Part shown: positions 1-38,330 of the stretch, in pieces
How the letters are laid out: every line of letters starts with the position of its first letter
Position numbering within the stretch: position 1 is the stretch's first letter
IMG/VR virus record: IMGVR_UViG_3300029448_000127
Span: 1 to 38,330 of that record
DNA from: a virus
DNA length: 38,330 bases
Direction: 5' to 3' (one strand)
Made by a program: the position numbers and the translations under genes
Notes under the pieces: model-generated
Database searches by the model: none
What the model was told of the DNA's origin: nothing
What the model saw: the letters and a program-made list of their open reading frames with translations, nothing else

Positions 1-134
1 CAAAGAGAAGATAGACGCTTCTTACAAAAGCTAACTATGGATCAAGTAACAAGCATTGCTCCAGAATTAGCAGAAAGTCTTATGCAAGGCTATGGAGATA
101 CTGAGATGATTCAAATGATCGAGCAGTTCTTTCC
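1..134. repeat. Left copy of terminal direct repeat (circular assembly overlap)
   Basis: Bases 1-134 equal 38197-38330 except for one difference (T at 78, C at 38274). The portal reading frame continues through the join, so this is the overlap of a circular or circularly permuted genome rather than a repeat inside the genome. The mismatch is a synonymous serine codon change (AGT/AGC) and suggests a mixed population or a read error. Confidence 0.93.
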
Positions 135-1638
135 GGGCATGAATACCAAAAAAGCTAAAACAGCTGTTGCAGATTTAAAGAAAAAAGGCATTGCAGAGTT
201 TCCTGTTGTTCGTCGTCAAGTAGATGCACCAGACATTAAAACATTGTCACCAGACGGAGACTTTTTCTTTCCTTCTTATGTAACAGATCCGCAACGAGCA
301 CCTTTTTGCTTTTGGAGAACATTCTATACCCCTCAAGAGCTACAAAACAAAGTTATTACAGATGGATGGGACGAAAGTTTTGTTGAGTACGTTATTGAGC
401 ATTATCGTGGCGTATCAGGAGATACCATTGAGCGTGACTCAAGCACATCACCAGTATCTACTGTTGGAGTATATGATTCTGCACAAACAGCTGAAGAGTT
501 AATTGAAATTATACATGGTTATCAAAGATTGATTGATCCAGAAGATAACTCTGAGGCTATATATGAAACTGTTTTTCATCGCAACTTTTCTTCTGACTCT
601 GGTATAGATGCTCAGAACTATGCAAAATTTGAAATTTTAAATGGTTATGAAGATTACCCAATAGTTGTTACTAGGTTATCAGAAGACAACAAGCGTTTGT
701 ACGATACTCCTACTATACCATCTATCCTTAGAGGGATACAAAATCAAGTAAAACTTGAGCGAGATTCTCGTGTTGATCGTAACAGCTTTTCTACTTTGCC
801 TCCCTTGATGCACCCAAAAGGACAAGCCCCAACAGATTACGGACCCGGTCGCTTTATTCCTTATCGTCGCAAGGGAGACATTGAATTTGCACCTACACCG
901 CCTGCACCTAGTGGGTCTGTAGAGATAGAAGCTACGCTAGAAGCTCAAGCAGATCGTCTTGTAGGTCTTGATGATGAAATGGCTAGTCAGATTCGCAAGC
1001 AATTCTTAGTTGACAAGTTTTTAAATCACTCTGCTGAAGTTCTTAAGCAAGCTTACCGATGCTTTCAAAGATTCGGACCAGATGAAGTCTTTTTTAGAGT
1101 AACAGGTAGCCCAGATGTTGAAGTAATGAACAAAGGAAATCCAGATGAAAATTTTGACATATTGGTTACTTATGATGTACTAAACAATGACCCAGAAACA
1201 CAAGAGAAAAAGCTTGGACAATTTATACAACTTATTCAAATGGATAGAAATGGTCGTATTGATATAGACAGACTTCTTGAGTTGTCGGCATCTGCTATTG
1301 ATCCAGTTCTTGCTGATGGTATGATTCTACCAGCAGAGAAAAATACTGAAGATGTAATGAAAAACATTACAGATGACTTAGCTAAGATATATGCTGGAAT
1401 AGAAATGCCTGCTAGACCAAATGGCGCTCAAGTAGCAATACAAATTATACAACAATATGTACAACAGCCAGACATAAGGCAACGCCTAGAACAAGACGAA
1501 GGATTTCGTAATCGCATAGAAAAGTATGGTCAACAGTACACATTCCAAATGCAGCAAACTCAAAATGCTGAAATTGGTAGGGTTGGCACTGCTCCAGCTC
1601 AAATGGGTGGAGTCAAAACCCAAGGAATTAATGAGTGA
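1..1638 (+). CDS. Portal protein, C-terminal part (gene crosses the window ends)
   Basis: This is the larger part of the portal (head-tail connector) protein, which forms the dodecameric ring through which DNA is packaged and ejected. The frame is open from base 1, and base 1 is codon-in-frame with the segment starting at 37735. Joined across the 134-base overlap, the protein is about 699 residues, a normal size for podovirus-like portals. The apparent ATG at 37 is internal and not the true start. The upstream segment carries an FPWEGAS-type motif typical of such portals. The C-terminus is rich in Gln (IQQYVQQ, QMQQTQ), as expected of the helical crown or barrel. The stop overlaps the next start by 8 nt (ATGAGTGA). 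TerL and one small gene lie just upstream, the usual TerL-portal order. Confidence 0.85.
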   Translation, partial: QREDRRFLQKLTMDQVTSIAPELAESLMQGYGDTEMIQMIEQFFPGMNTKKAKTAVADLKKKGIAEFPVVRRQVDAPDIKTLSPDGDFFFPSYVTDPQRAPFCFWRTFYTPQELQNKVITDGWDESFVEYVIEHYRGVSGDTIERDSSTSPVSTVGVYDSAQTAEELIEIIHGYQRLIDPEDNSEAIYETVFHRNFSSDSGIDAQNYAKFEILNGYEDYPIVVTRLSEDNKRLYDTPTIPSILRGIQNQVKLERDSRVDRNSFSTLPPLMHPKGQAPTDYGPGRFIPYRRKGDIEFAPTPPAPSGSVEIEATLEAQADRLVGLDDEMASQIRKQFLVDKFLNHSAEVLKQAYRCFQRFGPDEVFFRVTGSPDVEVMNKGNPDENFDILVTYDVLNNDPETQEKKLGQFIQLIQMDRNGRIDIDRLLELSASAIDPVLADGMILPAEKNTEDVMKNITDDLAKIYAGIEMPARPNGAQVAIQIIQQYVQQPDIRQRLEQDEGFRNRIEKYGQQYTFQMQQTQNAEIGRVGTAPAQMGGVKTQGINE

Positions 1639-2371
1639 TAATCTTGATATAAACCAATACGTTGGTCGCAGAATACAAGAAGAGGTAGACAAAGGTAAAA
1701 AAGTTAGTCTAGATAAAGACGAACTTGATGCTTTGTTTTCTTCAGCGCCTGATATAAGTAACAAAACTGCTTCTGAGTACGCTAGAATGCGTGCTGATGA
1801 TATGGAGAAAAAGAACGCTCCTAAAGAAGAAGAAGAAGAAGAAGTAGAAGAAGAAGTAGAGGAAGAGGAAGATGATGATCAAGCACAAGAAACATTGATT
1901 GAAATATACGATCAATTGTTTGACGATTTAATCGCAAGAGAAGGATTTGTTCCAGTAGCTAAAAAGTTAAGAGATGAAACAAAAGTTACTGTTGGTTATG
2001 GTCATTATGGTGATGATTACCCAGCTGGGTATGAAATGAGCGAAGACGAAGCTAAAGAAGTTTTAGCGAAGGATATAAAAATACATTATAATAGAACAAG
2101 AGAATTTTTCCCAGAGTTTGATAATTACCCTGAAGATTTGCAAAGAGAGTTAGTTTCAGAAACATTTAGAGGATTAATTGGCAAAAGCCCTAAGACCAGA
2201 AAATTAATTAACGAAGGTCGTTTTACTAATGCTGTAGAAGAATATATGGACAGCAAGGATTACGAAGAAGTAACTCAAGAGAAAAACCTAAGACCTAGAA
2301 TAAAATTTTTATTAGAAGCTTTAAATAAGCATGGGGAGTCAATGGGGCAAACTCCTTACTATTATGAGTAA
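1631..2371 (+). CDS. Virion-associated lysozyme (GH24-like) with acidic linker
   Basis: I chose the ATG at 1631 (246 aa) because it overlaps the portal stop by 8 nt; an earlier in-frame start would run deep into the portal gene. Residues 1-60 are a polar helical region. Residues 66-83 are almost all Glu/Asp. Residues 88-246 resemble phage T4-type lysozymes (glycoside hydrolase 24): REGF with the likely catalytic Glu104, then VTVGYGH at 119-125. The role is cleavage of the peptidoglycan glycan strand. Its position between portal and scaffold, and the fused N-terminal region, suggest a particle-borne enzyme used at entry rather than the main lysis endolysin. No other endolysin was recognised in the window, so it might serve both purposes. 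Confidence 0.75.
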   Translation: MSDNLDINQYVGRRIQEEVDKGKKVSLDKDELDALFSSAPDISNKTASEYARMRADDMEKKNAPKEEEEEEVEEEVEEEEDDDQAQETLIEIYDQLFDDLIAREGFVPVAKKLRDETKVTVGYGHYGDDYPAGYEMSEDEAKEVLAKDIKIHYNRTREFFPEFDNYPEDLQRELVSETFRGLIGKSPKTRKLINEGRFTNAVEEYMDSKDYEEVTQEKNLRPRIKFLLEALNKHGESMGQTPYYYE

Positions 2372-2588
2372 CATAAGTATTGAAGAAGATATTAAAACAC
2401 TATCAGCGCATGATAGTTTTATTAGGTTTATGAGATTTATTGACAATCTGCGAGAAGAACAAATTGCAGATATGTACGAAGCATCAGACAGTAACTTACA
2501 GCAAATAACTGGAAGAATACTATCATATGATCAATTATTAGAAATAACTGATTACAAAGAAAAGCTTTCACGCATTAGCCTACCTTAA
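2364..2588 (+). CDS. Small hypothetical protein (74 aa)
   Basis: I place the start at the ATG at 2364, which overlaps the lysozyme stop by 8 nt (ATGAGTAA), the same coupling seen at the portal/lysozyme junction. The product is predicted to be mostly helical, with a mix of acidic and hydrophobic residues (SFIRFMRFIDNLREEQIAD). No family was recognised. Its place between portal and scaffold points to a head-morphogenesis accessory role, but that is inference. Confidence 0.6.
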   Translation: MSNISIEEDIKTLSAHDSFIRFMRFIDNLREEQIADMYEASDSNLQQITGRILSYDQLLEITDYKEKLSRISLP

Positions 2589-2594
2589 TAGGGG

Positions 2595-2644
2595 TTGATG
2601 CGTATGTTAATATATAAATATCGCTATCGCTCAGCGTTAAGGAG
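2595..2644 (+). promoter_or_regulatory. Leader of the scaffold/capsid genes with strong ribosome binding site
   Basis: The 67-nt gap before the scaffold gene holds TTGATG (2595), an AT-rich TATATAAATA tract (2611-2620) and AAGGAG (2639-2644), 11 nt before the ATG at 2656. The -35/-10 spacing is not canonical, so a promoter here is only possible. The ribosome binding site is clear and decides for ATG 2656 over the GTG at 2644, which overlaps it. Confidence 0.4.
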
Positions 2645-2655
2645 TGGAAACAAAT

Positions 2656-3711
2656 ATGGAAGATGAAGTTAAAGCGGAAATCGTTGAATCCGAAGAAACA
2701 ACAACGGAAAATACAGAACAGGTAAAATCAAATTTGTCCCCAGAGGAATTTATTTCTTCTAGGTATAAAAATGAAGAACCAAAAAAAGAGGTTAGTGAGT
2801 CAGAAGATACTAAAGAGGAATCTAAAAAATCTGAGGAATCTGAAAAATCTAAAGACGAGCAAGCCAATGTTCCTTCTCAGGTAGATCTGGATAAATTATC
2901 CCAATCGGAGTTAGACCAACTCTCTAAAAAACTAGGTAGTCGTGCTGTAGCTCGGTTTGGCGAACTTACTGCTAAAAAGAAAGCAGCAGAAGAACAGTTG
3001 GAAGCCTTGAAAAAGCAAGTGGCGCAACGCCAACAACGCCAGTTTTCAGAGGATGAGGTTAAAAAAAATCCGTACAAAGATATAAAAGATCCTAAAAAGC
3101 TTCAAGCAAAAGCTAAAGAACTAGACGAAGTTATTGAGTGGGCTGAAGATGTAATCTTCGACTCAGACGGACTTATGGCAGATGATGTTGTCACTACAGT
3201 TGACGGCAAAGAGTTAACCAAAAAAGACGTTAGAGCTGCACTAAAAAATGCTAGAAACTCAAAAACAAAATACTTACCTATGCAGGCTCAAAATTTAAGA
3301 GCTGAAGCAAATGGTGTAAGGATGAAGAGTAGCTTCGTAGCAAAAGCCAGACAAGAGTTGTCTTGGATGGGTGAAGAAGACAGTGAGGTCAATCAAAAGT
3401 ATAAATCTATGCTTAACGATAAGCGCCTTGTCTCATCTCTAAGTTCAGCAAATCCTGAAGTAAAAGCTCAATTGCCATATCTATTAGCTCATGCAGCAAA
3501 TAGCTTGTACGCAAGAAAAGTTCTACCAGCAGATAAAGTAGAAAAGGGTAAAGTATCACTTGATCCACCGAAGAGCAATACATCTTCGGCTGCTAAACCT
3601 GCAAGAAGCAATGTTGCTCAAAAAAAAGCTAATAACCTTAAAAATCAGTTCACTAGTTCTGGAAATACAAAAGACTTCATTAAATTAAGAACCCAACAAT
3701 TAAGTCGTTAA
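2656..3711 (+). CDS. Capsid scaffolding-like protein
   Basis: The protein has 351 aa and starts at the ATG 11 nt after AAGGAG. It lies immediately before the major capsid gene, the standard scaffold position. The first ~70 residues are extremely rich in Glu, Lys and Ser. A long Lys/Glu/Gln coiled-coil-like part follows (FGELTAKKKAAEEQLEALKK) and then a basic, low-complexity C-terminus. That composition is typical of T7/P22-style assembly scaffolds, which line the inside of the procapsid and are lost before DNA packaging. No catalytic motif was seen. The identification rests on position and composition, not on a named motif. Confidence 0.65.
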   Translation: MEDEVKAEIVESEETTTENTEQVKSNLSPEEFISSRYKNEEPKKEVSESEDTKEESKKSEESEKSKDEQANVPSQVDLDKLSQSELDQLSKKLGSRAVARFGELTAKKKAAEEQLEALKKQVAQRQQRQFSEDEVKKNPYKDIKDPKKLQAKAKELDEVIEWAEDVIFDSDGLMADDVVTTVDGKELTKKDVRAALKNARNSKTKYLPMQAQNLRAEANGVRMKSSFVAKARQELSWMGEEDSEVNQKYKSMLNDKRLVSSLSSANPEVKAQLPYLLAHAANSLYARKVLPADKVEKGKVSLDPPKSNTSSAAKPARSNVAQKKANNLKNQFTSSGNTKDFIKLRTQQLSR

Positions 3712-3736
3712 TCCCAAAAAATAGAAAGATATTACT

Positions 3737-4759
3737 ATGTCGTTTTCAAACACATTTGATACTACAAATACTGGGTCGGCTGTTTCCAATCGTGAGGACT
3801 TGACAGATGTCTTGACTATCCTCGCTCCTGAAGAAACTCCGGTCCTTTCATCAGCTAACAAGAGTAAAGCATCCGCTACTAATGTAGAGTGGACTGTTGA
3901 CAGCTTGTCAGCTCCAACAACTGCTGGCATCTCCGAAGGGGCTGATGTTACAGCATTCACAGATCAGTTTGCAAGTCGTGCTCGCCTTGGCAACCGCATC
4001 CAAAAGTTCCGTCGTGATTTCATGGTATCGGATCTACAAGATGCAGTTGATTCCGTAGGTCCTGCTAAGATTGCACAAGCTGAAGCTAAAGCAATTCGTG
4101 AGCTAAAACGTGACGTTGAAGCAACACTTATCGGTACTCAAGACAAAGCCACAGAAAATGGTGCAGGCGTTGCCAATGCACTTCGTGGTCTTGGTCGTTG
4201 GTTATCCGCTAATGTTGCAGACACAGACGTTCCTGCTGCTTATCGTACACCTGCTGCTAGCATCTACACAGCTGCAGAAGCTGGTGCTGCACCATTCACA
4301 GAAAGCACACTAAATGACCTAATCACATCTGTCTTCACAGTAACTGGTAACACCAACAGCCTTATGCTTGTTGCTGACACTGGTCTACGTCGTGTAGTAA
4401 GTGATTTTGCTCGTTTTGGCGCTAATGTACAAGATGGTACAAACGCTGGTGTTCGTACTGTTAACTACGAAGGTGGATCTGGTACAATTAAACTATCCGT
4501 TGATCTATATGAATCAGATCATGGTGTTGTTTCTATTGTAAACGGAAACCCTGATTGTATGCCTAACTTCGGTGGTAACACTGCAAATAGTTCTGGCTAC
4601 TTAGTTAACCCAGAATACTATGGTGTTCACGAACTCATTCCTATGGGAACTTCTCGTCTACCAAATCTTGGTGGCGGTGAGCGTGGATTCGTTGATTGTG
4701 CATTAACTCTAGGTGTATACCATCCGGGCGCTCATGGTCTTATTGAAGACGTAACCTAA
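3737..4759 (+). CDS. Major capsid protein (SU10/DUF5309-like)
   Basis: This is the main shell protein, 340 aa. The N-terminal pattern (LTDVLTILAPEETPVLSS, then an Arg-rich RLGNRIQKFRRDFMVSD and the helical AEAKAIRELKRDVEATLIG) matches my knowledge of the SU10-type capsid family (DUF5309, HK97 fold). No cleavable prodomain is obvious. Codon use is biased to GCT, GGT, CGT and AAC/GAC compared with neighbouring genes, as expected for the most abundant protein. It lies between scaffold and decoration-type protein. The leader has only a weak purine stretch (AGAAAGA) before the ATG. Confidence 0.85.
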   Translation: MSFSNTFDTTNTGSAVSNREDLTDVLTILAPEETPVLSSANKSKASATNVEWTVDSLSAPTTAGISEGADVTAFTDQFASRARLGNRIQKFRRDFMVSDLQDAVDSVGPAKIAQAEAKAIRELKRDVEATLIGTQDKATENGAGVANALRGLGRWLSANVADTDVPAAYRTPAASIYTAAEAGAAPFTESTLNDLITSVFTVTGNTNSLMLVADTGLRRVVSDFARFGANVQDGTNAGVRTVNYEGGSGTIKLSVDLYESDHGVVSIVNGNPDCMPNFGGNTANSSGYLVNPEYYGVHELIPMGTSRLPNLGGGERGFVDCALTLGVYHPGAHGLIEDVT

Positions 4760-4776
4760 AAAAAGGAGATAATACT

Positions 4777-5238
4777 ATGCCACAATTAACTGTAAACGAA
4801 GCCGGAACTTCCGGATACACACACGTCATCTCACTATCATTTGATGACCTCGCAAAAATCAAGCTAGGCACTGATCCATTTAATGGAGAAACGCTAGGCA
4901 CAGCAGGTCAACTTCCGATTGCATCTATCCCAGCAGGTGGTGCTGTTGAGTTGGCTGGCGTTTTTGAATCAACTGCACTTGCTGGTGCTACTGACATCGT
5001 CCTTGATGTTGGAACAACAGCAGGTGATCCAGATGAGTTCATTGATGCTCTTGATGTCGATGGAATGACTGCTCCAGTATTTAATTCTGGAGATGGTTTC
5101 ACTGGCAACCAATCACAAGCGATTCCCTACCAAGCAGCAACTACTATTCTTGCTGAAGTAGGCGGAACAACTGCTAGCTTAACTGCTGGTAACATTGTTA
5201 TTGGATTACGCATTATTGATCTAGGATCATTTGTGTAA
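4777..5238 (+). CDS. Putative capsid decoration/stabilisation protein
   Basis: The protein has 153 aa with a strong ribosome binding site (AAAGGAG before ATG 4777). It is rich in Gly, Ala, Thr and Ile/Val in alternating patterns, so beta structure is likely, and it is nearly free of Cys and Trp. It follows the capsid gene with a 17-nt gap, shares its optimised codon use, and is the last gene before a strong terminator. This is the usual arrangement for a head decoration protein needed in amounts near those of the capsid protein. No specific family was recognised. Confidence 0.6.
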   Translation: MPQLTVNEAGTSGYTHVISLSFDDLAKIKLGTDPFNGETLGTAGQLPIASIPAGGAVELAGVFESTALAGATDIVLDVGTTAGDPDEFIDALDVDGMTAPVFNSGDGFTGNQSQAIPYQAATTILAEVGGTTASLTAGNIVIGLRIIDLGSFV

Positions 5239-5252
5239 ATTAAAATCTGGTC

Positions 5253-5282
5253 GGGGGGCGAAAGCCCCCCTGCCTTTTTTTT
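5253..5282 (+). terminator. Rho-independent terminator after capsid genes
   Basis: A perfect 7-bp stem GGGGGGC (5253-5259) / GCCCCCC (5264-5270) with a GAAA tetraloop is followed by TGCC and eight T (5275-5282). It ends high-level capsid/decoration transcripts, perhaps only partly, since the following genes have no clear promoter of their own. It is one of the few very GC-rich blocks in the AT-rich genome. Confidence 0.9.
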
Positions 5283-5591
5283 ATGGATATAATTGTTCCA
5301 AATATAAAGCGCTATTCAGATGGCGAGATTGATCGTGCTTTTATGCGTGAGATTAAGACTGGTTTTAAATTAGAAAAAGAAACCGAAGCTAAGCGTGTAG
5401 ATCAAGCTAAAAAAGAAGCAAAAGATTTAGCAGGTAAGAGGCATCCAACATTAGGTAAACCTGTTGCTACAATACCTGCTCGTGAGTTTTTTAGACTTAC
5501 ATCAAAATACGGACATGACACAGTTCATTCCAAAGAATTTATAAAATATTACAACAAAAAGTTCCCAGAACTTACTCCAAATAAAATTTAA
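5283..5591 (+). CDS. Hypothetical protein, start codon abutting terminator
   Basis: The product has 102 aa, is Lys- and Glu-rich and mostly helical (EKETEAKRVDQAKKEAKDLAG). No family was recognised. Taken at face value, the ATG directly follows the T-tract of the terminator, so the only upstream bases for ribosome binding lie inside the hairpin. A second in-frame ATG at 5343 (MREIKTG) is the alternative start and would give about 82 aa. The stop overlaps the next start (TAATG). Its position between decoration and connector proteins suggests a head-completion or assembly role, but this is inference. Confidence 0.6.
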   Translation: MDIIVPNIKRYSDGEIDRAFMREIKTGFKLEKETEAKRVDQAKKEAKDLAGKRHPTLGKPVATIPAREFFRLTSKYGHDTVHSKEFIKYYNKKFPELTPNKI

Positions 5592-6199
5592 TGACCACTA
5601 AGACATACGCTGAATTATTTATTTTAATTAAGTCATTGGCAGGCGTAAATTCTTTTACTGACGAAGAAGCTGTATACATAAAAAGCTTTGCCAACAGAAG
5701 GTTTTATGAAATATACGAAAGTAGTTTATATTGGTCTAGATACCTTGTTGTAGGTGAAGCTAGAGCGCTTACTACCGATACTAATATTGTGCCTTATTCT
5801 GAAGGTTCGTTAAATACAATACATGACTTTATCAAAATACAGCGACAGCAACCATTAGTTGAAAATTCAGTAAGAGATTATAGTTTTTATGTAACTGCTA
5901 GTGGTGCTCATATTATTAATATAGATAGTGACGTTACTAAGCCATTTGTTACATATAAATATAATTTTACCGAAATCGCTAATGACGAAAGCACTATCCC
6001 TTACGAGTTTTTTAATTTTATTGCTCATGCCTCGTACGCTGACTTTTTAAGAATGGATGGTCAGACAGAAAAAGCTATTATAGAAGAGCAAATAGCTAAT
6101 GACTACATGGACATTGAACTTGGTAAAGTTGACACTATGTCAAACAATAATTTAGTAGTAAGAAAAATATCAACTTACGTTAATAGCCAAGCAAGGTAA
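5591..6199 (+). CDS. Putative head-tail connector/adaptor protein
   Basis: The protein has 202 aa and starts at the ATG overlapping the preceding TAA. The helical N-terminus (DEEAVYIKSFANRRFYEIY), a middle beta-rich part, and a C-terminal helical part with YEFFNFIAHASYADFLRMDG and QTEKAIIEEQIAND look like podovirus adaptor (gatekeeper/tail tube A-type) proteins, which bind the portal and carry the tail. Its place after the capsid genes fits. The call rests on general pattern and synteny, with no diagnostic motif. Confidence 0.55.
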   Translation: MTTKTYAELFILIKSLAGVNSFTDEEAVYIKSFANRRFYEIYESSLYWSRYLVVGEARALTTDTNIVPYSEGSLNTIHDFIKIQRQQPLVENSVRDYSFYVTASGAHIINIDSDVTKPFVTYKYNFTEIANDESTIPYEFFNFIAHASYADFLRMDGQTEKAIIEEQIANDYMDIELGKVDTMSNNNLVVRKISTYVNSQAR

Positions 6200-6209
6200 T
6201 TCTCACATA

Positions 6210-6218
6210 TGTTATAAT
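6210..6218 (+). promoter_or_regulatory. Possible extended -10 promoter (TGTTATAAT)
   Basis: TG at 6210-6211, one base, then TATAAT at 6213-6218 forms a perfect extended -10 element. No -35 hexamer is seen 17 nt upstream. A transcript would start almost at the ATG at 6225, giving a near-leaderless message for the tail genes after the capsid terminator. Confidence 0.35.
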
Positions 6219-6224
6219 AAAAAA

Positions 6225-6485
6225 ATGAAAAGTTCACGAAATAATACACTAGAGTTTTCATCTGGTGGTTCTGTAATAATTAATGCTGCCGATGGTGCTA
6301 CTACTGGTAACTTTGGAGCAATTCAATTCTTAAAAGATTCAACTCTATCAGCCTTAACAGTTTCTAATATTGATAACTCAGCTGATTTATTAACATCTTT
6401 TGGAGCTGGTACAATTCTTTATGGTCACTTTAGTTCTGTAACTGTAAGCGGTGCAGGAAGTTTAGTAGCATTACATAGATTCTAG
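6225..6485 (+). CDS. Small beta-rich structural protein (hypothetical)
   Basis: The protein has 86 aa, rich in Ser, Gly, Thr and Ala with alternating hydrophobic residues (VIINAADGATTGNFGAIQFL), as in small virion beta proteins. No family was recognised. It lies one base before the LamG-like fibre gene, so it may be a fibre partner or a head/tail decoration. No clear ribosome binding site is present; an A-run precedes the ATG. Confidence 0.55.
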   Translation: MKSSRNNTLEFSSGGSVIINAADGATTGNFGAIQFLKDSTLSALTVSNIDNSADLLTSFGAGTILYGHFSSVTVSGAGSLVALHRF

Positions 6486-6486
6486 T

Positions 6487-8301
6487 ATGCACATAAGCGG
6501 TAATGCATCTATGGGTCGTGCTAGGCGACTCAATTCTGTTGGAGAAAGCATTACGCAGATTGCTCCTGATCCTGCTGCTGCATATAGTCTCCGCAGTCTA
6601 ACTGGCGGTGATCCCAAGGTTGTACGAGTTCGCAGAGAAAGCGATAACACAGAAGAAGATTTTACCGCTTCAGATATAAATTCTGGAGAACTTGTTGACT
6701 TTGTAAATCGTCAAGTAATAAAACCCCTTGATGTTAAAGAATTAAACTCAGGAGGTTCAGGCGACCGGGATGGTAACTTTGTTATAGCCAAGGCAGCTTA
6801 CTCCTTGCGTAGCCTAGGAGATCGTCAGGCTACTGTAGCAGCGACTAATGATACAGTTGCTAGAGCAGATGGTAAGTACGTTGTACAGGTAAGACGCTCA
6901 TCTGATGATACTATTAAGTCCTTTACGGCTGATGAGGTTACTGATGGTACTCTTGTAGCTTTTGTTGGTTCAGGCAATGACGGATTCGTTCGTACTTGGT
7001 ACGATCAAAGTGTAAGTGACCAAGGAAGTACAGCAACAGGTAATCACGCTGTACAGACCGATGCTACCGAACAACCTCTAGTTATAAGTAATGGATCATT
7101 AGTTACAAATGGAGGACTTTCATTTAATGGCACTACGCAAGGATTAGAAATGCCAGAAGGAAGTATATTTTCTGATCTAAACAGTTGTTCTACTTTTGTT
7201 ATAGCCAAATCAGATACTACTGGCTCTACGGACATAGCTATAGCTTTATCTGATAGCGATAATAATAAGCGTTGGTACTCCCCTATTATAATAGGAGGTA
7301 AATTAAATTTTGGTTATGGATCAAGTGCAAGTGCTATTGAATACTCTACTGCTGATACCAACAAACACTTATTTACAGCTATAGCTGGTTCAAGTACAGC
7401 CGAAGCATTTCTTGATGGAACATCTAAAGGAACTGTATCCTCTGTAAGTGGGCAAGATGCAGTAGCTGGAATTAACTTGGGTGGTGCTAATGATACTTTA
7501 TTCTGGGATGGAAACATAGAAGAAGTAATTATTTATAATACTGACCAAACAGACAACCGAGGTGCATTTGAAGCCAATATAGCTGAACACTACAACATCT
7601 CTGGAGTACCTGCTGAGGACAACGAAGTAAACGGATTCGTTGAGACTTGGTATGACCAATCAGGTAATGGTAAAAATGCAGTACAAGCTACTTCTACAAA
7701 TCAACCTAAGATTGTAGACTCAGGAGTTCTAGTCACAGAAACAAGAAGCGGGGTTACAACTCCTGCAATTAAATTTACTTCTGATTCAGGAACTCCAGCT
7801 AATGGTAACTTTCTTGAAACATCTAGCAATTATTTAACTACTAGTGATAGTGCTATAACTACTTGTCTTGTTGTTCCAGCTCAAGATGACGCAAGTAATG
7901 AAAAAGGAATATTAGGCAAAAACAATTCTAATAATCGAATATCTATTGACCACAGTGGAGCTAATGGCTACAGATTTAATATTCCAGCTCGTAGGGTTTA
8001 TGCTAATTCCGATCAAACTATTGGGGACGTTGATTTGTATTTTAATGTAGTTGCTGGAACTTCAGCTAATACTGATGATGAGTGCTTTAGAAACAATACT
8101 CAACTAACAAATCATACTGGCACTGTATCTTCAGTTGGAGCTGATATGAATCAAATTGGTGCAAGAAAGGGTGGTACAGCAGACGCAGAAGGCACTGACG
8201 GAAACTATCAAGAAGTTATTATTTATACCTCGGATCTTAGATCCGATGGTGCAAATATTAGAAATAACATTATAAACCATTACAGTCTACCGCAGGATTA
8301 A
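6487..8301 (+). CDS. Tail fibre / receptor-binding protein with LamG-like modules
   Basis: The protein has 604 aa. An AYSLRSL ... VRVRR.SD ... FTA ... FV module occurs at about residues 32-75 and again at 104-178, where it continues into GFVRTWYDQS. A third, partial copy begins directly at GFVETWYDQSGNG near residue 382. After each WYDQS, beta-sandwich-like sequence follows (for example FNGTTQGLEM, then AFLDGTSKGTVSS, then WDGNIEEVIIYN), typical of concanavalin A/LamG-like carbohydrate-binding folds in marine phage fibres. The likely role is recognition of a host surface glycan. The first module is truncated (its WYDQS half is missing), suggesting modular exchange. The second half ends with a similar EVIIYTSDL motif. 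The exact structural position is unknown. Confidence 0.7.
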   Translation: MHISGNASMGRARRLNSVGESITQIAPDPAAAYSLRSLTGGDPKVVRVRRESDNTEEDFTASDINSGELVDFVNRQVIKPLDVKELNSGGSGDRDGNFVIAKAAYSLRSLGDRQATVAATNDTVARADGKYVVQVRRSSDDTIKSFTADEVTDGTLVAFVGSGNDGFVRTWYDQSVSDQGSTATGNHAVQTDATEQPLVISNGSLVTNGGLSFNGTTQGLEMPEGSIFSDLNSCSTFVIAKSDTTGSTDIAIALSDSDNNKRWYSPIIIGGKLNFGYGSSASAIEYSTADTNKHLFTAIAGSSTAEAFLDGTSKGTVSSVSGQDAVAGINLGGANDTLFWDGNIEEVIIYNTDQTDNRGAFEANIAEHYNISGVPAEDNEVNGFVETWYDQSGNGKNAVQATSTNQPKIVDSGVLVTETRSGVTTPAIKFTSDSGTPANGNFLETSSNYLTTSDSAITTCLVVPAQDDASNEKGILGKNNSNNRISIDHSGANGYRFNIPARRVYANSDQTIGDVDLYFNVVAGTSANTDDECFRNNTQLTNHTGTVSSVGADMNQIGARKGGTADAEGTDGNYQEVIIYTSDLRSDGANIRNNIINHYSLPQD

Positions 8302-8302
8302 T

Positions 8303-8536
8303 ATGTTATATTTAATTTACACAACCGAAGAAGAGGTTATTGCTCGTGCTGACCAAGAGGGTAAATTGCTGAAGTTTGCTCATTGGACACAAGGTAATGG
8401 TACACGCTGGCTTACAGCACCTCAGCCTACACTAGAGGGCAACTGGGCTTTGGACGTTACTAATTACGAACTATCGGATGTTGAGAAAACGGAGACAGTA
8501 CCATCTTATAACCCAGTACCACCTGAGGAAGAATAA
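8303..8536 (+). CDS. Small hypothetical protein after fibre gene
   Basis: The protein has 77 aa, one base after the fibre stop. It starts with a short hydrophobic MLYLIYTTEEEVIARAD, has two or three Trp, and ends in an acidic Pro-rich tail (PSYNPVPPEEE). Short proteins with a similar look follow fibre genes in many marine phages and may be fibre chaperones or fibre tips. That is inference. Its stop overlaps the next ATG (TAATG). Confidence 0.55.
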   Translation: MLYLIYTTEEEVIARADQEGKLLKFAHWTQGNGTRWLTAPQPTLEGNWALDVTNYELSDVEKTETVPSYNPVPPEEE

Positions 8537-8706
8537 TGGAAGAACACATCATAGCACAAGGTCAAATATGGGGATTAGTCCTCCTAGCCGAATTGACTGC
8601 ATTTAGTATAGCTGACGTAAGTGCTATGGCTCAAGCCATTGCTTATCTTTGTGGCGGTGTAGCTTCACTGGCTACAGCTTATTATTATATATGCAGAAAA
8701 AAATGA
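8536..8706 (+). CDS. Small membrane protein, holin candidate
   Basis: The protein has 56 aa. Two hydrophobic helices are visible, roughly residues 11-26 (IWGLVLLAELTAF) and 32-53 (AQAIAYLCGGVASLATAYYY), ending in a charged CRKK tail. The size, two spans and basic tail fit class II-like holins, which open the inner membrane at lysis. The start overlaps the upstream stop and its own stop overlaps the next start (ATGA). No lysis enzyme is next to it. The role is inferred from membrane topology alone. Confidence 0.55.
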   Translation: MEEHIIAQGQIWGLVLLAELTAFSIADVSAMAQAIAYLCGGVASLATAYYYICRKK

Positions 8707-9101
8707 TGACACCAGAACTTATAGCAATGCTTGGAGGAGGCTTGTCCGGGTTTATTATGAAAATGATAGCTACGCAAGCTGAAAGCCAAACAAGATTATT
8801 TGAGCAAATGTTACAAAAACAAGCAGTTGCAGACACTTCAGCAGACAAAGCTTCTGCTCGTGGAGGAATATGGATGCGTAGGCTAATTACTGTAAGCGTC
8901 CTAATAGCCATTGTAGCGCTCCCTGCGGTCTTTGCATTCACTGACATAGGTGTTACCCTTCAGGAAGAAACAAAAGGCTTTCTAGGGCTATTTAAAGGCT
9001 CTAAACTTGTGCATACGCAGGGTTATCTCATATTACCAGAAGTAAGACAGACAGCCCTAGCTATTGTAGGCTTTTATTTTGGATCATCACAAGTAAAATA
9101 A
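8703..9101 (+). CDS. Membrane protein with two or three helices, possible lysis or virion-membrane protein
   Basis: I chose the ATG at 8703 (132 aa) because it overlaps the preceding TGA as ATGA; earlier in-frame starts lie inside the holin candidate. Hydrophobic segments lie near residues 6-20 (LIAMLGGGLSGFIMKMI) and 60-79 (RLITVSVLIAIVALPAVFAF), with a weaker one at the C-terminus (LAIVGFYFGSSQVK). A polar, Gln-rich helix lies between the first two. Marine phages often carry a similar protein with GFLGLF and GYLILPEV motifs; its function is not known to me. Holin, antiholin or another envelope-acting role is likely from the neighbourhood. Confidence 0.55.
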   Translation: MMTPELIAMLGGGLSGFIMKMIATQAESQTRLFEQMLQKQAVADTSADKASARGGIWMRRLITVSVLIAIVALPAVFAFTDIGVTLQEETKGFLGLFKGSKLVHTQGYLILPEVRQTALAIVGFYFGSSQVK

Positions 9102-9124
9102 CTAAAATCAACAAAGGAGATATT

Positions 9125-9214
9125 ATGCCATACGGAAAAGGTACATACGGAAGTAAAGTAGGTCGCCCACCTAAGAAAAAAATAGCCAAAAAAATGGTTA
9201 AAAAGAAAAAGTAA
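9125..9214 (+). CDS. Tiny basic peptide (29 aa)
   Basis: A strong AAAGGAGA at 9114-9120 precedes the ATG. The peptide reads MPYGKGTYGSKVGRPPKK followed by a Lys-rich tail. Short peptides with this MPYGKGTYGS start recur in marine phage genomes, to my knowledge without known function. The GRPP-lysine tail is AT-hook-like, so binding of DNA or RNA is possible. The stop overlaps the next start (TAATG). Confidence 0.6.
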   Translation: MPYGKGTYGSKVGRPPKKKIAKKMVKKKK

Positions 9215-9336
9215 TGCACAGAAAAATATTAAAAGTAGCAAAAAAGCTTGAACAAGCTTCTAAGGCACATGCTGGGCAAGCTAAGACGCTTAAATCTCTT
9301 GTAAAAAATGTTACTAAAAGAAAAAAAGTAAAATAG
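9214..9336 (+). CDS. Small basic helical protein (40 aa)
   Basis: The ATG overlaps the preceding TAA. The 40-residue product is about one-third Lys, Arg or His and would form an amphipathic helix (KILKVAKKLEQASKAHAGQA). It may be a packaged DNA-binding peptide or a core assembly factor. No family was recognised. The translational coupling and the strong ribosome binding site one gene upstream argue that it is really expressed. Confidence 0.5.
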   Translation: MHRKILKVAKKLEQASKAHAGQAKTLKSLVKNVTKRKKVK

Positions 9337-9354
9337 ATAAGGAGAAATAATATT

Positions 9355-9555
9355 ATGTTTAATCAAAGAGGAATGGCTATGCGTCGTCCAACAGCACGCC
9401 CTATGCGTCGTCCAGCAGCACGTCCTATGGCACGTCCAGCAGCACGTCCTATGGGTCGTCCTATGGCACGTCCTATGGGTCGTTCTATGGCACGTCCAGC
9501 AGCACGTCCTATGCAAATGCCTAGAAATTCTGTTCGAGTTCGTAGGTCTCGATAA
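9355..9555 (+). CDS. Arg/Pro/Met repeat protein, protamine-like
   Basis: The product has 66 aa with an AAGGAG ribosome binding site upstream. Residues 9-52 are built of a four-residue repeat of the type ARPM/ARPA (for example RPMARPAARPMGRPM), encoded by a 12-bp periodic DNA repeat. Arg makes up about a quarter of the protein, and acidic residues are absent. Such composition resembles protamines, so condensation of packaged DNA or a scaffold role in the virion core is a reasonable guess. The repeat also keeps the opposite strand open in two frames; those are shadows. Confidence 0.6.
   Translation: MFNQRGMAMRRPTARPMRRPAARPMARPAARPMGRPMARPMGRSMARPAARPMQMPRNSVRVRRSR
9384..9515 (+). repeat. 12-bp periodic repeat inside the Arg/Pro gene
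   Basis: CGTCC-TATGG/GCAGCA units repeat about 11 times with small changes, each coding R-P-x-x. Slippage at such a tract would change protein length in 4-residue steps while keeping the frame. Confidence 0.75.
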
Positions 9556-9557
9556 AA

Positions 9558-9794
9558 ATGAGAAAAGAGCACAAAAGCGCTAAAGGTGGTTTAACAGCTG
9601 CTGGCAGAGCATATTTTAAACGAAAGACTGGAGCTAATTTAAAACCCCCAGTAACTTCGTCTAACCCAAAAGGTAAAGACAAGGGTCGTAAAAAATCATT
9701 TTGTGCTAGGATGGGAGGAGTTAAAGGACCTATGAAAGATTCTAAGGGTAGACCGACAAGGAAAGCCCTCGCACTAAAACGATGGAAATGTTAA
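9558..9794 (+). CDS. DUF6321-like basic protein
   Basis: The product has 78 aa, very basic, with the pattern KSAKGGLTAAGRAYFKRKTG ... LKPPV ... KSFCARMGG ... GPMKDSKGRPTRKALALKRW. I recognise this as the DUF6321-type family that is widespread in phages. Its function is unknown. The single conserved Cys in SFCARM and the C-terminal RWKC are family features. It sits among other tiny basic genes, which suggests a shared role in the virion core or nucleoid. Confidence 0.75.
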   Translation: MRKEHKSAKGGLTAAGRAYFKRKTGANLKPPVTSSNPKGKDKGRKKSFCARMGGVKGPMKDSKGRPTRKALALKRWKC

Positions 9795-9798
9795 TACC

Positions 9799-9933
9799 AT
9801 GAGCCTATATGAAAATATAAACAAACGTAAACGACTTGGAATAAGCCGTCCTAAAAGTAAATCTACTATAACTAAAAAAGCTTACGCTAATATGAAAGCT
9901 GGCTTCCCTAAAAAGAAGAAAAAATCTAAATAA
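9799..9933 (+). CDS. Small basic protein of the MSLYENI type (44 aa)
   Basis: The ATG lies 4 nt after the preceding stop, and its stop directly abuts the next ATG (TAAATG). The sequence starts MSLYENINKRKRLGISRPK and ends in a run of lysines. Short MSLYENIxxKR proteins often sit beside the DUF6321-like gene in phages, from my memory of such genomes. The function is unknown; its extreme charge suggests nucleic acid binding. Confidence 0.65.
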   Translation: MSLYENINKRKRLGISRPKSKSTITKKAYANMKAGFPKKKKKSK

Positions 9934-12078
9934 ATGTCTAGATATTCTTCATATGGTTCAAGCGACTCCAGAATGCTGGATGAGTTTGACGCTGGGTTCT
10001 TTGGTTTTAATAACAGGTTTAGACCTGATCAATTAAAACAAGGAATTCTTGCGTCTAGCAACAATGGTCGAATGAATTTAAATGGAGAGTGGCAAGTTAG
10101 AAAAGGTATAGATGCTGTAAGTAATGTTCTTATAACTACTGGAACTGGTATAACATTATCGTTTACATTAAATGATAGTAGTGCTCCTGTTATAGACGAT
10201 GATGCACAGCCAAGAATATGGGCATCTGCAGCTTACTCTAATCCTAATGATACTACTGGACAATATTTAATTGTAGCGCTAAATAACAAAGGCGTAGCAA
10301 CAGATTTAAGAACTGGGACATCTGTAGATGTTAATTATCCTCCCGGTTACGACTTAGGTAACTTTGCTTTTTTGTTACAAGCATTTAACGAAGTTATACT
10401 TTTTAGAGAAGCAAACACTGCTTTAGTCTGGGATGGGCAGTTTGACGCTGTTACTGCTGGTAACTTTGTAGTAGGCAAAACGTATAGAATTGATGCCGTT
10501 TCTTCTGGTGGAGGAGCATCTACTGATTTTACAGCAATAGGAGCAGCTAACAATTCAGTGGGAACAGTTTTTACTGCTACTGGAGTAGGCACTAATACTG
10601 GTACTGCTTTTTCTGGATTTACTAGAGTTCCAAGTGGAACATATTCACAACCTGTTAAGCTTGGAGATGCTGGCAATAACACAGTTATTGCAAATGGTGT
10701 AGTTACTGTAACTTCTACTGCTCATGGATTAGTAGTAGACGAAGATATAAATGTTACAAAAAGTGCAAGTGGATTAACTGTTGGCGATTCATTTAAAGTT
10801 GCTACAGTTCCAAGTGATAACTCTTTTACTTTTTTTGCGGAGGTTGCAGACACCGCTGCTTACAATGCTGAATACACTAAACCTGTTTCAAGAGGCACAG
10901 GATTTATTCATATGCCTGCTCCAGCATTTGGAACATATCACAATGGACGGCTGGCAGTTCCTTATGCTTATGAGCCAGCTGCTAGCGTAAACACATTTAC
11001 AAATAGAGATACTAAAGACGAAGTAATATTATCTAATGGTCTTAATATTAACACATATGACAGATTTAGGATTGATGCGTTTAAGTTAAATGAAGGTACA
11101 GCAGATTTTATTGTAGGGTTACATTCTTTTTCTGAAGATAATCTTTTAGTTTTTAATAGAAATAGCATACATGCTATTAATGGAACAACTTCATTACCTA
11201 GTGCTAAAAGTTCATTAATTACAAATGAAGTCGGATGCGTAGCAAAAAATAGCATTGTGCAAGTTGGAGACACTTTACTGTTTTTATCAGACAATGGTAT
11301 ATATGGAGCTTCTTTCCAAGATTTGTATAATTTAAGAGGCAACGATGTACCGCTGAGTGAATCAATAGATGCTACTATACAAAACATAAATAGAAACTTG
11401 TGGCACAGATCTTCTGCTGTTTACTTTGATAATAAATACTTTATAGCAGTTCCATTAAACTCTGTTGATTCTAGTGGCAATGTAACAGTTGCATCAACAA
11501 ACAACTGTATCTTAATTTTTAATTTTATTAACAAACAATGGGAAAGCGTTGATACAGTTGATAATGTTTTATTTGATTACGAAAATTTAATTGTTGCTGG
11601 TGATGGCGATGCTAGGGGAGTATACGCTGTTAATTCTTTTGGAGGAATACATAGGCTTGATCAAAGAGTAGATGGCATTGATAGAGTTGCTGCTAATCCT
11701 GCTGCTGCTAGCCTTATTACTACTCACGACATTCCTGCATCTTGTACTACTAGGCAATATACTGCACAATCAACTGACAGAAAAAAATGGAATACGTTTG
11801 AAATACAGGTTGAATCATCGCTTGAACGTGCTTCTGATTTTGATATTACAGCGGAGACAGAGAACATAGATTATAACTTAAATCTTGGTTCTTTATCTAG
11901 TGCTAATGGTGGCACACAACTTGATGCCGGGGAGGATGTTTCCATCCGTGGTAGAATAGGTAATAGCAGAGCTTACGGAATACAACTTACAATTAATAAT
12001 ACATCAGGAAGACCTAGAATTAAATCAATCAAGACAACTGGAGCGTTAGCATTCAGTTCTACAAACAAGGCTATATAA
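9934..12078 (+). CDS. Large tail protein (nozzle/tubular-B-like)
   Basis: The protein has 714 aa and is beta-rich throughout. The N-terminus (RMLDEFDAGFFGFNNRFRPDQL) and NGEWQVRKGID are typical of long tail-tube or nozzle proteins of marine podoviruses. A middle section (about 165-300) with repeated G/T/S strands may be an inserted immunoglobulin-like or similar beta domain. The second half holds LLVFNRNSIHAINGT and LLFLSDNGIYGASF, consistent with a beta-propeller-like fold as in T7 gp12-type nozzles. Its place between connector/fibre genes and a second fibre supports a tail role. The identification is by synteny and fold-like pattern. Confidence 0.55.
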   Translation: MSRYSSYGSSDSRMLDEFDAGFFGFNNRFRPDQLKQGILASSNNGRMNLNGEWQVRKGIDAVSNVLITTGTGITLSFTLNDSSAPVIDDDAQPRIWASAAYSNPNDTTGQYLIVALNNKGVATDLRTGTSVDVNYPPGYDLGNFAFLLQAFNEVILFREANTALVWDGQFDAVTAGNFVVGKTYRIDAVSSGGGASTDFTAIGAANNSVGTVFTATGVGTNTGTAFSGFTRVPSGTYSQPVKLGDAGNNTVIANGVVTVTSTAHGLVVDEDINVTKSASGLTVGDSFKVATVPSDNSFTFFAEVADTAAYNAEYTKPVSRGTGFIHMPAPAFGTYHNGRLAVPYAYEPAASVNTFTNRDTKDEVILSNGLNINTYDRFRIDAFKLNEGTADFIVGLHSFSEDNLLVFNRNSIHAINGTTSLPSAKSSLITNEVGCVAKNSIVQVGDTLLFLSDNGIYGASFQDLYNLRGNDVPLSESIDATIQNINRNLWHRSSAVYFDNKYFIAVPLNSVDSSGNVTVASTNNCILIFNFINKQWESVDTVDNVLFDYENLIVAGDGDARGVYAVNSFGGIHRLDQRVDGIDRVAANPAAASLITTHDIPASCTTRQYTAQSTDRKKWNTFEIQVESSLERASDFDITAETENIDYNLNLGSLSSANGGTQLDAGEDVSIRGRIGNSRAYGIQLTINNTSGRPRIKSIKTTGALAFSSTNKAI

Positions 12079-13262
12079 TGGCAATCTTAACAGTACAAAC
12101 TCCTTATGTAGATGGGGGAACAGTTACATCTACAAACTTAAATGCTTTAGTAACCGCTTCGTCATTTGCTTCAGGCGCAGTCGATAACAGTACAACACAA
12201 TTATCTGGTGGTGCAATTATTGCAAAAGATGGAGGAATAACTAAATCTAAACTAGCAACTGCAATACAAAGCGTTGTTGAAAAAACTGGCACAGCTTACT
12301 TTGGTGCTGACAAAACTGGTAACGCTAGAGGCAACACTTCATTAGATATACAGTCAACTAGATCAGCGGTTACACAAGTAGCAGGTGGAGTCAGCTCAGT
12401 CGCTATAGGTTCTAACAATACTGCTGCTGGTAATTACGGAGTAGCAATTGGACGAGCAAACACTGCAAGTAGCGCAAGCGCTGTTGTTATGGGATTAACT
12501 AATTCTGCAGCTAAATCTAACAGCGTTGTTGTTGGTAAAAGTTGTACTGAAGCAAATACATACAATGGTTCAGTTGTAGTTGGTAGTAGTTGTACTGGAA
12601 GCTCTTATAATGGAAACAATGTTGCTATGGGCATAAGTGCTACTGCAAGTGGTTACACAGGCGGTTGTGTAGCTGTAGGTAGAACTACCAATGCTACAGG
12701 TCATACAACTGTTGCAGTAGGAAGCACAGTTACTGCAAGCGGAAACTACTCAGTAGCTTTTGGAGGTAGTGTTACTGCTAGTGGAGTTAAATCAGTTGGA
12801 CTAGGTAAAACAATTACTTCTAGTGGTAGTTATTCTGCTGCTGTTGGAACAACGTGTACCGCTTCAGCGAATTATGCAGTTTCTGTAGGAAGCAGTAGTA
12901 ATGCAACTGCTGCTGGTGCAATAGCTATTGGTAGATCTTGCACAAACAGTGGATCTGGAGGAATTGTTGCAGGTAATGGTGTTGTAAATACTGTTGCTAA
13001 TGCTTGTGAGTTTGGAATAAGAGAAACTACTGGTTCAGATGCAAGAGTTTGCGCTGTTCGACTACATGGCGATGGTCAAACATCTTTTACATTAAGAAAT
13101 AATGCTTCTGCGGTAACTGATGGAGGGGCAACCTCTGGATCAGAGGTAAACGGAAAACTTGGTAGAGGAATGTATACTATTCAAAGAAATGGTAATGCCG
13201 TTATTCTTTACTTCAATGACGCAGGAACAATTAGAACTTTAGCCCTTGGAACTGCTAGTTAA
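12078..13262 (+). CDS. Trimeric fibre with YadA-head-like repeats
   Basis: The protein has 394 aa, and its ATG overlaps the preceding stop (TAATG). Residues about 106-295 form about 14 repeats of the kind SVAIGxxxTAxG (e.g. YGVAIGRANTASSAS, YSVAFGGSVTASG), the pattern of YadA/Hep_Hag left-handed beta-roll heads of trimeric autotransporter adhesins. The N-terminal 100 residues would attach to the tail, and the C-terminal ~80 residues (SFTLRNNASAVTDGG, then MYTIQRNGNAVILYF) form a separate cap. Such repeats make trimeric stalks that bind surfaces. Five Cys lie inside the repeat zone, which is uncommon. The gene is likely a second receptor-binding fibre. Confidence 0.72.
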   Translation: MAILTVQTPYVDGGTVTSTNLNALVTASSFASGAVDNSTTQLSGGAIIAKDGGITKSKLATAIQSVVEKTGTAYFGADKTGNARGNTSLDIQSTRSAVTQVAGGVSSVAIGSNNTAAGNYGVAIGRANTASSASAVVMGLTNSAAKSNSVVVGKSCTEANTYNGSVVVGSSCTGSSYNGNNVAMGISATASGYTGGCVAVGRTTNATGHTTVAVGSTVTASGNYSVAFGGSVTASGVKSVGLGKTITSSGSYSAAVGTTCTASANYAVSVGSSSNATAAGAIAIGRSCTNSGSGGIVAGNGVVNTVANACEFGIRETTGSDARVCAVRLHGDGQTSFTLRNNASAVTDGGATSGSEVNGKLGRGMYTIQRNGNAVILYFNDAGTIRTLALGTAS

Positions 13263-13264
13263 TT

Positions 13265-13516
13265 ATGGAAAAAATATATAAATCAAACTTAACAAACGAT
13301 GAGCGAAAGGTTAAAAGCTTTCAAGATTCTATTAACAGTTTTTATTCTGTTTTAGTTATACATCTAGGAACAGCTATATTATCTTATCAAGCAAAAGATG
13401 GATACGAGGCTGGTCTTAAATTTATACAAGATTCATTAGAAATCGTCAAAGAATATGACGAAGAAAAATATGAATTTTTAAAATCACAGCTGTCCCTAAA
13501 GATTGACAGCGAGTAG
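13265..13516 (+). CDS. Small helical hypothetical protein
   Basis: The product has 83 aa and starts 2 nt after the fibre stop. It looks helical and acidic at the end (SLEIVKEYDEEKYEFLKSQL). No family was recognised. Its position between fibre and sulfotransferase could suggest a fibre chaperone, but nothing in the sequence proves it. Confidence 0.55.
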   Translation: MEKIYKSNLTNDERKVKSFQDSINSFYSVLVIHLGTAILSYQAKDGYEAGLKFIQDSLEIVKEYDEEKYEFLKSQLSLKIDSE

Positions 13517-13537
13517 CAATACTTATATTTTTTCCGA

Positions 13538-14356
13538 ATGGAAAAATTAATCTTTAACTGTTCTTTGCCAAAAGCAGGATCTGAATTAATTCAGGTTCTT
13601 CTACATCAAAATCCCAAGATCTACGGATCTTCTACATCTCCCTTACTAGAGTTTATGTTTGGAGCTTCTGGAAATTTAAATTTACCAGAAGTTAAGAGCA
13701 TGGATCAAGGGTTAGTTACACCTGCATTTATGTCAATGTGTGAAGGTATGGTTAGAGGATGGTATTCTGAGATTACCAATCGTCCAATTATCATTGATAA
13801 AAATCGAGGTTGGTCGCATTACTACGAATGGACTAAAGCTTTTAATCCAAACCCTAAGATAATATGCATGGTTAGAGACCTTAGAAGTATTCTAGCTTCT
13901 TTTGAGCGTACATATAGAAAAAATAGACACTCACGAGAATGCCCAGATAATCCTTCTGAATTGTATGGAATGACAATTGAGGATCGCATTAATCATTTTG
14001 CAAACAATGTTCCATTAGGACTAGCACTGCAAAGATTAAAAGACGCTTTTGACCGAAGCATAGACAATACTATGCTGTTTGTTAGATACGAAGATCTTTG
14101 TAATCATCCGAAAGAAGTTATGGATAAAATATATGCGTACATTGAAGAAGATGTATTCATTCATAATTTTGAATACATTGACAAGGAAGTTAAAGAAGAT
14201 GATTCGCATTTTGGGATATTTGGTAAGCATACTATAAAAAAACAAATACAGCCAATCAAACATAAACCTTGGTCAGATGTTTTTTCGGATGAGCAGGCAC
14301 AGAATATTTATAATTCATTTTTAGACTACAATAAGAAATTTAATTACATAGCATAA
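13538..14356 (+). CDS. PAPS-dependent sulfotransferase
   Basis: The protein has 272 aa. The N-terminal FNCSLPKAGSELIQVLL (6-22) is the 5'-phosphosulfate-binding loop, and CMVRDLRSILASFE (110-123) is the 3'-phosphate-binding motif with its Arg and Ser. FVRYEDL (181-187) is the usual C-terminal family signature. The family transfers sulfate from PAPS to a hydroxyl or amine of a sugar, peptide or small molecule. The length is normal and all key motifs are present, so it should be active. No PAPS synthesis genes were seen, so the host would supply the donor. Its place between fibre and internal virion proteins is odd for a metabolic gene and may point to a virion or cell-surface substrate. Its stop overlaps the next ATG. 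Confidence 0.85.
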   Translation: MEKLIFNCSLPKAGSELIQVLLHQNPKIYGSSTSPLLEFMFGASGNLNLPEVKSMDQGLVTPAFMSMCEGMVRGWYSEITNRPIIIDKNRGWSHYYEWTKAFNPNPKIICMVRDLRSILASFERTYRKNRHSRECPDNPSELYGMTIEDRINHFANNVPLGLALQRLKDAFDRSIDNTMLFVRYEDLCNHPKEVMDKIYAYIEEDVFIHNFEYIDKEVKEDDSHFGIFGKHTIKKQIQPIKHKPWSDVFSDEQAQNIYNSFLDYNKKFNYIA

Positions 14357-17300
14357 TGTATCAAATAGACGAAGACGATCCAAACGCTAATGATTACAAT
14401 AGCGGCATCTATAATACTGGAGGCTACGATCCTATCAATGATATATATATACTTCCTATGCAGTACGCATCATCAGGACCTGACTATGATGCTTATCTTT
14501 ATGATAACTTCTTTGACTTTTCAGGGTTTGGGGGAATTGCAGATTTAAATCAAGCAATTGCTAATGAGTATGTGGGCTTAGGTCCTATTAATGTAGAATC
14601 ACCTCGTGATGTTAGTTCTAGTAGTCCTACCTATATGTCAGGCGGAACAACAACAATTACTCCAACTGGTTATGGAACGCCAATGGGAAGAAGGGCAAAT
14701 CAAAACCCTAACCTTGCGGAAAGTCTTTTGAGTAGTATCCCAAATGTGCCTGCCAATGTAAGAAAAATGGCTCAAGCAGTAAACTACTTTGGTCCACCAG
14801 TTGATCAACAAATTTATTCTGCAATTTACAGTGCAATGACAAACTCTGGGATTTATGTTACAAATATGCAACAAATCTCTGGGGATTCTATTCCTATTCA
14901 AGATTATTATTCTTATTTTCAATCACAAGCAGGAGCAACATTAGTAGATAGATTGTTTCCTGATAGCCCTGAGTTGCAATCAGTATTTAAAAGGGCTTTT
15001 GCGGAAGCTGCAGATCAAGCTTATACTGGTTCAAACACAGATGAATTTGCTGGTCCTGAAGTCATTTTTGCTAGGGAGGGTTACGATTTTTCTAAGGGTA
15101 CTTCAACGTCATACAACTTATTGACTCTTGACGAAGCTAATGAATTAGCAAGTGGTGGATCTGGACAAGGGCAAAGTTTTACATTTGTCACACCAGATGG
15201 AATGGTAGGATTTGTTGATAAATATGGCGTTAGTCATATATCTGCACGACCTGCAACTGAAGGAGCTACTGGGTATCAAGAGCCAGATGGTTATCGCATA
15301 CAATCGTATGATGATCCTGCAAGCTTTATAATTCAGAATGGACGAAAAGTATATTTTTATGAAGCTAATGAATTTGCTGGAAATGAACCTACGCCCAATG
15401 ATGTTCGTGTTTTAGGTCAAGACTTAGATGGAAATGACATAGTTAATCCTAATTATGTAGATCCTAATGCTCCAGAAGCTGTAGAATTAGGATCTACAGA
15501 CACTGGTATTATAGGAGGCACAGATACTACTGTAGGCACAGATACTACTGTAGACACTGATACTACTGTAGGCACAGATACTACTGTAGACACTGATACT
15601 ACTGTAGACACTGATACTACTGTAGACACTGATACTACTGTAGACACTGATACTACTGTAAATACTGATACTAATGTAAATACTGATACAGACTTCAACA
15701 CACTTGATTTGTTAAATGATAAACAAAAAGATTTAATAGCAAATAATGGCTTTACGGATAATGGTGATGGATCTATTTCTAATCCTAGAGGTGGATTAGC
15801 ACGTTACACCTACAATAGTGCCGGAGAAATCATTGATACGTTAGGTGATCCACTAAGCGAAGCTCAAATAAGTTTAATAAGAGATGCAGGATTTGTAAAC
15901 AATTATGATGGAACTGTTAGTACAGAAGGCGTAAACAGAACAAGTGACGATGGATATATGTCTTATGGTCCGGGCGGCATTACTGAAGAAATTTATCAGT
16001 TCAATAATGTTAGAGTAACGGCATCAGGTGGGGATGATGGTTTTGGCGATGGTGATTTGGGAGCTTTAACTGGAAATGAGGGATTTGAAGGAGGTGATGG
16101 TTTCGGAGGTGATGGTTTCGGTGGTGATGGTTTCGGTGGTGACATAAATGAAAATGGTAACACGTTTATTAATGTAGATTCAGGTGCTTTGGACGCAGGA
16201 GCTAATATTGCAGCTATAGGGTCAATGTATTCTCCAGATCCAGAAAAATTGCTTCAGATTGCTAAAAGGTTTGAGCAAAATATGACAGAGCCTGCTAGAC
16301 AGCTCCAAGAGACTGTAGCTCAAACTATATCTAGGTTAGCCTCTCCGGGCGAGTACAATCAAATGGACAGCAGAGATGCTGCAATGGATAGGCTTGCAAA
16401 TCAAATGCTAGGTGCAAACTTAACTCCTTTACAACACATTACAATTTTAAAAAATATAGCAGAAGGTATAACTGATACAGAATTAATTAATTTACCAAAT
16501 GTAGGATTTTTAATTAATAATTTATACGATCAAGTAGTACCTTTAGATATAAGAAATAGTTTAGATTTAATTATTCCAGACGTAATGTCTGATTTTTTCC
16601 TAGGTCCAAAGGGTGGATTTACAGATTATTTAGCTCAAAACTTTGATTTAAGCGAAGTTCTTTTCCAAAATTCAGCATTAATTAATGCTATACAATTAGG
16701 AGTAGTTCCAACGGAACAACAAATAGATCAAAACATTGATTATGCTAAAGAGTTTTTCGGTCCAGATTACGATCTTATATTTAGCGGTGTTGATAGATCT
16801 TTCTTCGGTCCTGAATTTGGTGCTATATCACAAGCTGAATTAAATCAACCAGACCAAGGTGTTGGTGGATTTATACAAAGAATATATGACAATATTGGAG
16901 ACGTTGTTAGCAGAATAACCCCAGATGCTTTAAAAAGACTTGGTGCTACGGCAGATAATATAGGCGAAGTAATAGATAACAAGCTAGAGGATTATGCTTT
17001 AGCTGTAAATAGATATACAGGTGGAGTAGTTCCTACTACTGTTTTAAATGCTCTAGGGGCTAGTACAGGGCTTCCTGTTGGCACACTTATTAATATGCTT
17101 ACTGGAGCATTTATGCCTCAAAGCCCACAAGAGTTAGCAGATGCTATTTACAGAAATACTGGCAGAGGATTTGGAGATGTCAGATACAGTGATTTAAGCG
17201 CTTATGGCGGTGACGCAGAAATACCATTATTTTCAGAACAACAGTATCGTGATGCTATGTTCGATATTGAAGATCAAGATGCACGAGTTGGTTTTGGAAA

Positions 17301-18738
17301 CTTTTTAAGTCAAATTTTTGGCGAAGACACCATTGCTGGTAGATTATTTGGTGGAGAAAACCCTATTGATTTAACAACAGAAGTTGTCGGTAACACTGTT
17401 GGAAATATTGCAGATACTGCAGCAAATGCTGCTGAAGCTTTTATTCCGGGTATTAGTACCAGTGATGGTAATGCTAACAATCCTGTATTTGATGATAAAA
17501 CAACTGATCCTGTAACTGGACTACCGGGATCTCCGGGTGCGACTGAGCCAATCCTTTCTAACCCTCTCCCAGCCCCTGAAGATGGTTCAGGTGATACTGG
17601 ACTTGGACCAATAACTGACACTAATCCGGGAGTTGTGCCAATAACACCAATTGACCCAAATGCTAAAATAGAAGATACAGGAACACCACCAATTATGACA
17701 ACACCGACAGAAGAAGGCGCACCATATGATATAGCCTATGAAACAGCTAGACTTTTACTAGGAGCAGATGCTGCTGAAGCATTTAGAGGAAGAGGTATAG
17801 CAAACGAAGACTTTTTTAATTTAATAAATCAGTATCAATCTGATGTACTTGGATTTGAGTTTGATACAGCAGCAGAGCTTAACACAAAAGAACAAGATTT
17901 AATTAACCGACTTCGTGGAGTACAAAGAGGTTCAGATTTAAGTCTGCTTGATGAATACGGACAAGATTTTGCAAATCAAGTTAGAGGATTAGATCCTACG
18001 GCAGTTAGCATGCTAGGACAACAAGAAGAACTAGCAAACAGATTGTACAGTGAGGCTGCTGGTGAGCTATCCCCAGAACGTAAAGCTCGTGCTCAAGAAA
18101 GAGCATTTGAAGTATATGCAGCACAAGGACGTGAAAGAGATCCATCTTTTGCCGTTGAATCTTTATTCCAAGATGAAGCTATGCGTCAGTCTCTAGAATC
18201 TAGAGCACAATCTGCTGGCATAAATACATTTAATCAATCAAGAGCATTAACTGGTGATATTCCAAGCATGCTATTAGGCACAGGATCTTCTCCTTATGGA
18301 ACTGGTATTGGCACTGTAACTCCTATCCTTGGTATGGGTGATGTGTTACAAGCTGGTCAATCGTCTTACAATCAACAACAAGACTATTCTGCTGCGTTAG
18401 CTGATAGAGAACGAGTGGTTCAAGACTTGGCACAAGCAAGAGCTGAAGGAGATGTAAGCAGGGTAGAAAGCGCACAAAATAAATTAAACGAAATTAATTC
18501 TTATCTTAAATTAGCTAAATCAGTACCAACCATAATACAAGGTGCAGCAGATTTTGTAGGAGGTGTACCAAGTTATTTTGATGATATTAGTACAGGTCTT
18601 GGCAACCTTGGAACTAATGTAATGGATTTAGGTAGGCGTGTTGTTGGTGGAGGTGGCACAACAACTCCATATCGTCCGGGAACTGCTGATTTATCTAATG
18701 TTCGTAACTATGATGACCTTATAGGGAGGTATACTTAA
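14356..18738 (+). CDS. Giant internal virion/ejection-type protein with tandem repeats
   Basis: The protein has 1460 aa, translationally coupled to the sulfotransferase. Residues about 388-446 are a tandem repeat of six residues (TTVDTD/TTVGTD), and about 578-596 are GDGFG repeats. The region 620-1000 is helical with many Asn, Gln and Leu. Residues about 1120-1460 contain long helices (SPERKARAQERAFEVYAAQG, LANRLYSEAAGELS), as in podovirus internal core proteins. It is the first of three consecutive giant genes at the end of the structural operon, the classic position of DNA-ejection proteins that leave the particle and build a channel into the cell. No transglycosylase motif was found. The name reflects position and size. 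Confidence 0.55.
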   Translation: MYQIDEDDPNANDYNSGIYNTGGYDPINDIYILPMQYASSGPDYDAYLYDNFFDFSGFGGIADLNQAIANEYVGLGPINVESPRDVSSSSPTYMSGGTTTITPTGYGTPMGRRANQNPNLAESLLSSIPNVPANVRKMAQAVNYFGPPVDQQIYSAIYSAMTNSGIYVTNMQQISGDSIPIQDYYSYFQSQAGATLVDRLFPDSPELQSVFKRAFAEAADQAYTGSNTDEFAGPEVIFAREGYDFSKGTSTSYNLLTLDEANELASGGSGQGQSFTFVTPDGMVGFVDKYGVSHISARPATEGATGYQEPDGYRIQSYDDPASFIIQNGRKVYFYEANEFAGNEPTPNDVRVLGQDLDGNDIVNPNYVDPNAPEAVELGSTDTGIIGGTDTTVGTDTTVDTDTTVGTDTTVDTDTTVDTDTTVDTDTTVDTDTTVNTDTNVNTDTDFNTLDLLNDKQKDLIANNGFTDNGDGSISNPRGGLARYTYNSAGEIIDTLGDPLSEAQISLIRDAGFVNNYDGTVSTEGVNRTSDDGYMSYGPGGITEEIYQFNNVRVTASGGDDGFGDGDLGALTGNEGFEGGDGFGGDGFGGDGFGGDINENGNTFINVDSGALDAGANIAAIGSMYSPDPEKLLQIAKRFEQNMTEPARQLQETVAQTISRLASPGEYNQMDSRDAAMDRLANQMLGANLTPLQHITILKNIAEGITDTELINLPNVGFLINNLYDQVVPLDIRNSLDLIIPDVMSDFFLGPKGGFTDYLAQNFDLSEVLFQNSALINAIQLGVVPTEQQIDQNIDYAKEFFGPDYDLIFSGVDRSFFGPEFGAISQAELNQPDQGVGGFIQRIYDNIGDVVSRITPDALKRLGATADNIGEVIDNKLEDYALAVNRYTGGVVPTTVLNALGASTGLPVGTLINMLTGAFMPQSPQELADAIYRNTGRGFGDVRYSDLSAYGGDAEIPLFSEQQYRDAMFDIEDQDARVGFGNFLSQIFGEDTIAGRLFGGENPIDLTTEVVGNTVGNIADTAANAAEAFIPGISTSDGNANNPVFDDKTTDPVTGLPGSPGATEPILSNPLPAPEDGSGDTGLGPITDTNPGVVPITPIDPNAKIEDTGTPPIMTTPTEEGAPYDIAYETARLLLGADAAEAFRGRGIANEDFFNLINQYQSDVLGFEFDTAAELNTKEQDLINRLRGVQRGSDLSLLDEYGQDFANQVRGLDPTAVSMLGQQEELANRLYSEAAGELSPERKARAQERAFEVYAAQGRERDPSFAVESLFQDEAMRQSLESRAQSAGINTFNQSRALTGDIPSMLLGTGSSPYGTGIGTVTPILGMGDVLQAGQSSYNQQQDYSAALADRERVVQDLAQARAEGDVSRVESAQNKLNEINSYLKLAKSVPTIIQGAADFVGGVPSYFDDISTGLGNLGTNVMDLGRRVVGGGGTTTPYRPGTADLSNVRNYDDLIGRYT
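15517..15692 (+). repeat. 18-bp tandem repeat (Thr/Asp/Val-rich)
   Basis: About nine and a half units of an 18-base repeat of the type ACTGATACTACTGTAGAC code for TDTTVD/TDTTVG. The copies differ by a few bases (GGC/GAC, AAT at the right end), so the tract is partly diverged and likely length-variable by slippage without loss of frame. Confidence 0.85.
16089..16143 (+). repeat. 15-bp tandem repeat coding Gly-Asp-Gly-Phe-Gly
   Basis: About three and a half copies of GGTGATGGTTTCGGW form a glycine-rich flexible linker in the giant internal protein. Confidence 0.75.
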
Positions 18739-18750
18739 ATTTAAAATATT

Positions 18751-20730
18751 ATGGCAAGAATACAATCAGGACCTACAATGGGTTTCGAGGGCGTGCAAAA
18801 CGTCAATTACGATAATATGCTTACAGCTACCATGTTTGGTGAGCAAGCTAAGTTAAATGCATCTAATCAAAAAAATGCTAGAATAAGGCAAGCGTTAGCT
18901 GATGCTGAAGCAGAAAGAAACTTGTCGTCTCAGAACCAAGCAAAATTTTCTGCGTTACTTAATAATAATCCTGATGTTTTGGCATCAATGGACGAAGCCC
19001 CAGAATCCGTTAGAAAGGCTTTTGAGAAGGCTATGAATGGTAAAGCTAGCGCTAGTGACAATGCGGTCGTTCTAGCCTATGCACAAGCGTCCTCAGAGGA
19101 AATTCAAGCAGAGAATACAAGGGCGATACAAGATCTGCAATTACAAGCAGCTCAAAGACAAAATTCACCAGAAGCTATAGCAGCAGAAAAACGACTACAA
19201 GGTCTTAATGAAAAACTTTTACAATCTCAGATTGATGCTTCAGATGCATTGGCTACTGAAAGGGGAGCATCAGCGGCTGTTAATTATTTAGATGCTGAAA
19301 CTGATGCAAACGCAGCTGCTGCAGAGACAGCAGGAAGGTTAAATTTTGCTGCTGCTGTTAATAACGCTCCTCCTCCTGCAGGATTAGGTGAAGTTATAAG
19401 TACAGCACCACAACAAAGTACAGCACCACAACCACGAGGCGATAGGAACATTCCTATTGATATGAGTTATAGTAATGCTATGGAAGGATCTCCAGTTGAT
19501 CCTACTGCTTTACAAGTACAAGCTGCTACACCTGCTCCAGTAAATCCAAATGATCCTTATGTTATTAATGAATCTGGTGATAGAGTACCTTTTTCACAAA
19601 CTGGTCAACCTTTAACTGGAGTTGATGGAGAAGTTGTAAAAATACGGCAAGAAATAGAAAACCAAGCTGTTCCTGAAAATATAGCTAATATTGGTGCAAA
19701 TTCTGCAATTGAGTTACAAAAAGCAAAAAATAATTATGTAAATAAAAATTATCAAGCTCAAGCTTTTAACGCAGATGGAACTAGAAAACAAACTGTTTCA
19801 GAATTTGTATCAAGAGCACAAGCTACATCAAATGAAAAATTAAGCGATATTGTAAGCACCGCTGAATTGCTTGAAAAGACAGGAAGTTTATACGCAGGTC
19901 CATCCACAAAAGATGCAGCAGAAAGAGGTAACGAATTTGATGAAGGTTATGAAAAAATGCGTAACAGCACAGAGAAGTTGTTTAATGAAGTTAAAAACTT
20001 AACTGCAAATGCAGAAGCACTATACAAGCAAATTTCATACGGAACAGTAGGTTTCTTAGGACAAGCACAAACTTTTGGACCATCTTTAGATTTTGTTGTA
20101 GGTGAAAGATCAGCAGAAGAAGTTAAAGTGTTAGTAGAAAGCTTAAGAGGTGCAGGTGTCATGCAAGCTATTGAAGAAGCAAAGAAACAATCGGACACCG
20201 GGGCTACTGGTTTAGGTCAAGTGTCTATACCAGAGTTTGAAACCTTAAGAGCTTTAAAATCACAAATAAATCAAGGTCTTAAAGGAGACGCTCTAAGAAG
20301 GCAAACTGCTAAATTTATTTACTTGCAGCAAAAAGGTGCTATTAGAATGTATAACAGCATGGTAAAACAATATGGCAAAAACACTGCGCTATCTGTAGCA
20401 GGTGTGAGTGAAAGAACTCTTGGAAGTTTTGTTGATGATATTTTATATTACGAAAGAAATGAAGACTATGGAAAAGAGTGGGTCGCTAAGCATGGATCTA
20501 CCCTTCCAGTTGGTTTTGAAAATGCTGCCTTACCTGCTGATGACGTACAAGCAAGAGATGATCGTCTTGATGCAAGAGCAGAAGATAATGCAAAAGCAAA
20601 ATCTCTTAGAGACATGGAAGCAAGTATAGGAGGAGGAGCAGTAAGCAATTTCTTTAATCAAATTTCAGGTAATGCTGAGCTTCTTGCTCCTACAATGAGT
20701 AAGTATTATTCTAATATAGATATACAGTAA
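18751..20730 (+). CDS. Internal virion protein (second large core protein)
   Basis: The protein has 659 aa. Long, Ala/Gln/Glu-rich helical stretches dominate (AKLNASNQKNARIRQALADAEAERN; shown here only as a sign of helix-forming composition). A proline-rich spacer lies near residues 200-270, and more helices with KQTVSEFVSRAQ and ALRRQTAKFIYLQQK follow. No enzymatic motif was seen. It sits 12 nt after the first giant gene and 1 nt before the third, a typical internal core gene trio. It likely forms part of the ejected core or scaffolds it. No family name can be given from the sequence alone. Confidence 0.55.
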   Translation: MARIQSGPTMGFEGVQNVNYDNMLTATMFGEQAKLNASNQKNARIRQALADAEAERNLSSQNQAKFSALLNNNPDVLASMDEAPESVRKAFEKAMNGKASASDNAVVLAYAQASSEEIQAENTRAIQDLQLQAAQRQNSPEAIAAEKRLQGLNEKLLQSQIDASDALATERGASAAVNYLDAETDANAAAAETAGRLNFAAAVNNAPPPAGLGEVISTAPQQSTAPQPRGDRNIPIDMSYSNAMEGSPVDPTALQVQAATPAPVNPNDPYVINESGDRVPFSQTGQPLTGVDGEVVKIRQEIENQAVPENIANIGANSAIELQKAKNNYVNKNYQAQAFNADGTRKQTVSEFVSRAQATSNEKLSDIVSTAELLEKTGSLYAGPSTKDAAERGNEFDEGYEKMRNSTEKLFNEVKNLTANAEALYKQISYGTVGFLGQAQTFGPSLDFVVGERSAEEVKVLVESLRGAGVMQAIEEAKKQSDTGATGLGQVSIPEFETLRALKSQINQGLKGDALRRQTAKFIYLQQKGAIRMYNSMVKQYGKNTALSVAGVSERTLGSFVDDILYYERNEDYGKEWVAKHGSTLPVGFENAALPADDVQARDDRLDARAEDNAKAKSLRDMEASIGGGAVSNFFNQISGNAELLAPTMSKYYSNIDIQ

Positions 20731-20731
20731 A

Positions 20732-23707
20732 ATGTCATTTACTATAGTAAATCCAACTACAGGACATAAGTTCTCGTATTACTCAGATCGTGCGCCTACA
20801 GCACAAGAAACAGTAGATATAATTAATGCAGGTATACAAAAAGCTGAATACGATTTGTCTTCTGGTAAATACAAAAAAGATCGTTACGGAAGAAGTTTGG
20901 GATCTGATCAAGCTGGTTTAAAATTAGCTAAAAATACTTCTTTGCTGTTAGGAGTTCCAGAAAAAAATGTAGATGTTTTTGGTGGAGCAGCCATTCCGAC
21001 TAGGCTTGGTATAGGTTTTAGACCGGGCATAGAGGGAAAAATAGATTATTTAAGAAAGAAGTTTGGTCAAGAAAACATATCGGCTGTACCTGTAAATGGG
21101 AAGTATCGATTATTAGTACAAACTGGAGGATCTGGTAAAGACGCACAGTACAGTTTTGTAAACGAAGAAGGTTTTAGTGCTGGTGATCTTGCTCAATTTA
21201 GTGCTGGAACTGCTTTCCCTATAGTAGTAGCAACAGGAATTACAATGACAGCACCTGCATCAATACCTGCTCTTGCTACGGCAGGATGGGCATCTTCAGC
21301 AGGATTAGCATCATTGAGTGGGGCTGGTTACTTTGGTGCAGCATCAGCACAAGATGCTCTTGTTCGTGCTATGGACAATAGAGCTATAAATTTTAAAGAA
21401 ATTGGAAAACGAAGAGGAGCAGAAGCCCTTATTGGACTTTTCCCTGAAGCAGCGATTCTTCGAGGTGGACAAGTCTTAGCTAGTTTTGGGGGCAAACTAG
21501 GTGCAGACAAAGTAAGCCGAGAACTTATAAAATCTTCTGGTGCGTTAAAACAAGAGTTTGGTGCAAAATTACAGTTAGGCGCTGGCGGTCTAACTAACCG
21601 AGCAGGCATAGCACGAGATATAGCATCTACACAAAACAGCGCTGCTATGAGAACTTTAATGCAAAACAACATAGATGAGTTAGATTCAATTATACAAGCT
21701 TTAACTACCGGGCAAGGTAAACCTCTTGAACAAATATTAAATAAATCTGCTGATAATATAAGAACAAGAATAAATAATTTAAAAACAAGTGTAGGTACTT
21801 ACGATGAGGCGTTTGCAACACAAATAGAAACATTGCTACAACGCAGATTGCAACAACTTGGTGGTAAACAAAATATAGTTTTAACAAGGCGTGCTGGCGA
21901 AAAGGTACAAGATAATTTACAAAAAAGATATATAACTATAAGAAATAAAAAACGTGGACTATATGATGAGGCTACAAAATTAGCTGATGATGCAAACATT
22001 GTTTACGATGTAGATAGCGTTCTAAATGTCTTACGAAGAGTTATAAGGGATGCAGGGTCTGAAATATCTAATATAGATACAGATGTTATGAAAACATTTT
22101 TATCTTCTGTTGGTAAGATTGGAGTAGAAGACGAAGCTGCTGTAAATCTGTTAAAAGGAACTGGAGCGTTAAGAAAAGATTATGTATCAAAAACTGGCTT
22201 TGGTTCTAGAAAACTTTTAGAAACTTTAACCTACAGACAACTTGATGATTTTATTAAAAGGTATGCTGAAAAAGCAGACTTTACAGCCGTAGGTGGCAAG
22301 AATTATGAAAGCTCTGACTTTGCTAAATTCATGCGTAAAGAACTAGTAAGATTAAGAGACAAAAAATTGTTTAAGAACAAAAAACCTATAAATGCTGTAG
22401 GAGAGAAAGTACAAGAAGCTAATAAATATTACAGAGATGAGTACCTATCTTTTTCAAGAGCCGATGTAGCACCTTTAATTAAGCCAGACTTTGGCGGTGG
22501 ATACGGAGCTGTTGGAGATCAAGCATATACTGCAATAGGTGGAGAAGCTGCTATAAAATCTATATTACAAAGTGGCAAGTCTGTAGATGATGTCATAGCT
22601 AGATTTCCAAAAGTAGGAGATCCCAAAAAAGGACTTTTGTCTCAAGATGAAGTTAGACAACTTCTCAGACAGCAGTATATGGCGCAGATTGGTCTTAATG
22701 GTACAGTAAAGCTAGGAAAAGGCATAAAACTTGGTTACATTAATGCAGACATTATACAGTCTTTATATGGTGGATCACCAGCATTAGTAACTAAAAAAGT
22801 AACTGCGTTAAAAAGTTTAGAAAACTTTGCATCTATGACAGGTAAAGAAATTTTAGATACAATCGATGATAAAGCATTTAGGGGAATCGTTAACGCTGGC
22901 ACACCTACTGAAATAAACAATGCTATTCGTGCTGGCAAAAATGCTATACGTCAATCTAATCTGCTAGAAGAACAGGTAAGCAACAAACTATTTAAGGGTA
23001 TATTAGACGGAACTAAGATAGGAGATATGTCTGTTACAGATGCTATGGAGGCGATTGGATCATTATTAAATAAAAATTCTAATGAAATAAAAGCATTTGT
23101 TAAGGTTGTGCAAGAAACCAGTGGAGAGTCTGGCATGTCTACAATACAAAACAGGGTAACTCAAGAAATATTTGAGATGGCTAGACCCAAAGGTGGCAAA
23201 TTTGCTTTCTCAAGAAAAGGCAACGAGTTGTTTGATCCTGATATAATGCTACAAAAATTAAAAGATCCAAAGATTCTTGGTGTTATAAACGAAGTGCTAG
23301 GAAAAGAATGGGCTGTAAACATGAGGCAAATCTCAAATGTATTAAAGTACAGCCAAGCTAAAGCTAGCACTGGCGTACCTATAAGACCAGTTGTAGGCAC
23401 AGGTACAATAACTGCAGTAGCAGGAGACTTTTTCCCATCAGTAGGCAGGTTTGTCTACGGCAAGATGGCATCGACCCCCGGTCTTAAAAGAATACTTAGT
23501 CGTAAGACTCCAGAAGAAACTGCTATGGCGTTTAGTGAGATGCTAACTAGCTTATTGCTTACTACAAATGGATTAAAATCTTTGATAGTGTACGCTAAAG
23601 ATGATCCAGAAATGTCAGCTTTTTTACAAGAAGAGTTAGCTAACTTGAGTAAAATGACTGCACCACAAGGTCAAACTGCACCGCAACCCCCGGTGCCACC
23701 TAATTAG
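20732..23707 (+). CDS. Large internal virion/DNA-ejection protein with hydrophobic segment
   Basis: The protein has 991 aa. Residues about 162-206 are strongly hydrophobic and small-residue rich (FPIVVATGITMTAPASIPAL, then GWASSAGLASLSGAGYFGAA), suited to membrane insertion. The rest is mainly helical, with many Lys/Arg/Asp residues, and ends in a Pro/Gln-rich tail (APQGQTAPQPPVPPN). Ejection proteins of T7-like phages combine a large helical body with a membrane-crossing part, and it is the last gene of the structural operon, so that role is the best guess. No lytic transglycosylase motif was found. Transcription ends in the short convergent gap that follows. Confidence 0.6.
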   Translation: MSFTIVNPTTGHKFSYYSDRAPTAQETVDIINAGIQKAEYDLSSGKYKKDRYGRSLGSDQAGLKLAKNTSLLLGVPEKNVDVFGGAAIPTRLGIGFRPGIEGKIDYLRKKFGQENISAVPVNGKYRLLVQTGGSGKDAQYSFVNEEGFSAGDLAQFSAGTAFPIVVATGITMTAPASIPALATAGWASSAGLASLSGAGYFGAASAQDALVRAMDNRAINFKEIGKRRGAEALIGLFPEAAILRGGQVLASFGGKLGADKVSRELIKSSGALKQEFGAKLQLGAGGLTNRAGIARDIASTQNSAAMRTLMQNNIDELDSIIQALTTGQGKPLEQILNKSADNIRTRINNLKTSVGTYDEAFATQIETLLQRRLQQLGGKQNIVLTRRAGEKVQDNLQKRYITIRNKKRGLYDEATKLADDANIVYDVDSVLNVLRRVIRDAGSEISNIDTDVMKTFLSSVGKIGVEDEAAVNLLKGTGALRKDYVSKTGFGSRKLLETLTYRQLDDFIKRYAEKADFTAVGGKNYESSDFAKFMRKELVRLRDKKLFKNKKPINAVGEKVQEANKYYRDEYLSFSRADVAPLIKPDFGGGYGAVGDQAYTAIGGEAAIKSILQSGKSVDDVIARFPKVGDPKKGLLSQDEVRQLLRQQYMAQIGLNGTVKLGKGIKLGYINADIIQSLYGGSPALVTKKVTALKSLENFASMTGKEILDTIDDKAFRGIVNAGTPTEINNAIRAGKNAIRQSNLLEEQVSNKLFKGILDGTKIGDMSVTDAMEAIGSLLNKNSNEIKAFVKVVQETSGESGMSTIQNRVTQEIFEMARPKGGKFAFSRKGNELFDPDIMLQKLKDPKILGVINEVLGKEWAVNMRQISNVLKYSQAKASTGVPIRPVVGTGTITAVAGDFFPSVGRFVYGKMASTPGLKRILSRKTPEETAMAFSEMLTSLLLTTNGLKSLIVYAKDDPEMSAFLQEELANLSKMTAPQGQTAPQPPVPPN

Positions 23708-23711
23708 AAAA

Positions 23712-23777
23712 TAGGGAGATCAAAAACGTAGGAACAATAAAACTACGATGGGGGCGTTACCGCTTGCCCTCTCCCTA
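23712..23777. terminator. Three-way-junction-like inverted repeat between convergent operons
   Basis: An outer 8-bp stem TAGGGAGA (23712-23719) / TCTCCCTA (23770-23777) encloses two hairpins: CGTAG (23727-23731) / CTACG (23743-23747), and GGGCG (23752-23756) / TGCCC (23765-23769, one G-U pair). It fills the 74-nt gap between the two converging operons. It likely acts as a bidirectional stop or 3'-end stabiliser. There is no clean U-run on the + side; on the - side five U follow the inner CGTAG hairpin. Confidence 0.5.
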
Positions 23778-23781
23778 AGAT

Positions 23782-25128
23782 CTAAAAAATTCTGCCTACT
23801 GAATTGTCAAATATAAATTTGTCAACAGTATCTCTTTCGCCTTCTCTATTCTTTACTAAACTATACGATAAATCTATATAGGGCTTACCAGATTTGTCAA
23901 GTTTTCTGCTTCTTTCCATATCGTAGTTAGAGTACCACATCATTAGAATAATGTCTGCATCGTTTTCTATGTCACCTGAATCTTTTAGGTCATAAACAGA
24001 TAACTTACCTCTTTTAGCACCCTCCCGGTTGACTTGTGCTAGCAGTATAACAGCAATATTTAACTCCATAGCCATTTGTTTTATGCTATGACTGACTTCT
24101 GCTATGCCGTCATTCTTAGACATTCTTGAATCCCAAGGCACTAATTGCAAATAATCTATTACGACCATGGATATATTAAACTTTCTTTTTAAGTTTCTGC
24201 ATTTAGCTCTCAGGTCTGACATATTTCTAACGTGGTTATAGACGTATATAGGTGAATCTCTAACCTTTTCTGTAGCTTCTATAATAGGTTTAAATGCTGC
24301 GTCTTTGTCCGTGCTATTATTAGCTTCCTCAAGATTGCAGCACGATGATATTTGTACCATACGTTTAAAAATTTGTTCAGAAGGCATTTCTAAAGAAAAT
24401 ACTACCACACCCTTTTTGTCCCTTATAGCTAATCTCAATGCTATGTTTAGGGCTAATTGTGACTTACCGCATGATGTAGGCGCTGATATTACCATTACCT
24501 CTCCATTGCCTATGCCACCTTCTGGTAGCTTGCTATCGAGATGTGGTATACCAGTAGGTATTCTTACTGGTTTGTATTCACCATCTCTCATTGATTTAAC
24601 TTGATCTATAAATTTAGACCCTACGTTACCGAGTGATACATCCTCGTCTATAAAACCATCTATCTTGGCTATCTCTGACTCGATGTAGGCTTTTGCTTCA
24701 TCTGCATCAGCACCAGAGTCTATACGCTCTACAACAAGCTTAGAGCTTCTTACAATCCTTCTAGCATTGCTACGCTCCCTTACTATCTTAGCAGCCGTCA
24801 AAGACTGCACAGCGGTCTCACAGCTGTTTGCAATAACATATATATATGCCATGCCTCCTACCTCATCTAATAAATCTTTTTTACGAAGTATTTCGTGTAA
24901 ATTTAATTCATTTATATCTTCACCCTTATTAGCTATCTCCTTCATGCAGGTAAATATTATCTGATTGGGCTTATAATAAAAATCAGATTCTACAACTACT
25001 TGTATTATGTCGTCATACGCTTTATTAGCTTGTTCAGCATCAGCTAATAAACATGATCCTAATGCTATTTTTTCAGCATCTAAATTAGCATGTATTTCAA
25101 TCGCTTTTTCTTTGGGTAGATTTTCCAT
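23782..25128 (-). CDS. dnaB: DnaB-like replicative helicase
   Basis: The protein has 448 aa. The N-terminal domain starts with an ALGSCLLAD segment (22-30) as in DnaB N-domains. The C-terminal RecA-like motor begins with TGIPHLDSKLPEGG. The Walker A loop is APTSCGKSQ (216-224), FSLEM (244-248) holds the catalytic Glu247, Walker B is VVIDYLQL (322-329), and LLAQVNR (362-368) gives the sensor Gln. It unwinds DNA 5'-3' at the fork as a hexamer. The Walker A loop reads SCGKS, a tolerated variant. No primase domain or separate primase was found, so the host primase may be used. It is the last gene of the early operon; its start lies 32 nt inside the exonuclease gene. Confidence 0.93.
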   Translation of the reverse strand: MENLPKEKAIEIHANLDAEKIALGSCLLADAEQANKAYDDIIQVVVESDFYYKPNQIIFTCMKEIANKGEDINELNLHEILRKKDLLDEVGGMAYIYVIANSCETAVQSLTAAKIVRERSNARRIVRSSKLVVERIDSGADADEAKAYIESEIAKIDGFIDEDVSLGNVGSKFIDQVKSMRDGEYKPVRIPTGIPHLDSKLPEGGIGNGEVMVISAPTSCGKSQLALNIALRLAIRDKKGVVVFSLEMPSEQIFKRMVQISSCCNLEEANNSTDKDAAFKPIIEATEKVRDSPIYVYNHVRNMSDLRAKCRNLKRKFNISMVVIDYLQLVPWDSRMSKNDGIAEVSHSIKQMAMELNIAVILLAQVNREGAKRGKLSVYDLKDSGDIENDADIILMMWYSNYDMERSRKLDKSGKPYIDLSYSLVKNREGERDTVDKFIFDNSVGRIF

Positions 25129-25912
25129 TTGTTTCTTTTTTTATTTGATTATTTTTTTTCTCTTTTTCGTTCATTATATGCTCTGCATATTTTTTGTTTT
25201 CTGTCTGATTAATATAATAAACGTGACCGCACTCATTGCACCGCATACGTTGTCTTTTTACCCCGGAAGCACCTACTCGTATACCATCCCTATGTACATG
25301 GTCGCTACCACAAGCAGGGCATGTCCAAGCGTCACGACCCTCTACTACACCAACATGTGTTTTCATCTTTGTGTAGTTTGCTATGTACTCGTATACCTCT
25401 TGTAATATAGTTACGTCCCTCTTACAGTATTTTAACATGTCATCCATAGCCTTCTCTTTGCCATCCATGACACCTTCCCATAAACCAAAGCTAGTATCAA
25501 TCTTTCCGTATCCTAATAAAAACTTTGCTATGTAGTCTAAGCGATGAGAGTTAAGCTCAAACTTAGATCTTGATAATTTTAATGTATCTACAGTAGTTAC
25601 ATCTTTAGGCACTCCCAAGTTATGCTTTAAGCATCTCCCCCGGAACCATTTCATGTCAAACCTATCTCCATTATGTGCTACCATCTCATCAGCTTGCTCC
25701 ATAACTTCCATAAATTCTTTACACAAATTTTTATCACATCCGTTATCCCATTGTAAGGTATGTACCTTTTTCTTCTTTTCCCACTTATAGCATATGCAAA
25801 TTATAGCACGCTCTGTTTTTATATTAACGTGATTAATATTGATTTTGTAACCAATCCTCCAAGTATAACAAAGGTTCGGACTTGTTTCTATATCCCAAAA
25901 TAATCTATTCAT
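25097..25912 (-). CDS. DEDDy 3'-5' exonuclease with C-terminal zinc ribbon
   Basis: The protein has 271 aa. The ribonuclease H-like exonuclease part has WDIETSP (Asp7, Glu9), AHNGDRFDMKWF (Asp86) and YCKRDV (Tyr162, Asp166), the three Exo motifs of DEDDy nucleases such as the proofreading domain of family B polymerases. Residues 198-228 add a four-Cys zinc ribbon (CPAC, then CNEC) of the type seen in transposase N-termini and RNA-polymerase factors. A basic tail follows. The likely job is 3'-end trimming in replication or recombination; with no DNA polymerase gene nearby it may assist a host enzyme. The fusion with a zinc ribbon should bring it to DNA. Upstream lies a 13-bp RNA hairpin. Confidence 0.85.
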   Translation of the reverse strand: MNRLFWDIETSPNLCYTWRIGYKININHVNIKTERAIICICYKWEKKKKVHTLQWDNGCDKNLCKEFMEVMEQADEMVAHNGDRFDMKWFRGRCLKHNLGVPKDVTTVDTLKLSRSKFELNSHRLDYIAKFLLGYGKIDTSFGLWEGVMDGKEKAMDDMLKYCKRDVTILQEVYEYIANYTKMKTHVGVVEGRDAWTCPACGSDHVHRDGIRVGASGVKRQRMRCNECGHVYYINQTENKKYAEHIMNEKEKKNNQIKKETNGKSTQRKSD

Positions 25913-25928
25913 AATATGTAAAGTGTTG

Positions 25929-25963
25929 CCTCCCCTTGCTTACCCTATAAAAGCAAGGAGAGG
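25929..25963 (-). promoter_or_regulatory. 13-bp RNA hairpin upstream of the exonuclease gene
   Basis: CCTCCCCTTGCTT (25929-25941) and AAGCAAGGAGAGG (25951-25963) pair over 13 bp with a 9-nt loop. The one mismatch (C-A on + RNA) is a G-U pair on - RNA, so the hairpin is complete only in the early transcript. It ends 16 nt before the exonuclease ATG, and its 3' arm contains GGGGAGG. There is no U-run. A processing, stability or translation-control element is likely. The rest of the ~100-nt gap shows no gene. Confidence 0.6.
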
Positions 25964-26011
25964 ACTTTTACCGAGGAGCTTTCGCTACACTCATGCCGTC
26001 CATTAGAAATC

Positions 26012-26293
26012 CTAAAAAGGTTCTGCGGAAGAATGTAAGTCTACGTTCTCGCCACTAGGAGTAGAAGTACCCCAACCAAACATTTTTTTGGCATTGCCGA
26101 TGTAGTTTTTACTTAAACCTGCTTCTCTATCTTCTTTAGATTGGTTCTGTATTGCTGTTGCATCATAACCATACTGATCTGGCTCATCATTGACCCATAG
26201 ATCAACATCTAAATAAGATCCCTTTTTTCCTTTGTATAACTTTTCTTTATCAACTTTGTCTAAGTTGATTTTTACTGATAACAATCTTGGCAT
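26012..26293 (-). CDS. Conserved small protein, possible ssDNA-binding type
   Basis: The protein has 93 aa with a good ribosome binding site (AAGGAG about 10 nt before the ATG on the - strand). The pattern INLDKVDKEKLYKGKKGSYL, VNDEPDQYG and SKEDREAG followed by YIGNAKKM is one I associate with a common marine phage protein encoded among replication genes. It is acidic at the C-terminus (NVDLHSSAEPF), as in single-strand DNA-binding proteins whose acidic tail binds partners. Position between the annealing protein and the exonuclease supports that role, but the fold cannot be shown here. Confidence 0.5.
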   Translation of the reverse strand: MPRLLSVKINLDKVDKEKLYKGKKGSYLDVDLWVNDEPDQYGYDATAIQNQSKEDREAGLSKNYIGNAKKMFGWGTSTPSGENVDLHSSAEPF

Positions 26294-26308
26294 AATATTT
26301 CTTTCTCC

Positions 26309-26884
26309 TTATTGTAGTTTTTGTTTTTGCTTATCTTTAGCGTTAATAACAATTTGTTTGCTACGATCGCCTATTGGGATACTCTCCCAAAATTCTGCAA
26401 GTTCTTCTATTGTTTTAGTCTCCTTCATTAAATCTATATAATATCGACCGGGAACAGATTTTGGTTCTACTGTTACATCATGCTTGTTTGTAGCATCTGC
26501 ATCCTTTTCATTATCTATAGCAAACAAATTACCTAAAGCTCTTTTTAAACTATAAGATGCTGTAGAACCAGATATTTGCGCTGAATCCATACCCTTCTTT
26601 GCTATGCTATGCATTGCTGCGTGTTCAGTGCTTATACTAAGATCATCATCACAATCTAATAGTGTAACTGTAGTAACATTAAAAAGCTGTTCGCCATACA
26701 CTTCAATACGATCATGGCAGATTAATGTTGTATCATTTAAAGCCAATAAAGGTTTTACGGCTTCTAATATATCTTCAGCACTTCTATAACTATAATTGCC
26801 GAATTTGTTTTTTTGCCCCTTGGGGGCTTTTAACGAACTTTGTATATGTTGTAACTTTCTTCTTAGATGTATAATATCACTCAT
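26309..26884 (-). CDS. erf: ERF-family single-strand annealing protein
   Basis: The protein has 191 aa. It has LRRKLQHIQSSL at the start, FGNYSYRSAEDILEAVKPLL (28-47) and KKGMDSAQISGSTASYSLKR (97-116) with FAIDNEKDAD (121-130), the signature of ERF superfamily proteins. These coat single-stranded DNA and anneal complementary strands during phage recombination, usually with a partner exonuclease. Candidate partners here are the PD-(D/E)XK nuclease and the DEDD exonuclease. Its ATG overlaps the stop of the endonuclease VII-like gene by 8 nt. Confidence 0.9.
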   Translation of the reverse strand: MSDIIHLRRKLQHIQSSLKAPKGQKNKFGNYSYRSAEDILEAVKPLLALNDTTLICHDRIEVYGEQLFNVTTVTLLDCDDDLSISTEHAAMHSIAKKGMDSAQISGSTASYSLKRALGNLFAIDNEKDADATNKHDVTVEPKSVPGRYYIDLMKETKTIEELAEFWESIPIGDRSKQIVINAKDKQKQKLQ

Positions 26885-27332
26885 GTTTTTTGTTATATTT
26901 GCGTATCATCAATTGTCGATAATACATTGTTCTTGTTTTTTGATTCGTGCAGACCTGAATATTTTCTTTATCAGCTCCTAACTCCTCTAATAAATCACGC
27001 TGTTCAGCAGATGTCAAATCTCTGGCAAATCTTTTACATAACTGCGTAAGACCTACCGGGTGTAGCACATCCATTGCAGGGAACTCTAAATAATCAGCCA
27101 TAGCACGCAGGACTATTGGCAAATCTTCTTTTGTACCTTTGCACATACCTAAGAAAAAATTTTCAATCTTTCCTAGCATAGCATTACCCTCTCTTGATAA
27201 AACGCCACGAACTAATCCAGTCTGGTGATCGTGATCTAAGCACCAATCCGTGCTATTTCTTAACAACACCGGACATTGCGGTGGAGTAAAGTCTTCCCTA
27301 AACTGTGCTATTTCACTGTGTTTTAAGTACAT
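26877..27332 (-). CDS. Recombination endonuclease VII-like (His-Me finger) protein
   Basis: The protein has 151 aa. WCLDHDHQTGLVRGVL (30-45) and EGNAMLGKIE (48-57) match the core of T4-type endonuclease VII, a His-Me (beta-beta-alpha metal) nuclease that cuts branched DNA before packaging. The usual paired CxxC zinc ligands are not complete: one Cys at 20 and one at 31 are seen, while the second pair is replaced (SREGN instead of CxxCN). The active-site Asp/His cluster and the Asn are kept, so cleavage activity is likely with altered zinc binding. The start directly follows the stop of the small membrane gene. Confidence 0.8.
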   Translation of the reverse strand: MYLKHSEIAQFREDFTPPQCPVLLRNSTDWCLDHDHQTGLVRGVLSREGNAMLGKIENFFLGMCKGTKEDLPIVLRAMADYLEFPAMDVLHPVGLTQLCKRFARDLTSAEQRDLLEELGADKENIQVCTNQKTRTMYYRQLMIRKYNKKHE

Positions 27333-27512
27333 TTATTTTTTTAAGTTAAGTTTGTATACTATGTACTCAATCAAATTACACAACTGTAAATGACTTTCCT
27401 CTATAAATTTACCTACCACTATACATATAAAACCAAATATACCAATAGGTATCCAGATAATCTGTATACACACAAAAACTAACAAAGATATAATTCTAAC
27501 TATCTCTTTCAT
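27333..27512 (-). CDS. Small single-span membrane protein
   Basis: The protein has 59 aa, too short for a usual ORF cutoff. Residues 4-33 are very hydrophobic (IVRIISLLVFVCIQIIWIPI and on to GFICIVVGK), followed by a short cytoplasmic or periplasmic tail with IEYIVYKLNLKK. Its ATG lies 17 nt inside the coiled-coil gene, and its stop abuts the endonuclease VII-like ATG (TAAATG). Function is unknown; an early membrane peptide could inhibit superinfection or alter host physiology, but nothing in the sequence shows this. Confidence 0.55.
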   Translation of the reverse strand: MKEIVRIISLLVFVCIQIIWIPIGIFGFICIVVGKFIEESHLQLCNLIEYIVYKLNLKK

Positions 27513-27690
27513 TTTTTAGTGCAGTTATTTTTTTAATTGATTTAAGTAAGTCTGGCAACTTTTTATCAAGAATATATGATAAATTTGTTAATTTAGATTT
27601 TAATAAGAGATTTTCTCTCTCTGCTATTTGCACTTCTGCTATTAAGCATTGGCAGTTTTCTTCTAACTTTTTTACATATTCACTTTTCAT
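27496..27690 (-). CDS. Small coiled-coil protein
   Basis: The product has 64 aa, with heptad-like hydrophobic spacing over most of its length (EVQIAERENLLLKSKLTNLS). It is coupled upstream by an ATGA overlap with the 50-aa gene and overlaps the membrane gene downstream. It may pair with that membrane peptide. No family was recognised. Confidence 0.55.
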   Translation of the reverse strand: MKSEYVKKLEENCQCLIAEVQIAERENLLLKSKLTNLSYILDKKLPDLLKSIKKITALKNERDS

Positions 27691-27839
27691 AATTGTTCTA
27701 CTGTTAATATTTTACCTGCACCGCCACGTTTAAAAATACATATACCATCTCTATCTGGTTTTTTTTTAAGCAATAGCATTACAGCATCTTTTTCGTTATG
27801 CGCCCATTTTTGTGTTTTGCCAACATAATTATTTGGCAT
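27687..27839 (-). CDS. Tiny conserved-looking protein (50 aa)
   Basis: The product reads MPNNYVGKTQKWAHNEKDAV and goes on to LLLKKKPDRDGICIFKRGGAG, ending EQL. The ATGA overlap with the coiled-coil gene supports translation. The KRGGAG turn resembles a small DNA-binding or nucleotide-binding loop, but no family was recognised. It lies 32 nt after the methyltransferase stop. Confidence 0.5.
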   Translation of the reverse strand: MPNNYVGKTQKWAHNEKDAVMLLLKKKPDRDGICIFKRGGAGKILTVEQL

Positions 27840-27871
27840 ATCAAATCTTTTATATGTAATTTTATATGCGT

Positions 27872-29128
27872 TTATATAAGTCTGTTAATTAAAGTTACAA
27901 AAGCTTTTGCAGCACAATCTGGTACTATTCCATTCCCCAATGACCTAAGTCTGTCCAGCCTATGGGCAGACCCATTAGTTGCTCGACCCAATCTGGATTC
28001 AATCTTCCAGTTGCTTTTCCGCAATGACCTGCTATCTCCTCCTCCAGATTCGATTTGTTCCGATTCGCCAAACGATCTCGATTTTCCTCGGTAATCTTTG
28101 GGTGTACTTTGTTTGCCCTCGGTGTCGCCCACGACTCTTGGCTCTTCCCAATCGTGCTGTGGTTCATTTGGTCTAGCTGGGTATTGCATGATTCTACCGC
28201 ATCTCTGAGTTTTGCTCCAAAGAATTGGTTGCTTTTGTAACGCTTGCTCCGAAACCCTTTCTTCGTCATCTCTGTCTCGATCCGACCGCCTTCTGCGTCC
28301 GATGTCCTCGGAGTTGGGTAATTCATTACATCCTTGTATATCTGTACTGACTCCTCGTCCACTTGTTCCCTCAAGTTCGATGGGGTTTTTCTGCCCTTCC
28401 GACTTGTGGTTGCTTGTTTTATCAACGCCTCTCGACTTCTTAATGGCAACATGTCCATTGTGCTTGGAGTAGCCCAATTCTTCACTTGTTCTGTTAAGCA
28501 TCCCTCTATGTATTTCCTGCCTATGCTCTTTCTGTATGCTATCCTCTTTTTTATTCCCTCCTCTGTCCTTTCTATGTCTATCGTTGTAGGCGATATCCAT
28601 GCCAAGGATGAAGACTCGTTTTCTCTGGTGTGGTGCGCCAACTTCACTCGCTGAGAATATTCCTGCCGTTGTTCGGTAACCCATGCTTTCCATTGTTCGC
28701 AAGACATATTTGAGAACAGATTCTCCTTCTCTTGTTTTGGAGGTAATAATGCCCGGAACATTTTCTGCGAATATAATTCTTGGCTTGCATTGCTTAATTC
28801 CTTTTGCGATATGTGGGAATAGGTGTCTTGGATCTTCAGTTCCTTGACGATTTCCTGCAACAGAGAATGGTTGGCACGGAAAACCAAAGGACATGATGTC
28901 CACCTTTCCAAGAAACTTTTTGTATGGGAAGGTTTTAACGTCCGTATAGATAGGGGCTTCATGTAACAGATGCTCTTCCATCTTTTTAACCAAGTTGCAA
29001 ATTTGGTAAAGTTCGATTTCACAACAAGCGATTTCTCGCAGAGTCGGCAAAACTTTTCTGAGTCCAAGCCCAATGCCTTCGTATCCGCTACATAAGCTGA
29101 GATGTGTAATTGTTTTGGAAGTATCCAC
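27872..29128 (-). CDS. DNA cytosine-5 methyltransferase (phage Dcm-like)
   Basis: The protein has 418 aa and starts at GTG 29128. It transfers a methyl group from SAM to C5 of cytosine in DNA. Motif I is SLCSGYEGIG (11-20), motif IV GFPCQPFS with catalytic Cys85, motif VI ENVPG (122-126), motif VIII QRKRVFIL (168-175) and motif X LGNGIVP (397-403), so it should be active. Residues about 180-380 are a polar, low-order target recognition region. The likely role is protection against host restriction. The gene has clearly higher GC than its neighbours and few stops in any frame, which suggests transfer. A second, full-length frame overlaps it (27925-29130). The ATG of that frame and this GTG overlap as ATGTG, directly after the upstream stop. 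Confidence 0.88.
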   Translation of the reverse strand: MDTSKTITHLSLCSGYEGIGLGLRKVLPTLREIACCEIELYQICNLVKKMEEHLLHEAPIYTDVKTFPYKKFLGKVDIMSFGFPCQPFSVAGNRQGTEDPRHLFPHIAKGIKQCKPRIIFAENVPGIITSKTREGESVLKYVLRTMESMGYRTTAGIFSASEVGAPHQRKRVFILGMDIAYNDRHRKDRGGNKKEDSIQKEHRQEIHRGMLNRTSEELGYSKHNGHVAIKKSRGVDKTSNHKSEGQKNPIELEGTSGRGVSTDIQGCNELPNSEDIGRRRRSDRDRDDEERVSEQALQKQPILWSKTQRCGRIMQYPARPNEPQHDWEEPRVVGDTEGKQSTPKDYRGKSRSFGESEQIESGGGDSRSLRKSNWKIESRLGRATNGSAHRLDRLRSLGNGIVPDCAAKAFVTLINRLI

Positions 29129-29130
29129 AT
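27925..29130 (-). CDS. Alternative-frame ORF (401 aa) across the methyltransferase gene
   Basis: This frame is open for 401 codons from ATG 29130, which overlaps the upstream TAA (TAATG), so it has the better-looking start of the two. Other out-of-frame ORFs in the window reach only 139 codons. Its second half carries sequence I associate with real phage proteins: GCLTEQVKNWATPSTMDMLP, YPTPRTSDAEGG, GAKLRDAVE and LNPDWVEQLMGLPIGWTDL (378-395), the end of many methylase target domains. Its first half (SEKFCRLCEKSLVVKSN and WVTEQRQEYSQR) also recalls recurrent phage hypothetical proteins. It may be a dual-coded protein, a frameshift-accessible C-terminus, or only a conserved shadow of the methylase gene. 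Confidence 0.4.
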   Translation of the reverse strand: MWILPKQLHISAYVADTKALGLDSEKFCRLCEKSLVVKSNFTKFATWLKRWKSICYMKPLSIRTLKPSHTKSFLERWTSCPLVFRANHSLLQEIVKELKIQDTYSHISQKELSNASQELYSQKMFRALLPPKQEKENLFSNMSCEQWKAWVTEQRQEYSQRVKLAHHTRENESSSLAWISPTTIDIERTEEGIKKRIAYRKSIGRKYIEGCLTEQVKNWATPSTMDMLPLRSREALIKQATTSRKGRKTPSNLREQVDEESVQIYKDVMNYPTPRTSDAEGGRIETEMTKKGFRSKRYKSNQFFGAKLRDAVESCNTQLDQMNHSTIGKSQESWATPRANKVHPKITEENRDRLANRNKSNLEEEIAGHCGKATGRLNPDWVEQLMGLPIGWTDLGHWGME

Positions 29131-29315
29131 TAATCTTCTCCTGCTTCTAATTTTATATCTAGTTTTAATCTAGCAAGGTTTAATAAATGTTCTTCCCATT
29201 TATCTGATTCTATTCCCCAAAGAGAGTTCTTACGATTATCTCTTGCTCTAACTAATGCAAACGAAACTGCCTGCATGATATCCTCTACGTCTTTATATGT
29301 CATATTGTTTTTCAT
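29130..29315 (-). CDS. Small helical hypothetical protein
   Basis: The product has 61 aa, helical, with SFALVRARDNRKNSLWG followed by KWEEHLLNLARLKLDIK. The stop overlaps the ATG of the alternative frame of the methyltransferase gene. No family was recognised. It lies between the PD-(D/E)XK nuclease and the methyltransferase in the early operon. Confidence 0.55.
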   Translation of the reverse strand: MKNNMTYKDVEDIMQAVSFALVRARDNRKNSLWGIESDKWEEHLLNLARLKLDIKLEAGED

Positions 29316-29325
29316 AATTTGATTA

Positions 29326-30087
29326 TTATATATGGTTAATTAACAAGTTGTCCTTGAAGTAAAAGTCTCTTGCAGCATGAGCCTTAAAAATACCCCTGTC
29401 AAGCATCATCGTAGACCATTTTTTTGTATATACCTTACCCATTGAGTTACAAATACATATGCTATATATGTCTGGCAGGTAGTCTAATTTCTTTTCATTT
29501 TTTAACATAAATGATTCAATTGCCAGTTGGTAACAATCCTTATCATAGAATTTACCTTTTTCTTTTTCTGAACAATCTCTAAATTTATAATCAAACAAAC
29601 ATAACTTGCCCTCTTTTTTAGCAATTAAATCTAAACGACCTGCTATTTTTAAATTATGACAAGCTATAAGTTTCTCTGCCTCTACTGGAATTATGTCTTG
29701 TTGATCAAAATATTCCATTACAGGTAAAGCAAAATCGTCATATGGATCTTGATCTACGCTTTTGCTATTTATCATAGCATTAACTAATTTTTCTACCCGG
29801 TCATGTGCCGCAGTTCCAAATTCAGATGATGCTATTTTTTCTCCAGTAGCAGGCGATATAGGTAAGCCCCACATGTGTTGTGTTATTTGCTCATAAGTAT
29901 AATCTGGATTTTTACCTTTGAGTTCGATTGCCGTCTTAACTTTCCAAACATCTATAAAATGATTTGGAAGAATATTAAGTATCGTAGTAACACTTGGATA
30001 CATCCAAGGCATTTCTTTAATTTTAGTAACTGTCTCTATTTTTGATAGTACAGGTTTTTCTTTATCTGAGTAGTCGTATATGTGCAT
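29326..30087 (-). CDS. PD-(D/E)XK nuclease (RecB/Cas4-like)
   Basis: The protein has 253 aa. EFGTAAHDRVEKL (89-101) gives the family's conserved His95, Glu136/Glu138 follow, AGRLDLIAK (149-157) provides Asp153, FDYKFRD (165-171) holds the Asp-x-Lys, and Gln187 lies in the following helix. These are the motifs of RecB/Cas4-like PD-(D/E)XK exonucleases. The likely role is end resection that feeds the ERF annealing protein, or degradation of host DNA. The fold's metal ligands are complete. No Fe-S cysteines of the Cas4 type were seen. A 90-nt gap with a diverged repeat separates it from the winged-helix gene upstream. Confidence 0.85.
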   Translation of the reverse strand: MHIYDYSDKEKPVLSKIETVTKIKEMPWMYPSVTTILNILPNHFIDVWKVKTAIELKGKNPDYTYEQITQHMWGLPISPATGEKIASSEFGTAAHDRVEKLVNAMINSKSVDQDPYDDFALPVMEYFDQQDIIPVEAEKLIACHNLKIAGRLDLIAKKEGKLCLFDYKFRDCSEKEKGKFYDKDCYQLAIESFMLKNEKKLDYLPDIYSICICNSMGKVYTKKWSTMMLDRGIFKAHAARDFYFKDNLLINHI

Positions 30088-30133
30088 TGTATTATATTTA
30101 GTTAATATTAAATTTAAGACTTATAATAATGGG

Positions 30134-30176
30134 TTAAATATATTAATTGGTATTGGTGTTCCCAAATGGGAAAAGG
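30134..30176 (+). repeat. Dispersed repeat copy 1 with palindrome TTCCCAAATGGGAA
   Basis: A 43-44 nt stretch (ATATATTAATTGGTAT, GGT, TTCCCA, ending in GGCTTA) recurs at 34528-34571 with about 80 % identity, in the same orientation. This copy lies in the gap between the winged-helix and nuclease genes (30088-30177) and contains a 14-base palindrome. On the - strand it could be a leader hairpin or binding site for the nuclease gene. Confidence 0.65.
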
Positions 30177-30177
30177 C

Positions 30178-30480
30178 TTATTTGATTCTGTACCATGCTG
30201 TCCTGTCATATTTCTTTCGGTTGAACCGCCCAATCTCAATAAGATTCTGCCTCTCCAATGACTTAATGCCAAGCCAAATCTGCTTTGGACTTAAAAAAGA
30301 CATTGTCTTTGCAAGTTCGTTCGATGAGCCATACGTCCAGTAATATCCGTCACGCTTGTTTCGCCCGGTAACACTGTTTCTTTCGCACCAGTACCTGATG
30401 TATTCGTATAAAACCGCCTCTCTTAGCCCATGTTTACTTGCTATGACTGGGTCAAAGTAAAATTTTTTTTGCTGCTGCAC
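30178..30480 (-). CDS. Winged helix-turn-helix replication/regulatory protein
   Basis: The protein has 100 aa and starts at GTG 30480; no better start is seen. VLYEYIRYWCERN, then DGYYWTYGSSNELAKTMSFL and SPKQIWLGIKSLERQNLIEIG match the winged-helix domain found at the start of phage replication initiators and DnaD-like proteins. In this family the motif LSPKQIWxxIKxLExxxLI holds the recognition helix. The protein ends after the domain, so it lacks the usual C-terminal part. As the first gene of the early operon next to an iteron-like array it may bind the origin or act as the early regulator. Confidence 0.7.
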   Translation of the reverse strand: MQQQKKFYFDPVIASKHGLREAVLYEYIRYWCERNSVTGRNKRDGYYWTYGSSNELAKTMSFLSPKQIWLGIKSLERQNLIEIGRFNRKKYDRTAWYRIK

Positions 30481-30499
30481 AGGTTTTTTTTGTGTGCTA

Positions 30500-30710
30500 T
30501 TTACATATATGTCAACAAAAACCCCCGGTAAACCGCAGGTTTTGCCCGGTAAGCCGTAGGTTTTGCCCGGTAGACCCTGACAAACTGCCTGTTTTTTGCG
30601 TGCTATTTACAAATATGTCAGGATCACCCCGGTAGACAACGCCCGGCTGCACCGCCAGAACCCGGTTCGACCGCCTGTTTATCGTGCTATTTCGTTAATA
30701 TATACATATA
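30500..30710 (-). repeat. Three copies of a GTGCTATTTACAAATATGTCA-type motif
   Basis: The copies lie at about 30493-30513 (GTGCTATTTACATATATGTCA), 30602-30622 (GTGCTATTTACAAATATGTCA) and about 30682-30715 (diverged and longer). Each is preceded by a CCTGTTTTT-like block in at least two cases. Read on the - strand each is TGACATATnTGTAAATAGCAC. The core ACATATATGT is palindromic. They may be tandem operators or early promoters of the leftward operon. Confidence 0.6.
30524..30575 (+). repeat. Iteron-like tandem repeat CCCGGTAARCCGYAGGTTTTG
   Basis: Two full 21-base units and a partial third follow each other head to tail (from 30524 to about 30575). Further CCCGG-bearing copies without the full unit occur at 30628, 30650, 30661 and 30717. 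Each full unit contains a short inverted repeat (CGGTAA-CCG). Such iterons next to an initiator-like gene are typical of phage and plasmid origins. Confidence 0.65.
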
Positions 30711-30873
30711 GCATCCTCCCGGTTGTGCAGGGCTGCAGAAAATTTCTGGGATTTTTTGAAAAATAGCATGCTGTAAAATCAAGGCAGAAAAAAGCAGTGC
30801 AGGGCATGCAGGGTAGATTGTAGCAGGCTTGCATTATATGGTTGCAATATAGCATGCATTAATATTTATGGAA

Positions 30874-30903
30874 GATCTACGCTCATTCTTAAAAGCGTAG
30901 ATT
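30874..30903 (+). promoter_or_regulatory. 9-bp hairpin/inverted repeat before the AAA+ gene
   Basis: ATCTACGCT (30875-30883) and AGCGTAGAT (30894-30902) form a perfect 9-bp stem with a 10-nt loop, 23 nt before ATG 30926. No U-run follows on either strand, so it is not a standard terminator. It may be an operator or a 5' mRNA-stabilising hairpin. Confidence 0.55.
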
Positions 30904-30925
30904 AACTCAAATTAATAAAAACAAT

Positions 30926-32221
30926 ATGGAAGATTATAATACATTAAATGTACCAGAGTTGCGCGCTACTGTTCGCACTCTTATTAAAGAAGGCAAACTT
31001 CATGGCATGTCTGCTAGTAATACAGCGATGCTAAATAAAAAGCAGTGTTTAGATGCTATTAGTGCAAGTGCTATGGGAGAACCATATGTAGCAGAGCGCA
31101 CTACATCGGAAGCAGTAAGTAGCCATCTAAGTAGAAAGGAAGCTCTTATGAAGGAGCTAGCTGAAGTAATAGCAAGTGAAGAGGAGCAACCTGCATCTGT
31201 AGATATGGAGGAAGTTAAAAAGGAGATTAATAAAGCAGTGTCTACAGTAGCTAATAAAGTCGATAAGATGGAAGAGCTACTAGAAGATGCTCTGGCTACT
31301 CCTAAGACATTAAAGAGAGTAGCAGTACATGCTAAAGCTAAAGCAGGTAAAAATGCTATTGTTACAGAGTGCTTGCGCTTCTACAAAGCAGGAGAAGCTA
31401 ATGATACTAAGCTAATGCTTTTATCTCCTCCTAGCTTTGGCAAGTCACATGCAGTAAGGGAAGTAGGTCAGACCTATGATCTCTTCTTAGAACATGGCTG
31501 TAGCAGAGCTATTGATGAAATAGATAGACTAGAAGGCTCTCCTTCTCCAGATAGCGAGAAGGGAGGCTTCGTTACTCCAGATGGTAAGCTAGCACAAGCA
31601 GTCAGAGAAGCTTCCTCTGGTAAGACAGTGTTACTCTTCTTAGATGAAGTGCTAAGATGGAGCGAAAACACGCAAGCATTCCTTCTTACCTTCCTACAGG
31701 GAGTAAAGAAGTCTTCTGGTACAGTGTACAGCCTTACCACTAAGAAGACAGAAAAGGGAAACCTTGAAGTTATAGAATGCCCTACAGAGAACCTGCATAT
31801 TATTTGTGGAGCAAATCTTACAGCAGAGCAACCAATAGGAGCATTCTGGAGTAGGTTTAGAAAATACAGAATCGAGTTTTCAGAAGCTATAGCAGAGCAG
31901 ATCTGTAATGCTATTATGGAATCCTACAAAGTAGATCCTAAAGGCTTGAAGACATTCTGCAAGGCATTCGCTAAAGCTATGTCTAAGACCAGAGATCTCC
32001 AGAAGTCTGGGGCGATCTTTGTAGCTTGGGATTTTCGCAATCTAGAAGACGCTCTTAGAGTCTCCAGAGACGTTAGAGGGATTGCGCAGGAGATAGCATC
32101 TCTTACTCCTTCTCATTCGTGCTTATGGGACATGGACACAGGGGATTATGTCCCAGACTCCATCGCATCGCATGCTAAAATATGCGAAGAGTTCACTAAT
32201 AACGTCACAGCAGGAGTTTAA
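30926..32221 (+). CDS. AAA+ ATPase, MoxR/CobS-like
   Basis: The protein has 431 aa. Residues 5-45 look like a small SAP/Rho-N-type helical motif (LNVPELRATVRTLIKEGKL). A Glu/Lys-rich coiled coil covers about 70-125. The AAA+ core has Walker A PPSFGKS (168-174), Walker B LLFLDE (236-241), sensor 1 Asn297 in ICGANL, and Arg-finger candidates in FWSRFRKYRIEF. This matches MoxR-branch ATPases such as CobS, which work with a VWA/MIDAS partner to remodel proteins or insert metal. The next gene, one base later, is that partner. No CobN-like chelatase subunit exists here, so cobalamin synthesis is not shown. The GKS loop lacks the usual second Gly of GxxGxGK. Confidence 0.82.
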   Translation: MEDYNTLNVPELRATVRTLIKEGKLHGMSASNTAMLNKKQCLDAISASAMGEPYVAERTTSEAVSSHLSRKEALMKELAEVIASEEEQPASVDMEEVKKEINKAVSTVANKVDKMEELLEDALATPKTLKRVAVHAKAKAGKNAIVTECLRFYKAGEANDTKLMLLSPPSFGKSHAVREVGQTYDLFLEHGCSRAIDEIDRLEGSPSPDSEKGGFVTPDGKLAQAVREASSGKTVLLFLDEVLRWSENTQAFLLTFLQGVKKSSGTVYSLTTKKTEKGNLEVIECPTENLHIICGANLTAEQPIGAFWSRFRKYRIEFSEAIAEQICNAIMESYKVDPKGLKTFCKAFAKAMSKTRDLQKSGAIFVAWDFRNLEDALRVSRDVRGIAQEIASLTPSHSCLWDMDTGDYVPDSIASHAKICEEFTNNVTAGV

Positions 32222-32222
32222 C

Positions 32223-33803
32223 ATGAGAAGTTTAAAATACATATTTAGAGACTGCTTAAGATCTGCATGCAGGTCTGCTAGCATGAAATGCACACTGCAT
32301 CGTAAAGGAGGCATTCTGTACCATGCATCTCTTGTGCTTAAAGAGAGATTCTCTGTAAGGATTAAAGAGGGTAAAGGTACAGCGTGCTATTACTTCGATA
32401 AGACCATTAATAGGATTATCTTTTACACCCAATTAAGCGAGCTTTTAGACTTATGTTTTAAGGCTTCTGGAGCAGTGAATGATAAGCTATTCACTGCAGG
32501 TCTTAAGCAGGTCTTAAGGCATGAAGTAGGACATGCTATGTACACCACCAGAGATAAGAGCTTTATACATGAGCTTAAAAAAGAAGGCATCCCCTTCTCT
32601 CTGTTTAATCTCTTCGAGGATTGTAGAATAGAGTACAAGCTTGTACAGGATTATAAATACATGGGTTTGTTTTATTGGTTTAAATACATAAGCTCCAGAT
32701 CTGTATTTAGCACTCCTGCAGATTGCTTATTACATCTTAAGATGTGCGAAGCAGGTAGCAGAGTAGAGAGAGCTAAGACGCTTAAATTACAGCGCTTTTT
32801 TCCTAAAGAGAAGCAGGTAAAATGTGTAGCTACTAGGAAGCAGTTTAATCAATTGAAGCAGGTAGTATGCATTAAATTCTACTACAATATTATACGCTTA
32901 GCAGATGGAGATAACGAAGGCATGTTAAGACTTCTAATGCTCTGGAAAGACTTATTCGGTGTAGATACTCCAGAGGGCATGATAGGAGATCCCTCTGGAG
33001 GCTTAGCAGGATCAGAAGAGGCATCCGAAGAGGCAGGAAGCTCCTCTAAAGTAGGAGAGAAGGTCAAAGCATCTACAGAAGAGACTGTGGAGGATTTTAA
33101 GACCTTACCAAAGCACTGCATTCCTGCAGACAGTGTACCGAATGCTAAGAGGCTATCCACTTATATGCTTCCTATTATAAGGCGTGCTACATTCCTACCA
33201 GATGAAATCGGAAGGAAGGGTAGTTTATATATCAGAAGAGCTATAGCAGGTTATGCTGACTGCTTTAGACAATCTGTACCTGCTAATGGGAAACGCAACG
33301 TGTACATGCTTATAGATATGTCTGGAAGCATGTGCGATCGGTGGAGCGATGGTCTCTCTGAGCTTGTAGCATGCTTCGCTATTCTTAGGGATCTTAATCA
33401 CATTAACCTTAAGATGTACCTTACCAAAGGAGATGGAGCAGGAAGACATAAATGCACTGAGATTAGTAGCATATCTCCAGAAGCAATCTGTAGGCTAGAA
33501 CCAGATGGTTCGTGCGAATGTATTAGCCAAGCTCTGGAAACTACTAAGCGTGATCTGGTACAGTCAGACGTTGCTTTTATTGTAACAGATGCGTGCATAT
33601 GTGACACTGCTGTAGATCCTAAATTCTGGAGAAGGCAGGGAGTGGATCTAGTAGGTTGCTGTACGTCTTCTGGAGTTGCTACTACTTCCAAGATAAGGAG
33701 GAAAATGAATGAGCACTTTGCTAGATCATTCATAACAGAAACGTGCGCACAATTAGCTAGGAAGATGTTAAGCTATGCAATGGATAGAAAGGTTAGATGC
33801 TAA
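32223..33803 (+). CDS. Zincin-VWA protein, CobT-like partner of the AAA+ ATPase
   Basis: The protein has 526 aa and starts at ATG 32223, one base after the ATPase stop. Residues 99-108 hold RHEVGHAMYT, a zinc-protease-like HExxH motif, and FEDCRIEYKL (131-140) supplies the usual downstream acidic ligand. A low-complexity acidic linker follows at about 255-292. The C-terminal VWA domain has the MIDAS loop DMSGSM (365-370) and VTDACICD further on. This architecture is that of phage CobT-like proteins. About 24 Cys (4.6 %) are spread over the whole chain, far above other proteins in the window, so further metal binding is likely. The substrate is unknown. Strong terminator follows. Confidence 0.8.
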   Translation: MRSLKYIFRDCLRSACRSASMKCTLHRKGGILYHASLVLKERFSVRIKEGKGTACYYFDKTINRIIFYTQLSELLDLCFKASGAVNDKLFTAGLKQVLRHEVGHAMYTTRDKSFIHELKKEGIPFSLFNLFEDCRIEYKLVQDYKYMGLFYWFKYISSRSVFSTPADCLLHLKMCEAGSRVERAKTLKLQRFFPKEKQVKCVATRKQFNQLKQVVCIKFYYNIIRLADGDNEGMLRLLMLWKDLFGVDTPEGMIGDPSGGLAGSEEASEEAGSSSKVGEKVKASTEETVEDFKTLPKHCIPADSVPNAKRLSTYMLPIIRRATFLPDEIGRKGSLYIRRAIAGYADCFRQSVPANGKRNVYMLIDMSGSMCDRWSDGLSELVACFAILRDLNHINLKMYLTKGDGAGRHKCTEISSISPEAICRLEPDGSCECISQALETTKRDLVQSDVAFIVTDACICDTAVDPKFWRRQGVDLVGCCTSSGVATTSKIRRKMNEHFARSFITETCAQLARKMLSYAMDRKVRC

Positions 33804-33859
33804 GCTTAAAGGCATTCTAAAGAGCATTAGAGAGCTTTATACAGCTCTGCTCTTAACTG

Positions 33860-33893
33860 AGACCTGCTAGGGTAGCTCTGGCAGGTCTTTTTT
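33860..33893 (+). terminator. Rho-independent terminator of the AAA+/VWA cassette
   Basis: AGACCTGC (33860-33867) and GCAGGTCT (33881-33888) pair over 8 bp around a 13-nt loop, followed by six T (33888-33893). A smaller hairpin AGAGCT/AGCTCT (33831-33848) lies just upstream. It closes the rightward cassette and makes it a separate transcription unit. Confidence 0.88.
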
Positions 33894-34555
33894 ATGCTCT
33901 AACCAGATGATCTTAGGTCTAAATGGAGCGTAAACCATGTAGCGCAGCTAGACCCCCTTTTGAGAACGATTGCATAAGTTGTTGATAATTAGTGTTTTAT
34001 GTATTTACCCTAATGGCTGCAGAATGCAATGCCCTGAAGGATGGGAGAGCTAGCATGCTTCTGTGCTCTTCTGAGCGAGTTAACTCCTACTTTTAGGCAG
34101 GTAATGAGCAGATATGGTCTTAATCCTACCTTAATCCACTCTCTTAAGATGCAGGGAGATGCATGGAGATGCAGGGAGAATCCATCGAATCAGCCAGAGG
34201 ATTATTTTAGTACGATAAGTGCAAGCCTGCTACATGTGCTGTAATTTTTCTAAGCCTCCTTAAATCTCTCCAGCATAAATCCAGCATATAAAAATAGCAT
34301 GCCAGATGCTACCAGCTAGCCAGCGATATTTTGACACAAATAACGTGCTATAGCATGCTATATATAGGGGGGGAGGGGGTCCCGGTTTTTTTTTATTTAT
34401 TAATGCATTTATATATTAACCCATCTGAAAAAAAATTGATCCTCGATAGACGTTTTAACCCCTTATTTTTACCCATATTCCCTTATTGGAACATACCAGA
34501 ACTTAAGTTATATTATAATTTGACTAATATATTAATTGGTATAGGTTTTCCCATA
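33894..34555. promoter_or_regulatory. Long non-coding region before the packaging genes
   Basis: About 660 bases have no convincing gene; a 67-codon frame at 34041-34244 has no ribosome binding site or recognisable sequence. Visible features are three tandem copies of a 10-base GATGCAGGGA-like unit (about 34148-34177), TAGCATGC sites at 34051 and 34295, a TTGACA at 34331, a 14-bp palindrome, a G7-A-G5 run (34367-34379) followed by nine T, and the second copy of the dispersed repeat. It likely carries the late promoter(s) for terminase and virion genes. Confidence 0.5.
34349..34362. repeat. 14-bp perfect palindrome TATAGCATGCTATA
   Basis: A perfect inverted repeat around GCATGC, 13 nt after a TTGACA hexamer and just before the G-run. 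It is the most symmetrical member of the TAGCATGC family in this part of the genome and is a good candidate for an operator bound by a dimeric regulator. Confidence 0.6.
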
Positions 34556-34571
34556 GTGGAAAATGGCTTAG
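34528..34571 (+). repeat. Dispersed repeat copy 2
   Basis: This copy shares ATATATTAATTGGTAT, GGT, TTCCCA and GGCTTA with 30134-30176. It has an imperfect palindrome (TTTTCC / GGAAAA) in place of TTCCCAAATGGGAA. It overlaps the start of the TerS gene (GTG 34556 lies inside it). Confidence 0.65.
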
Positions 34572-35110
34572 AAAGCAACCCAGAAAAAGAAAAACTTGTG
34601 TCAGAAATACAATCTGCTATACAAGATGTTGCATATCAGAAAGAAGCGCAACAAATAAAGAGTTTAAGTAGGTACGATCCAGACAAAGTAGCTAAGATTC
34701 TATATCTTTATAGCACAGGAGTATCACAAACTGCCATTGTTAAGAAACATGGCGTAGATAGAGAGACTGTAATAAACACATTAGTTGATTACGCAGACCA
34801 TAAAGGCAAGTTTAGAGAGCTGGGAGGTAAGTTATCTGGTAGGAATTATATCAATCTTAGTTCCCTAACGGAAGATTTAGTTACCAGCCTGCGCAAAAGA
34901 CTAGAGGATGGAGACATAGAAGCTTCTTTCCGGGATCTAAAAGACCTATCTATAGCCTTAACTAACGCACATAGAGAGGCATCTACGTCCAGAGGTGACG
35001 CTACTGTTATAACTGAGGAGAGAAAAGTAGCTACTATAGAGGATGTCAAAGCTTTAAGGGAACAGGCATTATCAAGAATTAAACAAGTGGAGATTATAGA
35101 AGATGAGTAG
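34556..35110 (+). CDS. terS: Putative terminase small subunit
   Basis: I place the start at GTG 34556 (184 aa, VENGLESNPEKEK). The frame is open further upstream, but that part crosses poly-G and poly-T tracts and makes no plausible protein. A helix-turn-helix is visible (VAKILYLYSTGVSQTAIVKK, then HGVDRETVINTLV), followed by a long helical section (TEDLVTSLRKRLEDGDIEAS) and an acidic end. Small terminase subunits bind the packaging site with such an N-terminal HTH and form a ring with the helical part. Its place two genes before TerL supports this. The stop overlaps the next start. Confidence 0.6.
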   Translation: MENGLESNPEKEKLVSEIQSAIQDVAYQKEAQQIKSLSRYDPDKVAKILYLYSTGVSQTAIVKKHGVDRETVINTLVDYADHKGKFRELGGKLSGRNYINLSSLTEDLVTSLRKRLEDGDIEASFRDLKDLSIALTNAHREASTSRGDATVITEERKVATIEDVKALREQALSRIKQVEIIEDE

Positions 35111-35357
35111 TGAAGCGTTAAAGTATATAAAAAATCAAATAGCAGAGCATTATGACAATTTTGCTCTAGTGGCAATAGATGCAGATGGTAACCTTATATG
35201 GGATTACAATAATTGGATGGTAGCACTTATGCTGCTAGAAAGAGCAAGAGCAGGCATAGAAGAAGACTCTGAGTCGCTAGAAATCACAGTAGAGCTTGAT
35301 GATGATGATGACGGAGGTTGGGAGCAAGAAGCACCAGTTCCTAATCCCAATAAATGA
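35103..35357 (+). CDS. Small acidic hypothetical protein
   Basis: The protein has 84 aa, overlapping TerS by 8 nt. FALVAIDADGNLIWDYNNWM is a small beta-hairpin-like motif, and the C-terminus has a run of Asp (DDDDDGG) and Pro. I recall similar short proteins between terminase subunits in marine phages, without a known role. Its stop overlaps the next start by 4 nt (ATGA). Confidence 0.6.
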   Translation: MSSEALKYIKNQIAEHYDNFALVAIDADGNLIWDYNNWMVALMLLERARAGIEEDSESLEITVELDDDDDGGWEQEAPVPNPNK

Positions 35358-35611
35358 ATACAGAGGATATACTAGAAGAAGCACTATCTTTAACAAAGGG
35401 TGCTAGAAACAAAGACTATGGCGACTGTACTATAGAGTTTGATAGAGTCGCCAAGATGTGGTCAATTATATTTGAGAACGAGGTAACGCCTAATCAAGTA
35501 GCTTTAGCTATGATAGCTCTTAAAATTACTAGGCAGATGAACGCTAACAAGAGAGATAACTGGGTAGATATAGCTGGTTACGCTAGGGTTGGCAATATAA
35601 TCAATGATTGA
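35354..35611 (+). CDS. DUF6378-like protein
   Basis: The protein has 85 aa. RNKDYGDCTIEFDRVAKMWS, then TPNQVALAMIALKITRQ and DNWVDIAGYARVG form the pattern of the DUF6378-type phage family. Its biochemical function is unknown; the pattern of conserved Asp/Glu and helices recalls MazG-like nucleotide hydrolases, but the match is not proven. It overlaps TerL by 8 nt. Confidence 0.75.
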   Translation: MNTEDILEEALSLTKGARNKDYGDCTIEFDRVAKMWSIIFENEVTPNQVALAMIALKITRQMNANKRDNWVDIAGYARVGNIIND

Positions 35612-37265
35612 GTTCACAAAGCACCCAATTCTAAAATGCCCTACCGATGAAGAAGTAGTAGAGCTTACTGAAACGGATGAAGGTATAAAGGAGCTACTTA
35701 AGTGGCATAAAACTCACGAAGAAGCCATCTTAGCTTCTAATAATGACCCTTTGCGTCATGGCTTTGACTTAGAGGGATGGAATAGAATAAAGTGGGGCTT
35801 ATCTAATTACAATGAGGTGCTGTCTCTGGGCGGTAATAGATCTGGCAAAACTACTGGTTGTGCTAAGATTGTGATGCAGGCAGTCACAGAAAGTAACAAC
35901 GGACACATTGTTTGCTTTAGTCAAAACGAAGATACATCTATCAAAGTACAACAAGCTGCAATATGGGAAATGATGCCTAAAGAGTTTAAAAAGAAAACTA
36001 AAGGTATAGAAGGATATATAAACTTTAGTATGCAAAATGGATTTACAGCTAAGTCGTTTATATTTCCTGACACTAAGACTAGAGTAGATTTTAAGACATA
36101 TACGCAGTTCAGTAACAATCAAAGTATATTAGAAGGTTTTGAGTTTGGTTTTCAAGATGCATCTGGGTTTAACATAGGAGCTTGGCTAGATGAGTATTTA
36201 GGAGACGCATCGCTAGTAGATACATTACGATTCCGTCTAGCTACTAGAAATAGCTCTATGCTTATTGGATTTACTCCCATTGATGGCTATACGCCATTTA
36301 TTGGAGATTATGCAAAGGGTGCAGAAACATTAGAAACAAGAGAAGCTAAGTTGTTAAACAATCGTAGCCTGCCAGTAAAACAGTACAGTCCAAATAGAGA
36401 CGCAGGCATAATATACCTTCATTCCGATGAAAACCCATTTGGCGGTTACGAGCGTATCAAAAAAGATTTAAGAGGTAGACCAGAAGATCAAATTCTTGTC
36501 CGTGCTTATGGCTTCCCGGTAAAAAGCATAACTGCGTTATTACCTAAATTTAGCGCTACAGTTAATGTACTGTCAAATGAACCTAATAGTTATGGTATGA
36601 AGTTCCCTGACATTACTAACAGCCATAATTTTACTGTTTATCAAATAGTTGACCCTGCTGGAGCTAGAAACTTTGTATCAATCTGGGCAGGCGTAAACAA
36701 AGAGGGGGATGTGTACATAGCAAAAGAGTTCCCTGACAGAGATGCATATGGAGAATGGGCTATATTCGGAGATCCGAAATGGAAATATGGTCCTGCTGCA
36801 AAGAAAATAGGGTACGATGTGCGTGGATATTGTGAATTGTTTAAAGAAATAGAAGACGATTTAGGTATAGAGGTACACGAAAGAATAGGAGATTCTCGTT
36901 ACTTTGCTAGAGAAAATGAAAACAATATAGACCTATTTCATTCGTTCTCTGATCATGGTTTTGATTTTATACCCAGTAGCGGTAAAATGGAACAAGAAGG
37001 CATTGTTGCCTTAGATGAATGGTTTGATTACAATGAAAACGCTAAAATAGACGCAGCTAATAGACCTAGATGTTATATTAGTAAGGAGTGCGGTAACTTA
37101 ATAGATAGTTTAATTAATTATAATTCAAGTGGTAAAGCAGATGAGGCTTTAAAAGATTTCTTTGATTTAATTCGTTATTTTAGAATGGCGAACGATGGTG
37201 CAGGTCCTGACCATTTTACAAAACAAGACCTAGGAGTAACTAAAAGAGGAGTAGGAGGATACTAA
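35604..37265 (+). CDS. terL: Terminase large subunit
   Basis: The protein has 553 aa. The packaging ATPase has Walker A GGNRSGKTT (76-84) and Walker B-like IGAWLDE (191-197). The C-terminal nuclease begins at YQIVDPAGARNF with Asp350 as the first metal ligand; EFPDRDAYGEWAIFGDP and RIGDSRYFA follow with further Asp residues. TerL translocates DNA into the prohead using ATP and cuts it at the end of packaging. Its length is in the normal range. The genome end type cannot be read from this window because the assembly is circular. It is followed by a one-base overlap (TAATG) with the next gene. Confidence 0.9.
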   Translation: MIEFTKHPILKCPTDEEVVELTETDEGIKELLKWHKTHEEAILASNNDPLRHGFDLEGWNRIKWGLSNYNEVLSLGGNRSGKTTGCAKIVMQAVTESNNGHIVCFSQNEDTSIKVQQAAIWEMMPKEFKKKTKGIEGYINFSMQNGFTAKSFIFPDTKTRVDFKTYTQFSNNQSILEGFEFGFQDASGFNIGAWLDEYLGDASLVDTLRFRLATRNSSMLIGFTPIDGYTPFIGDYAKGAETLETREAKLLNNRSLPVKQYSPNRDAGIIYLHSDENPFGGYERIKKDLRGRPEDQILVRAYGFPVKSITALLPKFSATVNVLSNEPNSYGMKFPDITNSHNFTVYQIVDPAGARNFVSIWAGVNKEGDVYIAKEFPDRDAYGEWAIFGDPKWKYGPAAKKIGYDVRGYCELFKEIEDDLGIEVHERIGDSRYFARENENNIDLFHSFSDHGFDFIPSSGKMEQEGIVALDEWFDYNENAKIDAANRPRCYISKECGNLIDSLINYNSSGKADEALKDFFDLIRYFRMANDGAGPDHFTKQDLGVTKRGVGGY

Positions 37266-37636
37266 TGAAAGTAAGATTAAAACAAATAGCAGAAGATTTT
37301 GGCATTTCCATGTTAGAAGCCAAAGATATAATTTATAAATATTTAGATGAGGGAATGGTTACTGGCAGAGGTAATAACCTTTGGATAAATGAAGATGGTC
37401 AAGTAATATTTGATGATGTGGTAAAGATACCAGTCGTATATAGGGGTAGAGTAACTAGACTTTGCCCTAATCCGTTATTTGTAATGGTTAACATCAAAGA
37501 GATTGGCAAAAACGTACCTGTTAGAATTCTTAAAAAGAATCTACAAAAAAATTTATTAATGAAATATATATATGTAGAAGCTGGAGATGAAAGAAATAAT
37601 CCAGTTTACAAAATGATAAAACCGAAATCATCGTGA
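37265..37636 (+). CDS. Small protein with IF2-N/winged-helix-like start
   Basis: The product has 123 aa and overlaps TerL (TAATG). Residues 1-45 (MKVRLKQIAEDFGISMLEAK) resemble the small helical IF2-N/SAP-like fold, with a beta wing after it (NNLWINEDGQVIFDDVV). The rest is basic and beta-rich. It could be a nucleic-acid-binding packaging or regulatory protein. No named family was recognised. Confidence 0.6.
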   Translation: MKVRLKQIAEDFGISMLEAKDIIYKYLDEGMVTGRGNNLWINEDGQVIFDDVVKIPVVYRGRVTRLCPNPLFVMVNIKEIGKNVPVRILKKNLQKNLLMKYIYVEAGDERNNPVYKMIKPKSS

Positions 37637-37702
37637 TTGATTTAATTTTAAATGTAATAAAAGCCTTTATAGAATTAAGTTCTATAGCAACATCTTTGTA
37701 GC
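37634..37702 (+). CDS. Possible tiny hydrophobic peptide (22 aa)
   Basis: A GTG overlapping the preceding stop opens VIDLILNVIKAFIELSSIATSL, an amphipathic or membrane-seeking helix, before a TAG. Start/stop coupling is the only support, so it may be chance. Confidence 0.25.
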
Positions 37703-37734
37703 CTTGATAGGTATGATAAAATTGTTTATATATA

Positions 37735-38330
37735 ATGGAAAACGAAACTTATTCTGAAGAACTTACATATGTAGGGAAAGAGCCAAGCGTTAGCTCTTTA
37801 CAGATAGCCTACGAACGAACAACAGCTGAGTTAAGTGGGTTCTTTGACCTTTGTAGAACCAGCTATGACGATCGACGTAACTTTTGGGTTGGTAAGTCAC
37901 GAGACTTGCGTAAGCATGGAGCAGATGCTTTTCCTTGGGAGGGTGCTTCTGACATGGAGAGTCATGTTATCGATGAGCGTATAACTAGACTAGTTTCTTT
38001 ATTTATGGCTTCACTGATGCGTGCAAACATTCGTGCATTTCCAGTAGCAATAGATGATATAGCCAGAGCTAAAGTTGCTTCTAATTTTTTAAAATGGATG
38101 GTTAAATCTGGCTACATACCACGCTTTCAAAGAGAAATGGAGCTAGGTGCTAACTATTTACTAGAAAGAGGCGTGTTAATTACATACGTTGGCTGGCAAA
38201 GAGAAGATAGACGCTTCTTACAAAAGCTAACTATGGATCAAGTAACAAGCATTGCTCCAGAATTAGCAGAAAGCCTTATGCAAGGCTATGGAGATACTGA
38301 GATGATTCAAATGATCGAGCAGTTCTTTCC
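37735..38330 (+). CDS. Portal protein, N-terminal part (continues at base 1)
   Basis: Starts MENETYSEELTYVGKEPSVS, with no clear ribosome binding site; TTGATA-N17-TATATA just upstream ends at the ATG and may be chance. Residues 37-75 (GFFDLCRTSYDDRRNFW and FPWEGASDMESH) are typical of portal N-terminal regions. The frame runs to the window end and, after removing the 134-base overlap, continues into 1-1638 for a total of about 699 residues. It lies 98 nt after the small IF2-N-like gene downstream of TerL. Confidence 0.85.
   Translation, partial: MENETYSEELTYVGKEPSVSSLQIAYERTTAELSGFFDLCRTSYDDRRNFWVGKSRDLRKHGADAFPWEGASDMESHVIDERITRLVSLFMASLMRANIRAFPVAIDDIARAKVASNFLKWMVKSGYIPRFQREMELGANYLLERGVLITYVGWQREDRRFLQKLTMDQVTSIAPELAESLMQGYGDTEMIQMIEQFF
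38197..38330. repeat. Right copy of terminal direct repeat
   Basis: Matches 1-134 with one mismatch (38274 C against 78 T). See the left copy; it shows that the contig closes on itself. Confidence 0.93.

Follow-up and report, generated by a model that had tools for sequence, protein, structure and literature searches.

The window, the whole 38,330-nt stretch of viral DNA analyzed here, contains a cytosine methyltransferase gene that is open in two frames of the same strand over nearly its full length. Its neighbors on the viral contig are genes for DnaB helicase, an exonuclease, Erf, and endonuclease VII. The arrangement raises two questions: whether both frames are translated, and what the two products would be to each other. 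An earlier note on this DNA had listed three possible meanings, namely, genuine dual coding, a ribosomal frameshift that supplies a second target domain, and a shadow frame held open by selection on the methylase.

Two nearly coextensive frames and the motifs they carry

Both frames lie on the minus strand, and their coordinates and overlapping starts are confirmed as first described.

27872-29128, minus strand: frame A, the alpha polypeptide; GTG start at 29128, 418 aa; C5 cytosine methyltransferase large domain with motifs I-VIII and X, without motif IX
27925-29130, minus strand: frame B, the beta polypeptide; ATG start at 29130, 401 aa, read one base on from frame A (+1); probable target-recognition modules and motif IX
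29126-29130, minus strand: overlapping start codons ATGTG, with the ATG of frame B and, 2 nt later, the GTG of frame A
29138-29142, minus strand: AGGAG, a Shine-Dalgarno (SD)-like word 7 nt ahead of the frame-B ATG, read from the sequence

The length of frame B had been remarked on before, and the ORF list of the window agrees: the longest other out-of-frame ORF is 139 aa. When frame A was recoded synonymously, the same stretch acquired a mean of 11.2 frame-B stops if its own codons were reshuffled and 21.9 if the codon usage of the window was applied; frame B was left open in 0 of 20,000 trials. The start region was compared in 57 distinct loci. The frame-B start codon, found at the same place in almost all loci, is ATG in 50, GTG in 5, and TTG in 1. 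A frame-A GTG follows 2 nt after the frame-B start in 53 loci, and the remaining 4 have an in-frame ATG for frame A 1 to 10 nt upstream of it. An SD-like word is found ahead of the start in 33 of the 57 loci, where 7.3 would be expected.

The two frames were searched separately, as the earlier note had proposed. Frame A matches PF00145 (E value, 7.6e-37) as well as TIGR00675 and carries motifs I, IV (PCQ), VI (ENV), and VIII in order, with P84, C85, and Q86 of motif IV and E122, N123, and V124 of motif VI invariant. The AF2 model of frame A is confident at residues 5 to 190 and 401 to 417 (the motif X helix; pLDDT, 93 to 95), while most of residues 213 to 397 have a pLDDT below 50 and are predicted to be disordered; the nearest solved fold in the PDB is M.HhaI (E value, 7.7e-14). 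Frame B matches phrog_1008 (E value, 5.5e-16) and no Pfam family, and its N-terminal half matches nothing among solved structures. AF2 gave a poor model of frame B alone (mean pLDDT, 57.6; pTM, 0.23). Searches of Pfam, NCBIfam, and the PDB with frame B or its C terminus were empty or weak, save for the DRM2 matches described below, and a scan with the Microcystis phage protein returned no matches.

In ordinary C5 enzymes, motif IX and the recognition region lie in the small domain, and all other motifs, X among them, belong to the large one. The claim that frame A carries every C5-methyltransferase motif, including X, stands for motifs I-VIII and X; only frame B, however, contains motif IX (LNPDWVEQLMGLPIGWTDL) and what are probably the recognition modules. 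Motifs IX and X are therefore not on one chain in the window, IX being in frame B and X in frame A. Nor is frame B a second, alternative target domain, as had been suggested, since it holds the recognition region and the motif IX that are absent from frame A.

Profile alignments place the two frames side by side on a single enzyme. The frame-A profile aligns to columns 4 to 189 of single-chain phage methyltransferases (E value, 1.7e-46), and the frame-B profile aligns to columns 250 to 363 (E value, 1.2e-7). A third profile, spanning motifs IX and X, was built from the end of a group of loci in which both motifs share one frame (the L066 type, described below) and aligns to columns 343 to 397 (E value, 1.9e-15). 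The best PDB matches of this IX-X profile are plant DRM2 methyltransferases, which are weak alone (E value, 0.011) but in register, with LNPDWVEQLMGLP over LEPDEVEMLLGFP and RVDRLRLLGN over RTDRYKSLGN. The single-chain enzymes of mycobacteriophages and Actinomyces phage carry motifs I-VIII, P-T-P modules, motif IX, and motif X in one frame; although their GC is mostly high, the +1 frame is interrupted by 119 stops over 4,710 codons. Judged by these alignments, frames A and B complement each other as parts of a single C5 cytosine methyltransferase.

Between the positions of motifs VIII and IX, frame B consists of 0 to 7 units per locus, each opening with W-x-T-P or similar. Module clustering resolved three such units in the window.

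28321-28476, minus strand: frame B module 1 (WATPSTMDMLPL..NLREQV..), type T1
28132-28320, minus strand: frame B module 2 (YPTPRTSDAEGG..KLRDAV..), type T2
28003-28131, minus strand: frame B module 3 (WATPRANKVHP..NLEEEIAGHCGKATGR), type T4

The module types recur in varied positions and combinations, such as T1-T2-T4 in the window, T2-T1-T6-T4 in L004, and T1-T3-T1-T0-T4 in L010. Their position and shuffling suggest that the W-x-T-P modules are probably target-recognition units, and in both respects they appear similar to the several recognition units that multispecific phage methylases carry.

Selection on both reading frames

Substitutions were counted in identical context across 52 distinct loci and sorted by their effect in frames A and B, using our own script in the style of OLGenie. 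Intervals were obtained by resampling by sequence and are approximate, because the loci are related. Over the entire overlap, frame B gave a dSN/dSS of 0.38 (0.35 to 0.43) and a dNN/dNS of 0.30 (0.27 to 0.33), and frame A gave a dNN/dSN of 0.19 and a dNS/dSS of 0.24. The controls lay at or above 1: two neighboring genes read at the same shift gave a dSN/dSS of 1.01 to 1.39 and a dNN/dNS of 1.26 to 1.45, the third frame gave 1.58 and 1.88, and an internal control past the frame-B stop gave 1.11 and 1.80. Synonymous changes that create a stop in frame B occurred at 0.02 of the rate of other such changes, compared with 0.73 to 1.2 in controls, and none was seen over the I-VIII region or the variable region. 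Both frames are thus strongly supported as protein coding and under purifying selection, and of the meanings considered in the earlier note, which had proposed this comparison across homologues, it is genuine dual coding that the data uphold.

The overlap was then divided by region. Ratios are given in the order dNN/dNS and dSN/dSS for frame B and dNN/dSN and dNS/dSS for frame A.

28595-29122, minus strand: frame A motifs I-VIII (residues 3-178); A 0.16/0.12, B 0.51/0.37; the same bases form the N-terminal half of frame B, which is also constrained
28184-28594, minus strand: frame A residues 179-315; A 0.91/0.73, B 0.38/0.31; predicted disordered, A nearly neutral as protein yet kept open
28124-28183, minus strand: frame A conserved segment YPARPNEPQHDWEEPRVV (residues 316-335); A 0.19/0.14; Q324, E328, and R331 invariant
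27946-28002, minus strand: frame B motif IX, LNPDWVEQLMGLPIGWTDL (residues 377-395); B 0.01/0.20; frame A reads ESRLGRATNGSAHRLDRLR there; the profile matches motif IX of DRM2 and single-chain phage enzymes
27878-27943, minus strand: frame A motif X, SLGNGIVPDCAAKAF..; at residues 402-416, A 0.17/0.10, B 1.80/1.11; the frame-B stop at 27925 lies inside, and frame B is unconstrained beyond it

These ratios indicate that constraint changes hands along the gene, from frame A over the catalytic half to frame B over the recognition half and to frame A again at motif X. In the motif IX stretch, 98 NN changes stand against 4,804 NS changes, and the invariant frame is B, not A.

Variation among relatives and alternative readings

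A search with frame B returned 80 viral loci with identities down to about 27%, and both frames were present in all 80. The frame-split arrangement extends to well over a hundred related phage genes, nearly always annotated as a single gene. The +1 relation also occurs in Paenibacillus, Microbacterium, Microcystis, Synechococcus, Klebsiella, and Escherichia phages, in a Paenibacillus polymyxa plasmid, and in Pseudomonadota genomes. Of 398 Pseudomonadota genomes, 27 contain phrog_1008; every locus fetched from these except L213 has an A frame encoded by the same DNA, so that this set gave no instance of a beta gene standing alone. The families phrog_1008 and phrog_363, both labeled DNA methyltransferase, look like the beta and alpha frames, respectively, of one locus in this clade.

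Motif IX lies in the +1 frame in 149 of the 150 loci in which it was detected and never in frame A, and frame A as a complete enzyme was rejected on this ground. The single exception, L052, is a frameshifted locus; both of its frames break shortly after motif VIII and resume shifted (positions 4001-5200; IX in +2, X in +1). The break is one indel, which points to decay of this copy or else to an error in sequencing. Motif X is less fixed, being in frame A in 135 loci and in the +1 frame in 9 (L066, L069, L071, L076, and five further loci). In the four named loci, frame A ends soon after motif VIII and its frame then contains 11 to 18 stops, while frame B continues through motifs IX and X in one frame. 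On the frame-A tree, motif X changes frame 8 times (FastTree, with some long branches), and at least 4 of these changes are forced by supported branches.

Several loci depart from the common pattern in other ways. In L064 (4001-5566), an ORF that by eye looks like an HNH/zinc-ribbon protein lies in the third frame between frame-B motifs IX and X, so that this methylase gene seems to carry a homing-type insertion with frame B still open. L035 (4003-4887) has one in-frame stop in the frame-A linker, which the near-identical L034 reads through. The Paenibacillus polymyxa plasmid pAP1 (L089:2254-3744) has a second, short copy of the frame-B motif IX (NPAWVECLMGFPLGWT) after the first, as if the recognition end had been duplicated, and L126 likewise has two motif IX copies. 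The mosaic gene of Gordonia phage Gudmit (L221:1369-2754) has P-T-P modules first in the +1 frame and then further modules, an IX-like segment, and motif X in the main frame; it may represent a step between the split and single-chain organizations.

One alternative reading is that programmed ribosomal frameshifting joins A (motifs I-VIII) to B (modules and motif IX) and, in the window type, leads back to A (motif X), yielding one chain. The joined order A-B-A is indeed that of the single-chain relatives, one +1 shift would be enough in L066-type loci, and frame A of L064 ends in CCC TGA, a plausible +1 site. However, in the window type two opposite shifts would be required, the contexts and positions of frame-A stops vary between loci, and a comparison of the stop contexts revealed no slip site common to the loci where A ends early. 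Frame B also has its own conserved start codon with an SD-like sequence, and it shows constraint throughout the catalytic half, where a joined chain would make no use of frame B. We regard frameshifting as improbable on account of this separate start and of the constraint on B where A alone would be read, and the same observations tell against the frameshifted second target domain of the earlier note.

It is also very improbable that the two frames serve independent functions, A being a complete methylase and B an overprinted protein unrelated to it, such as an anti-restriction or regulatory protein. The N-terminal half of frame B, for which no relative is known, would fit such a protein, but frame A lacks motif IX, and its middle part is predicted to be disordered and is nearly neutral. 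Moreover, the C-terminal part of frame B matches the recognition region and motif IX of the single-chain enzymes, and in several loci frame B takes motif X as well.

An additional sample of 79 loci was picked solely by conserved frame-A peptides. Across the 13,643 catalytic codons of this sample, frame B has 3 stops, against 226.5 expected from synonymous shuffling and 587 in the third frame, and a long open frame B is present nearly throughout; the frequent frame-B stops that the earlier note associated with a shadow are thus not seen among frame-A homologues. That frame B is such a noncoding shadow, held open by codon usage and by the constraint acting on frame A, is scarcely credible: against its lack of a Pfam match, the failure of its N-terminal half to match anything solved, and the partial +1 ORFs that also lie over ordinary methylase genes (e.g., that of Streptococcus phage 5093) stand the selection and stop avoidance in frame B, measured with control genes and an internal control, this deficit of stops, the many +1 stops of the single-chain relatives, and the invariance of B rather than A at motif IX.

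A probable two-polypeptide methylase and its known counterparts

Taken together, these findings make it highly probable that the locus encodes a frame-split two-polypeptide C5 cytosine DNA methyltransferase, with alpha and beta specified by two nearly coextensive genes on the same strand. Alpha, begun at the GTG of frame A, would fold as the catalytic large domain, with motifs I-VIII followed by a disordered linker and the motif X helix. Beta, begun at the ATG two bases earlier and served by the same ribosome-binding region, would form the small domain, a row of W-x-T-P modules plus motif IX. The two are most likely translated separately from their overlapping starts and, by analogy with M.EcoHK31I or M.AquI, would assemble in trans into one methylase. 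The assembled enzyme may mark phage DNA, probably at several target sequences, and so protect it against host restriction.

The C-terminal half of beta would be no de novo gene; it would descend from the second half of the original enzyme, shifted into the +1 frame, with each half now overprinted by an extension of the other. On a wider scale, we think it likely that these genes form a phage-borne C5 methylase clade in which one ancestral enzyme was reciprocally overprinted, its catalytic and modular recognition halves occupying the same ~1.2 kb in two frames and each extended over the other. In such a clade, motif IX would be fixed in the +1 frame and motif X would switch frames repeatedly; beta would be a shuffled multispecificity recognition subunit whose modules are forced to keep both frames open, and most copies would have an unannotated second gene.

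With ~400 codons of same-strand dual coding, conserved at more than 100 viral loci and also in prophages and plasmids, this overlap is unusually long and well supported. It exposes a subunit missing from public annotation, and the phage methylases of phrog_363 (A) and phrog_1008 (B) would become two subunits of one enzyme, which explains why the annotated gene cloned alone may give an inactive methylase. The locus also offers a natural, testable case of a protein split between two frames, of which single-chain, split, and overlapping forms are all extant.

The second gene of M.EcoHK31I is reportedly nested within the first in a different frame (Lee et al., in 1995). By motif layout, the window resembles this two-polypeptide C5 methyltransferase (YGGCCR), in which the larger chain carries motifs I-VIII and X and the second chain carries motif IX (PMC3404938). 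It differs in that the second chain bears the probable recognition modules, the corresponding part of frame A being nearly neutral and predicted to be disordered, whereas the recognition domain of M.EcoHK31I is predicted on the larger chain. It differs further in its near-total overlap and in being a phage-borne, apparently orphan methylase. M.AquI is split after motif VIII, and its smaller chain holds motifs IX and X (PMC3404938). In the window, by contrast, the larger chain keeps motif X, and the overlap of the two genes is almost complete. An AquI-like layout is found in L066, L069, L071, L076, and others and in Mycobacterium phage Artemis2UCLA (L224:1489-2485), where two annotated DNA methylase genes in partial +1 overlap carry motifs I-VIII (gp90) and the modules with motifs IX and X (gp89).

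A striking total overlap of two C5-methylase products, encoded in different frames of the same DNA, has been reported for Streptococcus thermophilus 5093-group phages, Streptococcus pneumoniae phage MM1, and Tn5252 (PMC5601072); in its accessible portion, that report gives neither a selection test nor a mechanism for these streptococcal overlaps. On checking, the phage 5093 copy (L217:6067-7026) proved to encode motifs IX and X in its main frame, with stops breaking the +1 frame, so it is not of the window type, and we rejected it as an example of total overlap in favor of a single-frame enzyme. In our search of the open literature, which covers few subscription papers, no paper was found on the phage-wide pattern, dual selection, complementary halves, or breadth.

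Among annotated pairs, BLOOM_56/57 of Paenibacillus phage Bloom and ORF29/28 of Escherichia phage K1ind2 have the same +1 relation, with motif IX in the second frame and motif X in the first; their second ORF is shorter and nested, whereas that of the window type starts two bases before the first. The closest named phage relative, the methylase of phage C75C1 (OQ984151), has both frames at full length (A, 42% identical; B, 37% identical) in a replication-gene neighborhood similar to that of the window, and frame A alone is annotated. The single-chain mycobacteriophage methylases McProf gp6 and Moonbeam gp69 are homologous to A plus B and have the same series of motifs I-VIII, P-T-P modules, IX, and X, but in a single reading frame with a +1 frame full of stops, where the window gene has two open frames. 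Overlapping C5-methylase pairs were thus already known in a few phages and are annotated in Paenibacillus and Escherichia phages; what is new here is the near-total overlap, the dual selection, the breadth, the motif X frame switches (at least 4), and the modular beta.
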